DNA of 64,000 nt from positions 42,095 to 106,094 of the forward strand of contig CASDOZ010000008.1 in assembly GCA_949282265.1 (NCBI GenBank), in the 5' to 3' direction. The stretch comes from an uncultured Bacteroidales bacterium. GTDB lineage: Bacteria > Bacteroidota > Bacteroidia > Bacteroidales > Paludibacteraceae. Both the position numbers and the translations under genes were made by a program. This document shows positions 1-64,000 of this stretch, one piece after another. The notes beneath the pieces are model-generated. The model had not been told where the DNA came from and ran no database searches. It worked only from the letters and a program-made list of their open reading frames with translations. The stretch's first letter is position 1. Every line of letters begins with the position of its first letter.

Positions 1-1158
1 GTCAGATGGGGCAACTCCGTTGCGACGAGCGTCATCAACATAACACCCGAAAGGGCCCGCCGCTGGATCAAATCCCGTTTTGATGCCACGGAAATAGAAG
101 CAGAAGACGGTGCCGCCTACGATTTGGTACGCGCTTCCGTCAATTTAGTCATCGCATCACTGCTGATTGCACTCGGCACATCGCTGAAACTGCCCTTATC
201 GACCACTTACGTAACCTTCATGGTGGCCATGGGTTCATCGTTGGCCGACAAGGCCTGGGGACGCGAAAGCGCCGTGTTCCGCATCACCGGCGTGCTGTCG
301 GTCATCGGCGGCTGGTTCATCACCGCAGGGGCGGCTTTCACCAGCTGCTTCCTTATGGCATTGCTCATGTATGCCGGCGGCAATATAGCAGCTATCATTA
401 TCGTAGCATTCAGTATATTCTTCCTGATAAGAAGCCACATCAAATACAACAAAAAGACCACAGAGGAAAAAGAAACTGACAAACTGTTCAAGGAAATGCT
501 TGCCAGCAAACAACCAACCGAAGTATGGCCTTTGCTCACCAAACACGTGATGCTCAACGAGCTGGATTTCCTGAAAAGCTACGCTGACATGTACAAGGAT
601 ACGACCGAAGGTTTCATTACGGAAAACCTGAAATTGCTCTGGAAATCCAAGCAGTTTATCGGCAAGGAAAAATATCGCCTCAAAAACCTGCGTCGCAAAG
701 AGACCTTGTGCCTACGCATGAGCGGCAAAGACATGTTCATGAAAAAAGGAACATGGTTCCATTCGCTACACAACGGCATGGAACAAATCTATTACAGCGT
801 AAGGCGCATGTACGAGCCCATAGTCGAGCATCTGGAAAACAATTTCCCCGCCTTGCCAGACAACAAGATAACGGAATTTGAAACAGCACGCAACGAGGTA
901 ATCAACTTTATTGAGCAAGTGTTCATTTCTCTACGCGACAGACAATGTATTGATGATAAGACGCTGATAGCACGAGGAGCGGAACTGCAAAAGAAATTTT
1001 CCACCATGCGCAAGCAATTGGCACTCGACATGCAGGAGGACAACATCAACCTCACGGTTGCTTATCTGTATCTGATTATTTTGCAGGAATCGGAACAATT
1101 CGTCGTGCAACTGCAGCAATTGACACGCGCTTCCGAGAAATTCTATACGGCTCAATAA
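1..1158 (+). CDS. Inorganic phosphate transporter, PiT family (3' part)
   Basis: The reading frame is open from base 1, so the 5' end lies outside the window; 385 residues are visible. The first ~140 visible residues contain hydrophobic membrane segments and the PiT-like signature PLSTTYVTFMVAMGSS. PiT proteins move phosphate with Na+ or H+ across the inner membrane. The remaining ~230 residues are charged, mostly helical and have no membrane segments. This is a cytoplasmic tail not found in short PiT proteins; it resembles the PhoU/DUF47-like helical partners of such transporters (inference). The stop overlaps by 7 bp the end of the convergent response-regulator gene, so no room is left for a terminator. 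Confidence 0.88.
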   Translation, partial: VRWGNSVATSVINITPERARRWIKSRFDATEIEAEDGAAYDLVRASVNLVIASLLIALGTSLKLPLSTTYVTFMVAMGSSLADKAWGRESAVFRITGVLSVIGGWFITAGAAFTSCFLMALLMYAGGNIAAIIIVAFSIFFLIRSHIKYNKKTTEEKETDKLFKEMLASKQPTEVWPLLTKHVMLNELDFLKSYADMYKDTTEGFITENLKLLWKSKQFIGKEKYRLKNLRRKETLCLRMSGKDMFMKKGTWFHSLHNGMEQIYYSVRRMYEPIVEHLENNFPALPDNKITEFETARNEVINFIEQVFISLRDRQCIDDKTLIARGAELQKKFSTMRKQLALDMQEDNINLTVAYLYLIILQESEQFVVQLQQLTRASEKFYTAQ

Positions 1159-1928
1159 TCCAGCCACAATTTGAACGCAGCCGCTTTTTCCTTGCTGACA
1201 AAAACAGGCTCGCGGGATTCCGGCCGCGTATGGACAACAAGTTTGCCCGTAAAATAAGGCTCAATGCGTACAATCGCATCTATATGGAGAATAGTATGCC
1301 GGTTGGCTCTGAAAAAGCGGTCCGGGTCAAGTTGTTCGGCCAGCTTGTCAAGTGAAAAGTCCAGCACATGCTCCTTGTTCTGCCGCGTTACCGCAAAAGT
1401 CAGCTTGCTGGCTGAATAGAAATAGGCTATTTCATCCACAGGCAAAGTAATGGATTTTCCGACCCCTGCCACAAGGAAACGTGTACGGTATTTTTTCTCC
1501 TGATTAGCCAAAGAGCGCAATACGGAAAGCAAATCTGGCAATCCTGCAGCACCACGATGCACTGAACGTTCGAATTTTTCAATTGCTTTCTCCAAACGTT
1601 CCAGACGTATCGGTTTCAACAGGTAATCAATACTATTGACCGTAAAAGCCCGGACGGCATATTGGTCATAGGCCGTAGTAAAAACAATGGTACTGCTTGG
1701 TCGTGCCTGTTCGATAAACACGAACGAATCCCCGTCCGACAGACGGATATCCAGAAACAGCAAATCGGGATGCGCATGTGTAGCAAACCAAGTAATTGCC
1801 GTCTCAATATCGCCGCCAACCTGCACAAGGCTCCATTGCGGGCGCAATTTGGCCAACATGCTTTCCAGCAAACGGGCTGCTGGTTTCTCATCCTCGATAA
1901 TCGCAACTGTCAGTTTCTCAGCATTCAT
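1152..1928 (-). CDS. LytTR-family response regulator
   Basis: This is a 258-residue two-domain regulator. Residues 1-~120 form a receiver: acidic pair in IIEDE, phospho-acceptor Asp60 in LLFLDIRLSDG, Thr-Thr near 84 and Lys105 in LLKPI. Residues ~150-258 form a LytTR DNA-binding domain (FLVAGVGKSITLP, DRFFRANRHTILHI). I chose the Met at 1928 because the receiver begins at once (MNAEKLTVAIIEDE); an upstream in-frame Met would add 21 residues lying inside the kinase gene. It overlaps the kinase gene by 11 bp, implying translational coupling. Its position directly after an RND efflux operon suggests that it controls those genes, but this is inference. Confidence 0.92.
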   Translation of the reverse strand: MNAEKLTVAIIEDEKPAARLLESMLAKLRPQWSLVQVGGDIETAITWFATHAHPDLLFLDIRLSDGDSFVFIEQARPSSTIVFTTAYDQYAVRAFTVNSIDYLLKPIRLERLEKAIEKFERSVHRGAAGLPDLLSVLRSLANQEKKYRTRFLVAGVGKSITLPVDEIAYFYSASKLTFAVTRQNKEHVLDFSLDKLAEQLDPDRFFRANRHTILHIDAIVRIEPYFTGKLVVHTRPESREPVFVSKEKAAAFKLWLDY

Positions 1929-2985
1929 ACAACAAAGGAATAGATACACTAAAAAATTGCCCCTCATTCCGGACAACAACCGTTCCGCCACACAACAGGC
2001 GATACCGTTCCGCCAAATTCTGCAAACCTTTTCCCGTTGAAACAGCCTGCTGCTTCTTGGGCCGGACAGGATTACTCATTACCAAACGAACCGGCTCCGT
2101 ACCTTCCGTATAGAGACGAATGGTCATGATTTCACGCTCGCTCATGTGATTATGTTTCAACACATTTTCTGCCAATAATTGCAAAGCAAGGGGCGGAACG
2201 TGATAGTCCATATAAACATCGGGGATTTGTACGTCAAGTCGCAAACTACCACCGGAACGGACCTGTTGCAAATAAATATAAGAATCCAAAAATTCCATCT
2301 CCTCCCGCAAACTGACTGTTTCGCGGTCTTTGCTTTGCAAGATATAACGATAAACATCTGACAAATGCTGTGTAAAACTCACAGCCACAGATGGTTCATA
2401 CTCTATTTCAGCAATCAATGTATTCAAACTATTGAACAGGAAATGAGGGTCTAGTTGCTGTTGCAAGGCAGCATAACGGGCTTTGACCGCATCTGTTTCC
2501 AGCATTTGTTTTTCTGCACGCAGCTGCTGCACCGATTGCATGGAACGGATCATCAGCAACAGACTGCAAATAGTCATTTCGACAAACCAGACTGCCAGCA
2601 ACAACAAACCTCCGCGCAACCGGACAGAAAACACATCCTGCCCCGACCCGAAAAGCGCTTTCAGGACAACCAGCAACAGATAGTTCAGGAGCAGCAACAA
2701 CAAAGCCACAACAACATAACGGACAACCAAATGCCAACGACGTGCATACGGCATTGAATAACCGGCTATCAGCCAACTGCTCCCGAACATCAAGCCAAAG
2801 CCGAACAGATTAAATACCAAGACCGTGGCAAGCATGATTCCGATGTACATGGCCACATCCGGCGAGACATCGGAAATTTCGAGATGGCTCTGCAACAAAT
2901 AGAACGAAAAGATGCCCAATGCCGAAAAAAGGCCAACGTTCCATAAAACCGGTTTTACACTCCGCGCCATATTCATAACTTTCAT
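1918..2985 (-). CDS. LytS-type sensor histidine kinase
   Basis: This is a 355-residue membrane kinase. Four hydrophobic segments lie at about residues 15-33, 45-68, 85-110 and 126-146. They are followed by a coiled linker and the His_kinase domain (PF06580 type), with the phospho-acceptor His181 in LQQQLDPHFLFNSLNTL. The ATP-binding region shows an N-box (LLAENVLKHN) and a G-box (STGKGLQNLAERY). There is no periplasmic sensor domain of note, so the membrane segments themselves probably sense the signal. It pairs with the overlapping LytTR regulator gene and follows the TolC gene by 38 bp. A TATATTTG box in that gap (2991-2998, minus) may give it a promoter of its own. Confidence 0.92.
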   Translation of the reverse strand: MKVMNMARSVKPVLWNVGLFSALGIFSFYLLQSHLEISDVSPDVAMYIGIMLATVLVFNLFGFGLMFGSSWLIAGYSMPYARRWHLVVRYVVVALLLLLLNYLLLVVLKALFGSGQDVFSVRLRGGLLLLAVWFVEMTICSLLLMIRSMQSVQQLRAEKQMLETDAVKARYAALQQQLDPHFLFNSLNTLIAEIEYEPSVAVSFTQHLSDVYRYILQSKDRETVSLREEMEFLDSYIYLQQVRSGGSLRLDVQIPDVYMDYHVPPLALQLLAENVLKHNHMSEREIMTIRLYTEGTEPVRLVMSNPVRPKKQQAVSTGKGLQNLAERYRLLCGGTVVVRNEGQFFSVSIPLLYEC

Positions 2986-2990
2986 TGCTG

Positions 2991-3019
2991 CAAATATAAT
3001 GCTTTTTACCGGTACTCAA
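2991..3019 (-). promoter_or_regulatory. Possible promoter of the LytS/LytTR pair
   Basis: On the minus strand a TATATTTG (-7 type) box at 2991-2998 is preceded by TTG at 3017-3019, 18 nt apart. It lies in the 38-bp gap between the TolC and kinase genes. The spacing is slightly short of the 20 nt seen at the stronger promoters of this window, so it is a candidate only. Confidence 0.4.
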
Positions 3020-3023
3020 GCCG

Positions 3024-4307
3024 TCAGCGTATCCTTCCCACGGAACGTTCCCAATCGGCACAAGCAATCCGGACATCCAGTTTGGAACGAATGTAGTTCA
3101 AACGCGCCTGCTGGCAATACATTTGGGCACTTATCACCTCCAAAATGGAAACCTTGCCTTCCTGATATTGTTGCAACGAAATCCGTACACTCTCGGAAGC
3201 CTTTTCCAACGAGCAAACTGCCAATTCTGCCCTTTCAAATGCTTGTGTGCAAGCATAACGCGCCGATTGCATCTCAAGACTTATATCCGCCTCCACCTTG
3301 TCCAGTTGTTCGCGCGCCTGCTCAACGGCAAAATTAGCCGCTTTGCGGCTATGGTTTCCTTTCCCCCATTCAAAAATCGGAATGGCCAGCTCAACATACA
3401 ACTGGAAATTCGGATCCATATCCGGCTGGAAATCATATCCAGGCGCTCCATAATCACCCATTGCACCCACATGAACCTTAGGCAAAAATGCCGAAGAAGC
3501 GAAACGCTGCTCCGCCTTCCTTATCCTAACTTCACCTTCCGCCATGTGCCATTCCGGACGCTGTTGTGGAGACATGCTGTCAAATTCCAAGGGAAATAGT
3601 TCCGGCAACAAAACAACCGAATCAAGTGGAATAACCGCTGAGAAATCCACTCCTGCCAATGAATTCACGGCCAGGCGTGCAACTTCTGCATCATTAACCG
3701 CCTGCAAATAGGAATATTCCGCCTCATTCAATTTTACCTCGGTCATCAGCAAGTCGTTCCGTTCCACATAACCCAACTCCACCATATTGCGGACAATCTC
3801 CACCAAACGGCTGACTGAATCCCGATAAGCACGTGCAACTGACTGCGCCTCATAACATGCAACCGCCGTCCAATATCGGTAATCCGCATCAAACGCCACC
3901 TTGTCAGACACCCGCTCCACTTCATAGCGGGCATTCGCACGCTGCCGGCTCGCCCGTTCAACTTCCGCCCGAATCGCACCGCCCGCATAAACCGGCTGTT
4001 CCATAGAAAGCGATGCACCATAGTGTTGATGCGCTCCCTGAAAATGCAAGGCAGGGTTCTCCATAGTCAACTCCAACGGATTTACCGTATAAGAATAGTT
4101 GGCCGCCGCCGAAAAAGAAGGCAAAAAAGCCGTCTTGGCCGCTTTCAGAGATTCATCCTGCCCAGAAAAGCCATAGCCAGCCATTTTGACCTCCTGGCTA
4201 TTCTGCAAAACCATGTCCCGATAGGATTCCTGGTGAATTGTTGATTGTGAATGAGACTGGCCTGCCGCCAGCAACAAAACCGATATTGTAACAACATATT
4301 TTCTCAT
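3024..4307 (-). CDS. TolC-family outer-membrane efflux channel
   Basis: This is a 427-residue protein with a cleavable signal peptide (MRKYVVTISVLLLAAGQSHS). It then shows two repeats of the outer-membrane efflux (OEP) fold: long amphipathic helices rich in Ala, Glu and Arg, and short beta segments such as AAANYSYTVNPLEL and FQLYVELAIPIFEWGKG. The length is normal for the family. It forms the outer-membrane exit duct of the tripartite pump encoded by the two preceding genes, and starts 11 bp after the pump gene in the same direction. Confidence 0.93.
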   Translation of the reverse strand: MRKYVVTISVLLLAAGQSHSQSTIHQESYRDMVLQNSQEVKMAGYGFSGQDESLKAAKTAFLPSFSAAANYSYTVNPLELTMENPALHFQGAHQHYGASLSMEQPVYAGGAIRAEVERASRQRANARYEVERVSDKVAFDADYRYWTAVACYEAQSVARAYRDSVSRLVEIVRNMVELGYVERNDLLMTEVKLNEAEYSYLQAVNDAEVARLAVNSLAGVDFSAVIPLDSVVLLPELFPLEFDSMSPQQRPEWHMAEGEVRIRKAEQRFASSAFLPKVHVGAMGDYGAPGYDFQPDMDPNFQLYVELAIPIFEWGKGNHSRKAANFAVEQAREQLDKVEADISLEMQSARYACTQAFERAELAVCSLEKASESVRISLQQYQEGKVSILEVISAQMYCQQARLNYIRSKLDVRIACADWERSVGRIR

Positions 4308-4318
4308 TGCGTGGAATT

Positions 4319-7300
4319 TTATTTAACCCGATACAAAACCGCATACAAGGCAGGAGCGACAAACAACGTCAATAAAGTTGCAAACGTAAGCCCGAAAACA
4401 ATTGTAGCAGCCATTCCGCCGAAAACGACATCGAACAACAGCGGAATCATTCCGCAAACAGTTGTCATGGCAGCCATCAACACCGGCCGTGCCCGAGAAA
4501 CAGTAGCCTCAACCAGCGCATTTTTCAAATTATCACCGGCTTGGATACGGCAATTTATTTCATCTATCAAGACTATCACATTTTTGATAATCATACCTAG
4601 CAGGCCAAGCCAACCGGCTATGCAAAAAAAGCCGAAATCGAACCCCGTAAGCAGCAGACCCGCAATCATGCCGGTCAGCGACAAAGGCAACATGAGCAGG
4701 ACAACCAACGGTTGCCTGAAATTCCGGAACAATGCCACCAATATGAGTACAATCAAAAGGATTGCCAACGGGAAATAGCGTGTCAGGGCAGCCATTGCTT
4801 CCTTCTGGTCCTTATATTGCGCATCCCAAAAGAAAGAATAACCATCCGGCAAGTCCAGCCCTTCAATTTCTTCCCTAATTTCCGCATGCACTTCCGACAT
4901 GGTTGCTCCGGGACGGGCATCGCACATGGCCGACATGGACACCTGACGATCATAGGTTTTCACCAAAGGCCATTCCCAAGCCATCCTGATTTCACCTGCG
5001 GCCTGCGACAAAGGTGCCGCGTTATTACCGTTCCAAACCGGAATATCGCCCAAAAGTGCAGGACGGTCTGCCGTCCAGGCAGCCCGCAAACGTACAGGAA
5101 TCTGTTTGTCGCCATCACGATAGATACCGACCGTTACCCCATCCGCCATGGCTTTGGTCGCCTCCAGCATTGTTTTCTTGCCAATTTCCAAACGTCCTGC
5201 CCTGACAGGGTCATAATCCACCTGCATGTTCATGGCCATATTTCCCCATTCGCCGCGGGCATTCATCACTTTCGGATTACAACGCATAATGTCCAATGCC
5301 AACCCAGTCATGGAATCAAGTACCGCAGCATCCGGCCCGCAAAAACGCGCTTCTATCATGGCCTGCGGAATACTGTTCAACTCAAAACGGTTGACACGGA
5401 CAAAGGCTTCCGGGAAACGCACAGGCAGCGTATCAGACAAACAAACCTGCAAATTCCTTGCCTCCCCGGGCGATTCCGCCTCCACCAGGTATTGTGCATA
5501 ATTGGACTGCGGCCCAAAAGCAGAATTGGCCAGATAATAACGAGGTGGGGTCTTGCCCACGAAAGCCGATATTTGCCGGACGGCTGGGAAACCGTACATA
5601 AATTCAGTGATCTCCTTTGCAACGGAGTCCGTATATTCTATACGCATCCCTTCCGGCAACCACATATCTACCGTAAAATAACGCTTGTCAAGCTGCGGCA
5701 TAAAAACCTTCGGAATTTTACGGAAACCGGTAGCCGAAGCCGACAACAACGCAAGCATCCCCGCAAGCACCAGCCATTTGTAACGAATAACCACATGCAG
5801 CAATCTGCGAAACAAAACATATATTTTCCCCGCAAACGGCACATTGACCCGTTCATCGGGACGCGGCCTCCGCACCAGTTCCTGCATGAAAAAAGGCGTC
5901 TGAACCATGGCAAAAATCCAACTGAGCAGCAAGGAAACCGCAATCACGATAAACAACGACGACAACAATTCACCCGTAATGTGCGGTGAAAGATAAACCG
6001 GCATGAAAGTCAATATAGCTATGAGAGTCGCAGCCAGAAGCGGCATGGCCGTAACACGGACTGCCTTCTGAATGGCAACCCGCTTCCGCATGCCTCTTTG
6101 CATGTCCACCAAGACCGAATCGGAAACGACAATCGCATTGTCTACCAGCATGCCCATCGCTATGATAATAGCAGCTAACGACATGCGCTGCAAGGCTATT
6201 TCGGCGGACCACATGTAAATCAGCGTCGCAAAAATGGTGAAAACAAGGCCACTGCCAATCAACAAGCCGTTCTTGAACCCGATAAAGAACAACAGAACAG
6301 CGACAACGGTAAGTACCGACAGAATCAAGTTCAACACGAACCCATTGTTGGCAGCGGCCGATTCCTGGCCCTGGTCATATAAAGCAGCTATAGACATGCC
6401 TGCCGGCAACGACTTGCGGAAGTCATCGACACATAACCGGATTTGTTCCGACATATCAACCACATTACCATCCGGCACAGCCGACACGGCAATTCCGACA
6501 GCCGACAGGTTGTCAATACGCATCACCTCCGACAAAGGCCTGCTGTAACTTTCACGTATCTCTGCAATATCGCCCATACGGAAATAAGTGCCATTAGGCG
6601 ATACGACTTGTATATCCCGTATTTCATCGAGCGATTCGAACGCACCTGCGGGCTGAATGCGCAAACGGTTCGCACCGATTTCCAAAGCACCTGCATCCAC
6701 CATGACATTCCGGGCGTCAATAGTGCGGCGGACATCATCGGCCGTAATGCCGGCAGTTGCCATTATGCCCTGCGACAAACAGATTTCCACAACAGGCGTC
6801 TGCACACCGCAAAGTTCCACACGGGCAACATCATCTACTTTCAGCAACTCATTTTTCAAACATTCCGCCGGTTTTTCCAAATCCCTGTTCGAGCAGGCGG
6901 CGCCATAAATGCCATAAAAGATACCCAACACATCGCCAAAATTATCATTCACCCGAGAAGGGCCGGCGCCTGCGGGCAATGATGCCTGTACATCATTCAC
7001 TTTGCGGCGTAGTTTGTCCCACAACTGCTGCATGTCATCGGCACGTATCTCTTTTTTGACATAAACGGTAATTTTGGAAAGCCCGGCCCTGTTTTCCGTT
7101 TTCAGATAATAAACCTCGCCCAAAGACTGCACAGCCTCTTCCAGAACATCCGTTACCTGGGTTTGAACCTCAAACGGCGATGCTCCTGGATAAGGCGTAG
7201 TAATGAGCGCCTGCTTAATCGTGAACGGCGCATCTTCCAATTTTCCCATACGGGAATAGGCCAGCACGCCACCACACAAAACCAAGACCAACAAAAGCCA

Positions 7301-7345
7301 AGTCAGAGCTTTGTTTTTCAGGAAATACAACACGAATTTTCCCAT
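4319..7345 (-). CDS. RND efflux pump, AcrB/HAE1-like permease
   Basis: This is a 1008-residue inner-membrane pump, close to the usual ~1040. A first membrane helix near residues 10-30 is followed by a large periplasmic loop. A TM4-like segment reads GMLVDNAIVVSDS, then come a second periplasmic loop and a C-terminal helix bundle with GMIIKNVIVLIDE. In AcrB the corresponding TM4 positions are two adjacent Asp residues for proton relay; here the second is Asn (VDNA). The TM10 Lys is kept. The substrate cannot be read from sequence. It lies 1 bp after the adaptor gene and 11 bp before the TolC gene, forming a complete tripartite operon. Confidence 0.95.
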   Translation of the reverse strand: MGKFVLYFLKNKALTWLLLVLVLCGGVLAYSRMGKLEDAPFTIKQALITTPYPGASPFEVQTQVTDVLEEAVQSLGEVYYLKTENRAGLSKITVYVKKEIRADDMQQLWDKLRRKVNDVQASLPAGAGPSRVNDNFGDVLGIFYGIYGAACSNRDLEKPAECLKNELLKVDDVARVELCGVQTPVVEICLSQGIMATAGITADDVRRTIDARNVMVDAGALEIGANRLRIQPAGAFESLDEIRDIQVVSPNGTYFRMGDIAEIRESYSRPLSEVMRIDNLSAVGIAVSAVPDGNVVDMSEQIRLCVDDFRKSLPAGMSIAALYDQGQESAAANNGFVLNLILSVLTVVAVLLFFIGFKNGLLIGSGLVFTIFATLIYMWSAEIALQRMSLAAIIIAMGMLVDNAIVVSDSVLVDMQRGMRKRVAIQKAVRVTAMPLLAATLIAILTFMPVYLSPHITGELLSSLFIVIAVSLLLSWIFAMVQTPFFMQELVRRPRPDERVNVPFAGKIYVLFRRLLHVVIRYKWLVLAGMLALLSASATGFRKIPKVFMPQLDKRYFTVDMWLPEGMRIEYTDSVAKEITEFMYGFPAVRQISAFVGKTPPRYYLANSAFGPQSNYAQYLVEAESPGEARNLQVCLSDTLPVRFPEAFVRVNRFELNSIPQAMIEARFCGPDAAVLDSMTGLALDIMRCNPKVMNARGEWGNMAMNMQVDYDPVRAGRLEIGKKTMLEATKAMADGVTVGIYRDGDKQIPVRLRAAWTADRPALLGDIPVWNGNNAAPLSQAAGEIRMAWEWPLVKTYDRQVSMSAMCDARPGATMSEVHAEIREEIEGLDLPDGYSFFWDAQYKDQKEAMAALTRYFPLAILLIVLILVALFRNFRQPLVVLLMLPLSLTGMIAGLLLTGFDFGFFCIAGWLGLLGMIIKNVIVLIDEINCRIQAGDNLKNALVEATVSRARPVLMAAMTTVCGMIPLLFDVVFGGMAATIVFGLTFATLLTLFVAPALYAVLYRVK

Positions 7346-7346
7346 A

Positions 7347-8390
7347 TCACAGAACCGTTACAGGCATATTTTCAGACAAAAAAGACTGCCGGGTCAATAT
7401 GACCGTATCATTTCCGGCAAGGCCAGAAACGATTTCCACACCGCCATCGGCCATTCCGCCCAGTTCGAGCGGACAACAGACTGCTTTACCCGAACGAGCC
7501 AGCCACACGTAATCGCCGCGACGGCTGTCGTGACATATTGCTTCCAAAGGCAACCAAAATAATGGCATATCATTCCCACCTGGCAGTGAAACGGAGACGT
7601 TTCCCCCCATGCCGCCCAACCAACGCCCTTGTGGGTTATCCACAACCGCCGTCAACACATACGAAAGGTTATTGCCTGCCGTACTGCCCGAAACATGGCA
7701 ACTTTCCGGTACAATGGGTTCATCGGGAGCACAATCGAAACGAATCCGGACAGCGTCCTGCAATCCTGTTCCAGATGCATTCAAAGCCATGGCAAGCAGC
7801 TCCGGAATATAAACTTCAGCACACAACTTGTCCAACCGGATAAATGAAACCGCCGGCTGCGATGGTTTCATATCCTGATAAGGTTGCACATATACATTTT
7901 GTACGTATCCATCAAAAGGAGCCACCAACTGCGTGTCAGCCAATTCATTCCGTGCCGTTTCATAGTCAGCCTGTGCAATCCTATATGCCGCCTCGGCTTT
8001 TTCATAAGTACTGCACGAGATATTCCCTGCTTCATACAACGCGCTTGTACGCCTGTATTCCTGTTCCGCTTGCTGCAATAAGGCTGCGGCACGCGTTTCC
8101 CGTACGATAAAGTCCCGGCTATCAATAGACAAGACAATATCCCCACGCCGGAAAAACTGCCCAGGCTCCAACTTGACACCCGTCAGCGTGCCACCAACAC
8201 GGAAAGACAAATCCGTTTCGTGATACGGCCGGACAATAAACGGGTATTCATGCGCATCCGCCTTTACTACCCGGACTACCGGTATCATGGCACGCACGGC
8301 CAAAGGCTCTACCGCGGATTCTGCCGACTGACGGCATGCGGGCAAAAACATTGCCGCCATCAGGTAACAACACACTTTTTTCATAACCAA
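7347..8390 (-). CDS. RND efflux periplasmic adaptor (membrane-fusion) lipoprotein
   Basis: This is a 347-residue adaptor. The N-terminus has a lipoprotein signal ending in a lipobox (FLPAC, Cys about residue 19); translation may start at the first or third codon (MVMKK). The lipoyl/barrel-sandwich part is seen in YPFIVRPYHETDLSFRVGG and QLVAPFDGYVQNVYV, separated by an alpha-hairpin with LLQQAEQEYRRTSALYEAG. Beta-barrel and membrane-proximal domains follow. It links the RND pump to the TolC channel and is the first gene of the efflux run. Confidence 0.93.
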   Translation of the reverse strand: MVMKKVCCYLMAAMFLPACRQSAESAVEPLAVRAMIPVVRVVKADAHEYPFIVRPYHETDLSFRVGGTLTGVKLEPGQFFRRGDIVLSIDSRDFIVRETRAAALLQQAEQEYRRTSALYEAGNISCSTYEKAEAAYRIAQADYETARNELADTQLVAPFDGYVQNVYVQPYQDMKPSQPAVSFIRLDKLCAEVYIPELLAMALNASGTGLQDAVRIRFDCAPDEPIVPESCHVSGSTAGNNLSYVLTAVVDNPQGRWLGGMGGNVSVSLPGGNDMPLFWLPLEAICHDSRRGDYVWLARSGKAVCCPLELGGMADGGVEIVSGLAGNDTVILTRQSFLSENMPVTVL

Positions 8391-8563
8391 CGCCTATTTA
8401 ACGCCGGCAAAAATAGGACAACTCCTATAGGAAAGTCCCGATTTTTCGGACAAAACGGAATCACAATCGACGAAACGGAAAAATCAGCGACTGAAAGCAT
8501 CCTGCATCCGACATACACACGGATTTTTACAAACATTCCGCAAATAAAACGACATTTTTTTTG

Positions 8564-8571
8564 TACTTTTG
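8564..8571 (+). promoter_or_regulatory. -7 box of the queD-queE promoter
   Basis: TACTTTTG matches the Bacteroidota TAnnTTTG element and lies 61 bp before the queD start. No clear -33 TTG is present 20 nt upstream. I looked for a preQ1 riboswitch in the short leader and saw none. Confidence 0.6.
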
Positions 8572-8632
8572 CGCGAGCATCGAGGTGACATTAGGTGCAA
8601 TTTGTTCCAATACAATTTATTCTGGTAAAAAC

Positions 8633-8965
8633 ATGTACACAGTGATCAAACGTATGGAGGTATCGGCGGCGCACAGCTTGCATCTTTCCTACCCCAGCAA
8701 ATGTGAAAATCTGCACGGTCACAACTGGATTATCACAGTATATTGCCGCTCGCGCGAATTAAACGCCGACGGCATGGTTGTCGATTTCAGCCATATCAAA
8801 CAAGCGGTGAAAGCCCGGCTTGACCACAAAAACCTGAATGAGGTAATACCCGGCAATCCCACTGCGGAAAATATTGCCCGCTGGGTCTGCGAACAAGTTC
8901 CGTACTGTTTCAAAGTAGAAGTCCAGGAGTCGGAAGGCAACACGGCCATTTATGAAAAAGATTAA
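8633..8965 (+). CDS. queD: 6-carboxytetrahydropterin synthase QueD
   Basis: This is a 110-residue member of the 6-pyruvoyl-tetrahydropterin synthase fold. It converts dihydroneopterin triphosphate to 6-carboxytetrahydropterin, an early step toward 7-deazaguanine and queuosine. Visible features are zinc ligands in AAHSLHL and HGHNW, the catalytic Cys in SKCENLHGH, and a C-terminal catalytic Glu in EVQESEGNT. I chose the Met at 8633 because the conserved first strand MYTVIKRMEVSAAH follows directly; the frame is open further upstream but through the promoter. Its end overlaps queE by 14 bp. Confidence 0.95.
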   Translation: MYTVIKRMEVSAAHSLHLSYPSKCENLHGHNWIITVYCRSRELNADGMVVDFSHIKQAVKARLDHKNLNEVIPGNPTAENIARWVCEQVPYCFKVEVQESEGNTAIYEKD

Positions 8966-9497
8966 CGAGATTTTCTACAGCCTGCAAGGCGAAGGTTTCC
9001 ATACAGGAACGCCTGCCGTGTTCGTGCGTTTCTCTGGCTGCAACCTGAAATGCCCGTTTTGTGACACACAACATGAGAACGGTATCCTAATGAGTGATGA
9101 GGAAATTCTGCACGAAGTGAATAAATATCCAGCACGAATGGTCATCCTGACCGGCGGCGAGCCTTCGCTCTGGATTGACGATGCGTTCATCGACATGTTG
9201 CACGCAACTAGGAAATACATCTGCATCGAAACCAATGGCACACGCCCTTTACCCGAAGGCATAGATTGGATAACCTGCTCGCCCAAAACCGGCAGCCAGT
9301 TGCGCCTGAAACGCATGGACGAGGTGAAAGTGGTTTATTTAGGGCAGGACATCGCGCCTTACGAACAGTTACCGGCCGCACATTTTTTCCTGCAGCCCTG
9401 TTCGTGTCAGAACACACAAGAAACGATAGCATGTGTATTGCAGCACCCACGCTGGCGGCTCAGTTTGCAAACACACAAACTTATTGATATCCCGTAA
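8952..9497 (+). CDS. queE: 7-carboxy-7-deazaguanine synthase QueE (radical SAM)
   Basis: This is a 181-residue radical S-adenosylmethionine enzyme that contracts 6-carboxytetrahydropterin to 7-carboxy-7-deazaguanine. The SAM 4Fe-4S motif is seen in SGCNLKCPFCD near residues 30-40. The N-terminal substrate segment is INEIFYSLQGEGFHTGTPAVF, and a GGEPSL motif lies in the SAM-binding region. It overlaps queD by 14 bp, so the two consecutive enzymes are co-translated. The later steps (queC, queF) are not in this window. Confidence 0.95.
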   Translation: MKKINEIFYSLQGEGFHTGTPAVFVRFSGCNLKCPFCDTQHENGILMSDEEILHEVNKYPARMVILTGGEPSLWIDDAFIDMLHATRKYICIETNGTRPLPEGIDWITCSPKTGSQLRLKRMDEVKVVYLGQDIAPYEQLPAAHFFLQPCSCQNTQETIACVLQHPRWRLSLQTHKLIDIP

Positions 9498-9721
9498 AAC
9501 ACACAATCCATTTTTCCTGTCTTTCCCGATAGTTGATTCCAAGCATTTGCCTGCCAATTCCAGTGTGATATTTCCAATGTTCTGCAACAGTTGATGGCTG
9601 CAGACTCTTATGCATTCATTTCCGCCACAATGTTTCATATTAGAAAAATGGCATATTTATTGCGAAATATGGTTACCACAAGCAAAAAAAGACAAGATTC
9701 CACCATACACATTATAAAATC

Positions 9722-10234
9722 ATGAAACTGATTATAAGCGATAAACCGCTGAACATAAACATTCAGCCAGAAGGAGATACCAGATATTTTGATTTATCGT
9801 CCCTGAAAATAGCCAATTGCATGGGTTGTTTCGGTTGTTGGACCAAAACACCGGGAAAATGCATTATCCGTGATGATGCTACGACTGTATATCCATGCAT
9901 TGCAAAAAGTGACAAAGTTCTCTATGTAAGTCATCTAAAATACGGAGGATACGACACCATAATGAAAACCATGCTGGAACGAGCCTTACCTATTCAACAA
10001 GCATTCATACGTATCCACAATGGTGAAACCCATCATGTACAACGTGCCGTTGTTCCCAAACAAGCTACCATCATAGCCTACGGCAATATTTCAGACGAAG
10101 AAATGGAGATATTCCGACAATTGGTTGCCCGTAATGCCAACAACATGATTTTTAGCAGCTATGAGATCATATTTACAACAGAATCCATGCTTGACAACAT
10201 GGTAAAAACAACTTTAGAAAAATGGGAAAAATAA
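9722..10234 (+). CDS. Flavodoxin-fold protein with CxGCxxCW motif
   Basis: This is a 170-residue soluble protein with the CMGCFGCWTKTPGKC cluster near residues 34-48, typical of iron-sulfur flavoprotein/NADPH-dependent FMN reductase relatives. It also has flavodoxin-like strands (DKVLYVSHLKYGGYDTIMKTMLERALP). The first strand-loop, which normally carries the phosphate-binding GSPR/GSxR loop, is instead ISDKPLN, so classical FMN phosphate binding looks lost. It overlaps the next gene by 13 bp. The physiological substrate is unknown. Confidence 0.75.
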   Translation: MKLIISDKPLNINIQPEGDTRYFDLSSLKIANCMGCFGCWTKTPGKCIIRDDATTVYPCIAKSDKVLYVSHLKYGGYDTIMKTMLERALPIQQAFIRIHNGETHHVQRAVVPKQATIIAYGNISDEEMEIFRQLVARNANNMIFSSYEIIFTTESMLDNMVKTTLEKWEK

Positions 10235-10833
10235 TGATATTGAATGGTAGCCCCAGGGCTCCAAAATCAAACTCAAAACGCTATGCGGAGATATTCAGTA
10301 AATACTGCAATTTTGAAACAGAATATTACAACATTACAAAGAAAAACCATTTGGAACTCTGCTCCAAAATGGAGGATTTTTCCGATGTACTGTTCGTTTT
10401 TCCACTTTATGTAGATTCGCTACCTGTCGGTTTTCTGAATTTCTTAAAGACATTGGAGACCAATCCACCCAAACGGAAACCTATAATATCCGTACTGATT
10501 AATTGCGGCTTTCTAGAATACCAGCAAAACGAAATAGCCATCCGGATGATACAGTTTTTTTGCCATCAGTACCATTACATCATAGGTTCAACCCTGATGC
10601 TCGGTGGCGGAGAAGCCTTTCTGGATACGCCTTTCAGATTTATTGCCATCAGAAATATACGCAAGCTGGCATTGTCCATAACATGCAAGGACTACAAAGT
10701 ATTCCAGACAACAATGCCGCTTCCCAAAAAACTATTTTTGATGGCTTCCACCAACTACTGGACACGTTATGGCCAGAAATATGGTATAACCAAAGAGCAA
10801 ATGCAAACAATGGAAATTGAAGGGGATAATTAA
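10222..10833 (+). CDS. NAD(P)H-dependent flavodoxin-family oxidoreductase
   Basis: This is a 203-residue protein. It begins with a clear FMN phosphate loop (MILNGSPRAPKSNSKRYAEIF). The second flavodoxin strand follows in DVLFVFPLYVDSLPVGFLNFL, then ISVLINCGFLE and a glycine-rich GGGEAF segment. It lacks the CxGCxxC cluster that the preceding protein has. The two are coupled (13-bp overlap) and look complementary. A second possible start is the Met at codon 5. The stop overlaps by 4 bp the end of the convergent HXXEE gene. Confidence 0.78.
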   Translation: MGKIMILNGSPRAPKSNSKRYAEIFSKYCNFETEYYNITKKNHLELCSKMEDFSDVLFVFPLYVDSLPVGFLNFLKTLETNPPKRKPIISVLINCGFLEYQQNEIAIRMIQFFCHQYHYIIGSTLMLGGGEAFLDTPFRFIAIRNIRKLALSITCKDYKVFQTTMPLPKKLFLMASTNYWTRYGQKYGITKEQMQTMEIEGDN

Positions 10834-11330
10834 CGGGGCATACGGCCAACAAGCCTATGCATCCCGATTAAGTTCATTCCGCCAAGCAATGTGCCCAGTA
10901 TGGTGTAGAGAAACAGCTCGTGTAGGGAAAAGAACAGATACGTCTCGTGTATCGCCCAAATGCAATAGGGCAGACATAATGCCGTAGATATGATGGCAGG
11001 AATATATCCGCGCCATACAACAAACTGGACGATATGGACGATAAGATGGATGCCGAATGCGGCCAGGCAGCAATACCATGCCGTCAGGTTCTCTGTCTGT
11101 AGGCTTACAATCGTGCAGACAGAAACAATTAGAAACTCTTCGGTGGCAATTACCACGAATTTCCGTGTGGTCATTTGCTCCATCTTTCGGATGATTCGTT
11201 CGGCTTTTGGGAAACGTCTGCGCATTGCGGTGCTGTTCTTTTTTACCCACGGGCATACCATGAGGATTTCTTCCAGTTCGTGAAGCAGGAAGAAAACAGG
11301 TAGGAGGAAAAATAAAAGCACCGTATCCAT
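10830..11330 (-). CDS. HXXEE-domain membrane protein
   Basis: This is a 166-residue hydrophobic protein. The family-defining motif HELEE is at residues 17-21, inside the first membrane segment (LLFFLLPVFFLLHELEEILM). About four further membrane helices carry His residues (IHLIVHIVQFVVW). The family (PF13787) has no established function. I start at the Met at 11330; the frame is open 45 codons further upstream, but that part overlaps the neighbouring acetyltransferase gene and is not membrane-like. The gap to that gene is only 5 bp, so they are probably co-transcribed. Confidence 0.75.
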   Translation of the reverse strand: MDTVLLFFLLPVFFLLHELEEILMVCPWVKKNSTAMRRRFPKAERIIRKMEQMTTRKFVVIATEEFLIVSVCTIVSLQTENLTAWYCCLAAFGIHLIVHIVQFVVWRGYIPAIISTALCLPYCIWAIHETYLFFSLHELFLYTILGTLLGGMNLIGMHRLVGRMPR

Positions 11331-11335
11331 TCTTC

Positions 11336-11800
11336 TTAGCGGTTGAGGGTTAAATTTTTCTGAAAATAAATCATGTCTTTCAGCACTTTCCCGTCTTCCA
11401 CAATCGGATGGTCGTAATTGCAGGTAAAGAAGTTGGCGACGGTATGCGAATAAGTAAAGCCGCAACTTTCGTAGAATGTGATTGTCTGTCTGCTTTCACC
11501 CGTGCCGACAAGCAGTGTGTGGCACACGTCGGCATAGCGCCGACAAAGGTATTCCACCATCTGTCGGCCGTACCCTTTCCGCTGGCGGGAGGATGCAACG
11601 GCCAGGTTTTTCAGTTCGCAGACTCCGTTTCCCTCGTCTGTCACAACGGCTGCGGCAATGGCTTCCGTTTCCTGCGTGTCGTACATGACGAACAGTTCTC
11701 CCCGCTCCAGATAGCGGTCAATCATCGACTCCTGCTCGTCGGCAAGGAGGAGCAGGGGGAGGAAACGTTTCTTGTCGGTGGTGATGAGTTGGATGTTCAT
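11336..11800 (-). CDS. GNAT-family N-acetyltransferase
   Basis: This is a 154-residue single-domain acetyltransferase. The acetyl-CoA pyrophosphate loop is seen as SSRQRKGYGRQMVEYL near residues 70-85. It is preceded by ELKNLAV (strand 4) and followed by the C-terminal FYESCGFTYSH motif. Such enzymes acetylate small amines or proteins; the substrate cannot be inferred. It lies 13 bp downstream of a larger gene with two more GNAT domains and 5 bp upstream of the HXXEE gene. Confidence 0.88.
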   Translation of the reverse strand: MNIQLITTDKKRFLPLLLLADEQESMIDRYLERGELFVMYDTQETEAIAAAVVTDEGNGVCELKNLAVASSRQRKGYGRQMVEYLCRRYADVCHTLLVGTGESRQTITFYESCGFTYSHTVANFFTCNYDHPIVEDGKVLKDMIYFQKNLTLNR

Positions 11801-11813
11801 ACAAAATCTTCTT

Positions 11814-13328
11814 TCAGCAGTTCAAAATAGTGGGTATTCTTTTCTTCATCCAATAGTTTTTGATATATAGGCGGTTGCACAGTGCCTTCTGTTCGTATAT
11901 AACTTTATACCCTTTTCGCTCGAAGAAAGGGCGTGCCGTAATGCTCACTTCCGAAGTAATCTCGCGGATGCCGTGCTCCGTGGCGTATGCCTCAATCCGT
12001 TGCAACAAGGCGGTGGCAATACCTTCTCCCTGATGGTCCTTGTGGATGAACATGGAATGCAGGTAGCCGTCGTTGCGGATGGAGGTGAAGCCGACGATAC
12101 GGCCTTCGGCATCGCAGGCGGCAATGAAATGCAGAGTGGCGAGCAGTTCCTCCCATCGTCCCGGACTATTACCACACGAAGCCCAGTCAGCCACTTCTTC
12201 GGCGGTGTAGTCGCGGGCGTTGACCGTCAGTACTGTGTTGCGGAAGAGCTCCTTCAGTTCAGGTATGTCGGTCATGGTGACGGAGCGGAAAGTGATGTTT
12301 GTTGTCTTGTTAGGTTTATTGTTGCTCATACACGAGTCTGGTGATAAATTGCATACCATAATATATTCATCTTCTGTTTCCCGTATTGTTTCAAATCCGA
12401 GACGGCGGTAAAGACGGACAGCTGGGTTGGCTTTCTGCACAGAGAGCGATACCTGTTTATAGCCTTTACGATGCAACAAGTCGATCATTTCTTGCAGCAG
12501 TCGTGTACCGATGCCTTTCCCTCGAAACCCTTGATAAAGGGCAATAGCAAGCGAAGGCGTGCTGTCATCTACATGCCCAAAGTCCTCCATTTGTCGAACC
12601 CAGACGGCACCAATGACTTTATCGGAACTTTCAGCCACTAAGCAGTGGTCATCCGACCGGATACCGAAGTCCTGGATATAGACTTGCAGCTCGGGCAAGT
12701 CAATGACGCTGCGGGGTGGAGAAGGCGTACCTTCGGGCAGGTAGATGGCCTCGTAGAGAAAGTCACGTAACATGGTGATTTCCTCCGGGCGGAGGGGGCG
12801 GATAGTGGTTTTTCCCAGACGTTCCAACATCTTATGCAAATGAGCTTCGTTATCCTCGTCCGATATTGTCGGGTCTTTCATGAAGCGGGCACAAGGCAAT
12901 TCAGGACAGCCGCTACAATTCCGCTTCTTCTTTTCACGGCAACATTGGTAAACAGGACAAACCTTATCCCCAGTAAACTGCAACCAGAACACCTTGCCAC
13001 GTATTTTCCGGCATCCGCCACAAACAGATGGAAAATTGCCGCACTCCGCACATACCGCCCCACAGGGCGACGGTTCAACAAGCTCGTCTTTCCACAACCA
13101 CCATTTGCATTTGGCCGGATCTGGGTTTTCCGTGTTCACGAAATACTCCACGGCACGGTAAAGATACAATTGGCAACGGTCCACAACACAACCGCGCAAA
13201 CGACATTCCTCTGCATAAAGGTCCTCCGCCCGCTTGCCACGCAAAGACTTGACTGTTGTATAGCCCATCGCTATCAAATCCTGCTCGGTCTGCTTTCCCA
13301 CGTTGGGAATTTTCCTCAATTCAGTCAT
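11814..13328 (-). CDS. Four-part fusion: HhH, Cys-rich DUF3795-like, two GNAT domains
   Basis: This is a 504-residue protein. Residues 1-~65 form a helix-hairpin-helix 'pathogenicity locus' (Cdd1-like) module (LRKIPNVGKQTEQDLIAMGY). Residues ~85-155 are a Cys-rich module (CGAVCAECGNFPSVCGGC, then CPVYQCC and CSGCPELPC) like DUF3795, probably metal-binding. Residues ~170-325 are a GNAT domain (GFRGKGIGTRLLQEM, NPAVRLYRRLGFE). Residues ~345-490 are a second GNAT (HKDHQGEGIATALLQRI, ARPFFERKGYKV). A Met at residue 334 (base 12329) sits exactly between the GNATs and may mark an old gene boundary or an internal start. The individual modules are recognisable; this combination is one I do not know. 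Confidence 0.8.
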   Translation of the reverse strand: MTELRKIPNVGKQTEQDLIAMGYTTVKSLRGKRAEDLYAEECRLRGCVVDRCQLYLYRAVEYFVNTENPDPAKCKWWLWKDELVEPSPCGAVCAECGNFPSVCGGCRKIRGKVFWLQFTGDKVCPVYQCCREKKKRNCSGCPELPCARFMKDPTISDEDNEAHLHKMLERLGKTTIRPLRPEEITMLRDFLYEAIYLPEGTPSPPRSVIDLPELQVYIQDFGIRSDDHCLVAESSDKVIGAVWVRQMEDFGHVDDSTPSLAIALYQGFRGKGIGTRLLQEMIDLLHRKGYKQVSLSVQKANPAVRLYRRLGFETIRETEDEYIMVCNLSPDSCMSNNKPNKTTNITFRSVTMTDIPELKELFRNTVLTVNARDYTAEEVADWASCGNSPGRWEELLATLHFIAACDAEGRIVGFTSIRNDGYLHSMFIHKDHQGEGIATALLQRIEAYATEHGIREITSEVSITARPFFERKGYKVIYEQKALCNRLYIKNYWMKKRIPTILNC

Positions 13329-13366
13329 AAAACAACTTTCACAATGGACGGCTTCGTGCAGGCCGG

Positions 13367-14272
13367 TCAGAATTTCTCATCATTCGGCCGGTCGTTCGAC
13401 TCCCCCTCCGCGACTTCCTCATCCAATTGCGCCCCGCAATACTTGCAATACAGGGCTTCCGGTTCATGCCCTTCCCTATGGCAAACGGGACAGTGCCGTT
13501 TTGCCTGCTGCTTGTATTGCCGTACCATCGTGGCCGAAACGATACCGGTCGGCACCGCGATAATCGTGTAGCCGATAAGCATAATTACCGCCGACAGGAA
13601 GCGCCCCACCGGCGTAACGGGCGTAATATCACCATAACCGACCGTGGTCATGGTTACAATCGCCCAGTAAATGCTATTCGGAATGTTGTTGAACGCCGAG
13701 CCGGGCTGCACGCCTTCAATCATGTACATGACCGTGCCCATGGACGTTACAAGAATCAGCACAAAAAAGAAAAAGATAAGGATTTTGGGCGCGCTCATCC
13801 AGAGGGAACGCAAAAGCAAGTTCCCTTCCTTGATGAAAAGGAACAACTTGAATACCCTGAAAATACGGATCAGGCGGAAGGCACGAATGACAAGCAAATA
13901 GTGCGAACCGTGCAGGAAGAAACTCAAATAGACCGGCAAGGTAGCCAACAAATCGACTATGCCGAAAAAGCTGAACACATATTTAAGCGGCTGTTTCAGG
14001 CAATACACGCGCGCCAGGTACTCTATGGTGAAAAACAGCGTAAGCACGTATTCCATTATCCGCAGGGCCAGATAGGCCGAACGCGGGAAAATATGCATAC
14101 TCTCCAAAATGACCAGCAACACACTGAGAATGATGCTGCCAATCAGAATAATGTCGAACATTTTCCCCTGCGGGGTATCCGACTCAAAAACGATGGAGTA
14201 GATTTTCTGTTTCAGCTCATCGTTGTGCAGAAAACGCGCCCAACGCCGGCGAAGTTGTGAAATCCATTTCAT
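13367..14272 (-). CDS. Voltage-gated-type potassium channel with C-terminal zinc ribbon
   Basis: This is a 301-residue six-helix ion channel. S4 carries regularly spaced Arg residues (VIRAFRLIRIFRVFKLF), the pore has the K+ selectivity filter TVGYGD near residue 213, and S6 follows. After S6 a short cytoplasmic tail holds four cysteines (CPVCHREGHEP, then CKYCG), a zinc-ribbon layout unusual for a small Kv-type channel. I start at the Met at 14272 (MKWISQLRRRW); a Met 16 codons earlier is in frame but adds only an uncharacteristic leader. Confidence 0.9.
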   Translation of the reverse strand: MKWISQLRRRWARFLHNDELKQKIYSIVFESDTPQGKMFDIILIGSIILSVLLVILESMHIFPRSAYLALRIMEYVLTLFFTIEYLARVYCLKQPLKYVFSFFGIVDLLATLPVYLSFFLHGSHYLLVIRAFRLIRIFRVFKLFLFIKEGNLLLRSLWMSAPKILIFFFFVLILVTSMGTVMYMIEGVQPGSAFNNIPNSIYWAIVTMTTVGYGDITPVTPVGRFLSAVIMLIGYTIIAVPTGIVSATMVRQYKQQAKRHCPVCHREGHEPEALYCKYCGAQLDEEVAEGESNDRPNDEKF

Positions 14273-14358
14273 ATTACTGTCTGCCAAACTTGAATTGCAA
14301 AGGAAACCATAAACAAACAACTATAAGGCCATCCCAATATCCAGGAATTGCATTTGGC

Positions 14359-14718
14359 TCACATCATTTGGCATTTTATGCCGAAGGATGACACAAAAGC
14401 CAACAATTCATGGAAGATTGCAGACGCTTCCGCGGGTGCATGAAGGTCGGCTGTGAAATCAACGCCAAACCGGGTATTCAGCAAGGCCGGCAACTCAACC
14501 AAGGAAACTTTCAGCCCCTTGGCAAGCCGGTAGGCATCTTCCCTGCTGATTTGCGCACTCTTGACAAATGACCGCGCAGGTTGTTCATAATCCGTACGTT
14601 CAAGCCTGATAACCAAAGAGGAATCATCGCCATAACCGACCGTCACAGTTGCCACGACCGGCTGGTCATTGTCCGTTTCAATAAGTAGTTTTTCCAATGC
14701 AAGCATGTTATCGTCCAA
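14359..14718 (-). CDS. Hypothetical protein, 119 residues
   Basis: I do not recognise this small soluble protein. It has alternating strands and helices (VVATVTVGYGDDSSLVIRLERTDY, EDAYRLAKGLKVSLVELPALL), no signal peptide, membrane segment or metal motif. The start may be the first codon or the Met at codon 5 (MLALEKLL). It lies alone between the channel gene and the lipoprotein flavodoxin gene, on the same strand, with gaps of 86 and 61 bp. Coding is supported by codon use and a clean frame, not by homology. Confidence 0.6.
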   Translation of the reverse strand: MDDNMLALEKLLIETDNDQPVVATVTVGYGDDSSLVIRLERTDYEQPARSFVKSAQISREDAYRLAKGLKVSLVELPALLNTRFGVDFTADLHAPAEASAIFHELLAFVSSFGIKCQMM

Positions 14719-14779
14719 CTAACGTTATACATCGCGGGCAGCAAAGCCATTGCCACCCGCGTTATCACCACGCAAAAAC

Positions 14780-15616
14780 TTATCTCACAACCTCGGTAAA
14801 CTCGGGTTTCTCGTCCGCCCCGTTGCCCACAATAACATAAATAACGGCTTCTACATCATTGCCATTCGCATCCTTGCTCTGTGCCGTGAAGCGGTATTCC
14901 GTTCCGGCGGATGTCATCCGCTTGCCGAACATGACCGGCGTGCCAAGCGGGTACTTGTAATCGCCACAAGCGGCATTGAATATCGCTACTTCCGCATCCG
15001 TAACAGGCTCCTGGGCCGAAAATTCCGGCAGTTTTTCAAATTCGCCCTCAATAAAACCGTGTTCTTTGAGGAAACGTTCCACCTCGGCCGGTGCCTTTGC
15101 CAGGCGGGCATTGCGCACCCCATAACCGGGCAGGATTTCCGCATCGGGCAAAGCCGCTTCCAAATCCGCCATGCTGGATGCAAGACCGCCACTGCCGAAC
15201 GTGCAGAACGGCACTATCTTCTTGCCTGCGAAATTGATGTTCTTCACCAAAGTTGCTACCGGCGGGGCGTATGTGCCGAACCAAATCGGATAGCCAAGGA
15301 AAACAACATCATAGCCATCCAAGTTGATTTCCTGCGCGGCCAGTTCCGGCAATTCGTTGTTGGCCATCTCCTGCTTGCAACGCTCGATGGTTTCATCGTA
15401 CGTGCCATTATATGGCTGTGCCGCATCGATGCGCAAGGTGTCAGCATCAAGCAGGCGGGCAAATTCCCGCGCCACCTGCTGCGTGGCACCGGTCTGCGAA
15501 TAATAAATAACCAGGCATTTCCGCGTCTTCGTTTCCTCGTTTGCTTCACTTTTCTTCTGCGAGTTGCAGCCGAACAACGTCAAGATGGCTGCAAACAATG
15601 TCAATCCTTTTTTCAT
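14780..15616 (-). CDS. Flavodoxin domain lipoprotein with C-terminal extension
   Basis: This is a 278-residue exported protein. The lipoprotein signal MKKGLTLFAAILTLFGCNSQ ends in a lipobox Cys at residue 17. The flavodoxin core (residues ~33-175) has the FMN phosphate loop YYSQTGATQQVA and the later loops GYPIWFGTYAPPV and TFGSGGLASS. After a short linker, residues ~195-278 add a domain with several beta strands (YPLGTPVMFGKR, AVIYVIVGNGA) that I cannot name. Flavodoxins are usually cytoplasmic, so a membrane-anchored, exported version must obtain FMN outside or before export. It may act in periplasmic electron transfer (inference). Confidence 0.85.
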   Translation of the reverse strand: MKKGLTLFAAILTLFGCNSQKKSEANEETKTRKCLVIYYSQTGATQQVAREFARLLDADTLRIDAAQPYNGTYDETIERCKQEMANNELPELAAQEINLDGYDVVFLGYPIWFGTYAPPVATLVKNINFAGKKIVPFCTFGSGGLASSMADLEAALPDAEILPGYGVRNARLAKAPAEVERFLKEHGFIEGEFEKLPEFSAQEPVTDAEVAIFNAACGDYKYPLGTPVMFGKRMTSAGTEYRFTAQSKDANGNDVEAVIYVIVGNGADEKPEFTEVVR

Positions 15617-15647
15617 TTTCGTATGTTTTTTAGTCGTTTATATAAAG

Positions 15648-16883
15648 TCATTCGGTTTCCATTTCCCGTATCACCTTGCCCGCCCAATCCAGCAACATGC
15701 AGCTATCCGCCTCAAAAGTTTCCCCGGAAATATCGCCATCTGCTGCAACAGCCCTGTCCAGTATGCGGCGGCTGTCCGCCGATAGGCTTCCGGCCAGACG
15801 ATTCATCGAGGCGATGTACTCGCCCGTATCCAAATAGTGCTTCATGCGCACCGTGAAACGCGCCGCCTTGTACAATCCCGCAAGCGCGGCAGTGTCGCGT
15901 TCATGCAAGAAATTGTGCGAACAAGCATGGTAAATGTTGCACGCCCCAACCAGCACGGCACGACGGACATCGCTGTCGGAAAAAAGCGGACGCAGGCTGT
16001 CAAGCGTGCCGACAATCGGGCGGGTGTCCAGGACAAGCTGCAACAAATCCGACTTCTCCCAACCCAGCAGTTCGCCCTCTCCGGCTACGAAACCGCAAAC
16101 CAGACTGCGGTGCTCCAACGTATCCAACATGGCGCGATAGGCCTGCAAGTCATCGAAACGCACCTCGTCGAGTATGACCACCACGTCAATATCGCTCGAT
16201 GCCGTCTGCTCACCGCGACCATAACTGCCCTGCAAACCGAAGAAGCGCAGGCGCTGCCCGAACAAAGCCGTGAGCTTGCCTTGAAACTCTTTCAGCCAAA
16301 GGTTTATGTCAAAAGGTTGTGCCATATTCCTGTTGCCATGACTGCCCCACTCTTCCCGCGTTATCCGCATGAAATGTTCCGTGCGGACATCGCCCATGGG
16401 GGAAATTTTCCCCGTTTCGGTATGATGAAAGACAAAACCGCATTTCTCCATGACACGGCGCGACTTCGTGTTGCCATCATAGTAGCCGCACCAGACCGCC
16501 GGCACGCCAAGTTCCTCGAAACAACGGTGCAACAGGCAGCGGACAGCCTCCGGAATCAGGCCTTGCCCCCAATAGGGCACGCCTATCCAATAGCCTATTT
16601 CGGCCTCGCCATCCCCCAAAGCGGCACTATGCACGCCATCGCCGAACATGATGCCCACACTGCCCACCGGCTCGCCGGTAGCTTTCAGCACCACAGCATA
16701 GGTCTCCGGCGCGGAAAGGATAGTGCGGATAATCTCACGGCTGTTTTCCACCGAAGTATGCGGCGGCCAGCCCGCAATAGGCCCGACAGCCGGGTCGCAG
16801 GCATACTTATAGAGCGACGGCGCATCGTCTTCCGCCCAAGGGCGAAGGACAAGCCGTTCGGTTTCAAGTCGGGTCGTATTCAT
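15648..16883 (-). CDS. Fusion of GNAT acetyltransferase and nucleotidyltransferase
   Basis: This is a 411-residue protein. Residues 1-~180 are a RimJ/RimL-type GNAT (RLETERLVLRPWAEDDAP, GYWIGVPYWGQGLIPEAVR, SRRVMEKCGFVFHH). Residues 187-411 are a nucleotidyltransferase with the catalytic GSYGRGEQTASSDIDVVV motif near 217-235 and a helical C-terminal part like that of aminoglycoside nucleotidyltransferases and minimal NTases. A Met at residue 187 (base 16325) opens the second domain (MAQPFDINLW), so separate translation is possible. Both folds occur in drug-modifying enzymes, but nothing here proves such a role. Confidence 0.83.
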   Translation of the reverse strand: MNTTRLETERLVLRPWAEDDAPSLYKYACDPAVGPIAGWPPHTSVENSREIIRTILSAPETYAVVLKATGEPVGSVGIMFGDGVHSAALGDGEAEIGYWIGVPYWGQGLIPEAVRCLLHRCFEELGVPAVWCGYYDGNTKSRRVMEKCGFVFHHTETGKISPMGDVRTEHFMRITREEWGSHGNRNMAQPFDINLWLKEFQGKLTALFGQRLRFFGLQGSYGRGEQTASSDIDVVVILDEVRFDDLQAYRAMLDTLEHRSLVCGFVAGEGELLGWEKSDLLQLVLDTRPIVGTLDSLRPLFSDSDVRRAVLVGACNIYHACSHNFLHERDTAALAGLYKAARFTVRMKHYLDTGEYIASMNRLAGSLSADSRRILDRAVAADGDISGETFEADSCMLLDWAGKVIREMETE

Positions 16884-16926
16884 ATTTGCTTGTTTTTATC
16901 TCTTAGGGTCTGCACGCCCTGCCGGC

Positions 16927-17325
16927 TCAATCCTTGTCCAAATCTGTCCACTTCAAAAACCGGTCTATCATGGGGCGTTTGATAACTTCTCCCCTTGAGT
17001 TCCGTTCATATTCGGGTATGAAACTGACATTGACATCGGTAATCATGCTGGGCGTAACCTCCTCAGGCGTATCCTTGCCTTTGCCCCGCGTGCGGCAATT
17101 CAGATAAAAAGTGCCCATGCCTTTCAGCTTCACGGAGCGCCCCGTGGCCATCAGTTCGCCCATCACCTCGCCCAAATCCGTAAGCACGGCATAGGTGTCG
17201 GCCTTGCTCACCGTGGAACGCCGCGACAGAATTTCCGCCACCTCGTCGGTCGTTGCCGCGCGGCCTATCGTAACTGCCCGCGGATACCACTTACCGTTAA
17301 ACTTCTTTTTCTTGTAATAAGCCAT
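16927..17325 (-). CDS. HU-like DNA-binding protein (HU-HIG type)
   Basis: This is a 132-residue basic protein with a Lys-rich N-terminus (MAYYKKKKFNGKWYPR). An HU-like fold follows (TTDEVAEILSRRSTVSKADTYAVL, GRSVKLKGMGTFYL), then an acidic-basic tail. Bacteroidales carry many copies of this family; it binds and bends DNA. A strong AAGGAGG ribosome-binding site lies before the start, preceded by a 7-bp hairpin (17348-17364). The long upstream region with tandem repeats (17439-17528) may contain its control elements. Confidence 0.85.
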   Translation of the reverse strand: MAYYKKKKFNGKWYPRAVTIGRAATTDEVAEILSRRSTVSKADTYAVLTDLGEVMGELMATGRSVKLKGMGTFYLNCRTRGKGKDTPEEVTPSMITDVNVSFIPEYERNSRGEVIKRPMIDRFLKWTDLDKD

Positions 17326-17581
17326 ATCGTGTCCTCCTTAATTTACGTCGCCCGTATCGGGCGAACAGGGTTACCGTTAGCCTTGCCCTCACCCTACGGC
17401 AGCATAGCCCAGAACATACGGGGTAGATAGCCACCAATAACGGCATTGATTCCATACAACAACGGCGTTCATTCCACATATCAACGGGGTTGATTCCATA
17501 CTCACCAACGGTAAGTATGCATCCATAGCCACGGCGAGAGAGACAAATGCCTTGCCGCAAGGTGCGGGCGCACTGTACCGT
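17326..17581. other. Intergenic region between hisS and the HU-like gene
   Basis: These 256 bp hold no convincing gene. Moving away from the HU start (minus-strand sense), they contain an AAGGAGG ribosome-binding site, a TCGCCCG-tat-CGGGCGA hairpin (17348-17364), a run of 22-24-bp imperfect tandem repeats (17439-17528), and a small CCTTG-ccg-CAAGG palindrome (17550-17562) near the hisS stop that could be a weak terminator. No clear TAnnTTTG box is visible on the minus strand. Confidence 0.6.
17439..17528. repeat. Imperfect 22-24-bp tandem repeats upstream of the HU-like gene
   Basis: The first two units, 17439-17460 and 17461-17482, are 22 bp each, and 17483-17506 is 24 bp. All share AACGGnnTTnATTCCAnA. 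A fourth degenerate copy at 17507-17528 begins AACGG and ends ATCCATAG. The period is close to two helical turns. Because they lie 114-203 bp upstream of a DNA-binding protein gene, they could be operator sites, but this is inference. Confidence 0.7.
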
Positions 17582-18946
17582 TCAGCCTTGCAGCGCCTGC
17601 GTGAGTTCTTGCAGGGACATGGGCTGCTGGTCGCCGGTCTGCATGTTTTTGAGCATGACCTTGCCGGCGGCGCGCTCCGTCTCGCCGACAATGGCAACGA
17701 ACGGTATCTGCTTGCTGTCGGCATAACCCAATTGCTTTTTCAACTTGGCCGGTTCGGGATATATTTCCACATTAAGGCCTTGTTTGCGCAAGGCAGCCGC
17801 CCACGGCAGACAAAACGCAATGTCTTCCGTACCCATGCCGGCAAACAGCAGGCGGGTCTGCTCGGTCGATGTTTCGGGATAGAGGCCGAGCTGGTTCAGC
17901 ACGTCATAAATGCGGTCGGCACCAAAGGAAATGCCCACGCCGGACACGCCATCCATGCCGAAAACGCCGGTCAGGTTGTCGTAACGGCCGCCGCCGGTGA
18001 TGCTGCCAATCTGCACATCCAGCGCCTTCACCTCAAATATGGCACCCGTATAGTAGTTCAGCCCGCGTGCCAGCGTCAAATCCAGTTCTACCGGCGTGGC
18101 TACCTGCACGGCATCGCACAGGCCGAAAATCGTTTCCATTTCCTCTATGCCTTTCAGCCCGACGGGCGAATCCGCCAGGATTTCCCTGAGGCGTGCCAGC
18201 TTGTCCGCATTGCTTCCCTGCAACAACAGGATAGGCTGCAGCCGGCTGATGGCTTCCTGCCCGATTCCCTTGGCCGCAAGCTCGGCATTCACGTTGTCCA
18301 GGCCGATTTTGTCCATTTTGTCAATGGCCACGGTGATGTCCACTATCTTTTCAGCTTCGCCGATAATGTCGGCTATACCAGCCAATATCTTGCGGTTGTT
18401 GATTTTGAGGCAAACGCGTATGTTCAGGCGGCGGTACACTTCATCGACAATCTGTATGAGTTCCAGCTCGTTGAGCAGGCTGTCGCTGCCCACTACATCG
18501 ACGTCACACTGGTAAAACTCGCGGTAACGTCCTTTCTGCGGCCGGTCAGCACGCCATACGGGCTGTATCTGGTAACGCTTGAAAGGGAACGTTATCTTGT
18601 CGCGGTTCTGCACGACGAAGCGCGCGAAAGGCACTGTCAGGTCGTAGCGCAGGCCTTTTTCGGAAATCCGGTTCGTCAGTTTCACACTGTTGCGCGCCAG
18701 CAGTTCATCGTCCTGCAAGCCGGCGGCAAAGTCGCCCGAGTTCAATATCTTGAACAACAGTTTGTCGCCTTCCGCACCATATTTGCCCATCAGCGTGGAG
18801 AGGTTCTCCATGGCCGGCGTTTCTATCTGCCGGAAGCCGTAGAGCCGGAATACGTCTTTTATCGTGTCAAAGATATAGTTGCGTTTCGCCATTTCTTCCG
18901 GCGTAAAATCGCGCGTCCCTTTGGGAATGGTAGGTTTCTGTGCCAT
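17582..18946 (-). CDS. hisS: Histidyl-tRNA synthetase
   Basis: This is a 454-residue class II synthetase that charges tRNA-His. Visible motifs are [20 protein letters not shown] (start), class II motif 2 around [15 protein letters not shown]-like sequence ([20 protein letters not shown]), the His-specific signatures [15 protein letters not shown] and GGGRYDNL, and the C-terminal anticodon-binding domain ([16 protein letters not shown]). I chose the Met at 18946 ([13 protein letters not shown]); an earlier in-frame Met adds 11 residues. It follows waaA by 33 bp on the same strand. Confidence 0.96.
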
Positions 18947-18979
18947 AAATCGTATATCTAAAAGTTTTTGTTTTTCCAA

Positions 18980-20182
18980 TCAGTTTTCAAATATGTCGTG
19001 CATCAGCCTGTCGGTTGCACCGCGTTCAGATTGCACGTATTCTCCGGCCTTGCGTCCTGCATCCGCCGGATTGGCGAACAAACCGTCCAGAGTTTCGGCC
19101 AAAGTGCGGTAGTTCTTCACTGGGAAGCCTCCGCCGCAGGCGACCAGCCCGTGCGCTTCGCGGAACTTGCGGTATTCCGGCCCGAACACCACCGGCACGC
19201 CGAACACGGCTGCCTCGACCGTGTTGTGGATGCCAACGCCAAAACCACCGCCCACGTAGGCAATGGTCGCGTAGCGGTAAAGCGACGATAGCATACCCAT
19301 CGTATCGACAATGAGGCAATCGGCACTCGAAAGGTTTTGCGGCGTCGCTTCGGTGTAACGGATATAACGCCCTTCGAGCATTTGGAAAATCCGGTTCAGG
19401 TGTTCCGCATGTATTTCGTGCGGCACTAAAATCAGCTTGAAGTTCCGGCGTTCATGATAATAGCGCACCAGCAATTCCTCATCGGCCGGCCACGTGCTGC
19501 CGGCAACCAGCACGAGACTGTCCTGCACGAACTTCTGCACAAGCGGAAATTCCTTTGCTTCGGCCGCAATGGCCACCACTCGGTCAAAGCGCGGGTCGCC
19601 ACAAACGGTAGTGTTCCCGATGCGGTAGCGCGCGAGCAGACGCTCGGATGCCTCGTCCTGCACGAACAAGTGCGTGAAACAGCGCAAGCATTTGCGGTAG
19701 CTGCCGCCATACCAGCGGAAAAAAGCCTGCTTCGGGTTGAATATGGCTGCAATGCTGTAAACCGGCACATTGTGCTGCTGCAAACATTTCAGATAGTTCG
19801 GCCAGAATTCATATTTGATGAATATGGCCTTTTCCGGCCTGACCATCTCCACAAAACGCCGCGCGTTCTTGCGTGTGGCAAAGGGCAGATATGCGACAAT
19901 ATCGGCCAGCGGATAGTTCTTGCGCATTTCATAGCCGGATGGCGAAAAGAACGTCAGTATGATTTTCCTGTCCGGGCGTTCGGCTTTCAGGCGCTCTATG
20001 AGCGGGCGTCCCTGCTCAAACTCGCCGACCGAGGCGGCATGAAACCAAATATATTGAGCCGAAGGCTCCAGCTTGGCTTCCAGTTCCTGGAACACGGTTT
20101 TCTGGCCATCAACCAGCTTGCGGGCTTTCCGATTAAACAAGGCGGCCACGCGAACCAACCAAAAATAAATAGATACGAACAT
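18980..20182 (-). CDS. waaA: 3-deoxy-D-manno-octulosonic acid (Kdo) transferase
   Basis: This is a 400-residue glycosyltransferase that adds Kdo to lipid A precursors on the inner-membrane face. An N-terminal membrane anchor (FVSIYFWLVRVAALF) precedes the conserved WFHAASVGEFEQ segment, FIKYEFWPNYL, and the C-terminal nucleotide-sugar site YVGGGFGVGIHNTVEAAVFG-like motif with PEYRKFREA. The length is normal. It is the promoter-proximal gene of a waaA-hisS pair; a CAAAGGTA sequence (minus-strand TACCTTTG) lies 31 bp upstream of the start. Confidence 0.95.
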   Translation of the reverse strand: MFVSIYFWLVRVAALFNRKARKLVDGQKTVFQELEAKLEPSAQYIWFHAASVGEFEQGRPLIERLKAERPDRKIILTFFSPSGYEMRKNYPLADIVAYLPFATRKNARRFVEMVRPEKAIFIKYEFWPNYLKCLQQHNVPVYSIAAIFNPKQAFFRWYGGSYRKCLRCFTHLFVQDEASERLLARYRIGNTTVCGDPRFDRVVAIAAEAKEFPLVQKFVQDSLVLVAGSTWPADEELLVRYYHERRNFKLILVPHEIHAEHLNRIFQMLEGRYIRYTEATPQNLSSADCLIVDTMGMLSSLYRYATIAYVGGGFGVGIHNTVEAAVFGVPVVFGPEYRKFREAHGLVACGGGFPVKNYRTLAETLDGLFANPADAGRKAGEYVQSERGATDRLMHDIFEN

Positions 20183-20212
20183 GATAAATCCGGTTTAGCT
20201 GAAAATGAGATG

Positions 20213-20220
20213 CAAAGGTA
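20213..20220 (-). promoter_or_regulatory. -7 box upstream of waaA
   Basis: TACCTTTG on the minus strand lies 31 bp before the waaA start. The best -33 candidate (TTGG near 20246) is about 25 nt away, longer than at the other promoters, so the match is partial. The rest of 20221-20417 shows no supported gene. Confidence 0.5.
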
Positions 20221-20417
20221 TAAAAAAAGCATGAACTCTCCTTGCCAAAAAACATACGGGTACGAAATTATGTCATCGTACGGAGCCTTAGAAGCAATGC
20301 GGGAACGAACGCGAGGCAGACAATCCACGCATAAACCCATGCAAGATTCCGGCGCGAAGGACAGAATGACAAGAAGAGGTGAATGCAACCAGACTTGCAC
20401 GGATTTCCGAACCGCAC

Positions 20418-20453
20418 AAAAAAAGTGCGCCGGACCAAACATCCGGCGCACTT
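20418..20453 (-). terminator. Strong intrinsic terminator of the ispG-to-M16 operon
   Basis: This is a perfect 12-bp inverted repeat (AAGTGCGCCGGA, 20423-20434 with 20442-20453) with a 7-nt loop. On the minus strand a T-run follows (20418-20424). It begins 24 bp after the M16 protease stop. Confidence 0.9.
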
Positions 20454-20477
20454 ATCCTGTTGCTTGTCAGCCTTCAA

Positions 20478-23309
20478 TTATTCGGCCGGCATCATCACTA
20501 CTTCCATTACGTTGCCCTGGTCAACCAAGTTTTTCAACGTGGCTTGCACGGTCTCCGCCGTGATGGCATTGATAGCAGTCTGGTAGTCTTTCACGTAATC
20601 CACGCCGTCAATATAATAACGGTACAGAATGGTATTGTGCCAGAAACCGTTCTCCTCCATGTCTTCTGCCAAGTCCTTCAACATGCTTTCCTTCACTTTC
20701 TGCAAATCGTCGGCACGCGGACCATCGGCAATGATAGTGTTCACTTCCTCGTGGATAATATCCATCAGTTTTTCCTGCTTTTCCGGGTCGGTATCGAACT
20801 GCATAATCAGCAAAGCCTGCTCCACTGGACGTTGCAGAACCGTACCGAGCACACCGACGCCGTAACTGCCGCCTTCGCGTTCGCGGATGCTTTCCAGGTA
20901 GCGGATTTCCAGAACCCGGCCAATGGCATCCATGTTCAGGCGGTTTTCAAGCGTATAAGCCAAGTCGCCCGTGTAGGTAATACGGTTGCTGGCCGTATGT
21001 ATTTGCATTTCGCGCGTGAAATAATTCTTCACTTCGCCTGCCGGCGTACGCACACCGTGGTCGGTGTAGGTTTCCGCACCTTTCTTCGATTTCAAACCGC
21101 CGAGCCACGTGCAAATCTGTCGCTGCGTCTGTTCGTTTTCCGGGTCAATGTTGCCGGTAAAGAAGAAAATGAAATCGGCCGGCATGGCAAAACGTTCCTT
21201 GTATATGGCAATCGCCTTGTCTTGATCGACTTTGTCAAGCATTTCCATGTTGAACAGCACCGTGCGCGAGCTGTGGCTGCTCTGCGTGGTCTGTATGCTG
21301 TCCCGGAAAACACTCTTCGGGTCTGCATCGCGGTTTGCCAAGGCGGTCTTGTAGAAGCTTATCAAGGCTGCGTAATCGTCATCATCGCGGCGCGGCGCGG
21401 TGAAGTACAGGTATGTGAGTTGCAGCATGGTTTCAAAATCAGCCACGGACGAGCTGCCGCTCATCGATTCGCTGTCCTCGCCGATGCTGGGCGACACGCG
21501 GGCAATCTTGCCGGTCAGCACCTTGCCCAACTCGATTTGCGAGAAATTGCCTACTCCGTTGCTTGACACGATGTCGGTAGCCAGCATGGCCGATGGCAGC
21601 AAAGCCACATCGTTTACCTTGGACATGCCGCCCAAGCTGTATGCACGCATCAAGATTTCATCCTGTTTGAACTCCGTCGGTTTGATAACCACCCGCACGC
21701 CATTACTCAACGTCCACTCCGTCGTTCCGAGGCTTTCGTTATAGCTTGTTTTCTTGATTTTGCCCGCTTTCGGGGCTTTGTCAATCAGTTCTTTGTCCAA
21801 CACTTCCTCTTTCGGGGCTTCCAGCTCCATGGCTTTCACTTCCGCCAAAATGGAAAGCACTTCCGCCTTGTCAGGCAAATCGGTACCTTCCTTGTCAGCC
21901 GCCATAATGCTGATAATCTGGTTCTCATCCGTAACAAGCGACTTAGCCATCTGGTTCAATACATCCAACGAAATTAATGGCAAAAATTCTTTTACAGTCT
22001 GATATTCCCATTCGATACCCGGAATCACTTCTTTGTCGAGGAAATTACGGATATACTCCTGTGCCAACTGGATATTCTTGCGGTTACCACGCTCGTTGTA
22101 CATTTTTTCATATTGCTTCAATATGTCTGTCTTGGCGCGTTCCAGTTCCGCGTTCGTAAACCCGAAACGTTTTAATATCTCGGCTTCTACAAGGATATCG
22201 CGCAAGGCCTCCGTTTCCATACCCGGTTTCGGAATCGAAATCACTTGGAAAGCATCCTTTGATTTAACTAACTCGCCGTCCCAGCAAACTGCCAGCACAA
22301 ACGAAGCATCCGGTTTCTGGGTCAATTCATCGAAACGATAACCCATAATCGTGGAAACAAGGTTGCTCATCAAGTCAGCCACATAACCATTTATGGACAC
22401 TTTTATCTCGTCCGGCATCGGTTCGTGCTTGTATTCCAGCTCAATGCGGGCATTCGGTGCTTCTTTGTCAGTTACGATGGAAACAATCGGCTCCACATTG
22501 TCAGCAATTGGATAAATGGGACGCTCGCCACGATTGGCACGTGCCGGGATCGGGCCGAACAAATCCTTGATTTTCTGCTCCATTTTGTCCACGTCTATAT
22601 CACCAACCACGATGATACCTTGCAAATCTGGCCCATACCATTTGTGATAATAGTCACGCAAAGCATCATAGGTAAAGTTGTTGATAACGGCCGTATCGCC
22701 AATCACATCGCGCTTGGCATACTGCGAACCCGGATATTTCTGCTTGTTGGATTCTTTCCACATACGGCGGTTGGCATCTGCACCAGTACGCCATTCTTCA
22801 CGGATTACACCACGCTCTGCATCGATTTCATCATCTTGCAATAACAGTGAGCACGACCAATCATGCAACACCAGCAAGGCCGAGTCCAGAATGGCTTCAC
22901 GGTAAGTCGGCACATCGGACAAACGATAAACCGTCTCGTCCAACGAAGTGTAGGCGTTGATGTTTCCGCCAAAGTTCACACCAATAGACTCAAAATAATT
23001 GATGATTCCCTTGCCCTCGAAATGCTCAGTACCGTTGAAGGCCATGTGTTCCAGAAAATGCGCAAGACCGTTCTGGTGGTCTTCTTCCAAGATGGCACCG
23101 ACCGCCTGCGCGATATGGAACTCACAACGTTCTTTCGGTTGTTCATTATGGCGTATGTAATACGTCAAACCGTTCTCCAACTGTCCGTAACGTACCGCCG
23201 AATCGATAGGCACCTGTTGTTGGGGCTGCATTTGCGCCCGCATGATACCCGTACCGAACAAGAATGACATGCACAGTACGGAAATTTTAAATACATTCAT
23301 TTTTGTCAT
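20478..23309 (-). CDS. M16-family zinc metallopeptidase (insulinase/pitrilysin-like)
   Basis: This is a 943-residue exported protein with an N-terminal signal segment (VFKISVLCMSFLFGTGIMRA). The first peptidase half has the inverted zinc motif HFLEHMAFNG (HxxEH) near residue 85 and the distal Glu in DAERGVIREEWR. The second half (from ~residue 520) lacks the motif, as is usual for paired M16 domains that form a closed chamber. It degrades peptides, probably in the periplasm. It is the last gene of a five-gene run and is followed by a strong terminator. Confidence 0.94.
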   Translation of the reverse strand: MTKMNVFKISVLCMSFLFGTGIMRAQMQPQQQVPIDSAVRYGQLENGLTYYIRHNEQPKERCEFHIAQAVGAILEEDHQNGLAHFLEHMAFNGTEHFEGKGIINYFESIGVNFGGNINAYTSLDETVYRLSDVPTYREAILDSALLVLHDWSCSLLLQDDEIDAERGVIREEWRTGADANRRMWKESNKQKYPGSQYAKRDVIGDTAVINNFTYDALRDYYHKWYGPDLQGIIVVGDIDVDKMEQKIKDLFGPIPARANRGERPIYPIADNVEPIVSIVTDKEAPNARIELEYKHEPMPDEIKVSINGYVADLMSNLVSTIMGYRFDELTQKPDASFVLAVCWDGELVKSKDAFQVISIPKPGMETEALRDILVEAEILKRFGFTNAELERAKTDILKQYEKMYNERGNRKNIQLAQEYIRNFLDKEVIPGIEWEYQTVKEFLPLISLDVLNQMAKSLVTDENQIISIMAADKEGTDLPDKAEVLSILAEVKAMELEAPKEEVLDKELIDKAPKAGKIKKTSYNESLGTTEWTLSNGVRVVIKPTEFKQDEILMRAYSLGGMSKVNDVALLPSAMLATDIVSSNGVGNFSQIELGKVLTGKIARVSPSIGEDSESMSGSSSVADFETMLQLTYLYFTAPRRDDDDYAALISFYKTALANRDADPKSVFRDSIQTTQSSHSSRTVLFNMEMLDKVDQDKAIAIYKERFAMPADFIFFFTGNIDPENEQTQRQICTWLGGLKSKKGAETYTDHGVRTPAGEVKNYFTREMQIHTASNRITYTGDLAYTLENRLNMDAIGRVLEIRYLESIREREGGSYGVGVLGTVLQRPVEQALLIMQFDTDPEKQEKLMDIIHEEVNTIIADGPRADDLQKVKESMLKDLAEDMEENGFWHNTILYRYYIDGVDYVKDYQTAINAITAETVQATLKNLVDQGNVMEVVMMPAE

Positions 23310-23324
23310 AATTATATAATTAGG

Positions 23325-23984
23325 TTATGAATTTCCTTTTGTTCCCGGCGCACCTGCTATCAAAATCACCTGTAACTCTTTCGGGCCATGGGCACCAAGC
23401 ACCAAAGTTTTTTCTATGTCAGCCGTTCGGCTCGGGCCGGTTACGGTCGTTATGGACGAAGGCAAGTCATTACCATACTTGGCTTGTATGGCTTCGTAAG
23501 CATCGTCCAAATAATTGACCAACTGGCTCGTATATGCCCAAACAATATGCACTGGCGAATAACCGTGCATTTGCCGTCCAGAGGGCAAAGCCGATGACAT
23601 AATGACGCTACCTGTACGCGCCACTAAAAATTCGCAACCGGTTATTCCCGCCTGCATAGCGGAAAAATCAACCTGGTTGCAAGAAACAGGAATCCCGTAA
23701 CTTGCAAGAAGCCCAGCCAAATACACATCTCTGCAATACAAATAGGGTATGCCCCTTTCCTCAATAAAGCGGCTTAACCACTTGCCAGCCTCCTGCTCGC
23801 TCCCCAGCAACTCGCAATGTCCATTAATAGCATCCAATTCCTGCTTGAAACAAGTCGGAGCATCCGGCTCTATCGGTTTGTAAACCGACTCTCCGGCAAC
23901 AATGGACTGCTCGCAGGCTGTAATTCTTTTGCTATTCTTATTCTGACGTATGCGAGCCAGAATATGTTCCTTTGCTTTATCCAT
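23325..23984 (-). CDS. LUD-domain protein (LutC/YkgG-like)
   Basis: This is a 219-residue protein of the LUD/LutC family, seen in CEFLVARTGSVIMSS, RQMHGYSPVHIVWAYTSQLV, and the C-terminal TGPSRTADIEKTLVLGAHGPKEL. LutC works with LutA and LutB in lactate oxidation, but neither partner is nearby. Here the gene sits between ftsH (9-bp gap) and the M16 protease gene (15-bp gap), so its role may differ from lactate use. Confidence 0.88.
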   Translation of the reverse strand: MDKAKEHILARIRQNKNSKRITACEQSIVAGESVYKPIEPDAPTCFKQELDAINGHCELLGSEQEAGKWLSRFIEERGIPYLYCRDVYLAGLLASYGIPVSCNQVDFSAMQAGITGCEFLVARTGSVIMSSALPSGRQMHGYSPVHIVWAYTSQLVNYLDDAYEAIQAKYGNDLPSSITTVTGPSRTADIEKTLVLGAHGPKELQVILIAGAPGTKGNS

Positions 23985-23993
23985 ACTAAAAAA

Positions 23994-26060
23994 TCAGTCT
24001 TTATCCACATTTTGCCCATCCCCAGCCTGTGGTTCCGGCTGGGGCTTCGTTTCCGTTCCGGCCTCATCGGCAGGAGTTTCCGATGCCGCGGCAGTTTGTT
24101 CCGCCTTTTGTGCCGCAACCTTCTCGTTGTCCTCGATCAGTTCATCTTGCCGCGATTTCCACTTGCGTTCACCCAGAACGGCAGCCACATCATCGGACGT
24201 GATAACCTCGCGTTCAATCAGCAGCTCGGCCAGTTTATGGTGTCCGGCCTCGTTTTCGCGCAAAATCTGTTTGGCGCGCTCATACTGCGTTTCAATAATG
24301 GCACGTGCTTCAGCGTCGATGGTTTCAGCCGTCTTTTCGCTATACGGTTTCGTAAATCCGTAATCGGAACGGCCTGTCGAGTCGTAATAACTGAGGTTCG
24401 AGAGCTTGTCGCTCATTCCATAATAAGCCACCATGGCGTATGCCTGTTTGGTAACACGTTCCAGATCATTCAATGCGCCGGTTGATGTCTGTCCCAAGAA
24501 CAACTCCTCGGCGGCACGGCCACCCAAAGTTGCACAAAGTTCATCCAGAATATGTTCGCGATTCGTCAATTGCCGCTCTTCGGGCAAGTACCAAGCTGCG
24601 CCCAAGGCCATACCGCGCGGCACGATCGTAACCTTTACCAGCGGATTGGCATACTGGGTCATCCAGCTGATAGTAGCGTGTCCCGCCTCATGATATGCGA
24701 TAGAACGTTTTTCTTCCACGGTCATAATTTTGGTTTTCTTTTCCAAACCACCCACGATACGGTCCACCGCATCCATAAAGTCCTGTTTTTCCACAAACTT
24801 CTTGTCTTTGCGGGCGGCAATCAAAGCTGCCTCGTTGCAGACATTGGCAATATCGGCGCCGGAGAAGCCGGGCGTCTGTTTGGCCAGAAAATTCACATCC
24901 ACCGTATCATTGATTTTCAGCGGACGCAGATGCACGTTGAATATCTCCTTGCGCTCGGTTACATCGGGCAATTCCACATGGATCTGGCGGTCGAAACGGC
25001 CGGCACGCAGCAAAGCCGAATCAAGCACGTCGGCACGGTTGGTGGCAGCCAGAATAATGACGCCGCTGTTGGAACCGAAGCCGTCCATTTCGGTCAGTAA
25101 CTGGTTCAAGGTGCTTTCGCGCTCATCGTTGCCACCCATGTTCAGGTTCTTGCCGCGGGCGCGCCCGATGGCATCAATCTCGTCGATGAAGATAATGCAC
25201 GGCGCTTTCTCCTTAGCCTGCCGGAACAAGTCGCGCACGCGGCTGGCACCCACGCCAACAAACATCTCCACGAAATCCGAGCCGGACATGGAGAAGAAAG
25301 GCACATCAGCCTCACCGGCCACCGCTTTGGCCAACAAGGTTTTTCCTGTTCCCGGAGGGCCTACGAGCAATGCACCCTTGGGAATTTTGCCGCCTAGCTC
25401 GGTATATTTCTTTGGGTTCTTCAGGAACGAAACGATTTCCTCCACTTCCTGCTTCGCACCGGCCAGACCCGCCACATCCTTAAAGGTCGTGCGGTCTTTG
25501 GCGTTGCCCTTGTCGAAGAGCTGGGCACGCGATTTCCCGACATTGAAAATGCCGCCCATGCCACCAGCTGCACCGCCACCCAAACGGCGGTTCATAAAGA
25601 CAAAGAACAGAATCAGCAGCAAGAAAGGCAGGATTGTCGTCAGGAACAGATACCAATAATTGCGTCCTTCCTCGTAGTCCACCTTCATGCCGGCCACGGC
25701 GGGATTCTCCTTTTTCTGCTGCGAAAGATACTTGGAGAATTCCTCCACGCTCGGGATATTGATGGTGATGCTATGTTCGCGCGGATAGGACTCTTCATCG
25801 GTGCCGAACACCTGGGTCAGAGCCGAATCGCTGATTTTAGCCACCACGACATTGGTCGAAAAGACCGTAACCGACTCCACATAGCCTTTCTCAATATAAG
25901 TTTCAAACGTGGAATAAGGTGTCTTGGACGGCACATCCTTGTTGAAAAACAGGCTGCCAAGCAAAGCCAGAATGATAATGGTATATATCCACGATATGTT
26001 GAACCGCGACTTTTTGCCGCCGTTCGGGGAATTTACATTTTGCTTGTTGTTTGCTTCCAT
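23994..26060 (-). CDS. ftsH: ATP-dependent zinc metalloprotease FtsH
   Basis: This is a 688-residue membrane protease. Two membrane helices ([18 protein letters not shown] near 25-42; [19 protein letters not shown] near 130-150) flank a periplasmic loop. The AAA+ ATPase has Walker A GPPGTGKT and Walker [12 protein letters not shown], plus the arginine-finger region [11 protein letters not shown]. The M41 peptidase site is HEAGH. A long acidic, Gln/Ala/Glu-rich tail ends the protein. It degrades membrane and regulatory proteins. It follows rsfS by 12 bp. Confidence 0.97.
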
Positions 26061-26072
26061 AAAAGTTGTATG

Positions 26073-26432
26073 TTAATCTAAATCAGGGATGAATGTTATC
26101 TCCGCATCTTCCCACAAATGCTCTATGTCGTAGAACTCGCGGGCTTCGCGTTTAAACACATGTACGATGATTTGTCCGTAGTCAATGGCTATCCACACGC
26201 TGTTTTCAAAACCGTCGGCGGCAAAGGGTTTCACCCGCAACACATCGCGCACATGGTCCTTGACCGAAGTGGCAATGGCAGCTACCTGCACGTTGGAATC
26301 ACCTTCGCATATCACGAAATAGCCGCATGGGGCCTCTTTCAGTGCTGTCAGATTCACAACAGCGATGCGTTTACCTTTTTTGTCTTGTATCCCGTTTACG
26401 ATTTCGGATACGAGTTGTTCGTTTTCTGTCAT
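26073..26432 (-). CDS. rsfS: Ribosomal silencing factor RsfS
   Basis: This is a 119-residue member of the RsfS/Iojap family, which binds ribosomal protein L14 and keeps subunits apart under starvation. Conserved pieces are LVSEIVNGIQDKKGKRI, APCGYFVICEGDSNVQVAAIA, and the C-terminal WIAIDYGQIIVHVF followed by YDIEHLW. The length is typical. It lies between ispG (37-bp gap) and ftsH, a common Bacteroidota arrangement. Confidence 0.95.
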   Translation of the reverse strand: MTENEQLVSEIVNGIQDKKGKRIAVVNLTALKEAPCGYFVICEGDSNVQVAAIATSVKDHVRDVLRVKPFAADGFENSVWIAIDYGQIIVHVFKREAREFYDIEHLWEDAEITFIPDLD

Positions 26433-26469
26433 TCAAAGCAGTTTTACCAGATATTTATAAATTCATTTT

Positions 26470-28215
26470 TTATTGTTTCCCGTCAGCAGGATGCCAGTCA
26501 CCGTTGGCCTTGATCAGGCCGACCAGCTTATCGACAGCTTCCTCCTCCGGTATGTTCTTTTCCACGCAAACGCGGTTTTTGTACAGGCTCACCCGTCCGC
26601 GGCCGGCACCCACATAGCCGTAATCAGCATCGGCCATTTCGCCCGGGCCGTTCACAATACAGCCCATAACGCCTATTTTCAGCCCATTCAAATGGGCGGT
26701 TGCAGCCTTGACACGCGCCACGGTCGCCTGCAAGTCAAACAAGGTGCGGCCACAACTCGGGCAGGAGATATACTCCGTCTTGCTCATCCTTTTGCGGGCG
26801 GCCTGCATGATGGAAAACGCCGTTTCCACACAAACTGCCGGCGGCAACACCGCACTTTCAATATAAAGTCCGTTAATTAATCCATCCAAAAACAAAACGC
26901 CCATGTCAGCCGCCGTTTTCAGCTGCATGGTTTCTGCCAATGTGTCAGTCGGGCACACTTTTGCCACGACCGGCAGCCGGCAGCCGGCAGCCATCAGTCT
27001 GTGGATGGCCGCCCTGAAATCGCCCACCGGATTGGCGTGGCGGCTTTCGAGCAGCAACACCGCCTGCCGCGGCAAAGCGGCAATGCGTTTTTCGTCCAGC
27101 TCGCTGCAAAGCAGCTCGATGACCGGCAACGGCATGCTGTCAGCCGTTTCCCAGCCATTTTCGGACAAATATATGTCAGGAGCGAGTTTCCCGTAATCAG
27201 AACGTCTTCCAAACACGACCGGCACGCGGTTTCCGCCGACTAGGCCGACCTGAACCGTATCCCTGCAAAACTCCGAAGCAAGTGCTCCGTCAAAAACCAC
27301 ACCATTTATCGGCTCGTGGTTCTCGCGCAGGCGGTAGTAGTCCGCCAGTTGCCGCGCCACGGGAATCTCGGCCTCGGGCGCCTCGCTGAGCGACACGCGG
27401 ATGGTGTCGCCGATGCCATCGGCCAGGAGCGCGCCAATGCCGACCGCCGACTTGATGCGCCCGTCCTCGCCGTCGCCGGCCTCCGTTACGCCCAAATGCA
27501 GCGGGAACGCCATGCCCTCCTGCTCCATCGTGTCCGCTAGCAAGCGGACAGTCTGCACCATGACCGCCGTGTTGGAGGCCTTGATGGAAATGACCACGTC
27601 GGCAAAATGCTCTTCCACGCAAATGCGCAGGAACTCCATGCACGACTCCACCATACCGCGGGGCGTATCGCCGTAACGGCTCATGATGCGGTCGGAGAGC
27701 GAGCCGTGGTTCACGCCGATGCGTATGGCCGTGCCGTGCTTGCGGCAGATGTCCAGGAAGGGGACAAAACGGTCGCGGATGCGCTGCAACTCCGCGGCGT
27801 ACTGTTCGTCCGTATAGTCCAGTTGCTCGAACTTGCGCGCCTTATCCACGTAGTTCCCGGGGTTGATGCGCACCTTTTCCACATAACGGGCGGCCGTGTC
27901 GGCAGCCACGGGCTGGAAATGGATATCCGCGACGAGCGGCACCATGCGGTGTCCCTGCGCCGCCAAGGCGGCTTCCACGCCGGCGTGTATATGGCGGAGG
28001 TTCTCCGCCTCGCGGACTCCTTGCGCCGTAAAGCGCACCAGTTCGCCGCCGGCATCGATAATGCGCAAGGCCTGCGCCACGCTGCCTTCCGTGTCGTTGG
28101 TGTCGGTGTTGGCCATGGACTGGATGCGCACCGGATTATCGCCGCCAAGCAACAATCCGCCTATGCGGACGGCCTGCGAACGGCGACGCTGGTAATTAAA
28201 CAAGTTTCTGGACAT
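26470..28215 (-). CDS. ispG: 4-hydroxy-3-methylbut-2-en-1-yl diphosphate synthase, long form
   Basis: This is a 581-residue enzyme of the MEP isoprenoid pathway. The N-terminal TIM barrel is visible from GGDNPVRIQSMANTDT to RIGVNHGSLSDRIM. The C-terminal Fe-S domain has CPSCGRTLFD, GVMGCIVNGPGEM and the following DYGYVGAG. Compared with the ~370-residue E. coli enzyme it has a central insertion of ~200 residues, the known long form of Bacteroidota, Chlamydia and plants. I start at the Met at 28215 (MSRNLFNYQRRRS); an upstream in-frame extension is not conserved-looking. It is probably the first gene of the run to the M16 protease. Confidence 0.95.
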   Translation of the reverse strand: MSRNLFNYQRRRSQAVRIGGLLLGGDNPVRIQSMANTDTNDTEGSVAQALRIIDAGGELVRFTAQGVREAENLRHIHAGVEAALAAQGHRMVPLVADIHFQPVAADTAARYVEKVRINPGNYVDKARKFEQLDYTDEQYAAELQRIRDRFVPFLDICRKHGTAIRIGVNHGSLSDRIMSRYGDTPRGMVESCMEFLRICVEEHFADVVISIKASNTAVMVQTVRLLADTMEQEGMAFPLHLGVTEAGDGEDGRIKSAVGIGALLADGIGDTIRVSLSEAPEAEIPVARQLADYYRLRENHEPINGVVFDGALASEFCRDTVQVGLVGGNRVPVVFGRRSDYGKLAPDIYLSENGWETADSMPLPVIELLCSELDEKRIAALPRQAVLLLESRHANPVGDFRAAIHRLMAAGCRLPVVAKVCPTDTLAETMQLKTAADMGVLFLDGLINGLYIESAVLPPAVCVETAFSIMQAARKRMSKTEYISCPSCGRTLFDLQATVARVKAATAHLNGLKIGVMGCIVNGPGEMADADYGYVGAGRGRVSLYKNRVCVEKNIPEEEAVDKLVGLIKANGDWHPADGKQ

Positions 28216-28296
28216 ATACAAAGCATTATGAAAGGTCCACGCGAACCGCTTGCAAAAATACGCTTTTTTACCAAACCAGCGAAATGAAAATCCGGC

Positions 28297-28327
28297 TTGT
28301 TTTTCACGCAAATAATGACTACTTTTG
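28297..28327 (+). promoter_or_regulatory. tyrS promoter
   Basis: TTG (28297-28299), a 20-nt spacer and TACTTTTG (28320-28327) match the Bacteroidota sigma-ABfr consensus. The expected transcript start is about 95 bp before the tyrS start codon, which leaves a leader with an imperfect GCGGGTAC/GTACCTGC stem. Confidence 0.78.
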
Positions 28328-28429
28328 CGCGGTTTTCCGAGAAGGCGGGTACAAAGCCGTTTTTCCCGTACCTGCGGGACGGATAACAACATATTTTATA
28401 AAATACAATTATCATTTATCAAAGAACTG

Positions 28430-29725
28430 ATGGCAGATTTTATTGAAGAATTGAGATGGCGCGGCATGTTGCACGACATCATGCCCGGCACGGAAGAACA
28501 ACTGGCCAAGGAAATGACCACGGCCTACCTGGGCATAGACCCGACAGCGGACTCGCTGCATATCGGGCACTTGTGCGGCGTGATGATACTCCGCCACTTC
28601 CAACGCTGCGGCCACAAGCCCATCGCCCTCGTGGGCGGCGCCACCGGCATGATTGGCGACCCATCGGGCAAATCGGCCGAGCGCAACCTGCTCGACGAGG
28701 AAACCCTGCGCCACAACCAGGCCTGCATCAAAAAGCAGCTCGAAAAATTTCTCGATTTCAACAGCGACGCGCCGAACGCCGCTGAACTGGTAAACAACTA
28801 CGATTGGATGAAGGACTTCACGTTCCTAGACTTTGCCCGCGAAGTAGGCAAGCACATCACCGTGAACTACATGATGGCCAAGGACAGTGTAAAGAAACGC
28901 CTCAACGGCGAAGCACGCGACGGGCTGTCGTTCACCGAGTTCACCTACCAGCTCCTGCAAGGCTACGACTTCCTGCACTTGTACGAGACCAAGGGCTGCA
29001 AGTTGCAGATGGGCGGTTCAGACCAGTGGGGCAACATAACCACCGGCGCCGAGCTTATCCGCCGCACCAACGGCGGCGAAGTATTTGCTTTGACTTGCCC
29101 GCTCATTACCAAGGCCGACGGTGGCAAATTCGGAAAAACGGAGAGCGGCAACGTATGGCTCGACAAACGCTACACCAGCTCCTACAAGTTCTACCAGTTC
29201 TGGCTCAATGTCAGCGACGCAGACGCGGCACGCTACATCAAGATATTCACCTCCATAGGCCGCGAGGAAATAGAAGCCCTGATTGCGGAACACGAACAGG
29301 CACCGCACCTGCGCACGTTGCAAAAACGCCTAGCCAAGGAAGTAACCATCATGGTGCACTCCGAAGCCGACTACAATGCCGCCGTGGAAGCATCAGGCAT
29401 ACTGTTCGGCAACGCCACCTCCGAAACACTCAGAAAGATTGACGAGGACACCTTGCTGGCCGTATTCGAAGGCGTGCCCCAATTCACCGTGGCGCGCACC
29501 GAGTTTGAGGCCGGCATCCGCCCGCTCGACCTGCTGACCGAAAAAACGCAGATTTTCCCCTCCAAGGGGGAAGCCCGCAAGACCATACAGGCCGGAGGCG
29601 TCAGCATAAATAAGGAAAAGCTAGTCGATACGGAAAGCCCCATTACGGCAAATGCACTGCTCAACGGCAAATATATACTCGTGCAGAAAGGCAAGAAAAA
29701 CTACTTCCTCATACGCACAGAATAG
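28430..29725 (+). CDS. tyrS: Tyrosyl-tRNA synthetase
   Basis: This is a 431-residue class I synthetase that charges tRNA-Tyr. The HIGH-type motif is DSLHIGHL near residue 41, tyrosine-site residues are in [12 protein letters not shown] and [10 protein letters not shown], and the KMSKS-type loop is KFGKTESG near residue 229. A C-terminal S4-like RNA-binding domain ends the protein ([15 protein letters not shown]). I start at the Met at 28430 ([14 protein letters not shown]); the frame is open upstream through the promoter. A strong terminator follows. Confidence 0.97.
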
Positions 29726-29735
29726 GTACGGCAAC

Positions 29736-29775
29736 GGCGGTCGGACGGATTATCGTCCGGCCGCCGGCTGTTTTT
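29736..29775 (+). terminator. tyrS terminator
   Basis: A 12-bp stem (29736-29747 with 29754-29765, one G-U pair) has a 6-nt loop and is followed after a few bases by TTTTT at 29771-29775. It starts 11 bp after the tyrS stop. Confidence 0.82.
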
Positions 29776-29819
29776 ACAGAAAAACAAGACAAACACACAC
29801 AAATTACACGGAATTTGAC

Positions 29820-29827
29820 TACCTTTG
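29820..29827 (+). promoter_or_regulatory. -7 box of the prs promoter
   Basis: TACCTTTG lies 40 bp before the prs start and after the tyrS terminator. The -33 region (AAACACACAC) does not contain the usual TTG, so this is a partial match. Confidence 0.6.
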
Positions 29828-29866
29828 CGCTGTAGTCTATTCTACGAAACTCAACAAAAAAACAAT

Positions 29867-30811
29867 ATGTCAACACAAACCCAACCCTTCAAAGTCTTTT
29901 CGGGTACGAACAGTACCTATCTGGCCGAAAAAATCTGCCAGAAACTCGGATGCCCGTTAGGGAACCGCATCATCCAACATTTTTCCGACGGCGAGTTTGC
30001 CGTATCCTACGAAGAGTCCATCAGGGGACAATACGTTTACCTGGTGCAGTCCACATTCCCCAACTCCGACAACCTGATGGAGCTGCTTCTGATGATTGAT
30101 GCCGCCAAACGCGCATCGGCCTACAAGATTGCAGCCGTCATACCCTACTTTGGATGGGCAAGGCAGGACCGCAAGGACAAACCCCGCGTGTCCATAGGCG
30201 CCAAGTTGATTGCGGACATGCTCCAAGTGGCCGGCGTGGATCGTGTGCTCACCATGGATCTGCATGCCGACCAAATACAGGGATTCTTCGACATTCCAGT
30301 GGACCACCTGTACGCCTCCACCATTTTCCTGCCCTACATCAAGTCGCTCCACCTGGACGACCTCGTGGTAGCTTCGCCCGATGTAGGCGGTTCCAAGCGC
30401 GTGGGGACCTACTCCAAGTTCCTGGAAGTGCCCATGGTGCTCTGCCACAAGACACGTGAAAAAGCCAACGTCGTGGGCGAGATGCGCATCATCGGCGATG
30501 TGGCCGGAAAGAACGTCATCATCATGGACGACATGGCCGATACCGCCGGAACACTCTGCAAGGCCGCCAATCTGATGATGGAAAAAGGCGCCAAAAGCGT
30601 GCGCGCCATCGTGTCGCATGGCGTCATGTCAGGCAAAGCCTGCGAAAACATCATGAACTCATCGCTGGAAAGCCTTGTATTCACCGATTCCATACCGTTC
30701 GACACGGCGCGCTGCCCCAAAGTCAAGGTGCTCTCCATTGCCGACATGTTCGCGGACACCATCATGCGCATACAGGAGCACAAGTCCATCAGCGAGCAAT
30801 ACCTGATTTAA
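29867..30811 (+). CDS. prs: Ribose-phosphate pyrophosphokinase
   Basis: This is a 314-residue PRPP synthase that makes 5-phosphoribosyl diphosphate for nucleotide, His and Trp synthesis. Visible features are GRIIQHFSDGE-type N-terminus (NRIIQHFSDGEFAVSYEESI), the catalytic PYFGWARQDRKDKPR flexible loop, the metal and ribose-phosphate site LTMDLHADQIQGFF, and the PRPP loop VIIMDDMADTAGT. I start at the Met at 29867 (MSTQTQPFKVFSG), which fits family length and the promoter; an earlier Met adds 14 residues. A hairpin terminator follows. Confidence 0.96.
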   Translation: MSTQTQPFKVFSGTNSTYLAEKICQKLGCPLGNRIIQHFSDGEFAVSYEESIRGQYVYLVQSTFPNSDNLMELLLMIDAAKRASAYKIAAVIPYFGWARQDRKDKPRVSIGAKLIADMLQVAGVDRVLTMDLHADQIQGFFDIPVDHLYASTIFLPYIKSLHLDDLVVASPDVGGSKRVGTYSKFLEVPMVLCHKTREKANVVGEMRIIGDVAGKNVIIMDDMADTAGTLCKAANLMMEKGAKSVRAIVSHGVMSGKACENIMNSSLESLVFTDSIPFDTARCPKVKVLSIADMFADTIMRIQEHKSISEQYLI

Positions 30812-30833
30812 ACAACAGGTAACTACATAACCG

Positions 30834-30872
30834 CGCCGGACAAGGGACACCAATCCCGTCCGGCGTTTTTTT
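30834..30872 (+). terminator. prs terminator
   Basis: CGCCGGAC (30834-30841) pairs with GTCCGGCG (30858-30865); an inner GGGA/TCCC pair extends the stem, and seven T residues follow (30866-30872). The convergent CDF gene ends at 30994. Confidence 0.88.
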
Positions 30873-30993
30873 GTGCCCTGCAGTGTCGCCCCTCTCCCTC
30901 ACGTTTGTTCCATTATACGGGCGCAAGAAATGGCAACTGCAGCACAACCGCGAGAACGGTACAGCAACAACGGACAGACAGCCCGCCCTGCCG

Positions 30994-31899
30994 TTACTTG
31001 ATAGGTTCTATGTGGATAATCACCTGCGTGCGGGGGCCGTACTTGCGTTTGAGGCGTTTCTCTATGGCCACGGTGGCATCGTGCGAGCGGCTTACCGTGG
31101 TCTGCCCATCCATGCGCACATGCACCTCAATGGATATGCCCGAACCAATGCGGCGTGTTTTCAGGTTGTGGGGGTCGCTCAGCAGGCTGTCTTCCATAAT
31201 CAGGTCAAGGATTTCGCGCTCCTGCTCCTTGGGAAGCGAGCTGTCAAGCAGTTCGTTCAGCCCCGGCACCACCAAGTCATAGGCCACCTTGCCAATCATC
31301 AGGCTGACAATGACAGCCGCTATGGGGTCAAGCACGCACCATTTATCGCCCAGCAGGTAGGCGCCCCCGATGCCGATGAGCGTGCCAATGGACGAGAACG
31401 CATCGCTGCGGTGATGCCATGCGTTGGCTTTCAGCACCGGCGAATCAGTCTTGCGCGCCACACGGATGGTGTAACGGTAGAGCCATTCCTTGGCCAGAAT
31501 GCTCACAAGGCCGGCTATCACGGCAACCAAGCCCGGGCGCGGAATGGTAAAGCCCTTGATGACCTTGCCAATCATCTCAACGCTGTTGATAAAAATACTG
31601 ACCGCCACGGCCAGCAAGGCCATGCCAATAATAATAGTACCCAAAGTTTCAAACTTGCCATGGCCATAGTCATGCCCTTCGTCCTTGGGCTTCGCCGATA
31701 TTTTCACAAACACGATAACCACCAAATCCGTAGCAAAATCGGACAAGGTATGCACACCATCGGCAATCATGGCACTGCTTCGGCCGAAAAATCCGGCCAA
31801 CAATTTGGCCACGGCCAGAAACAGGTTGACAAAAAAACCGAACCACGTAACCTTATAAATGATTTTCTCACGCTGGGTGTTTACTTCCTCTTTCATCAT
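30994..31899 (-). CDS. Cation diffusion facilitator (CDF) metal transporter
   Basis: This is a 301-residue metal/proton antiporter of the CDF family. About six membrane helices are seen in the first ~200 residues. Metal-site motifs are HTLSDFATD in TM2 and HHRSDAFSS in TM5, and a cytoplasmic C-terminal domain follows (GISIEVHVRMDGQTTVSRSHD). The exact metal cannot be assigned; the TM2 and TM5 HxxxD pairs are typical of Zn/Fe/Cd transporters. It starts inside the end of the preceding dehydrogenase gene (32-bp overlap). Two adjacent Met codons (31899, 31896) are possible starts. Confidence 0.93.
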   Translation of the reverse strand: MMKEEVNTQREKIIYKVTWFGFFVNLFLAVAKLLAGFFGRSSAMIADGVHTLSDFATDLVVIVFVKISAKPKDEGHDYGHGKFETLGTIIIGMALLAVAVSIFINSVEMIGKVIKGFTIPRPGLVAVIAGLVSILAKEWLYRYTIRVARKTDSPVLKANAWHHRSDAFSSIGTLIGIGGAYLLGDKWCVLDPIAAVIVSLMIGKVAYDLVVPGLNELLDSSLPKEQEREILDLIMEDSLLSDPHNLKTRRIGSGISIEVHVRMDGQTTVSRSHDATVAIEKRLKRKYGPRTQVIIHIEPIK

Positions 31900-34660
31900 G
31901 TTCTTGTTGTTTTTTAGGTTTACTTACTTTATTCACCAGGTAGGCAATGCTCATGAACGGGATACCGGAATTGGTACGCAATCCTATCTCGCATGTCCGG
32001 CTGTTGCTGTATCCTGCAACGGCGTGAGCCTGTTGCACCTGCGGACGCAGCTTGCGCAACGCCCATCGGTTCAGTTCCGGCTCAAAAAATCCTTTGTCGC
32101 CCGCAAAGCCGCAACAACCTATCTCCTCCGGCACGAGGACATTTTCGGCACACAAGCGTGCCACCTTTATCAAAGTCGGTTTCAGCCCCATCTTGATGGT
32201 CGAACAGGTGGCGTGTATCGTAATCGTTTCCTTAATGGGCGTAATGTAGAGCTTGTCAAGCAGAAATTTATCGATAAACTCGACCGGCTCGTACAACTGC
32301 AAGTTTTCCATGCAGCGGCGCATACGGTACAAGCACGGGCTTTGGTCGCACAGCACAGGATACTTGCCACGCTGGCTGGCCTTATAGAGCGCCAGTTCCA
32401 AATCGGCGGCCTTGCCGTCAGCCGTTCCCGGCATACCTTTGCTCTCCCAAATCATGCCGCAGCACAGGTTTTCCATGCCTTCCGGGAAAATCACCTCGTA
32501 ACCGGCCTTTTGCAGCAACTCCGTCATCTCGAACATCAACGGCTGCTTGACGGAGTCGCCGGGACTAACGCCCATGGCTCGGTTGATGCAGCTCGGGAAA
32601 TAGACCACTTTCAAGTCGGACGGCCTTGTTTTGGGCAGTTTCCGGCTTTTGGGTTTGGGCATGGCCGCTGTCCACAAGGGGAAATTGCCTGCCGTAATGA
32701 AACGCACCAGCCGCGTGCCCCAGGTCATCAGGCGGTTGCCCAACACGCTGCGCATCGCGGCGCCTATGCCCAGCACCATCCGGATGCCCGCAACAAAAGC
32801 GGAAAAGTCATGCGCGGTAACCCATGCCATATACAGGTGCATCCTGCCGTGCTTCTTTTCACGCAACACATGGATATATTCACCCGTATTGATGCCGATG
32901 GGGCACGACATGGCGCACAAGCCATCGCCGGCACATAACTGTTCGCCCACACGGCGGAACTCACGTTGCAAAGCACGCAAGCGCGCAGGATCTTCGCCAG
33001 TCTGGCGCAGGCGGGCTATCTCGCGTTGCACCACGATGCGTTGCCTCGACGACAACGCGAAACCGCAACTCACGCAATTGACCTCACAGAAACCGCACTC
33101 AATGCATCTGTCCACCAACGGATGCAGGGCTGGCAACGGTTTGATATGCCGCAAATGCGACTCGGGGTCCTCATTGAAAATGACATCCGGGTTCAGTATG
33201 TTTTCCGGGTCGAAAAGTTGTTTCACATCCTGCATCAGGCGGTAGGCGGCATCGCCCCACTCGCGACGCACGAACGGTGCCATATTGCGCCCCGTACCAT
33301 GCTCCGCCTTCAACGAACCGTGATATTTGTCCACCACCATATCCATCACTTCGGCCATCATCCGGCGATAACGCTCCACCTCCTCGGACGTATCAAAACG
33401 CTGGTTCAGCACAAAATGGTAGTTGCCTTCCAAGGCATGGCCGTATATCACGGCATCATCATAACCATTACGGGCCAGCAGTTGCTGCAAATCTTCGGTC
33501 GCATCTTCCAAGCAATCAATCGGGAAAGCCACATCCTCAATCAGGCAGGTCGTCCCAACCGGGCGCATACTGCCCACAGCAGGAAATATGCCCGAGCGCA
33601 TCGCCCAATATTTGCCGTATTCATCCGGATTTTCCGTGAAACGATATGGCCTGCACAGTTCAAAACGGTCGATGGTGGCAGACACTTCAGCTATCTTGTC
33701 CCTCAATACTCCAACATCGGGTGCCTCCACCTTAACCAGCAGCGCGGAAGCTGTTTCCGGCAGTCCCTGCAATTCCTCAAATTGGCTCTCGACAGCAGAC
33801 AAAGCCTTGCGGTCGAAAAACTCCGCGGCTGCCACTGTCGTCTTGTCCAATGCCATGACCGTCCGGCAAGCCGTGCGTGTATCGGCAAAAAAAAGCATGG
33901 CACTCGCCGTACACGGCATCAAAACGCCGGTGCGCATCACCACCTCCGACACGAAGGCCAGCGTCCCCTCCGAACCAACCAGCAAATGCGCTATGATATC
34001 GAACGGATCGGAATAGAGAACAAACGGATGGATATTCAGGCCGGTTACATTCTTAATGCGGTATTTCTGCCGGATAAGTTCTGCCAGTTCCTTGTCGGCC
34101 AACGTGCGGTCGCGCAACTCCTGTATGCGCCGGACAAAATCGGGATGCGTGGTAAGAAAAGAAGCCTTGCTGCTTTCGTCTCCCGTGTCAAGGACAGTGC
34201 CGTCAGGCAACATCAGCCGCGCCGATTCCAACATCCGCGAACTGTTGGCATGAGTACCGCAACTCATGCCGGAAGCGTTGTTCATCACAATGCCGCCCAC
34301 CATGGCCGACTTGATGGAAGCCGGATCGGGCGTAAATTTGCGTCCGTAAGGTTTCAGTATCTCATTGACCCGCTCGCCGATTATGCCGGGCTGCAAACGG
34401 ACAAACGAACTGCCATCCAACACCTCGTATTTTTCCCACTTCTTCCCGACCACCAGCAAAATGGAGTCGCTAATAGCTTGTCCTGAAAGGCTCGTCCCCG
34501 CTGCCCGGAACGTAATGGTTTTACGATTGGCGCGCGCGTATGCAAACGCATCCGCCACTTCCTGCTCCGTCGCAGGATGCAATACGGTTTCGGGCAACAA
34601 TCGGTAAAACCCGGCATCCGTGCCCCAAGCCAACTTCTGAAGTTCAGTCGTCTTATTCAT
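31868..34660 (-). CDS. FAD-linked dehydrogenase fused to Fe-S/CCG module (GlcD-GlpC type)
   Basis: This is a 930-residue fusion. Residues ~20-230 are an FAD-binding PCMH domain (FRAAGTSLSGQAISD, GGIVMNNASGMSCG), and residues ~240-490 an FAD-oxidase C-terminal domain (HALEGNYHFVLN, KAEHGTGRNMAPFVRREWG). Next come two ferredoxin-type clusters (CIECGFCEVNCVSCG, CAGDGLCAMSCPIG) and C-terminal CCG motifs (CCGMIWESKG, CCGFAGDKGF). It probably oxidises a 2-hydroxyacid such as D-lactate or D-2-hydroxyglutarate and passes electrons to the quinone pool; the substrate is not provable here. It overlaps namZ by 8 bp and the CDF gene by 32 bp. Confidence 0.9.
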   Translation of the reverse strand: MNKTTELQKLAWGTDAGFYRLLPETVLHPATEQEVADAFAYARANRKTITFRAAGTSLSGQAISDSILLVVGKKWEKYEVLDGSSFVRLQPGIIGERVNEILKPYGRKFTPDPASIKSAMVGGIVMNNASGMSCGTHANSSRMLESARLMLPDGTVLDTGDESSKASFLTTHPDFVRRIQELRDRTLADKELAELIRQKYRIKNVTGLNIHPFVLYSDPFDIIAHLLVGSEGTLAFVSEVVMRTGVLMPCTASAMLFFADTRTACRTVMALDKTTVAAAEFFDRKALSAVESQFEELQGLPETASALLVKVEAPDVGVLRDKIAEVSATIDRFELCRPYRFTENPDEYGKYWAMRSGIFPAVGSMRPVGTTCLIEDVAFPIDCLEDATEDLQQLLARNGYDDAVIYGHALEGNYHFVLNQRFDTSEEVERYRRMMAEVMDMVVDKYHGSLKAEHGTGRNMAPFVRREWGDAAYRLMQDVKQLFDPENILNPDVIFNEDPESHLRHIKPLPALHPLVDRCIECGFCEVNCVSCGFALSSRQRIVVQREIARLRQTGEDPARLRALQREFRRVGEQLCAGDGLCAMSCPIGINTGEYIHVLREKKHGRMHLYMAWVTAHDFSAFVAGIRMVLGIGAAMRSVLGNRLMTWGTRLVRFITAGNFPLWTAAMPKPKSRKLPKTRPSDLKVVYFPSCINRAMGVSPGDSVKQPLMFEMTELLQKAGYEVIFPEGMENLCCGMIWESKGMPGTADGKAADLELALYKASQRGKYPVLCDQSPCLYRMRRCMENLQLYEPVEFIDKFLLDKLYITPIKETITIHATCSTIKMGLKPTLIKVARLCAENVLVPEEIGCCGFAGDKGFFEPELNRWALRKLRPQVQQAHAVAGYSNSRTCEIGLRTNSGIPFMSIAYLVNKVSKPKKQQEHDERGSKHPA

Positions 34661-35885
34661 ACAAATAATACTTACCTGACAAAGCCCGGTAAGCCTCTAC
34701 ATCTTTGTACCAGAAATCCCGTATATCTTCAAAATCATAGTTTTCCGCAAATTTCAAACGGACAAAATCGCTGCCGCACACTTTGTCGAACATGGCGAAA
34801 CGTCCCGCATCGGCATGTGCGAACACGGCCTTGTCCGGATAAAGCCTGTACAATTCCTGCATAATCAGGAACTGCACTTCCGACAAGCGTGCTGCCGCAT
34901 AATCCAAGATATGTATCTGCACACCCTGCGACTGTTTGCCTGCATCGACGGCATAAAACGGCTTGAAATAAATCGGGCGGAACTCCAGCCCCGGCAACTG
35001 CAAGGCATTCATGGCAGCAGCCAGCTTGTCCGCATCCATCCACGGCGCGCCGACCATCTGGAAAGGCAGGGTGTAGCCCACACCGATGGACACATAGCTC
35101 AATTCGCCCAAGATTCCCGTCATCGGATAAAAGAAAGCCGAATGTTTATGCGGAATGTGCGGCGACGCGACAATCCATTCCAGGCCAGTGTCTTCCCACG
35201 TCATGGAGCGTTTCCAGCCCTCCATCGGCACCACAGTCAGCTTGCAGGGTTTCCCGAGCATTTGCTCGCCGTTCAGCATCAAGGCCAATTCGCCGCAGGT
35301 CTGGGCATACACATAGGGTATCTTGAACTGGCTGACAAAGGAGATAAAACCATCTTCCACAATGTTCCCCTCGATTTTCAGGCCGCCAAGCGGATTCGGC
35401 CTGTCCAGCACCACAAATTCAATATCCTGTTCGGCAGCGGCCTGCATGGCTAACCCCATCGTGCTGATATACGTGAACGACCTGCAACCTATGTCCTGGA
35501 TATCATACACCAGCACATCCAAGCCGGCAAGCATTTCAGGGGTCGGCTTACGTGTCTTGCCATAGAGTGAAAATACAGGCAAACCCGTTTTCTCATCCAC
35601 CGCACCATCCACTTTATCACCAGCATGTGCATTGCCGCGCACACCATGCTCCGGCCCGAACAAACGGACCAGTTCCACATTGGGTGCTTCGTACAAAATA
35701 TCAATCGTGGAACGTAAACGGCTGTCCACGCCAGTCGGGTTTGTAATAAGCCCTACTTTCTTGCCTTCCAGCAAGGCGAAATCCTGCGAGCGCAAAACTT
35801 CTATACCAGTTTTTACAGGCTGCGAGAAAACACTGCCTATCGTACTGAGGCATAAAACGGCATACAAAATAAGATATCGTTTCAT
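34653..35885 (-). CDS. Exo-beta-N-acetylmuramidase NamZ-like (DUF1343)
   Basis: This is a 410-residue exported protein with a signal peptide (MKRYLILYAVLCLSTIGSVFS). DUF1343 features are KVGLITNPTGVDS, FGPEHGVRGNAHAGD, VYDIQDIGCRSFTYISTM and VLDRPNPLGG. Members of this family remove terminal MurNAc from peptidoglycan fragments (NamZ, GH171), so it likely serves cell-wall recycling in the periplasm. It is the first gene of an overlapping three-gene run with the FAD dehydrogenase and CDF genes. Confidence 0.9.
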   Translation of the reverse strand: MKRYLILYAVLCLSTIGSVFSQPVKTGIEVLRSQDFALLEGKKVGLITNPTGVDSRLRSTIDILYEAPNVELVRLFGPEHGVRGNAHAGDKVDGAVDEKTGLPVFSLYGKTRKPTPEMLAGLDVLVYDIQDIGCRSFTYISTMGLAMQAAAEQDIEFVVLDRPNPLGGLKIEGNIVEDGFISFVSQFKIPYVYAQTCGELALMLNGEQMLGKPCKLTVVPMEGWKRSMTWEDTGLEWIVASPHIPHKHSAFFYPMTGILGELSYVSIGVGYTLPFQMVGAPWMDADKLAAAMNALQLPGLEFRPIYFKPFYAVDAGKQSQGVQIHILDYAAARLSEVQFLIMQELYRLYPDKAVFAHADAGRFAMFDKVCGSDFVRLKFAENYDFEDIRDFWYKDVEAYRALSGKYYLYE

Positions 35886-35911
35886 ATATGCAAAATTAAC
35901 AAGCTATGGCA

Positions 35912-35919
35912 CAAAGGTA
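35912..35919 (-). promoter_or_regulatory. -7 box upstream of namZ
   Basis: TACCTTTG on the minus strand lies 27 bp before the namZ start and downstream of the rplQ terminator, so the three-gene run starts its own transcript. The nearest TTG is 24 nt upstream, longer than the usual 20. Confidence 0.55.
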
Positions 35920-35971
35920 ATACAAAAAAAAGGAAAAACTGCGCAACAAAGACATTTCTTTCCCACAAGAC

Positions 35972-36011
35972 AAAAAAAATAAAGATTAGCCCCGTTTTGG
36001 GACTAATCTTT
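35972..36011 (-). terminator. Terminator of the ribosomal protein operon
   Basis: AAAGATTAG-CCC and GGG-CTAATCTTT arms (35981-36011, minus-strand stem with an unpaired base and a short A-rich loop) are followed on the minus strand by a T-run (35972-35979). It lies 24 bp after the rplQ stop and ends the long cluster. Confidence 0.88.
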
Positions 36012-36034
36012 ATCCATATACATTTCTGCGTAAT

Positions 36035-36553
36035 TTATTCAGCTGCTTTTTCTTCCTGGGCAGGAGCTTCCGTTGCAGGTGCTTCTTCGGCTGCTGCCAC
36101 CGGTTCTGCGGCCGTTTCAGCAGTAGCTGCGGCCTTTCTGGAAGAACGGCGCGTACGTGCCGCTTTCTTGGGCGCTTTGTCTTTCAACATGTTTTCGTTG
36201 TAATCAACAAGCTCAATAATACACATTTCAGCAGCATCTCCCAAACGGAAACCTGTACGCAGGATACGTGTATATCCACCCGGACGGTCGGCTATCTTGA
36301 CTGCCACATCGCGGAACAATTCGGTTACAACCGTTTTGTCTTTCAAATGGCTGAATACCAAACGGCGCGAAGCGGTCGTATCTTCTTTGGCTTTTGTCAG
36401 CAAGGGTTCAACATATACTCTCAGGGCCTTGGCTTTTGCCAACGTGGTGGAAATACGCTTGTGTTTGATAAGCGAACATGCCATATTGGACAGCATAGCC
36501 TTGCGATGCGAAGCTGTTCTTCCCAGATGATTGAATTTCTTATTGTGTCTCAT
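36035..36553 (-). CDS. rplQ: 50S ribosomal protein L17
   Basis: This is a 172-residue protein. The L17 core occupies residues 1-~120 ([38 protein letters not shown]). The last ~45 residues are an Ala/Glu/Pro-rich tail with an early basic patch ([14 protein letters not shown]) that E. coli L17 (127 residues) lacks; such tails are common in Bacteroidota. It is the last gene of the cluster, 5 bp after rpoA. Confidence 0.97.
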
Positions 36554-36558
36554 TGTTT

Positions 36559-37560
36559 TTATTCCTTATCTTTTTTATCTAATTTATATTTTGAAACATC
36601 CATACCGAAAGACAAATTGTTCTTTTCCAATGTTTCATCTAACTCCGTGAGGGATTTCTTGCCGAAGTTACGGAACTTCAACAAATCGTTGCGGTTGTAG
36701 GAAACCAATTGCCCCAATGTTTCCACATCGGCAGCTTTCAGGCAGTTCAACGCGCGCACCGACAAATCCATATCTACCAACCGTTGGTTCAGCAGTTGAC
36801 GCATACGCAAGATTTCTTCGTCGTAACTTTCCGTATGTTCCTTTTCCGATTGTTCCAGCACAATTTTTTCGTCTGAGAAAAGCATGAAGTGGAAAATCAG
36901 AATTTTCGCGGCTTCTTTCAACGCATCTTTCGGATGTATGGAACCATCGGTTTCGATTTCAAGCACGAGCTTTTCGTAATCAGTAACCTGTTCTACACGA
37001 TAGTTCTCAATAGAATACTTGACATTCCTGATAGGAGTGAATATCGCATCGATAGGAATGACATTCACATCCGCATTAGGTACCCTATTTTCATCCGAAG
37101 GTACATATCCTCTGCCTTTGTTTATCGTCAGTTCGATCTGAAAACTTGCCTCCGAATCCATACTGCAAATCACCAACTCCGGATTCAAGACCTCGAACGC
37201 GGTCAAATGTTTGCCAATATCTCCCGCTTTAAATTCGGTGGTGCCTGAAACAACGATAGATACCTTTTCGTTATCCACGTCTTCCGTCAGGTGTTTGAAA
37301 CGAACTTGTTTCAAATTAAGAATAATGTTTGTCACATCATCGATTACGCCGGGAATGGTTGCATATTCGTGCTCCACACCGTCAATTTTGATAGATGTAA
37401 TGGCAAATCCTTCCAACGAAGACAACAAGATACGACGCAAGGCATTACCTATCGTAATACCGTAACCAGGTTCGAGAGGACGGAATTCAAAGGTTCCCTT
37501 GAACGGAGTCGACTCCACCATGATTACTTTTTCTGGTTTTTGAAATGCTAATATTGCCAT
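36559..37560 (-). CDS. rpoA: RNA polymerase alpha subunit
   Basis: This is a 333-residue protein. The N-terminal assembly domain shows [22 protein letters not shown], and the C-terminal alphaCTD shows [23 protein letters not shown] and [15 protein letters not shown]. The domain contacts promoters and activators. Length and order (rpsD-rpoA-rplQ) are canonical. Confidence 0.98.
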
Positions 37561-37571
37561 GGATTCATTTA

Positions 37572-38177
37572 TTATTTAGAATACAATTCAACGATCAGTT
37601 GTTCTTTGATATTTTCCGGAATATCTTCACGTTCCGGAAGGTGCAGGAATTTTCCCGATAAAGAGGATTCATTCCATTCTATCCATGGGAACTTGCTGTG
37701 GTTGTAACCGTTCAACGATGCTGCAATTACTTCCAACGATTTGGATTTCTCGCGTACGCCGACAACTTGTCCGGGTTTAACTTGGCAGGAAGGAATATTC
37801 ACCACCTTTCCATCCAAGACAATGTGCCTGTGGCTAACCAGCTGGCGCGCTGCCGCACGTGTCGGGGCAATACCCATACGATAAACGACATTGTCCAAAC
37901 GCGATTCCAAAAGTTGGAGCAGAATTGCACCCGTAATACCTTTGCTGCGCTGGGCTTTTTCAAACAGGATACGGAACTGTCTTTCCAATACCCCGTACGT
38001 ATATTTGGCTTTCTGCTTCTCGCGCAACTGAACGGCATATTCCGACATTTTTTTTCTGCGGTTCAATCCGTGTTGTCCGGGAGGATAATTCTTTTTTGCC
38101 AAAACTTTATCCGGTCCATAAATAGGTTCGCCGAACTTACGGGCGATTTTTGTCTTAGGTCCAATATATCTTGCCAT
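37572..38177 (-). CDS. rpsD: 30S ribosomal protein S4
   Basis: This is a 201-residue primary 16S rRNA-binding protein. It begins [18 protein letters not shown] with no zinc-binding cysteine cluster in the N-terminal region, and contains an S4 RNA-binding domain ([21 protein letters not shown]). It lies between rpsK and rpoA. Confidence 0.98.
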
Positions 38178-38207
38178 TTTTCCTTGAATTTAAAAATTGT
38201 TGAACGA

Positions 38208-38597
38208 TTATACTCTTCTGCGTTTTGGAGGACGGCAACCGTTATGTGGAAGCGGTGTAACATCTACTATCTCCGTAACCTCGATACCTGCACCGTGGCA
38301 AGTACGGATAGCTGATTCACGACCGTTACCCGGACCTTTTACATACGCTTTTACTTTTCTCAGACCGAGGTCATAAGCCACTTTTGCACAATCCTGGGCG
38401 GCCATTTGGGCTGCATAGGGAGTGTTTTTCTTCGACCCGCGGAATCCCATTTTTCCTGCCGACGACCAAGAAATCACCTGGCCATCACCATTTGCTATGG
38501 TAACAATAACGTTGTTGAAAGAAGAATATACGTGCAGTTGGCCGACACCATCTACTTTAACAACTCTTTTCTTGGCTGCTACTGTTTTCTTTGCCAT
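38208..38597 (-). CDS. rpsK: 30S ribosomal protein S11
   Basis: This is a 129-residue platform protein with [33 protein letters not shown] and the C-terminal [15 protein letters not shown]. It follows rpsM by 48 bp. Confidence 0.98.
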
Positions 38598-38645
38598 AAT
38601 TCAAATTCTATTTTTTTGCTTCTAAAATCCGCAAACAGTTATTTT

Positions 38646-39026
38646 TTACTTCGTTGCTTTCTTCTTGTTGGCAACTGTTTTCTTTTTACCTTTACGAGTA
38701 CGTGCATTGTTTTTCGTACTCTGACCGCGTACCGGCAAGCCGAGACGGTGACGTACACCACGGTAACAACCAATGTCCATCAGACGTTTGATGTTTAACT
38801 GCACTTCCGAACGCAAATCACCTTCCACCTTGTATTTGGCACTGATGATTTCACGGATCTTAGCTGCTTGGTCGTCAGTCCAATCCATTACTTTGATGTC
38901 ATAATCAACACCAGCTTCTTCCAAGATTTTTCTTGCACTACTGCGACCTATTCCGTAGATATAAGTCAATCCGACTTCCCCTCTCTTGTTCTGGGGCAAA
39001 TCTACTCCGACAATTCTTATAGCCAT
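38646..39026 (-). CDS. rpsM: 30S ribosomal protein S13
   Basis: This is a 126-residue head protein. It has [31 protein letters not shown] and the RNA-binding [20 protein letters not shown] segment, with a Lys-rich C-terminus. It follows rpmJ in the canonical infA-rpmJ-rpsM order. Confidence 0.98.
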
Positions 39027-39054
39027 AAATTACTAATTACTTTAAGGTTTTACA

Positions 39055-39171
39055 TTAACCCTGACGTTGTTTAAACTTTGGATTCTTTTTGTTAATAACA
39101 TACAAGCGACCTTTTCTGCGCACTAATTTACATTCGGCGCTACGCTTTTTTACTGAAGCTCTTACTTTCAT
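39055..39171 (-). CDS. rpmJ: 50S ribosomal protein L36
   Basis: This is a 38-residue gene. The translated start is [20 protein letters not shown] and the end is NPKFKQRQG. Only one Cys remains, so this is the zinc-less (C-minus) form. It lies 46 bp after infA and 28 bp before rpsM. Confidence 0.96.
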
Positions 39172-39217
39172 TTTCTATATTCTTTAGGGTTCCGATCGGC
39201 CAACACCGACTTCAAAA

Positions 39218-39436
39218 TTATTTATATCTAAACGAAATTCTTCCTTTTGACAAATCGTACGGCGACATTTCCACTTTCACCTTATCACCAGGCAGAATAC
39301 GGATATAATGCATACGCATTTTGCCAGAAATGTGGGCGGTGATGACATGCCCGTTCTCTAATTCCACGCGGAACATGGCGTTCGATAACGCCTCAATAAT
39401 CGTCCCGTCCTGTTCTATTGCCGTTTGTTTCGCCAT
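39218..39436 (-). CDS. infA: Translation initiation factor IF-1
   Basis: This is a 72-residue OB-fold factor that blocks the ribosomal A site during initiation. Typical sequence is [39 protein letters not shown] and [12 protein letters not shown]. It lies between map and rpmJ. Confidence 0.98.
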
Positions 39437-39465
39437 AAATTTTATTCACATGTTTGTTGTTTTCC

Positions 39466-40260
39466 TTATACTTTTGAGTTCTTCGAGGTTTTCAAAACTT
39501 CTTCAATGTATTCGAAAGTGGACAAGATATCCGCTTTCCCTTTACGCACCGCTATCGACAATTCGTAATGAGCCGATGGTTTCCTGTCGACAGTCCGTGT
39601 CGTCCAACCATCATCTTCAAAATACAAATGCCGCCTTCCAAGGTTGATCATCGGCTCTATCGCCAACGTCATTCCGGATTTCAACACGATTCCATTTCCC
39701 CGACGGCCGTAATTCGGCACTTCCGGTGCTTCGTGCATATCTCGCCCGATACCATGTCCAACCATTTCACGAACAACCGAATAGCCACGTTCTTCACAAT
39801 AGCTTTGGATAGCATAGCCTATATCACCAATCCGATGACCGGCCGTAGCCTGCTCTATTCCTTTGTAAAGAGCTTCTTTCGTTGTCCGCAACAAAGCCAA
39901 CACTTCTGGGGCTACCTCACCTACACAAAATGTATAGGCCGAATCAGCATGAAAACCATTCTTATAAACCCCGCCATCGATAGAAACAATATCACCTTCT
40001 TTCAATATAACCTTATCGGAAGGAATACCATGTACAACCTGTTCATTTACTGAAGTACATATCGAATTCGGGTAGCCATCATAATTCAAAAAGCCAGGTT
40101 CTCCACCATTATCCTTTATAAATTCATAGGCTCGTTTATCAAGTTGCAAAGTCGTAACCCCCGGGGCTATCATTTTGGCAAGTTCTGCCAACGTCAATCC
40201 CAAAATGCGGTTACTCTCACGCAACAGCTCGATTTCCTCATCAGTTTTCAGAAAAATCAT
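39466..40260 (-). CDS. map: Methionine aminopeptidase, type I
   Basis: This is a 264-residue metalloenzyme that removes the N-terminal Met of new proteins. Metal ligands are visible in VSIDGGVYKNGFHADSAYTF (two Asp), GHGIGRDMHEAP (His) and the C-terminal Glu residues (AIEPM, DGWTTRTVDRKPSAHYEL). Its place between secY and infA is common in Bacteroidota. Confidence 0.97.
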   Translation of the reverse strand: MIFLKTDEEIELLRESNRILGLTLAELAKMIAPGVTTLQLDKRAYEFIKDNGGEPGFLNYDGYPNSICTSVNEQVVHGIPSDKVILKEGDIVSIDGGVYKNGFHADSAYTFCVGEVAPEVLALLRTTKEALYKGIEQATAGHRIGDIGYAIQSYCEERGYSVVREMVGHGIGRDMHEAPEVPNYGRRGNGIVLKSGMTLAIEPMINLGRRHLYFEDDGWTTRTVDRKPSAHYELSIAVRKGKADILSTFEYIEEVLKTSKNSKV

Positions 40261-40269
40261 CTTAACAGT

Positions 40270-41610
40270 TTAATAAGCCGACAAACCATGACGTCCCTTA
40301 ATCCTGCCGGATTTCAACAATCCATCATAATGGCGCATCAACAAATGGCTTTCAATCTGTTGCAAGGTATCAAGTACAACGCCAACTAAAATCAGCAAAG
40401 AGGTTCCACCAAAGAACTGCGCAAATTCATGGCTGATTCCCAACAAGGAAGCAAAAGCCGGAAGTATGGCCACGATAGCCAAGAAAATAGAGCCAGGCAA
40501 CGTAATACGCGACATGATCAAATCAATGTATTCAGCAGTCTTCTTGCCGGGTTTCACGCCCGGAATAAAACCGTTGTTGCGCTTCATATCCTCTGCCATT
40601 TGGGTCGGATTGATAATAATCGCCGTATAGAAGTACGTGAACGCGATAATCAGCAACGCAAATACAAAATTATACCAGAAACCAGTATTATCCATAAATG
40701 CGCTGATAAATCCTGCTGCACTTTCCGAATGTGAAAATCCTACCAACGTAATAGGAATAAACATAATAGCCTGAGCAAAAATGATAGGCATTACATTGGC
40801 TGCATTTACTTTCAAAGGAATATACTGACGAACACCACCATATTGTTTATTTCCGACAATGCGTTTTGCATACTGTACGGGAATCTTGCGTGTTCCTTGT
40901 ACCAACATAATTGATAAACCAATAACCACCAACAAGAAAACAATTTCGGCAAGGAACATAATCAAGCCTCCGCCCATATCCCCCAAACGGGATGTGAATT
41001 CCCTGATCAAGGCACCCGGGAGACGAGCTATGATACCGATAAGAATGATGAAGGAAATACCATTTCCAATACCCTTGTCGGTAATACGTTCACCCAACCA
41101 CATGACAAACATAGAACCAGCGCACAAAATAATGGTTGATGAGATCTTAAACCACCAATCAGTCGGCATAGCACCACCTGCCTGTGCCATCTGTACATTC
41201 AAGTTGATCAAATAAGAGGGTCCTTGAAGCAGAAGAATTAGAACTGTCAAATAGCGAGTCAACTGGTTCATTTTCCGACGGCCACTTTCGCCTTCACGCT
41301 GCATTTTCTGAAAATAAGGAACAGCAATCGTCAACAACTGAATCACAATGGAAGCCGAAATATAAGGCATAATACCCAATGCGAATATTGATGCGTTTGA
41401 AAACGCTCCTCCGGAGAACATGTCCAACAAAGCGAGCAAACCGCCTTCCGTCTGGGCACGCAATCCGGTCAATGCAGCCGGATCAATACCCGGAAGAACA
41501 ACAAATGAGCCAAAACGATATACCAACACGAATAACAAAGTCGTGAGCAACCGTTTACGCAAATCCTCGATCTTCCAGATATTTTGTATTGTTTCAATGA
41601 ACTTTTTCAT
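40270..41610 (-). CDS. secY: Protein translocase subunit SecY
   Basis: This is a 446-residue, ten-helix channel of the Sec translocon. It has LLFVLVYRFGSFVVLPGID at TM1, the plug region GLLALLDMFSGGAFSNASIF, and C-terminal loops GIPGVKPGKKTAEYID-like (NGFIPGVKPGKKTAEYI). It lies after rplO (4-bp gap) and before map (9-bp gap). Confidence 0.98.
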   Translation of the reverse strand: MKKFIETIQNIWKIEDLRKRLLTTLLFVLVYRFGSFVVLPGIDPAALTGLRAQTEGGLLALLDMFSGGAFSNASIFALGIMPYISASIVIQLLTIAVPYFQKMQREGESGRRKMNQLTRYLTVLILLLQGPSYLINLNVQMAQAGGAMPTDWWFKISSTIILCAGSMFVMWLGERITDKGIGNGISFIILIGIIARLPGALIREFTSRLGDMGGGLIMFLAEIVFLLVVIGLSIMLVQGTRKIPVQYAKRIVGNKQYGGVRQYIPLKVNAANVMPIIFAQAIMFIPITLVGFSHSESAAGFISAFMDNTGFWYNFVFALLIIAFTYFYTAIIINPTQMAEDMKRNNGFIPGVKPGKKTAEYIDLIMSRITLPGSIFLAIVAILPAFASLLGISHEFAQFFGGTSLLILVGVVLDTLQQIESHLLMRHYDGLLKSGRIKGRHGLSAY

Positions 41611-41614
41611 CGTT

Positions 41615-42061
41615 TTACAGTTTGATTACAGTTCCACCTAAAGCCGTAATGGCTTCTTCTGCCGCTTTGGAGAATGCATGTGCTTCCACATCCAATTTGG
41701 TCGTCAAAGTGCCCTTGGCAAGAATTTTCACCAATGTGTTTTTGGAAATAAAACCGGCTGCTTTGAGTTCATCCAAACCAATTTTGGAAAGTTTCTGATT
41801 GTCAGCCAACAACTGCAAAGTTTCCAAATTGATTGCTTTATATTCAACACGATTGATATTTTTGAAACCGTATTTTGGCAAACGACGTTGAATAGGCATC
41901 TGACCTCCTTCAAAACCGATTTTCTTCGAATAACCTGAACGTGATTTCGCACCTTTATGTCCACGGGTTGAAGTACCGCCCAAACCAGAACCGGCACCAC
42001 GGCCGATACGTTTGCCAACTTTTACGGAACCTGCCGCAGGCGTTAAATTATTTAATTCCAT
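41615..42061 (-). CDS. rplO: 50S ribosomal protein L15
   Basis: This is a 148-residue protein with the Gly-rich basic N-terminus (KRIGRGAGSGLGGTSTRGHKG) and EGGQMPIQRRLPKYGFKN. It lies between rpmD and secY. Confidence 0.98.
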   Translation of the reverse strand: MELNNLTPAAGSVKVGKRIGRGAGSGLGGTSTRGHKGAKSRSGYSKKIGFEGGQMPIQRRLPKYGFKNINRVEYKAINLETLQLLADNQKLSKIGLDELKAAGFISKNTLVKILAKGTLTTKLDVEAHAFSKAAEEAITALGGTVIKL

Positions 42062-42080
42062 AATTATTTAATGATTTAAC

Positions 42081-42120
42081 GGTCTCCGGCTGCCGCCACA
42101 CGGACAACAGGCCGGAAACC
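42081..42120 (-). promoter_or_regulatory. Intercistronic stem-loop between rpmD and rplO
   Basis: GGTTTCCGGC pairs with GCCGGAGACC (minus strand, one G-U) around a 20-nt loop, in the 68-bp gap between the two genes. No T-run follows, so it is not a standard terminator. It may be a processing or translation-control element (inference). Confidence 0.55.
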
Positions 42121-42129
42121 TTTTGTTAC

Positions 42130-42306
42130 TTACTCTACTACTTTTACCAAGTGTTTCACTTTATTGACCATTCCCAAGATTGCGGGAGTAGCTTCGTGTT
42201 CAACTACGGCATTCATTTTCTTCAAACCAAGTGCCGCCATTGTCAGTTTCTGGACTTTCGGGCAGTTGATAGTACTTTTGACTTGTTGTATCTTAATCGT
42301 AGCCAT
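42130..42306 (-). CDS. rpmD: 50S ribosomal protein L30
   Basis: This is a 58-residue protein with MATIKIQQVKSTINCPKVQK and MVNKVKHLVKVVE. I start at the Met at 42306, which matches family length; three codons upstream another Met exists. Confidence 0.96.
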   Translation of the reverse strand: MATIKIQQVKSTINCPKVQKLTMAALGLKKMNAVVEHEATPAILGMVNKVKHLVKVVE

Positions 42307-42319
42307 TTTCTTCAATAAA

Positions 42320-42838
42320 TTAACCGTTAAACACTTTACTCAACGAAACACCACGGTTTTGTGCCACCATGCGGGCGTCGCGCAATTCGCCAAGAGCCGC
42401 AAAAGTTGCTTTCACCAAGTTGTGGGGGTTCGATGAACCTTTTGATTTTGCCAACACGTCAGTAATACCGACGCTTTCCAGAACAGCACGCATGGCACCA
42501 CCGGCCTTAACTCCCGTACCATGGGAAGCTGGCTGCAAATAAACTTGAGCACCAGCAAACTTGGCCACCTGTTCGTGAGGAATCGTGCCTTCCAGAACCG
42601 GAACCCTGATCAGATTTTTCTTGGCTGCCTCAGTACCTTTCGCGATAGCTGCTGTCACTTCGCTGGCCTTGCCCAAGCCCCAGCCTACTATTCCATCTTC
42701 ATTACCGACAACGACGATAGCTGCAAAAGTCAGCGTACGTCCTCCCTTTGTAACTTTCGTTACACGGTTCACGGCTACCAACCGGTCTTTCAACTCAATA
42801 TCGTTGGTTGTTTTTACTCTATTAAATTTTGTCGTCAT
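42320..42838 (-). CDS. rpsE: 30S ribosomal protein S5
   Basis: This is a 172-residue protein with the N-terminal dsRNA-binding fold ([37 protein letters not shown]) and C-terminal [20 protein letters not shown]. It is the usual site of spectinomycin-resistance changes; the loop looks wild type (VTKGGR). Confidence 0.98.
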
Positions 42839-42843
42839 ATCAA

Positions 42844-43188
42844 TTAAAATTTAAGACCGGCTTCGCGTGCAGCATCCGCCAATTGTTTAACTCTACCATG
42901 ATACAAATAACCGTTACGGTCGAACACGACTTCCGTAATGCCGGCTTCCTTGGCAGCCTGGGCAACCAATGCGCCGACTTTGGCAGCTTGTTCGGTCTTG
43001 GTCATTTTGTCCTTAATTTTCAACGAAGATGCAGCCGCCAATGTTTTGCCGTTTACGTCATCAATTAATTGAGCATAAATCTGACAATTGCTTCTGAACA
43101 CGGTCAAACGCGGTTTCTGTGCAGTACCCGAAACTTTGCTCCGGATATGTCTTTTGATTTTCAGTCTTCTTTCTATTTTAGCATTCAT
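42844..43188 (-). CDS. rplR: 50S ribosomal protein L18
   Basis: This is a 114-residue 5S rRNA-binding protein with [34 protein letters not shown] and [19 protein letters not shown]. It lies 5 bp before rpsE. Confidence 0.98.
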
Positions 43189-43209
43189 AATTGCACCAAT
43201 TTACGAAAA

Positions 43210-43761
43210 TTATTTAGCGGCCGACTTACCGGCTTTACGACGAAGTACTTCGCCTTGGAACTTGATACCTTTTCCTTTGTAAGGTTCCGGTTTGCGGAAC
43301 GAACGGATTTTTGCGCAAACCTGTCCGAGCAGCTGTTTGTCGCAACTCTCCAGAATAACCAACGGATTCTGGTTACGTTCGCTTTTTGTTTCCACCTTGA
43401 TTTCATTGGGCAAGCCCAAATAAATAGGGTGCGAGTAGCCTAACGAGAACTCGATAATCTGGCCTTGGTTCGATACACGGTAACCTACACCGACCAATTC
43501 AAGCACTCTTTTGTAACCTTCGGATACTCCAACAACCATATTGTGGATCAACGCACGATACAGACCGTGCATTGCACGACTTTCTTTTTCTTCATTGAAA
43601 CGAGTCACATGGCAAACGTTGCCTTCCACATTGACCGAAATCAACGGATTCACTGCTTGACTCAATTCTCCTTTCGGGCCTTTCACGGTAACTACGTTGT
43701 CCTTGACTGTAACGGTTACACCGGCCGGAATATGTATGGGTAATTTTCCTATTCTTGACAT
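43210..43761 (-). CDS. rplF: 50S ribosomal protein L6
   Basis: This is a 183-residue protein with MSRIGKLPIHIPAGVTV, the repeat-like VTVKGPKGELSQ, and the C-terminal PEPYKGKGIKFQGEVLRRKAG. I start at the Met at 43761; an open upstream extension overlaps rpsH and has no family similarity. Confidence 0.98.
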   Translation of the reverse strand: MSRIGKLPIHIPAGVTVTVKDNVVTVKGPKGELSQAVNPLISVNVEGNVCHVTRFNEEKESRAMHGLYRALIHNMVVGVSEGYKRVLELVGVGYRVSNQGQIIEFSLGYSHPIYLGLPNEIKVETKSERNQNPLVILESCDKQLLGQVCAKIRSFRKPEPYKGKGIKFQGEVLRRKAGKSAAK

Positions 43762-43778
43762 AGCGTTTTCCTCCCTTC

Positions 43779-44174
43779 TTAATATATGTAACAAAGTACT
43801 TCACCGCCGATTTTCAAGTCGGCCGCTTCCTTGTTGGTCATAACACCCTTTGATGTGGAAAGAATCGCAATACCCAATCCGTTCAACACGCGGGGCATTT
43901 CGCGATAACCGCAATATTGACGCAAACCGGGTGTCGATACCCTGATCAGTTTCTTAATCGAGTTAACCTTGTTAACCGGGTCATATTTCAGGGCAATTTT
44001 AATTGTGCCCTGCGGACCATCTTCGACCACTTTGTAATTCAAGATATAGCCTTTCTCAAGCAATATCCGGGTCATTTCTTTCTTCAAATTCGATGCGGGA
44101 ATTTCCACCACACGGTGTCCTGCCTTAATAGCGTTCCGCAATCGAGTCAGATAATCTGCTATTGGATCTGTCAT
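43779..44174 (-). CDS. rpsH: 30S ribosomal protein S8
   Basis: This is a 131-residue 16S rRNA-binding protein with MTDPIADYLTRLRNA, RVSTPGLRQYCGYREMPRVL and GIAILSTSKGVMTNKEA. In E. coli S8 is the spc operon autoregulator; whether it plays this role here is unknown. Confidence 0.98.
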   Translation of the reverse strand: MTDPIADYLTRLRNAIKAGHRVVEIPASNLKKEMTRILLEKGYILNYKVVEDGPQGTIKIALKYDPVNKVNSIKKLIRVSTPGLRQYCGYREMPRVLNGLGIAILSTSKGVMTNKEAADLKIGGEVLCYIY

Positions 44175-44244
44175 ATGAAAATGATTTAAATTAATCCCGC
44201 CTACCGGGACAATATTTAGTTAATAAAAATATCTGCGCAATAGT

Positions 44245-44514
44245 TTACCAGCTTGCTTTTCTTACTCCGGGAATCAGACCTTTTGATGCCATTTCGCGGA
44301 ACTGGATACGCGACAAGCCGAACTGGCGCATGTAGCCTTTCGGACGCCCCGTGATTTTGCAACGGTTATGCAAACGTACCGGAGATGCATTTTTCGGAAT
44401 GAGCTGCAGAGCTTCATAATTGCCTTCTTTGAGTAATTGAGCACGTTTGGCCGCATATTTGGCAACCATTTTAGCTCTTTTTACCTCACGGGCTTTCATT
44501 GATTCTTTTGCCAT
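44245..44514 (-). CDS. rpsN: 30S ribosomal protein S14, zinc-less form
   Basis: This is an 89-residue protein with the conserved [20 protein letters not shown] and [13 protein letters not shown]. It has only one Cys, so it is the long C-minus type rather than the ~61-residue zinc-binding type. Confidence 0.98.
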
Positions 44515-44530
44515 ATTCTTTCCTCTTTAA

Positions 44531-45073
44531 TTATTTTTTGAACGGTAAGCCAAACTCTTTCAGCAATTTGAAACCTTCCTCATCGGTTTTTGCCGTAGTT
44601 ACGAACGTAATGTTCATACCAAGCAGTCTGGTTATGGTATCAATATTGATTTCCGGGAAAATGATTTGTTCTTGGATTCCAAGCGTATAGTTGCCGCGGC
44701 CATCCAACTTGCCTTCGATACCCTTGAAGTCACGGATACGGGGCAATGCCACACGGACCAGACGCTCCAAAAATTCATACATGCGGTCTCCACGCAAGGT
44801 TACACGTACGCCGACCGGCATTTTCTTACGCAACTTAAAGTTGGAGATATCTTTCCGGGATAGGGTCTGGACTGCTTTCTGGCCAGTAATAGCTGTCATT
44901 TCATTGATAGCCACTTCTATGATTTTCCTATCGGCAACAGCGATACCCAACCCTTGGTTGAGGACAATTTTTTCCAGTTTCGGGGCTTGCATGATGGTGC
45001 TGTACCCGAACTCTTTCATTAAGATAGGAACGATACGTTCTCTGTAATCTTGTTTTAAACTTGCTGTATTCAT
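44531..45073 (-). CDS. rplE: 50S ribosomal protein L5
   Basis: This is a 180-residue 5S rRNA-binding protein with [40 protein letters not shown], and [16 protein letters not shown]. The order rplX-rplE-rpsN is canonical. Confidence 0.98.
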
Positions 45074-45078
45074 TTCAA

Positions 45079-45390
45079 TTAAATTTCTTGACCGGTTTTC
45101 TTGGAAATACGCACCAGTTTTCCATCTTCATTCCGCTTGCGTCCTACGCGCACAGGAATCCCGTTTTCCACCGGATTAAGGTTGGAAATATGGATTGATG
45201 CTTCTTTCTTGACTATACCTCCTTGCGGGTTTTTCGCATTGGGTTTGGTGCTCCTGGAGACCATGTTTACACCTTCTACGATGGCGCGTTGCTTGTCCAC
45301 AATCACAGACAAGACACGTCCGGTTTTACCTTTGTCCACACCGGCATTTACGTAAACGGTATCACCCTTTTTAATATGCAATTTACTCAT
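45079..45390 (-). CDS. rplX: 50S ribosomal protein L24
   Basis: This is a 103-residue assembly-initiating protein. It has a KOW motif at the start ([20 protein letters not shown]) and [20 protein letters not shown]. It lies 5 bp before rplE. Confidence 0.98.
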
Positions 45391-45412
45391 TTCTGTTCTT
45401 CTTTAAGAATGA

Positions 45413-45778
45413 TTAAAGCACTTCTGGTGCAAGCGATATGATTTTCATATTCGTAGCACGAAGTTCACGTGCCACGGGACCGAAAATACGGCTTCCTCTG
45501 ATTTCACCGGCATTGTTAAGCAATACACAGGCATTATCATCAAAACGGATATAAGATCCGTCCGGACGACGTACTTCTTTTTTTACACGAACCACCACGG
45601 CCTTTGACACGACACCTTTCTTCATGTCGCTCGAAGGAATCACGCTTTTTACGGCCACAACAATAATGTCGCCCAGCGAAGCGTAACGTTTTCCGGTTCC
45701 TCCTAATACGCGGATGCAGAGTGCTTCTTTGGCACCACTATTGTCCGCAACTGTGAGTCTCGTTTCTTGTTGTATCAT
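45413..45778 (-). CDS. rplN: 50S ribosomal protein L14
   Basis: This is a 121-residue protein with [18 protein letters not shown] and [20 protein letters not shown]. It is the binding partner of the RsfS factor encoded at 26073-26432. Confidence 0.98.
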
Positions 45779-45780
45779 AA

Positions 45781-46038
45781 TTACTTAACTCTTTCAACTA
45801 TTTCGGTTAATCTCCATCTTTTCGTTTTGCTCAACGGACGGGTTTCCATAATGCGTACGGTATCGCCGATATTGCATTCATTTTTCTCGTCGTGCGCATG
45901 ATATTTCTTTGTCTTATTTACGAACTTTCCGTAAATAGGGTGTTTCTCTTTCCATTTAACGGCTACCGTAATGGTCTTGTCCATCTTGTTACTGGAAACG
46001 ACACCCGTTCTTTCCTTTCTTAAATTTCTTGTTTCCAT
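45781..46038 (-). CDS. rpsQ: 30S ribosomal protein S17
   Basis: This is an 85-residue OB-fold protein with [39 protein letters not shown] and [11 protein letters not shown]. Only 2 bp separate it from rplN. Confidence 0.98.
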
Positions 46039-46051
46039 CAGGGTCTAAATT

Positions 46052-46246
46052 TTATTGATTGATTTCTCTCTGACGTAACTCTGTAGCAAGACGAGCGATT
46101 GTTTTGCGTGCCTCTTTAATCTGCATCGGATTGTCAAGCGGAGAAATAGCATGATTCAACTTCATACGGTTCAAGAGTTCCTTTTCCGTATCCAATCTTT
46201 CTTGAATCTCTTTGGTTGTCAGTTCTTTTATTTCGCGAGTTTTCAT
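46052..46246 (-). CDS. rpmC: 50S ribosomal protein L29
   Basis: This is a 64-residue two-helix protein near the exit tunnel. It has MKTREIKELTTKEIQERL and NPMQIKEARKTIARLATEL. Confidence 0.97.
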   Translation of the reverse strand: MKTREIKELTTKEIQERLDTEKELLNRMKLNHAISPLDNPMQIKEARKTIARLATELRQREINQ

Positions 46247-46260
46247 AATTCCACTACATT

Positions 46261-46686
46261 TTAAGAGTTCATATCATAATCGCGCCTAACCACAAATTTG
46301 GTTGTTACGGGTAATTTCTGTGCAGCCAAACGCAAGGCTTCCTTGGCTACGTTGAACGGAACGCCATCGATTTCTATGATCATGCGGCCAGGAGCCAACG
46401 GAACAACAAAACCTTCGGGCGCACCTTTACCTTTACCCATACGTACATCAGCCGGTTTCTTGGTTATCGGTTTGTCCGGGAACACACGAATCCAAACCTG
46501 GCCTTGTCTTTGCATATAACGGGTTACAGCTACACGGGCGGCCTCTATCTGGCGGCTGGTCAGCCAAATCGTTTGCAACGATTTGATACCGAACGAACCG
46601 AAAGCGAGCTGAGTCCCACGCTGTGCGTTACCCTTGATACGCCCTTTCTGCTGTCTCCTAAACTTTGTCTTTTTAGGTTGTAACAT
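46261..46686 (-). CDS. rplP: 50S ribosomal protein L16
   Basis: This is a 141-residue protein with [39 protein letters not shown] and the acetyl-tRNA-site segment [17 protein letters not shown]. It lies between rpsC and rpmC. Confidence 0.98.
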
Positions 46687-46714
46687 ATCTACTAATGTCT
46701 AATTCGTTCAACAA

Positions 46715-47449
46715 TTATTTTTTACTTCTTTTCCTGAATCCTTTGTTATCGCCTTGACGACGTTCGCTCCGTTCCGGGCGGCCTTCGTTTTTAGCGGTTG
46801 CAAAAGAAGGGGCCAAATCTTTCTTGCCATAGATTTCACCACGGCAGATCCATACCTTGATACCAAGCAAGCCAACTTTGGTCAAAGCCTCGGCATGTGC
46901 ATAGTCGATATCGGCTCTGAGGGTGTGCAGAGGAGTACGTCCTTCCTTGTACATTTCGGAACGCGCAATTTCAGCACCGTTCAGACGGCCAGAAATTTGC
47001 ACTTTAATACCTTCTGCGCCCAAACGCATCGTGCCTGCAATGGCCATTTTGATAGCGCGACGGTATGCAATTTTGCCTTCCACCTGGCGGGCAATGTTGT
47101 TTGCCACAATCACAGCATCCAATTCAGGACGTTTCACTTCAAAAATGTTGATTTGGACATCTTTGTCAGTGATTTTCTTCAATTCCTCTTTCAATTTGTC
47201 AACTTCTTGTCCACCCTTTCCGATAATGATACCGGGGCGAGCAGTGCAGACAGTAATAGTTACAAGTTTAAGAGTACGTTCAATTACAATACGAGAAATA
47301 CTGGCTTTGGCAAGACGGGCATTCAAATACTTCCTGATTTTGCTATCTTCCAACAACGTATCTCCGTAATTCTTTCCGCCATACCAGTTGGAATCCCAAC
47401 CGCGTACAATGCCTAATCGATTACTAATCGGATTTATTTTCTGTCCCAT
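46715..47449 (-). CDS. rpsC: 30S ribosomal protein S3
   Basis: This is a 244-residue protein at the mRNA entry channel. It has a KH domain ([21 protein letters not shown]) and the C-terminal domain ([35 protein letters not shown]-like segment). The last ~25 residues form a basic, Arg/Lys/Asn-rich tail. Confidence 0.98.
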
Positions 47450-47450
47450 C

Positions 47451-47864
47451 TCAATTGTTCTGATTATCGTTAGTATTTTTCGTATCTACAAATAATGTAA
47501 CGTGATTGGAACGTTTGCGAATCCGGTAACCACGTCCTTGCGGGGCGGTACGCAGACGTTTCAGCATTGTAGCACCATCTACAAACACTTCACTTACATA
47601 TAAAGTTGCGCTATCTGCCTTTTGTTCGGTCTTGGTTTCCCAGTTCGCGATAGCAGATTTAAGCAATTTTTCCATTTTGATGGAAGCCTCCTTGGTCGAG
47701 AACTTCAATACGCCCAAAGCCCTGTTCACTTCCATCCCGCGAATCATGTCCGCTACCAAGCGCATTTTGCGCGGTGATGTCGGGATATTATTGAGCTTTG
47801 CAAAGTATTGGCTCTTGCGAGCTTCCTTTCTTGCATCGGCTGATATTTTTTTTCTAGCACCCAT
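47451..47864 (-). CDS. rplV: 50S ribosomal protein L22
   Basis: This is a 137-residue protein whose hairpin lines the exit tunnel. It has [20 protein letters not shown] and [20 protein letters not shown]. It is separated from rpsC by 1 bp. Confidence 0.98.
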
Positions 47865-47904
47865 TTTATTCTGTAATTTTTTATTTTTACTAAATTATAA
47901 TGGA

Positions 47905-48168
47905 TTATTTCTTGCCTGCATGTCCGCGGAAAATACGTGTCGGGGCAAACTCACCGAGCTTGTGTCCCACCATGTTTTCCGTAATATATACAGGAATGAA
48001 TTTGTTTCCATTGTGAACTGCAATCGTATGTCCCACAAAGTCAGGGGAAATCATCGAAGCGCGTGCCCAAGTCTTAACCACGGATTTTTTTCCGCTCTCA
48101 TTCATGGCCAGAACCTTTTGTTCCAGCTTGAGGTTAATATACGGTCCTTTTTTTAATGAACGGCTCAT
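47905..48168 (-). CDS. rpsS: 30S ribosomal protein S19
   Basis: This is an 87-residue protein with [39 protein letters not shown] and [17 protein letters not shown]. Confidence 0.98.
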
Positions 48169-48190
48169 ATTATTTACTTGTTTTTTCTAA

Positions 48191-49015
48191 TTATTTCTTT
48201 CTTCTTTCAATAATATACTGGCTTGACTGTTTTTTGGGCGCACGAGTCTTGTAACCCTTAGCCAACAAGCCTTTGCGTGAACGTGGATGTCCGCCAGAAG
48301 CGCGACCTTCGCCACCACCCATCGGGTGATCTACAGGGTTCATAACAACGCCTCTCACACGCGGACGACGTCCGAGCCATCTTGACCGACCAGCTTTTCC
48401 TGATTTCTCCAATGCATGGTCGGAATTACCTACGCTGCCGATAGTGGCCTTGCATGTGCAAAGCACTTTACGGATTTCACCCGAAGGCAATTTGATAATT
48501 GCATATTTGTCTTCTCTCGAAGTCAATTGTGCAAATGTGCCTGCCGAACGGACCATGGCCGCGCCTTGTCCCGGACGCAACTCAATATTATGAATCACCG
48601 TTCCGAGAGGAATGTCCTGCAAAAACAATGCATTACCAACTTCAGGTGCCGCACCAGCGCCCGACAAAATCGTTTGACCTACTTGCAATCCATTGGGAGC
48701 AAGAATATACCTTTTTTCACCGTCAGCATAAAATAACAACGCGATACGGGCCGAACGATTCGGATCGTATTCAATTGTCTTAACTGTTGCCGGTACACCG
48801 TCTTTGTTTCGTTTGAAATCAATTACTCTGTATTTCCGCTTGTGTCCGCCGCCAATATAACGCATGGTCATTTTACCGACATGGTTACGGCCACCTGTTT
48901 TGGTATAACCAACCACAAGGGATTTTTCTGGTGCGCTCGCTGTAATTGTATCGAACGTGCCAATAATCTTGTGTCTTTGCCCCGGTGTTGTGGGCTTTAG
49001 TTTACGTACAGCCAT
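48191..49015 (-). CDS. rplB: 50S ribosomal protein L2
   Basis: This is a 274-residue protein near the peptidyl-transferase centre. It has [20 protein letters not shown], the conserved [20 protein letters not shown] with the functional His, and a basic C-terminus. Confidence 0.98.
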
Positions 49016-49023
49016 TTGTTTGC

Positions 49024-49314
49024 TTAAATATTACTATAAAAATCTATTTGATCACCTTCTTTCAGCGTAACGATAGCTTTCTTGTAAGCTCCCGCCTTGC
49101 CGCTAATGACACCGCTACGGGTGTAACGCGACTTAACCTTAGGGGCGGTAATTGATGTGTTCACATCGACTACCGTTACGTTGTACATTGCTTCTACCGC
49201 CTTTTTGATTTCAATCTTGTTGGCGGTTTTTTCTACCTGAAAACCGTAGCGGTTGAACTTTTCGCCAAGTCCGGTCATCTTCTCGGTAACGATTGGTTTT
49301 AATATAATTGCCAT
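49024..49314 (-). CDS. rplW: 50S ribosomal protein L23
   Basis: This is a 96-residue docking site for trigger factor and SRP. It has [20 protein letters not shown] and [19 protein letters not shown]. Confidence 0.98.
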
Positions 49315-49327
49315 TGTTATAACCTCC

Positions 49328-49957
49328 TTATGCTTTAAAAATTTGTTCGATTCCAGCTACAGATTCCTCAGTAAGAACCAAAACTCGAGAATTCATAATC
49401 GAGTAAGTATTTAACTCTGAAACAGTTAAAACTTTTGAACCCTGTAAATTTCGAGCCGACAAATATACGTTTTTATTTGCATTTCCTAAAACAAATAGCG
49501 ATTTTTTATCGGCGATATTCAAACTTTTTTCCATCGCGATAAAATCTTTGGTCTTCGGAGCTGCAAAATCAAGCGTATCCAGCACGATCAAAGCACCATT
49601 CTGAGCTTTATATGACAAAGCCGACTTGCGGGCTAATTGTTTCAATTTCTTGTTCAATTTGAAACTGTAATCACGGGGAACTGGTCCGAAAATACGGCCA
49701 CCACCAACACGTACAGGCGACTTGATATCACCGGGACGAGCACCGCCACCGCCTTTTTGACGGCCCAATTTGCGGGTTGAACCGGCTATTTCGCTACGTT
49801 GTTTCGATTTATGCGTTCCCTGGCGCTGATTGGCCAAATACTGTTTTACATCCAAATAAATGGCATGGTCATTCGGCTCGATAGCGAAGATGGCATCATT
49901 CAACAGTACTTTTCTTCCTGTATCTTCTCCTTTTATGTTATATATGCTGAGTTCCAT
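49328..49957 (-). CDS. rplD: 50S ribosomal protein L4
   Basis: This is a 209-residue protein with the tunnel loop [19 protein letters not shown] and [19 protein letters not shown]. In E. coli L4 autoregulates the S10 operon; this cannot be judged here. Confidence 0.98.
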
Positions 49958-49962
49958 TTTAT

Positions 49963-50577
49963 TTATTTGTTGATGATAACGATTGAATTTTTAGCACCCG
50001 GAACCGAACCTTTGATCAAAAGCAGATTGTGCTCCGGAATCACTTTTATTATTTGCAAATTCTGAATGGTTACACGTTCACCACCTGTACGTCCTGCCAT
50101 ACGCATTCCTTTAAATACGCGTGAAGGATATGAAGATGCACCCAACGAACCGGGGGCACGCAAGCGGTTATGCTGGCCGTGAGTGGTCTGGCCTACTCCA
50201 CCGAAACCATGACGTTTAACAACACCTTGGTTTCCTTTACCTTTTGAAGTTCCAACTACATCGATAAATGAGTTTTCTTCAAACATTTCTACGGTGATCG
50301 TGTCACCCAATTTTACTTGTTCAAATCCACTGAACTCAACCAAGTGTCTTTGCGGTTGAACTCCAGCTGCCTTGAAGCGTCCGGCTTCTGCCTTCGTAGT
50401 ATGTTTTTCCTTTTTTTCTTGGAAACCCAATTGTACGGCTGCATAACCATCTTTCTCAACAGTCTTGATTTGAGTTACAACACAAGGACCTGCTTCGATA
50501 ACAGTGCATGGTATGTTCTTACCCTCGGCACTGAAAACGGATGTCATTCCGATTTTTTTTCCTAATAATCCTGGCAT
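49963..50577 (-). CDS. rplC: 50S ribosomal protein L3
   Basis: This is a 204-residue protein with [39 protein letters not shown] and [21 protein letters not shown] 110-bp gap with a GC-rich palindrome separates it from rpsJ. Confidence 0.98.
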
Positions 50578-50608
50578 TTCAATAAAATGTTTACTAACCT
50601 CCTTAAAC

Positions 50609-50630
50609 TCCCCCTCCGGAGAGAGGGGGA
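50609..50630. repeat. GC-rich palindrome between rpsJ and rplC
   Basis: TCCCCCTC (50609-50616) pairs with GAGGGGGA (50623-50630) around a 6-nt loop, in the 110-bp gap inside the ribosomal cluster. The sequence differs in composition from its AT-rich surroundings and resembles the small palindromic intergenic repeats found in many Bacteroidota. No T-run follows on the minus strand. A copy elsewhere in this window was not seen. Confidence 0.55.
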
Positions 50631-50687
50631 ATCCAGCGGGAGAAAAATGTTATTAATTTTGTTTTTAACGAATCTGTTTGGGATTTA

Positions 50688-50993
50688 TCAAACCTTGATT
50701 TCCACTTCGACGCCACTTGCCAATTCCAATTTCATCAAAGCCTCCACGGTCTTGGCATTGGAGCTGTAAATGTCGATCAAACGCTTGTAGCTTGACAATT
50801 CAAACTGTTCACGCGATTTCTTGTTTACGAAAGTAGAACGGTTTACCGTAAAAATACGTTTGTGTGTCGGCAGTGGAATAGGACCACTTACAACAGCTCC
50901 TGTGGCTTTTACGGTTTTTACAATTTTTTCCGCTGATTTGTCAACCAAATTGTGGTCGTAAGATTTCAGCTTGATTCTGATTTTTTGACTCAT
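50688..50993 (-). CDS. rpsJ: 30S ribosomal protein S10
   Basis: This is a 101-residue protein with [40 protein letters not shown] and the C-terminal [17 protein letters not shown]. It directly follows fusA; tuf, which often lies between them in other phyla, is absent. Confidence 0.98.
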
Positions 50994-51049
50994 ATTGTCT
51001 TATAAAATAAATGTTACAAATATGGGATAAGAGTCATTCGCTATCCCTG

Positions 51050-53170
51050 TTATTTAATTAAATCTACACGTCCACCCGCTTCGGTCAAAACAGCTTTCGC
51101 TATTGACGAGGAAACTTCGGCATAATGAGAAATTTCCATGGAAGATGTCGCACGGCCGGAAGTTATGGTACGCAAGGCTGTTACATAACCGAATGTTTCT
51201 GCCAACGGAACTTTGGCTTTAACGATACGGGCACCCGTACGACTGGTTTCCATACCTTCAACTTGACCACGACGCTTGTTCAAATCGCCGATCACATCAC
51301 CCATGCTTTCTTCCGGAGTAACAACTTCCATCTTCATTATCGGCTCCATCAGGATTGGCCTTGCTTTAGCGCAAGCATTCTTATATGCCATTTGGGCACA
51401 AACTTCAAATGAAAGTTGGTCTGAGTCAACCGGGTGGAATGAACCATCAAGTACAGTTACTTTCAGTTTGTCCATCGGGAAGCCAGCCAATACGCCATTC
51501 TTCATAGCCGTCTGGAAACCTTTCTGGATAGAAGGAATGTATTCTTTAGGAATATTTCCGCCTTTCACCACATCGATAAACTGCAATGTCCCATCGAAAT
51601 CCGGATCAGCAGGCTCTACGCGTACGATAATGTCAGCAAATTTACCACGGCCACCGGATTGTTTCTTATAAACTTCACGAAGTTCGACAGCTTCCGTAAT
51701 GGCTTCATGATAAGCAACCTGAGGACGTCCTTGGTTACATTCAACCTTGAACTCACGTTTCAGACGGTCGATAATGATTTCCAAGTGCAACTCACCCATA
51801 CCGCTGATAACGGTCTGGCCGGTCTGTTCATCAGTTTTAACCGTAAAGGTCGGGTCTTCTTCTGCTAATTTGGCCAGTCCCATACCCAGTTTATCCAAAT
51901 CCTTCTGAGTTTTCGGCTCTACGGAAATTCCAATAACCGGATCTGGGAAGTCCATGGATTCCAACGTAATTGGATGATCTTCACTGCAAATTGTATCACC
52001 GGTACGAATATCCTTGAAACCGACGCCGGCACCTATATCACCAGCAGCAATCACTTCCACCGGATTCTGGTGGTTGGAATGCATTTGGAACAAACGGGAA
52101 ATTCGTTCTTTTTTACCAGAACGAGTATTGTAAACATAAGAGCCGGCTTCCAATTTACCGGAGTAAACGCGGAAGAAGCATAAGCGGCCTACATACGGGT
52201 CTGTGGCAATCTTGAACGCCAATGCGCACAAAGGCTCATCTACACTCGGATGACGTACTACTTCTTTTTCTTCATCACGCGGATCCTTACCTACAATTTC
52301 TGGCGTATCCAACGGGCTCGGCAAATAAGCGCAAACAGCATCAAGCATCGTCTGCACCCCTTTGTTCTTGAACGATGAGCCGCAAATCATCGGATTGATT
52401 TTCATCGACAAGGTGCCTTTACGGATTGCACTCTTGATCTCAGCCTCCGTAATGGTGGAAGGATCGTCGAAATACTTTTCCATAACAACATCATCGAATT
52501 CGGCGCAGGTTTCCAGCATTTTGTCGCGCCATTCCTGTGCCTCTGCGAGCAAATCGGCAGGAATTTCTTCCTCCACATACTCTGCGCCCATGGTTTCATC
52601 GTGCCATACGATGGCTTTCATCTTAATCAGGTCAACTACGCCTTTGAAAGTCTCTTCTGCACCGATAGGAATCTGTATCGGGCACGGCGTTGCACCAAGA
52701 ATTTCTTTTACTTGTCGAACCACCTCAAAGAAGTCGGCTCCCGAACGATCCATTTTGTTTACATATCCGATACGCGGCACATTGTATTTGTCCGCCTGAC
52801 GCCAAACGGTTTCCGACTGGGGTTCAACACCGCCAACCGCGCAAAAAGCAGCCACCGCACCGTCCAAGATACGAAGGGAACGTTCTACCTCCACAGTAAA
52901 GTCAACGTGTCCCGGAGTGTCTATCAAATTGATTTTATACTTGTCGCCCTCATAGTTCCAATAAGTGGTCGTAGCGGCAGAAGTAATGGTGATACCACGC
53001 TCCTGTTCCTGCTCCATCCAGTCCATGGTGGCCGCGCCATCATGAACCTCACCTATCTTGTGAGTCAAACCGGTATAAAACAATATACGCTCGGAAGTTG
53101 TCGTCTTTCCTGCGTCGATATGGGCCATAATGCCTATATTCCTGTTGTATTTTAAATCGACTTTTGCCAT
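51050..53170 (-). CDS. fusA: Elongation factor G
   Basis: This is a 706-residue translocation GTPase. The G domain has [36 protein letters not shown] and NKMDRSGAD. The later domains are complete ([32 protein letters not shown]). It follows rpsG by 92 bp. Confidence 0.98.
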
Positions 53171-53262
53171 TTGTTCTCTATACTACTTTTATTTGATTTT
53201 GCGGCTTCGGGTTACAAACTTTCAAGCCGCTCCAAACATTATGCTCGTTATTTTGTTATCAA

Positions 53263-53739
53263 TTAAAATCTGAAATGAGCAAATGCACGGTTTGCTTCCG
53301 CCATACGGTGCATTTCTTCTTTACGTTTGAATGCGCCACCTTGGTTGTTATAAGCATCAACGATTTCCGCAGCCAGTTTTTCAGCCATGGAATGTCCGCC
53401 GCGCTTACGGGCAAACAATATAATATTTTTCATCGAAATGGATTCTTTCCTGTCAGGACGGATTTCGGTAGGAACCTGGAATGTAGCGCCGCCGATACGA
53501 CGTGATTTAACCTCTACCGTAGGAGTGATATTTTCCAATCCTTTTTTGAAAATTTCGAGGGCAGTCTTTTCTTCATTGGGAAGTTTGGCTTTTACATTTT
53601 CGAGGGCAGTATAGAAAATGTCATAAGCGATAGACTTTTTACCATCATACATCAAGTGGTTAACAAATTTAGTAACCATTACTTCATGGAAAACGGGATC
53701 CGGGAGGACAATCCGTTTTTTTGGTTTTGTTTTTCTCAT
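53263..53739 (-). CDS. rpsG: 30S ribosomal protein S7
   Basis: This is a 158-residue 16S rRNA-binding protein with [39 protein letters not shown] and [19 protein letters not shown] start at the Met at 53739; an in-frame Met 16 codons earlier gives a non-conserved leader. Confidence 0.98.
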
Positions 53740-53873
53740 CTTAACTGAATGTTTTAAAAATAAACTTTGGTTGTTAGTCTGCTTCAACTATTGCCTCTGC
53801 AATAATTTACTCAACCGATCAACACTTTTTGTCGAAAAATCGAGCTGCGGCAAACCCGCACCTGCGTCAAAAC

Positions 53874-54254
53874 TTATTTCTTAGCCTTGGGTTGTTTTGC
53901 ACCGTATTTGGAACGACGTTGTGTACGTCCGTTAACACCTGCTGTATCCAATGTGCCACGTACAATGTGATAACGTACACCTGGCAGGTCTTTCACACGA
54001 CCACCACGCACCAACACGATAGAGTGCTCTTGCAAATTGTGTCCTTCGCCCGGGATATAGGCATTCACTTCCTTTTGGTTCGTCAAGCGAACACGAGCTA
54101 CTTTACGCATTGCCGAATTAGGTTTTTTCGGCGTTGTAGTGTACACACGCACACAGACACCACGGCGCTGAGGACATGAATCCAAAGCCGGCGATTTGCT
54201 TTTGTCAATAAGTTCTGCTCTTCCTTTTCTAACTAATTGTTGAATTGTAGGCAT
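53874..54254 (-). CDS. rpsL: 30S ribosomal protein S12
   Basis: This is a 126-residue decoding-centre protein and the first gene of the cluster. It has [20 protein letters not shown] with wild-type Lys residues at the usual streptomycin-resistance site, and [20 protein letters not shown], also wild type. Confidence 0.98.
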
Positions 54255-54324
54255 TTTACTTGTTTTTTAAATACTTAATTTATTTACTATTAATCCATTT
54301 TTAACTTCTATCCAAAATGGGTCG

Positions 54325-54355
54325 CAAAGGTAGTCATATTTTTTCATACCCGCAA
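54325..54355 (-). promoter_or_regulatory. Promoter of the rpsL-rplQ cluster
   Basis: On the minus strand TTG (54353-54355), 20 nt and TACCTTTG (54325-54332) match the Bacteroidota consensus exactly. It lies 71 bp upstream of rpsL. The divergent rel promoter starts 78 bp further along. Confidence 0.85.
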
Positions 54356-54432
54356 CACACATAGCAAATATTTTTTGAGAAAAGAAAATTATACGCTATA
54401 ATTCTTTTTAACAACAGAAATAACTGTGCCTC

Positions 54433-54463
54433 TTGATTATTAAGTATTTTTCAGCTACTTTTG
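54433..54463 (+). promoter_or_regulatory. rel promoter
   Basis: TTG (54433-54435), 20 nt and TACTTTTG (54456-54463) match the consensus. The ATG at 54482 lies only 19 bp after the -7 box, so the leader is very short. Confidence 0.82.
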
Positions 54464-54481
54464 CCTGACAAAATACAGTTC

Positions 54482-56716
54482 ATGGAGGAAAAAGCAAAAA
54501 TATTGACGGAAGAAGAGGCTATCCAGCAAGAATTCCAAACGCTACAGAACGAATACAAACAGACAGCCCACAGGCAAAAAATCGAGATTATCACCAAAGC
54601 GTTCAATTTTGCCAATGCTGCCCACAAAGGCATACGCCGGCGTTCCGGAGAGCCTTACATCATGCATCCGCTGGCCGTGGCACGCATCGTTGTCGGGGAA
54701 ATCGGATTGGGCTCCACATCCATTTGTTCCGCCTTGCTACATGACGTTGTGGAAGACACGGATTATACAGTAGAGGACATAGAAAACTTGTTCGGTCCCA
54801 AAATAGCCAGCATCGTCGATGGGCTGACAAAAATATCCGGCGGCGTTTTCGGTGAACATGCTTCCGAACAAGCCGAGAATTTCCGGAAATTACTGCTGAC
54901 CATGTCGGAAGACATACGCGTAATCCTGATAAAAATCGCCGACAGGCTCCACAACATGCGCACGCTGGGTTCCATGCCAACAGCCAAACAGCTGAAAATT
55001 ATCGGGGAAACATTATATATATATGCACCGCTTGCCCACCGCCTGGGACTGTTCCCCATAAAGACCGAGCTTGAAAACCTGAGTTTCAAGTATGAGCACC
55101 CAGACACGTATGCCATGATAGAGCAGAAAATTGCTGCGGACAAAGCCGCGCGCATGGAGTTTTACGACCAGTTTTCCGCACCTATCAACAAAAAGCTGAC
55201 TGCCTTGGGCTACCAGTTCGTTCTGACGGCACGCATAAAATCCGTATATTCCATTTGGAAAAAAATGTCCACCCGCAACATCCCGTTCGAGGAAATATAC
55301 GATTTGCTGGCCCTCCGCATCATTTTCAAGCCAAAGCCGGACATCAGCGAGAAGGAACAATGCTGGCTGATTTATTCCGCCATTACGGAAATATACAAAC
55401 CGCATCCGGAACGAATCCGCGACTGGATCAGCACCCCGAAAGCCAACGGCTACGAGGCATTGCACGTTACCGTCATGGGACAGGATGGGCAATGGGTCGA
55501 AGTGCAAATCCGCAGCGAACGCATGCACGAAATTGCCGAAAAGGGACTGGCCGCCCATTGGAAATACAAAACAGGCGAGCATGACGAATCGGAACTGGAC
55601 AAATGGCTAAAAGCCATCAAAGAAATGCTGAAACATCCGGAACCGAATGCCATAGATTTCATGGACACGTTTAAACTGAACCTGTTCGCTTCGGAGATAT
55701 TCGTATTCACGCCCAAAGGCGAAATCAAAACTCTGCCACAGGGCGCCACCGCGCTCGATTTTGCCTTTATGTTACACTCCGATTTGGGTTTGCGATGCAT
55801 CGGCGCCAAGGTAAACCACAAATTGGTTCCATTAAACTACGTTCTGAAAGGTGGCGACCAGGTCGAAGTGCTGACCTCGAAAAAACAGACGCCTCAAAAA
55901 GAGTGGCTCAACTTTGTCACGACAGCACGTGCGCAAAGCCGGATCAAGGTATATTTCAGGCGGGAGGAACGATTGCGCATGCTGCAAGGCGAAAAAGCTC
56001 TGAAAATCGAGATGGGCAAACTCGAACTTCCGCTTGACACGGAAAACCTCAACAAGTTGCTGAGTTATTACAAAGTATTGTCCAAAAACGAGCTGATGCG
56101 GCAAATCGGATATGGCAACCTGAATTTGAGCGAATTGCCAAAAGCTCTGATAAAGCCAAAAAAACAAGAGAATTTCCTATGGCGTTACCTAAAACTGCCA
56201 TTCACATCGTCCAATAACAACAGCACAAGCACAACAGCAGCTCCTGCACTGCCCAAAAAGGAAAACAACATAATCCTGACCGAAGAAAACGCAGACAAGC
56301 AATATCAGCTCGCGCCCTGCTGTCGCCCCATCCCCGGCGACAATATCATGGGTTACCTGGATGATTCAGGCGTGGTTATCATACACAAACGCCAATGCCC
56401 CATTGCCACCAAACTGAAAACAAATTTCGGAAGCCGGATCGTAACTGCCGAATGGCAAACACACAAAGTATTTTCATTCGTAGAAACGCTGGAAGTCCGC
56501 GGAATTGATAAAATGGGGGTCATTATCGAGATATTGAAAATCATTTCCGGGAAATATTCCATGAACATAAAAGCGCTGAAAGTGGAATCAGAGGCCGGCA
56601 TTTTTACCGGGACTTTCGAAATATATGTACACGATACGGAAGAAATCAAGGAATTGTGCGAGAATATCCGCAAAATCAAAGAAGTAAATTCCGTGCAGCG
56701 CATAGAAAAACAATAA
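54482..56716 (+). CDS. Bifunctional (p)ppGpp synthetase/hydrolase, RelA/SpoT family
   Basis: This is a 744-residue alarmone enzyme. Residues ~50-190 form the HD hydrolase (HPLAVARIVV, ALLHDVVEDTDYT, IADRLHNMRTL), with the metal-binding His/Asp residues intact. Residues ~240-360 form the synthetase (ARIKSVYSIWKKM, EEIYDLLALRIIF, ANGYEALHVTVMG). A TGS domain (FVFTPKGEIKTLPQGATALDFA), a zinc-finger/helical region with CCRPIPGD, and a C-terminal ACT domain follow. Both active sites look functional, so it likely makes and degrades ppGpp. It is divergent from the ribosomal cluster. I start at the Met at 54482, after the promoter. Confidence 0.96.
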   Translation: MEEKAKILTEEEAIQQEFQTLQNEYKQTAHRQKIEIITKAFNFANAAHKGIRRRSGEPYIMHPLAVARIVVGEIGLGSTSICSALLHDVVEDTDYTVEDIENLFGPKIASIVDGLTKISGGVFGEHASEQAENFRKLLLTMSEDIRVILIKIADRLHNMRTLGSMPTAKQLKIIGETLYIYAPLAHRLGLFPIKTELENLSFKYEHPDTYAMIEQKIAADKAARMEFYDQFSAPINKKLTALGYQFVLTARIKSVYSIWKKMSTRNIPFEEIYDLLALRIIFKPKPDISEKEQCWLIYSAITEIYKPHPERIRDWISTPKANGYEALHVTVMGQDGQWVEVQIRSERMHEIAEKGLAAHWKYKTGEHDESELDKWLKAIKEMLKHPEPNAIDFMDTFKLNLFASEIFVFTPKGEIKTLPQGATALDFAFMLHSDLGLRCIGAKVNHKLVPLNYVLKGGDQVEVLTSKKQTPQKEWLNFVTTARAQSRIKVYFRREERLRMLQGEKALKIEMGKLELPLDTENLNKLLSYYKVLSKNELMRQIGYGNLNLSELPKALIKPKKQENFLWRYLKLPFTSSNNNSTSTTAAPALPKKENNIILTEENADKQYQLAPCCRPIPGDNIMGYLDDSGVVIIHKRQCPIATKLKTNFGSRIVTAEWQTHKVFSFVETLEVRGIDKMGVIIEILKIISGKYSMNIKALKVESEAGIFTGTFEIYVHDTEEIKELCENIRKIKEVNSVQRIEKQ

Positions 56717-56795
56717 GCAAAAACCCCTGCAAAGTGCAACACGGGCAATAAGAAAGCCGGCATTTCATTTTTCCACAACTTTTTTCACGGAAAAT

Positions 56796-56826
56796 TTGGC
56801 CAATCCGTTTTTTTGCCTTACCTTTG
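56796..56826 (+). promoter_or_regulatory. tRNA-Phe promoter
   Basis: TTG (56796-56798), 20 nt and TACCTTTG (56819-56826) match the consensus and end 18 bp before the tRNA. Confidence 0.82.
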
Positions 56827-56844
56827 CACCCGCAAAAACCCAAA

Positions 56845-56917
56845 GGTGCCATAGCTCAGTTGGTAGAGCAAAGGACTGAAAATCCTTGTGTCCCCGGTTC
56901 GATTCCTGGTGGCACCA
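56845..56917 (+). tRNA. tRNA-Phe (GAA)
   Basis: The cloverleaf has a 7-bp acceptor stem (GGTGCCA with TGGCACC), a D arm GCTC-AGTTGGTA-GAGC, an anticodon stem AAGGA/TCCTT with loop CTGAAAA (anticodon GAA), and T loop TTCGATT. The CCA end is not encoded (A then CAG). The T stem CCCGG/CCTGG has one C-U mismatch in the middle. Confidence 0.96.
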
Positions 56918-56924
56918 CAGAAGA

Positions 56925-56966
56925 CAAACAGCCAAATGATGAAAACATTTGGCTGTTTGTTTTTTA
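56925..56966 (+). terminator. tRNA-Phe terminator
   Basis: A perfect 14-bp stem (56925-56938 with 56946-56959) with a 7-nt loop is followed by TTTTTT. It closes the tRNA transcript 8 bp after its end, so the following hybrid gene must have its own promoter. Confidence 0.92.
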
Positions 56967-57048
56967 GGCGCGTTTGTTGTATGCACCCTGCAATTTACAA
57001 TTATACGGAAAGGGCCATTCTTGTTGCCTTTGTAAACATAAACATACC

Positions 57049-60000
57049 ATGGAGATAAAAGATCTTATCCAAAACATCGTAACAATTGAAAACGGCTTCA
57101 ACCACATTTTAGATGCAGCCCAACAAATCTTTTCTTATTACAACGAAAAAGATTGTATGAGAATTGCCCTACAATTATATGAATATCAAGCCTATCAAGT
57201 ATGTATGCTTTCAGTTACATTATTGGGGTATATCTCGGTAAAAGACCATAGCGCGTTAGATTTTCTAAAAAACAAGGTAAGTCATGATGACAATTGGCGA
57301 GTTCAAGAAATGTTGGCAAAATCATTTGACTATTTTTGCCAGAAACAAGGCTATGAACAATCTTTGCCAATTATTAATGAATGGCTGGAAAGCAACAATC
57401 CCAATGTAGTACGCGCCGTAACAGAAGGGTTAAGAATATGGATATCAAGACCATATTTCAAACAACATCCAGACGAAGCTATAAGATTGCTCAGCAAACA
57501 TAAATCAAATCCAAGTGAATATGTAAGGAAATCAGTGGGCAACGCATTGCGGGACATCAGCAAGAAACATCCCCAATTGATACTTAAAGAACTATCCTCC
57601 GGGAAAATAAAACGCGGTTCTGCCGAGTGGGATGCGCATATCGTGAAAATCAAAAAACTAAAAGCCGAGCTGTCGAAAATACGCGGTGAGGCTGCGGAAA
57701 CACAATCGGTATGGACACGCATGTCGAACGCGCTGAACAAATGGGGCGGATTGGTAACATCCGCCATCGCTTCCATTACCGGCCTTTCGCTTGCGCAGAA
57801 CCAAATGCGGAAACTGGCCTTTGCGCAAGAGGAAAGCGCGGCCAACCTGAAAGCATTGACCGGCCTGGACGATGCCAGCATACAATGGCTGACCGAGCAA
57901 GCCAGCCAGCTGTCAACCAACATGCAGGAAAACGGCGTCCGCATACGCCAATCGAGCACGGAGATTTTGGAAGCCTACATGCTCGTGGGGTCGGCCAAAC
58001 CTGACTTGCTGCAAAACAAGGAGGCCTTGAACGAAGTAACCAAGGAAGCACTCAAACTCGCCACGGCTGCCAAAATGGACATGAAAGATGCCGTCGATGC
58101 CGTTACCCTGTCCATGAACCAATACGGGGCTGCTGCCGACGAAGCATCGCGCTACACCAACGTAATGGCTGCCGGCTCCAAATACGGAGCTGCAAACGTG
58201 CAGTCCGTAACCACTGCCGTCATCAAATCCGGAGTTGCCGCATCGTCCGCAAATGTATCCATAGAGCAGCTTGTCGGCTCCATAGAAACACTTGCCGAAA
58301 AAGGTATCAAGGACGAAATCGCCGGTACCGGGCTGAAGAAGTTCTTCCTTACCTTGCAAACAGGATCCGATGACACGAACCCAAAGGTTGTTGGCTTGCA
58401 ACAAGCATTGCAAAACCTGGCCGCCAAACAAATGGACGCTACTGAAATCAAGAAAATGTTCGGCGAGGAAGGATATAACGTGGCGCAAGTACTCATTTCC
58501 GAAGCTGACGCAGTGAAATATTACACCGATGCAGTTACAGCCAGCACTGTGGCCGACGAACAGGCTGCCATCAACTCGGACACCAGGCAGGCCAAACTGG
58601 ACCAGATGAAGAACCGGATGCAGGAAGTGGCCATACAGATTGTGAACGACCTCGACCCAGCCGTCATACGCCTTGGAAACACGTTCACCAACCTGCTGAA
58701 AATACTGCCGCCTATCATAAACTTCATTAAGAACTATGGCGTGGTTATCGTTTCAACCACTGCCTCCATAGCCGCATACGTGGCTATCCTGAAAGCACAA
58801 AAACTGGCAACGGATGGAGTAAGCATGGCTACCAAAAGACTGCTCGTGCATATCAGAAACCTGTATAGAACTCTTATGGCCAATCCATGGGTAGCTTTGG
58901 CTGCCGGAATAGGTGCTGTTGTCGGTTTTATGATAAAACTTGCAAAATCGACAAAAGAGGCTACTACCGCTGAACAGGAACGCCAGCGCATAATGAACCA
59001 AGTAAACAACTCACAGGATGCAGAAATAACCAAATTGGCCGCATTGCAGAAAATCCTGGATGATTCCACAAAAAGCTACGAGGAACGGAACGCCGCACTG
59101 AAAGAAATACAGAAAATAGTACCTGAATACCAAGCATCGCTCACCAAAGAGGGCAAACTCATAAACAACAACACCGATGCACTCACGCGCTTCGTGGAAA
59201 TGAAAAAGCTATCCGCTCAATTAGACGTAGCCACATCCAGGAAAGCAGAAATTGATGACGAATTGGACACATTCAAAGAAGACAAAAAAGACAAATTGCA
59301 TGCCGTGGAAGTACAAAGGAGTTTTGCTGAAACCAAAGCATACAAGAAAGAAAAAAGTACTGAAAACTGGGCTGACTATTTACCTTTGTTCTACAGAGGA
59401 GCAGGCCGCAAGCTTGTCCGGCTCGAAAATGAAAGTAAGAAATACGAACAAATCATAACTGATATTTCTGAAAGCTTGGTCAAATTGCAAGTAGCACAAT
59501 CTAAAAGCACCACCACCAAAACCACCGGCGGAGGCGGTGGCGGTGGCGGAGAGAACGACAAGCCATCGTTGGCCGACAAATACAAGGCCGATGTGGAAAA
59601 ACTGAAAGCGGCCTTGCAAGAACAGTTGAATGCCGAAAAAGAGGCCTACCTGGCCGGAGAACGCAGCAGGGAAGACTATGAAGCCAACATACAATACCTG
59701 GCCGAGGAAAGCCTGAAAAAGCAGCTCGAACTTGCCAAGCAATACAAGCAGGAAACCGCCGGACTCGAGAGCGAGGTGCTGGACAATGCCATCAGCCACA
59801 TGGAAAAGAAAGCCAGGGAAGCGGAAGCCTTGGCAAAAGACGTTGAATCAGCATTGCAAGCATCGATCAACGAAGACGAAGCCGATTCGGACAAATCGGC
59901 CGAAGCACTGAAAGAACGCCCGAAAGTGCTGAAAGAATACGGCCTCTGGACAGATGCCGACGAACTGAACGCAAGCCTGCAATTGCTGGAGGAATATTAC

Positions 60001-60891
60001 GCATCCGGCGTCCTGCTCGAAAGTGAATACCAACAAGCCCGGCAGGAGCTTATCGACGCGGCCAACCAACAAGAGGTAGAAAAGGAAAAAGCCAAACGCC
60101 AGCAGATACAAGAACTCGCTTTCAGCAGCCTGAACAACATACTGTCGGCCATGGACAGCTACGTGAACGCACAGGCCGACGCCGAAGTGGCCAAAACAGA
60201 GGCCAAGTACGACCAAATGATAGAGGCGGCCGGAAACAACACAAAGCAGGTGGAACGCCTCGAACAACAAAAAGAGGACGAGGTGAACCGGATCAAGGCG
60301 GAAGCAGCCGACAAATCGTTCGGCATACAAATAGCCTTGGCAATAGCGCAGGGAGCTGCCAGTATTATCCGATGCTTTTCTGACCTTGGCCCGATAGGGG
60401 GCGCCATTGCGGCCATACCTGTCGCAGCCGTTACTGCTTTGCAAATCGCCACAATCACACAACAACGGCAGGCTGCCAAGGCCAACTACTGGACAGGCGG
60501 ATTCACGCCTGACGGCAGATGGGACGAACCGCAAGGCACTGTGCACTCCGGCGAGTTCGTGGCAAACCGCTTTGCCGTGAAAAACCCTGCCGTCAGGCCG
60601 GTACTCGACATGATAGACACCGCACAACGCAACAACACCATCAGCACCCTGACCGGCAGCGACGTGAGCGCGGCACTGGGAACAGGCGGGACTGCCATCA
60701 TGGCACGCCAGGCAGACCCAAACAACCAATACCTCGCGGCAGCGGCAGGCGCGCTCGGAAAAGCAACCGAACGGCTTTCAAAACGCCTGGACGACGGCAT
60801 AGGAGCGGTGGTGAACATACAAGGAAAGGCCGGTCTGGACGAACAATGGAAAAAATGGGAAAAACTGAACAATAACAAGAAAGGATCATGA
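57049..60891 (+). CDS. Hybrid: AlkD-like HEAT-repeat N-terminus joined to phage tail tape-measure protein
   Basis: This is an uninterrupted 1280-codon frame. Residues 1-~184 are HEAT-repeat, like DNA alkylation repair (AlkD-type) proteins (NPNVVRAVTEGLRIWISRPY, SEYVRKSVGNALRDISKK). From about residue 187 (base ~57607) it turns into a tape-measure protein without its normal start: coiled coils, two hydrophobic segments (GVVIVSTTASIAAYVAIL; ANPWVALAAGIGAVVGFMI), a Gly8 linker near 830, and the typical VHSGEFVANRFAVKNPAVRP end. The first part is AT-rich, the second GC-rich with phage-like codon use. I start at the Met at 57049; earlier codons are open but lack similarity. Expression and function are unknown; it could be a deletion scar, a prophage relic or an assembly join. 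Confidence 0.8.
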   Translation: MEIKDLIQNIVTIENGFNHILDAAQQIFSYYNEKDCMRIALQLYEYQAYQVCMLSVTLLGYISVKDHSALDFLKNKVSHDDNWRVQEMLAKSFDYFCQKQGYEQSLPIINEWLESNNPNVVRAVTEGLRIWISRPYFKQHPDEAIRLLSKHKSNPSEYVRKSVGNALRDISKKHPQLILKELSSGKIKRGSAEWDAHIVKIKKLKAELSKIRGEAAETQSVWTRMSNALNKWGGLVTSAIASITGLSLAQNQMRKLAFAQEESAANLKALTGLDDASIQWLTEQASQLSTNMQENGVRIRQSSTEILEAYMLVGSAKPDLLQNKEALNEVTKEALKLATAAKMDMKDAVDAVTLSMNQYGAAADEASRYTNVMAAGSKYGAANVQSVTTAVIKSGVAASSANVSIEQLVGSIETLAEKGIKDEIAGTGLKKFFLTLQTGSDDTNPKVVGLQQALQNLAAKQMDATEIKKMFGEEGYNVAQVLISEADAVKYYTDAVTASTVADEQAAINSDTRQAKLDQMKNRMQEVAIQIVNDLDPAVIRLGNTFTNLLKILPPIINFIKNYGVVIVSTTASIAAYVAILKAQKLATDGVSMATKRLLVHIRNLYRTLMANPWVALAAGIGAVVGFMIKLAKSTKEATTAEQERQRIMNQVNNSQDAEITKLAALQKILDDSTKSYEERNAALKEIQKIVPEYQASLTKEGKLINNNTDALTRFVEMKKLSAQLDVATSRKAEIDDELDTFKEDKKDKLHAVEVQRSFAETKAYKKEKSTENWADYLPLFYRGAGRKLVRLENESKKYEQIITDISESLVKLQVAQSKSTTTKTTGGGGGGGGENDKPSLADKYKADVEKLKAALQEQLNAEKEAYLAGERSREDYEANIQYLAEESLKKQLELAKQYKQETAGLESEVLDNAISHMEKKAREAEALAKDVESALQASINEDEADSDKSAEALKERPKVLKEYGLWTDADELNASLQLLEEYYASGVLLESEYQQARQELIDAANQQEVEKEKAKRQQIQELAFSSLNNILSAMDSYVNAQADAEVAKTEAKYDQMIEAAGNNTKQVERLEQQKEDEVNRIKAEAADKSFGIQIALAIAQGAASIIRCFSDLGPIGGAIAAIPVAAVTALQIATITQQRQAAKANYWTGGFTPDGRWDEPQGTVHSGEFVANRFAVKNPAVRPVLDMIDTAQRNNTISTLTGSDVSAALGTGGTAIMARQADPNNQYLAAAAGALGKATERLSKRLDDGIGAVVNIQGKAGLDEQWKKWEKLNNNKKGS
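57600..57612. other. Junction between HEAT-repeat and tape-measure coding sequence
   Basis: The AlkD-like family similarity ends near KELSS (codons 180-184), and tape-measure sequence starts near KRGSAEW (codons 188-194). Base composition changes from AT-rich to GC-rich at the same place. No obvious insertion-sequence end or long direct repeat is visible at the join. Confidence 0.65.
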
Positions 60892-62720
60892 GGCAACTGT
60901 ATTTGGACGGTACGCTCGTCCACCTGACCAAAGAACAAAACATATCGCTGAACAAGGAAAACAACTACTTTTCCGATGCAAGCGAATACACCTACGACAT
61001 CACATTGCCATTGGCCGACCCTGTGAACCTCGCCTTTTTCGGGCCGCTGAACCGGCACGAGCACAGCGTGGACAAGACAAGGACATTTGAGGCCTGGCTC
61101 TATGCAAACGGACGCCTTTTCATAGAAGGCACGGCACGCATAACCGGCATAGACCAAGACGAAGTAAAGCTGCAAATAACAGCCGGGCGTTCCGACTTTT
61201 TCACGGAAGACCTTTCCCGCTACATTGACGAAATGCGCATAGACGCACGGGAAATAGAAGCCATATATTTCCCTATCTTCAACGAAACAAGTGGCGTAAA
61301 ATGCAACGACGTGGCCATTCAGGTAGTATCAAACGAAAAATACCAGCTTGTAACACCTAACACGCTATACACGCACAGCGCACCATCGTTTTACCTGAAA
61401 AACCTCGTACATATCATCTTTGACCGGCACCTGGATTATTATATTGCTGAAAATGTCTTTGAAAAAGACCGATACGGGATGACTTCCCCTATGCAATCAC
61501 TTCTTAAAAAAATTATAGTTTGCAACGCAAGCTATGCCCCCGATGGGAACCTGGACTTCGTGCTGCCGCACTGGACAATTGCGGAACTGCTCGAGGAAAT
61601 CACAAACCTGACCGGCCTGCGATTCATGTTCTCCTATGAAAACAACCGCAAAACAGTCCGTATCGTGCACTCAAAAGACATTTACGGCCCGGACGATTAC
61701 GACCATGTGGAAATTGAACAACTCGTGGACGAATTTGAAATAGACATATCGCAAGACCCGTCCGAAGACCTGGGAAGCAAGAACCTGGAATATGAAATAG
61801 ACAACGACACTATCAAGAAATTTGAGCAAGTGGACCAAAGCATACTCGATGCAGCCGAATGGAAAACAGCCACGGATTTTGATGACGTTCTTGAACAGTT
61901 CGCTGCCATGGGGAGCGACCGTTATACAAAACGCTATTCAACTATTGTGGAAACTCCTGCCGGCAGGCAATATGTGGCGCAACAAAAAACGTCGGAAGGG
62001 TATAATGTTTACGAGATAAACCGCTTGCGTGCATTGGTGCGGAATACGGAAGCAGATACGGTTTCACCTAAAATAGCACCTGTCGGATATGCACAGGCTA
62101 CTTTTTCTGTGATTTATGAAGGAAATCCTGGGCGTGTTGATCCTTACGTCGGCATCGGCGTAACGGAATCTTGCCTCATACCTTCCATGCCGGGCACAGA
62201 CCGTGAACCTTCAACCAGGAGCGACGGGCTTATTAACATCTATGATTCCATCACGAACGATGAAAGTTCGGAAACAGATCCGCCCGACAAACTCTATATT
62301 GCCATTGAAGGCAACGAATATATAAACATGGTTATAAATGAAAATAACTATGGAATTACACCCGGAAGCAGTTTCTTCTATGAGGACTTTTTTGTCCCGT
62401 ACCTGTTTTCCAATACGGTACGTCTGGAATCAATCCTGAATAGTCTGACGTATGGATGGAGGCTTACTTATTGCGGAACTGAAATGATACCTCCGGAAAA
62501 AAACAACAGTTACACCATCGGTAGCATGCTTGCAGAAGTACCGCGCATAGACACGTCCGTCACCTACAAAAAGCAATTTATCATGCACTCGGTCCCGGAC
62601 ATCCAGGCGCGCTTCCTGATACGCGGGAAACTGTATGCCTGCACAAAGCTGACTGTGGAACTGACGGACGACGGGCTTGTGCCGCTCATGGAAGGGGAGT
62701 TCCTGGAAATAGTCGGATAA
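60888..62720 (+). CDS. Phage tail-associated protein, function unknown
   Basis: This is a 610-residue protein that starts in the ATGA overlap with the tape-measure stop, so the two are translationally coupled. It is soluble and rich in acidic and aromatic residues, with segments such as NYFSDASEYTYDITLPLADP, GTARITGIDQDEVKLQITAG and TNLTGLRFMFSYENNRKTVR. Position directly after the tape measure, in phages of this type, usually belongs to a distal-tail or baseplate-hub protein. I do not recognise a specific family; the call rests on context. Confidence 0.65.
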   Translation: MRQLYLDGTLVHLTKEQNISLNKENNYFSDASEYTYDITLPLADPVNLAFFGPLNRHEHSVDKTRTFEAWLYANGRLFIEGTARITGIDQDEVKLQITAGRSDFFTEDLSRYIDEMRIDAREIEAIYFPIFNETSGVKCNDVAIQVVSNEKYQLVTPNTLYTHSAPSFYLKNLVHIIFDRHLDYYIAENVFEKDRYGMTSPMQSLLKKIIVCNASYAPDGNLDFVLPHWTIAELLEEITNLTGLRFMFSYENNRKTVRIVHSKDIYGPDDYDHVEIEQLVDEFEIDISQDPSEDLGSKNLEYEIDNDTIKKFEQVDQSILDAAEWKTATDFDDVLEQFAAMGSDRYTKRYSTIVETPAGRQYVAQQKTSEGYNVYEINRLRALVRNTEADTVSPKIAPVGYAQATFSVIYEGNPGRVDPYVGIGVTESCLIPSMPGTDREPSTRSDGLINIYDSITNDESSETDPPDKLYIAIEGNEYINMVINENNYGITPGSSFFYEDFFVPYLFSNTVRLESILNSLTYGWRLTYCGTEMIPPEKNNSYTIGSMLAEVPRIDTSVTYKKQFIMHSVPDIQARFLIRGKLYACTKLTVELTDDGLVPLMEGEFLEIVG

Positions 62721-62724
62721 TTGA

Positions 62725-62760
62725 GCCTTGCTTGTATTTTTACACGCAAGGCGTAATTTT
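62725..62760 (+). terminator. Weak terminator after the tail genes
   Basis: GCCTTGC (62725-62731) pairs with GCAAGGC (62746-62752), and a TGT/ACA pair extends the stem. Only a short T-run (TTTT, 62757-62760) follows, so termination may be partial. Confidence 0.5.
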
Positions 62761-62775
62761 ACAGAAAAGTTTTTT

Positions 62776-62783
62776 TAACTTTG
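62776..62783 (+). promoter_or_regulatory. -7 box before the DUF4468-like gene
   Basis: TAACTTTG lies 50 bp before the start codon. No TTG is found 20 nt upstream. It suggests that this gene is transcribed separately from the tail genes. Confidence 0.55.
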
Positions 62784-62833
62784 CAGACAGAACAACTCAT
62801 ATTATATTTTTAAAACATATCAAACACATTATC

Positions 62834-63385
62834 ATGAAAAAATTTTTATTCTTATCCTTTCTTCTACCCATCTGCCTATACGCTTTTTCAGAACCTTTGC
62901 AACAGGTGAAAGTAATTCAATTTGAAAACCTTTCAGAAGCAGATGTGTATAATGCTGCAAAAATGTTTGTGGTAGATAATTTCGTTTCGCCTAATGATGT
63001 CATTCAATTGGACGATCAAACCCAATACATCCTTGTTGTAAAGAGCAGGTTTGATTTTTCAACTACAAAATTTGGTTCAGGATATTCTTATTTGAATGGT
63101 TTTATTCGTTTTACACTAAAAATAGAAGTGCGCGACGGGCGGTACCGTGTTTCCATATACGATTTTATCCACCATTCCAACTCATTGCAGTATAATGATT
63201 TTTGGTCTGTCGGACTTATTAATGCGGACGGAATCGCAAACCAATCAAAATGCAAAGACCCACGAATCAAAAAATCACAAGAAGATTTGATAAAGGCATG
63301 TAACGATTTTTCCTACCTTTTGCTCACACGTATTGAAAATTATATTAATCAGTACTCCCACCCGGAATCTACTGATGAATGGTGA
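62834..63385 (+). CDS. Secreted protein with DUF4468-like (TBP-like fold) domain
   Basis: This is a 183-residue protein with a signal peptide (MKKFLFLSFLLPICLYAFS). Residues ~35-120 resemble the DUF4468 family common in Bacteroidales (EADVYNAAKMFVVDNF, GSGYSYLNGFIRFTLKIEV, RDGRYRVSIYDFIHH). No enzyme motif is visible. It is markedly more AT-rich than the tail genes before it and has its own promoter box, so it looks like cargo in the element or a resident chromosomal gene beyond it. Confidence 0.65.
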   Translation: MKKFLFLSFLLPICLYAFSEPLQQVKVIQFENLSEADVYNAAKMFVVDNFVSPNDVIQLDDQTQYILVVKSRFDFSTTKFGSGYSYLNGFIRFTLKIEVRDGRYRVSIYDFIHHSNSLQYNDFWSVGLINADGIANQSKCKDPRIKKSQEDLIKACNDFSYLLLTRIENYINQYSHPESTDEW

Positions 63386-63457
63386 TTCATACTCCATCTA
63401 TCTTTTGTCAGGGAATAGCGGAAATTTTCCAACTATTCCTTTTTTTTCCCTTTCCCC

Positions 63458-63488
63458 TTGCACGTTCCAAAAACTTTTCTCATCTTTG
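63458..63488 (+). promoter_or_regulatory. Near-consensus promoter of the structured leader
   Basis: TTG (63458-63460), a 20-nt spacer and CATCTTTG (63481-63488) match the consensus except for C in place of the first T of TAnnTTTG. Transcription would begin just before the 18-bp inverted repeat arm. Confidence 0.55.
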
Positions 63489-63492
63489 CAAC

Positions 63493-63631
63493 GCAAACAA
63501 ATTAACAAGGCGCACATGCCGCCGTCGTGAACGGCTTTTTTTGTGCCATTACATAAAAACTATTATAAGAATATCGTACCACGGACCGCCGGAATGGGAA
63601 ACCACCGGGAACACCTTGTTAAGTTGTTTGC
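63493..63631. repeat. 18-bp inverted repeat with 103-bp spacer
   Basis: GCAAACAAATTAACAAGG (63493-63510) is the inverse complement of CCTTGTTAAGTTGTTTGC (63614-63631) with one mismatch. If both arms are transcribed they can close the whole leader into one large structure. Confidence 0.75.
63521..63542 (+). terminator. Early terminator-like hairpin in the leader
   Basis: GCCGT (63521-63525) pairs with ACGGC (63531-63535), followed by seven T residues (63536-63542). Flanking GGCGCAC and GTGCC can extend it as an alternative fold. It would stop most transcripts ~140 bp before the next gene unless readthrough occurs. Confidence 0.6.
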
Positions 63632-63676
63632 ACCCGTCGGTACGATTTTTCTTTTTAATGCAAAAACTTAACAATT

Positions 63677-63997
63677 ATGGAAACCACAAGGATCCAGACG
63701 CGCTCCGGGCGCATCAGCCCCGAGCAGCTCGCTTGCAGGCTCGAGCAGCTTGCGCAGAAAATCCGCCAGGCCTTGATGCTGCCCGACCAGGAAGCCTACG
63801 AGCTGCTGAAAAAGAAGGTATCCGACACGCTGGACGCAATCAATGAAAAATGCACACGGTGCGCCAACCTGTCCGTATCTTTTTACAAAAATGCAATCTA
63901 CCTGAGTTCGCTCGACAAAAACGGAAACAAGAGGGATGCTTTCGCCTACATCCATTTCACCATCGTGCGCAAAGAATGGAAAGGAGGTGAGCTATGA
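63677..63997 (+). CDS. Small hypothetical protein of the mobile element
   Basis: This is a 106-residue protein with amphipathic helices (SPEQLACRLEQLAQKIRQAL, DQEAYELLKKKVSDTLDAIN) and a Cys pair (CTRCANLSVSF). I do not recognise its family. Its stop overlaps the ATG of a further gene at 63994 (ATGA), preceded by a strong AAAGGAGGTGA ribosome-binding site. This points to a compact, coupled cluster such as phage or conjugative-element genes. An overlapping longer frame at 63379-63846 has less support. Confidence 0.65.
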   Translation: METTRIQTRSGRISPEQLACRLEQLAQKIRQALMLPDQEAYELLKKKVSDTLDAINEKCTRCANLSVSFYKNAIYLSSLDKNGNKRDAFAYIHFTIVRKEWKGGEL

Positions 63998-64000
63998 AAA
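63994..64000 (+). CDS. Start of a coupled downstream gene (cut by window end)
   Basis: ATG at 63994 overlaps the stop of the preceding gene and follows AAAGGAGGTGA by three bases, but only two full codons are in the window. Nothing can be said about its product. Confidence 0.4.

Follow-up and report, generated by a model that had tools for sequence, protein, structure and literature searches.

An uncultured Bacteroidales genome was found to carry one open reading frame in which a HEAT-repeat sequence of the AlkD2 type, 184 residues in length, runs directly into the tape-measure protein (TMP) of a phage tail. The origin of this join is most likely ordinary, either a scar left by a deletion at the border of a prophage or an error of assembly. 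We consider the former fairly probable, namely that the outer end of a phage-derived element was deleted into alkD2 at the border of an old prophage.

The hybrid frame and its two parts

The hybrid frame begins with an ATG at 57049 and ends with a stop at 60891 on the plus strand of the window, the whole stretch of 64,000 nucleotides that was analysed; it comprises 1280 codons with no interruption. The preliminary description had reported a single frame of AlkD-like and tape-measure sequence, and family matches to both parts confirmed this. When the first 195 codons were used as the query, residues 1-184 (alkD2, 57049-57600, plus strand) matched the Pfam families DNA_alkylation (PF08713, E = 2.9e-11) and HEAT_2 (E = 5.5e-11). 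By sequence, the nearest solved structures were the S. mutans AlkD2 chains 6m9m, 4x8q and 3l9t (E = 2.6e-52 to 6.3e-51). AlkC gave a far weaker match (E = 6e-7) and no other PDB chain was found at E values up to 1, a pattern that relates this part to AlkD2 rather than to AlkC or AlkD. No match near the cut-offs was found for it in NCBIfam, and PADLOC gave no match. Mullins et al. (2015, PMC4433238) report that AlkD2 lacks alkylpurine excision and binds DNA only weakly; the earlier wording "DNA-binding-type module" was therefore an overstatement.

Residues 10-182 of the hybrid aligned to residues 13-184 of S. mutans AlkD2 (6m9m, E = 2.6e-52). Unlike that protein, the hybrid lacks the C-terminal 22 residues that are encoded by the alkD2 gene of its sister genome, G001, and has glycine in place of the invariant Trp185. 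Integrity was assessed against 79 intact homologues, which included that of G001 and excluded three short frames from among 82 loci, the genome relatives being the best 80 of 233. All 79 retained Trp185; the hybrid has neither this residue nor a complete last helix. Arg52 (kept in 78/79) and Thr132 (79/79) were also altered in the hybrid and unaltered in G001, but these changes are weak evidence of decay because seven of the 79 other homologues also had at least two changes at near-invariant columns. The dN/dS ratio of the alkD2 part against G001 was 0.125; this value was not accepted as proving selection, because most of the divergence it measures is older than the join.

The join was located by comparison with G001. 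The last base in common with the G001 alkD2 gene is 57599; the next two bases mismatch and 57602-57605 match again, four matches that may be due to chance. On this alignment the join is at 57599/57600, or as far right as 57605 if the two mismatches are point changes (57599-57605, plus strand), so that the earlier estimate of approximately 57605 was correct to within 6 bases. Codon 185 is GGG. Beyond the join, the stretches of the two continuations that were compared had no words of 8-12 bases in common. Some TMP profiles began up to approximately 20 residues before the join (residues 162-188 of the full 1280-residue frame), and one tblastn TMP alignment began at 57553; these leftward extensions were taken as run-on. 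We rejected the view that the N-terminal part belongs to TMPs as an ordinary domain, since this part is a stand-alone gene in G001 and gave no TMP family match when searched alone.

The TMP part (57601-60891, plus strand) matched PhageMin_Tail (PF10145, E = 3.5e-21, 76.4 bits against a cut-off of 33.2), TIGR01760 (E = 4.1e-25, 88.5 bits against a cut-off of 28.8) and the TMP family phrog_28 (8.6e-35). The core domain is thus present, and the AlkD2 domain stands where a TMP would have its own start and N terminus. Among the 108 phage records with a match, the nearest TMPs came from two phage contigs of the human gut, MT836146 (53.0% over 35% of the query) and MT835542 (43.1% over 54%). The absence of a TMP start, which had been noted previously, was borne out: approximately 40 residues were missing when compared to MT836146 and to the protein of genome G058, and the shortfall was larger when compared to MT835542 and G038. 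The 1096 residues after the join plus these 40 give about 1140, the size of the G058 protein, and the TMP is otherwise full length. The hybrid resembles TP901-type TMPs (TIGR01760, PF10145, phrog_28) in its core domain, its length after the join and the gene that follows, but differs from them in that AlkD2 replaces their own start and first 40 or so residues.

The following gene encodes a 610-aa tail-module protein (60888-62720, plus strand), and its start codon overlaps the stop codon of the TMP gene in the sequence ATGA. Phage contig MT839407 has this overlap too, and there the counterpart of the 610-aa protein has 23% identity over its whole length; the two tail genes therefore adjoin in a conserved order, as in a prophage remnant. 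Next is a gene for a DUF4468 protein of the phage-associated family phrog_4002 (62828-63385, plus strand). Window base 64000 is the end of the contig, so that the phage stretch is its terminal 6.4 kb. There was no integrase or attR within the window, and no relatives were confirmed for the TMP alone among viral contigs and genome contigs, or for the 610-aa protein among viral contigs. When 517 kb of the 2.47-Mb source genome (the window and contig ends) was searched with 94 proteins taken from five stretches of phage or prophage, there were no structural matches beyond the TMP and the 610-aa gene; the remaining matches (L049, L054) were exonuclease-, primase- and oxidoreductase-like by eye. 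Family phrog_2, which we take to be the large terminase, gave only matches of 18-20 bits in the source genome (G000) and G001, having been found in 11/14 genomes as a control. The protein preceding the TMP in MT836146 had no match in either genome, in a search that had no positive control.

The alkD2 locus and tRNA-Pro genes in the sister genome

G001 (CALUNA010000004.1) is a metagenome-assembled Bacteroidales genome and the only other member of the genus among 61 genomes. The gene order spoT, tRNA-Phe, alkD2 is common to both. In the window, tRNA-Phe (gaa) was identified by ARAGORN and Rfam at 56845-56918 (plus strand), as part of the left flank that G001 also has. After it come a terminator-like repeat, with a hairpin seen by eye, and the alkD2 upstream region (56919-57048, plus strand), in which 118 of 131 alignment columns are identical. 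The preliminary description had pointed to the tRNA-Phe neighbourhood of related genomes as the place to look for an intact AlkD-type gene, and G001 has one at the same locus. It is a stand-alone gene of 206 aa, identical to the AlkD2 part of the hybrid at 176 of 184 residues (96%), and its sequence past the point of divergence encodes Trp185 and the last helix. The TMP had no match in G001.

Beside alkD2 in G001 are 57 bases with a 96% match to the tRNA-Pro(GGG) gene of the source genome, over its 3' end and terminator. This fragment, which looks like an attR, lies tail to tail with alkD2; beyond it the sequence is unrelated up to the end of the contig. The end of contig C23 of the source genome carries the whole tRNA-Pro(GGG) gene with the same core, and then sequence that differs from that of G001. 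The last 99 bases of C23 are also the end of contig C1, in which tRNA-Pro(CGG) precedes that end. In G001, a third tRNA-Pro, whose anticodon was read by eye as TGG, has similar sequence that leads to a 120-aa ORF; this ORF looks, also by eye, like a shortened tyrosine integrase. Ends of integrative elements were seen after three tRNA-Pro genes (GGG, CGG and TGG) in the genus (L053 end, L059 end, L082:1-114, L130:7200-7900 and L131 end). In other genera, neither tRNA-Phe nor spoT was present at eight short loci (approximately 1.5 kb on each side of tRNA-Pro(GGG)), so that the ancestral gene order is taken from G001 alone.

Synonymous divergence between the two genomes was lower in alkD2 (16 changes at 108 sites, dS 0.16) than in spoT (54461-56713; 251.5 changes at 496 sites, dS 0.84), the only comparison gene, as five ribosomal-region genes of the window fall outside the 20 kb of G001 sequence that was compared. 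This difference indicates that alkD2 was probably exchanged between the species after their split; the low dS, together with the AT-rich composition of the gene (36% GC), suggests horizontal exchange.

The change in base composition that had been described at the join is real, but its cause is the AT-rich alkD2 gene (36.1% GC in the source genome, 36.0% in G001). The phage part had 47.9% GC compared to 47.2% for the examined rest of the source genome, and in tetranucleotide profile 73% of the 67 chunks of 6 kb lay further from the genome mean than it did. The step was therefore rejected as a mark of foreign phage DNA.

Origin of the join

In the proposed sequence of events, a phage-derived integrative element would have occupied the 3' end of tRNA-Pro(GGG), the neighbouring gene, its outer end lying next to alkD2 at the 3' end of that gene. 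A subsequent deletion would have removed attR, the genes that normally precede a TMP, the TMP start and the last 22 codons of alkD2, with endpoints inside the TMP gene near codon 40 and inside alkD2 after codon 184. The in-frame landing would have been luck, at one chance in three, and the hybrid would be transcribed from the alkD2 promoter. The earlier argument that an open frame of this length indicates a recent event or selection is weak as regards selection. The hybrid is probably without function: loss of the last helix and invariant Trp of AlkD2 argues against a role in repair, and the absence from the locus of the genes preceding a TMP argues against a role in tail assembly.

A deletion scar is supported by the intact alkD2 gene, with no TMP match, at the same locus in G001; by the absence of the alkD2 tail elsewhere in the source assembly; and by the loss of a tryptophan retained in every homologue from a frame whose TMP is complete apart from its start and still has the ATGA overlap. 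The att-like 57 bases in G001, together with the tRNA-Pro(GGG) and core at the end of C23, would place the element at tRNA-Pro(GGG). A prophage either deleted into or inserted in a chromosomal AlkD-type gene had been suggested previously; the intact G001 gene and the att-like tRNA-Pro sequence favour deletion, and the G001 arrangement indicates an element beside alkD2 rather than insertion within it. Against the deletion scar, the link between C23 and the contig of the hybrid was not assembled, the stretch is the terminal 6.4 kb of a contig from a genome that is 89% complete, the integrase and attR are absent from the window, and the ancestral gene order is taken from a single genome, G001.

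Assembly error, in which real alkD2 and real phage DNA were falsely joined near 57600, is unlikely but deserves serious consideration. The position of the phage stretch at the end of a draft contig and the incompleteness of the genome are compatible with it, as are the failure, in weak tests, to find the expected preceding phage genes in the source genome and the presence of the join in just one of 393 genomes of the order. In contrast, the join lies inside a contig of what appears to be a k=99 graph: exactly 99 bases are common to the two ends in each of eleven pairs of contig ends (only 35 in one further pair, and C28 has N at both ends), from which branches of such a graph seem to have ended contigs, and no competing alkD2 end was found. 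The two continuations share no 8-12-base word, and tetranucleotide composition is genome-like on both sides. A repeat at the far right (approximately 63440-63780) was located three times in G001 and at two further sites in the source genome; since this terminal repeat has copies in both species, the right side looks like DNA that is resident in the genus. The same repeat, following a short phage stretch, would also suit another rearrangement (inversion, transposition or recombination between elements) that did not involve the tRNA-Pro(GGG) element, as would the apparent exchange of alkD2 between species. We regard this as improbable, because the att-like fragment beside the G001 gene is a simpler source and no insertion-sequence end was seen at the join on reading by eye.

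A selected, working fusion, with AlkD2 as the N terminus of a TMP or of a domesticated tail-derived protein, is very improbable. In its favour are 3.8 kb of open frame and one viral contig, L225 (IMGVR_UViG_2737472014_000006), which has a portal protein and in which a complete alkD2 gene (7989-8606) lies approximately 100 bases before a complete TMP gene (8707-11532). Loss of the last helix and Trp185 from the hybrid and the presence of host genes only before it on the contig argue against such a fusion. A search for proteins with both domains had been proposed; no second AlkD2-TMP fusion was found in the 393 genomes of the order (45 with an AlkD2 match), the 82 further loci, the 50,697 phage records (which had no AlkD2 match) or the viral contigs, and no literature on such a fusion was found, as judged by titles. 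The hybrid was the only frame above 1000 residues in the 393 genomes; the next longest, 842 residues in G076, was at a match of E = 9.7e-4. At the 82 loci, 78 frames measured 191-214 residues from the match start, three were short and one had 487.

The viral contigs contained two confirmed AlkD2 loci, and a separate search for AlkD2 alone gave no confirmed relative. When five TMPs were compared with 90 alkD2 loci (G001 counted twice), the sole match was L225, through its own TMP. On its other side the L225 alkD2 gene is flanked by small genes, the nearest with a family being phrog_709, of unknown function, which by position would be a tail chaperone. L225 is one case, and one of adjacency rather than fusion. 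The separate alkD2 gene just before its TMP, set beside the fused pair in the source genome, keeps alive the idea that AlkD2 proteins are functionally tied to phage tails, as a HEAT-repeat domain in the tail ruler that enters the cell with incoming DNA or acts on it; we judge this extremely doubtful.

A deletion scar, the preferred explanation, has a partial parallel. Decayed ("grounded") prophages truncate host genes at their borders, an example being Qin and ydfJ in E. coli (PMC6379469), where, as here, the host gene is shortened at the prophage border. The difference is that two frames have become one ORF here, whereas truncation and not fusion is described for Qin and ydfJ. A prophage border can join a host gene to a phage gene in one long ORF that would be annotated as a two-domain protein, which is a warning against taking such frames for designed fusions. 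If real and expressed, the hybrid would be a test case for the retention of accidental host-phage fusions.

Minor features of the region

One of the 82 loci had a different in-frame continuation: at L102:3-1466 (the same sequence as L194), from another Bacteroidetes genome, a full alkD2 gene runs in frame into what is, by eye, an OmpA-like protein, giving the frame of 487 residues.

The terminal repeat contains a c4-2-like antisense RNA (63573-63648, plus strand), which scored below the Rfam gathering score (33.2 bits, E = 2.4e-5, against 41). Two of five other copies of the repeat that were tested also scored as c4-2 (33.4 and 31.7 bits), and a literature search on C4 RNA found nothing related. 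A 106-aa ORF (63677-63997, plus strand) was present in two of 37 genomes searched, the source genome and, in part, G001. By eye, a loop is complementary to the 5' part as well as to the start-codon region of this ORF, and the loop and its complementary segments co-vary between copies of the repeat.
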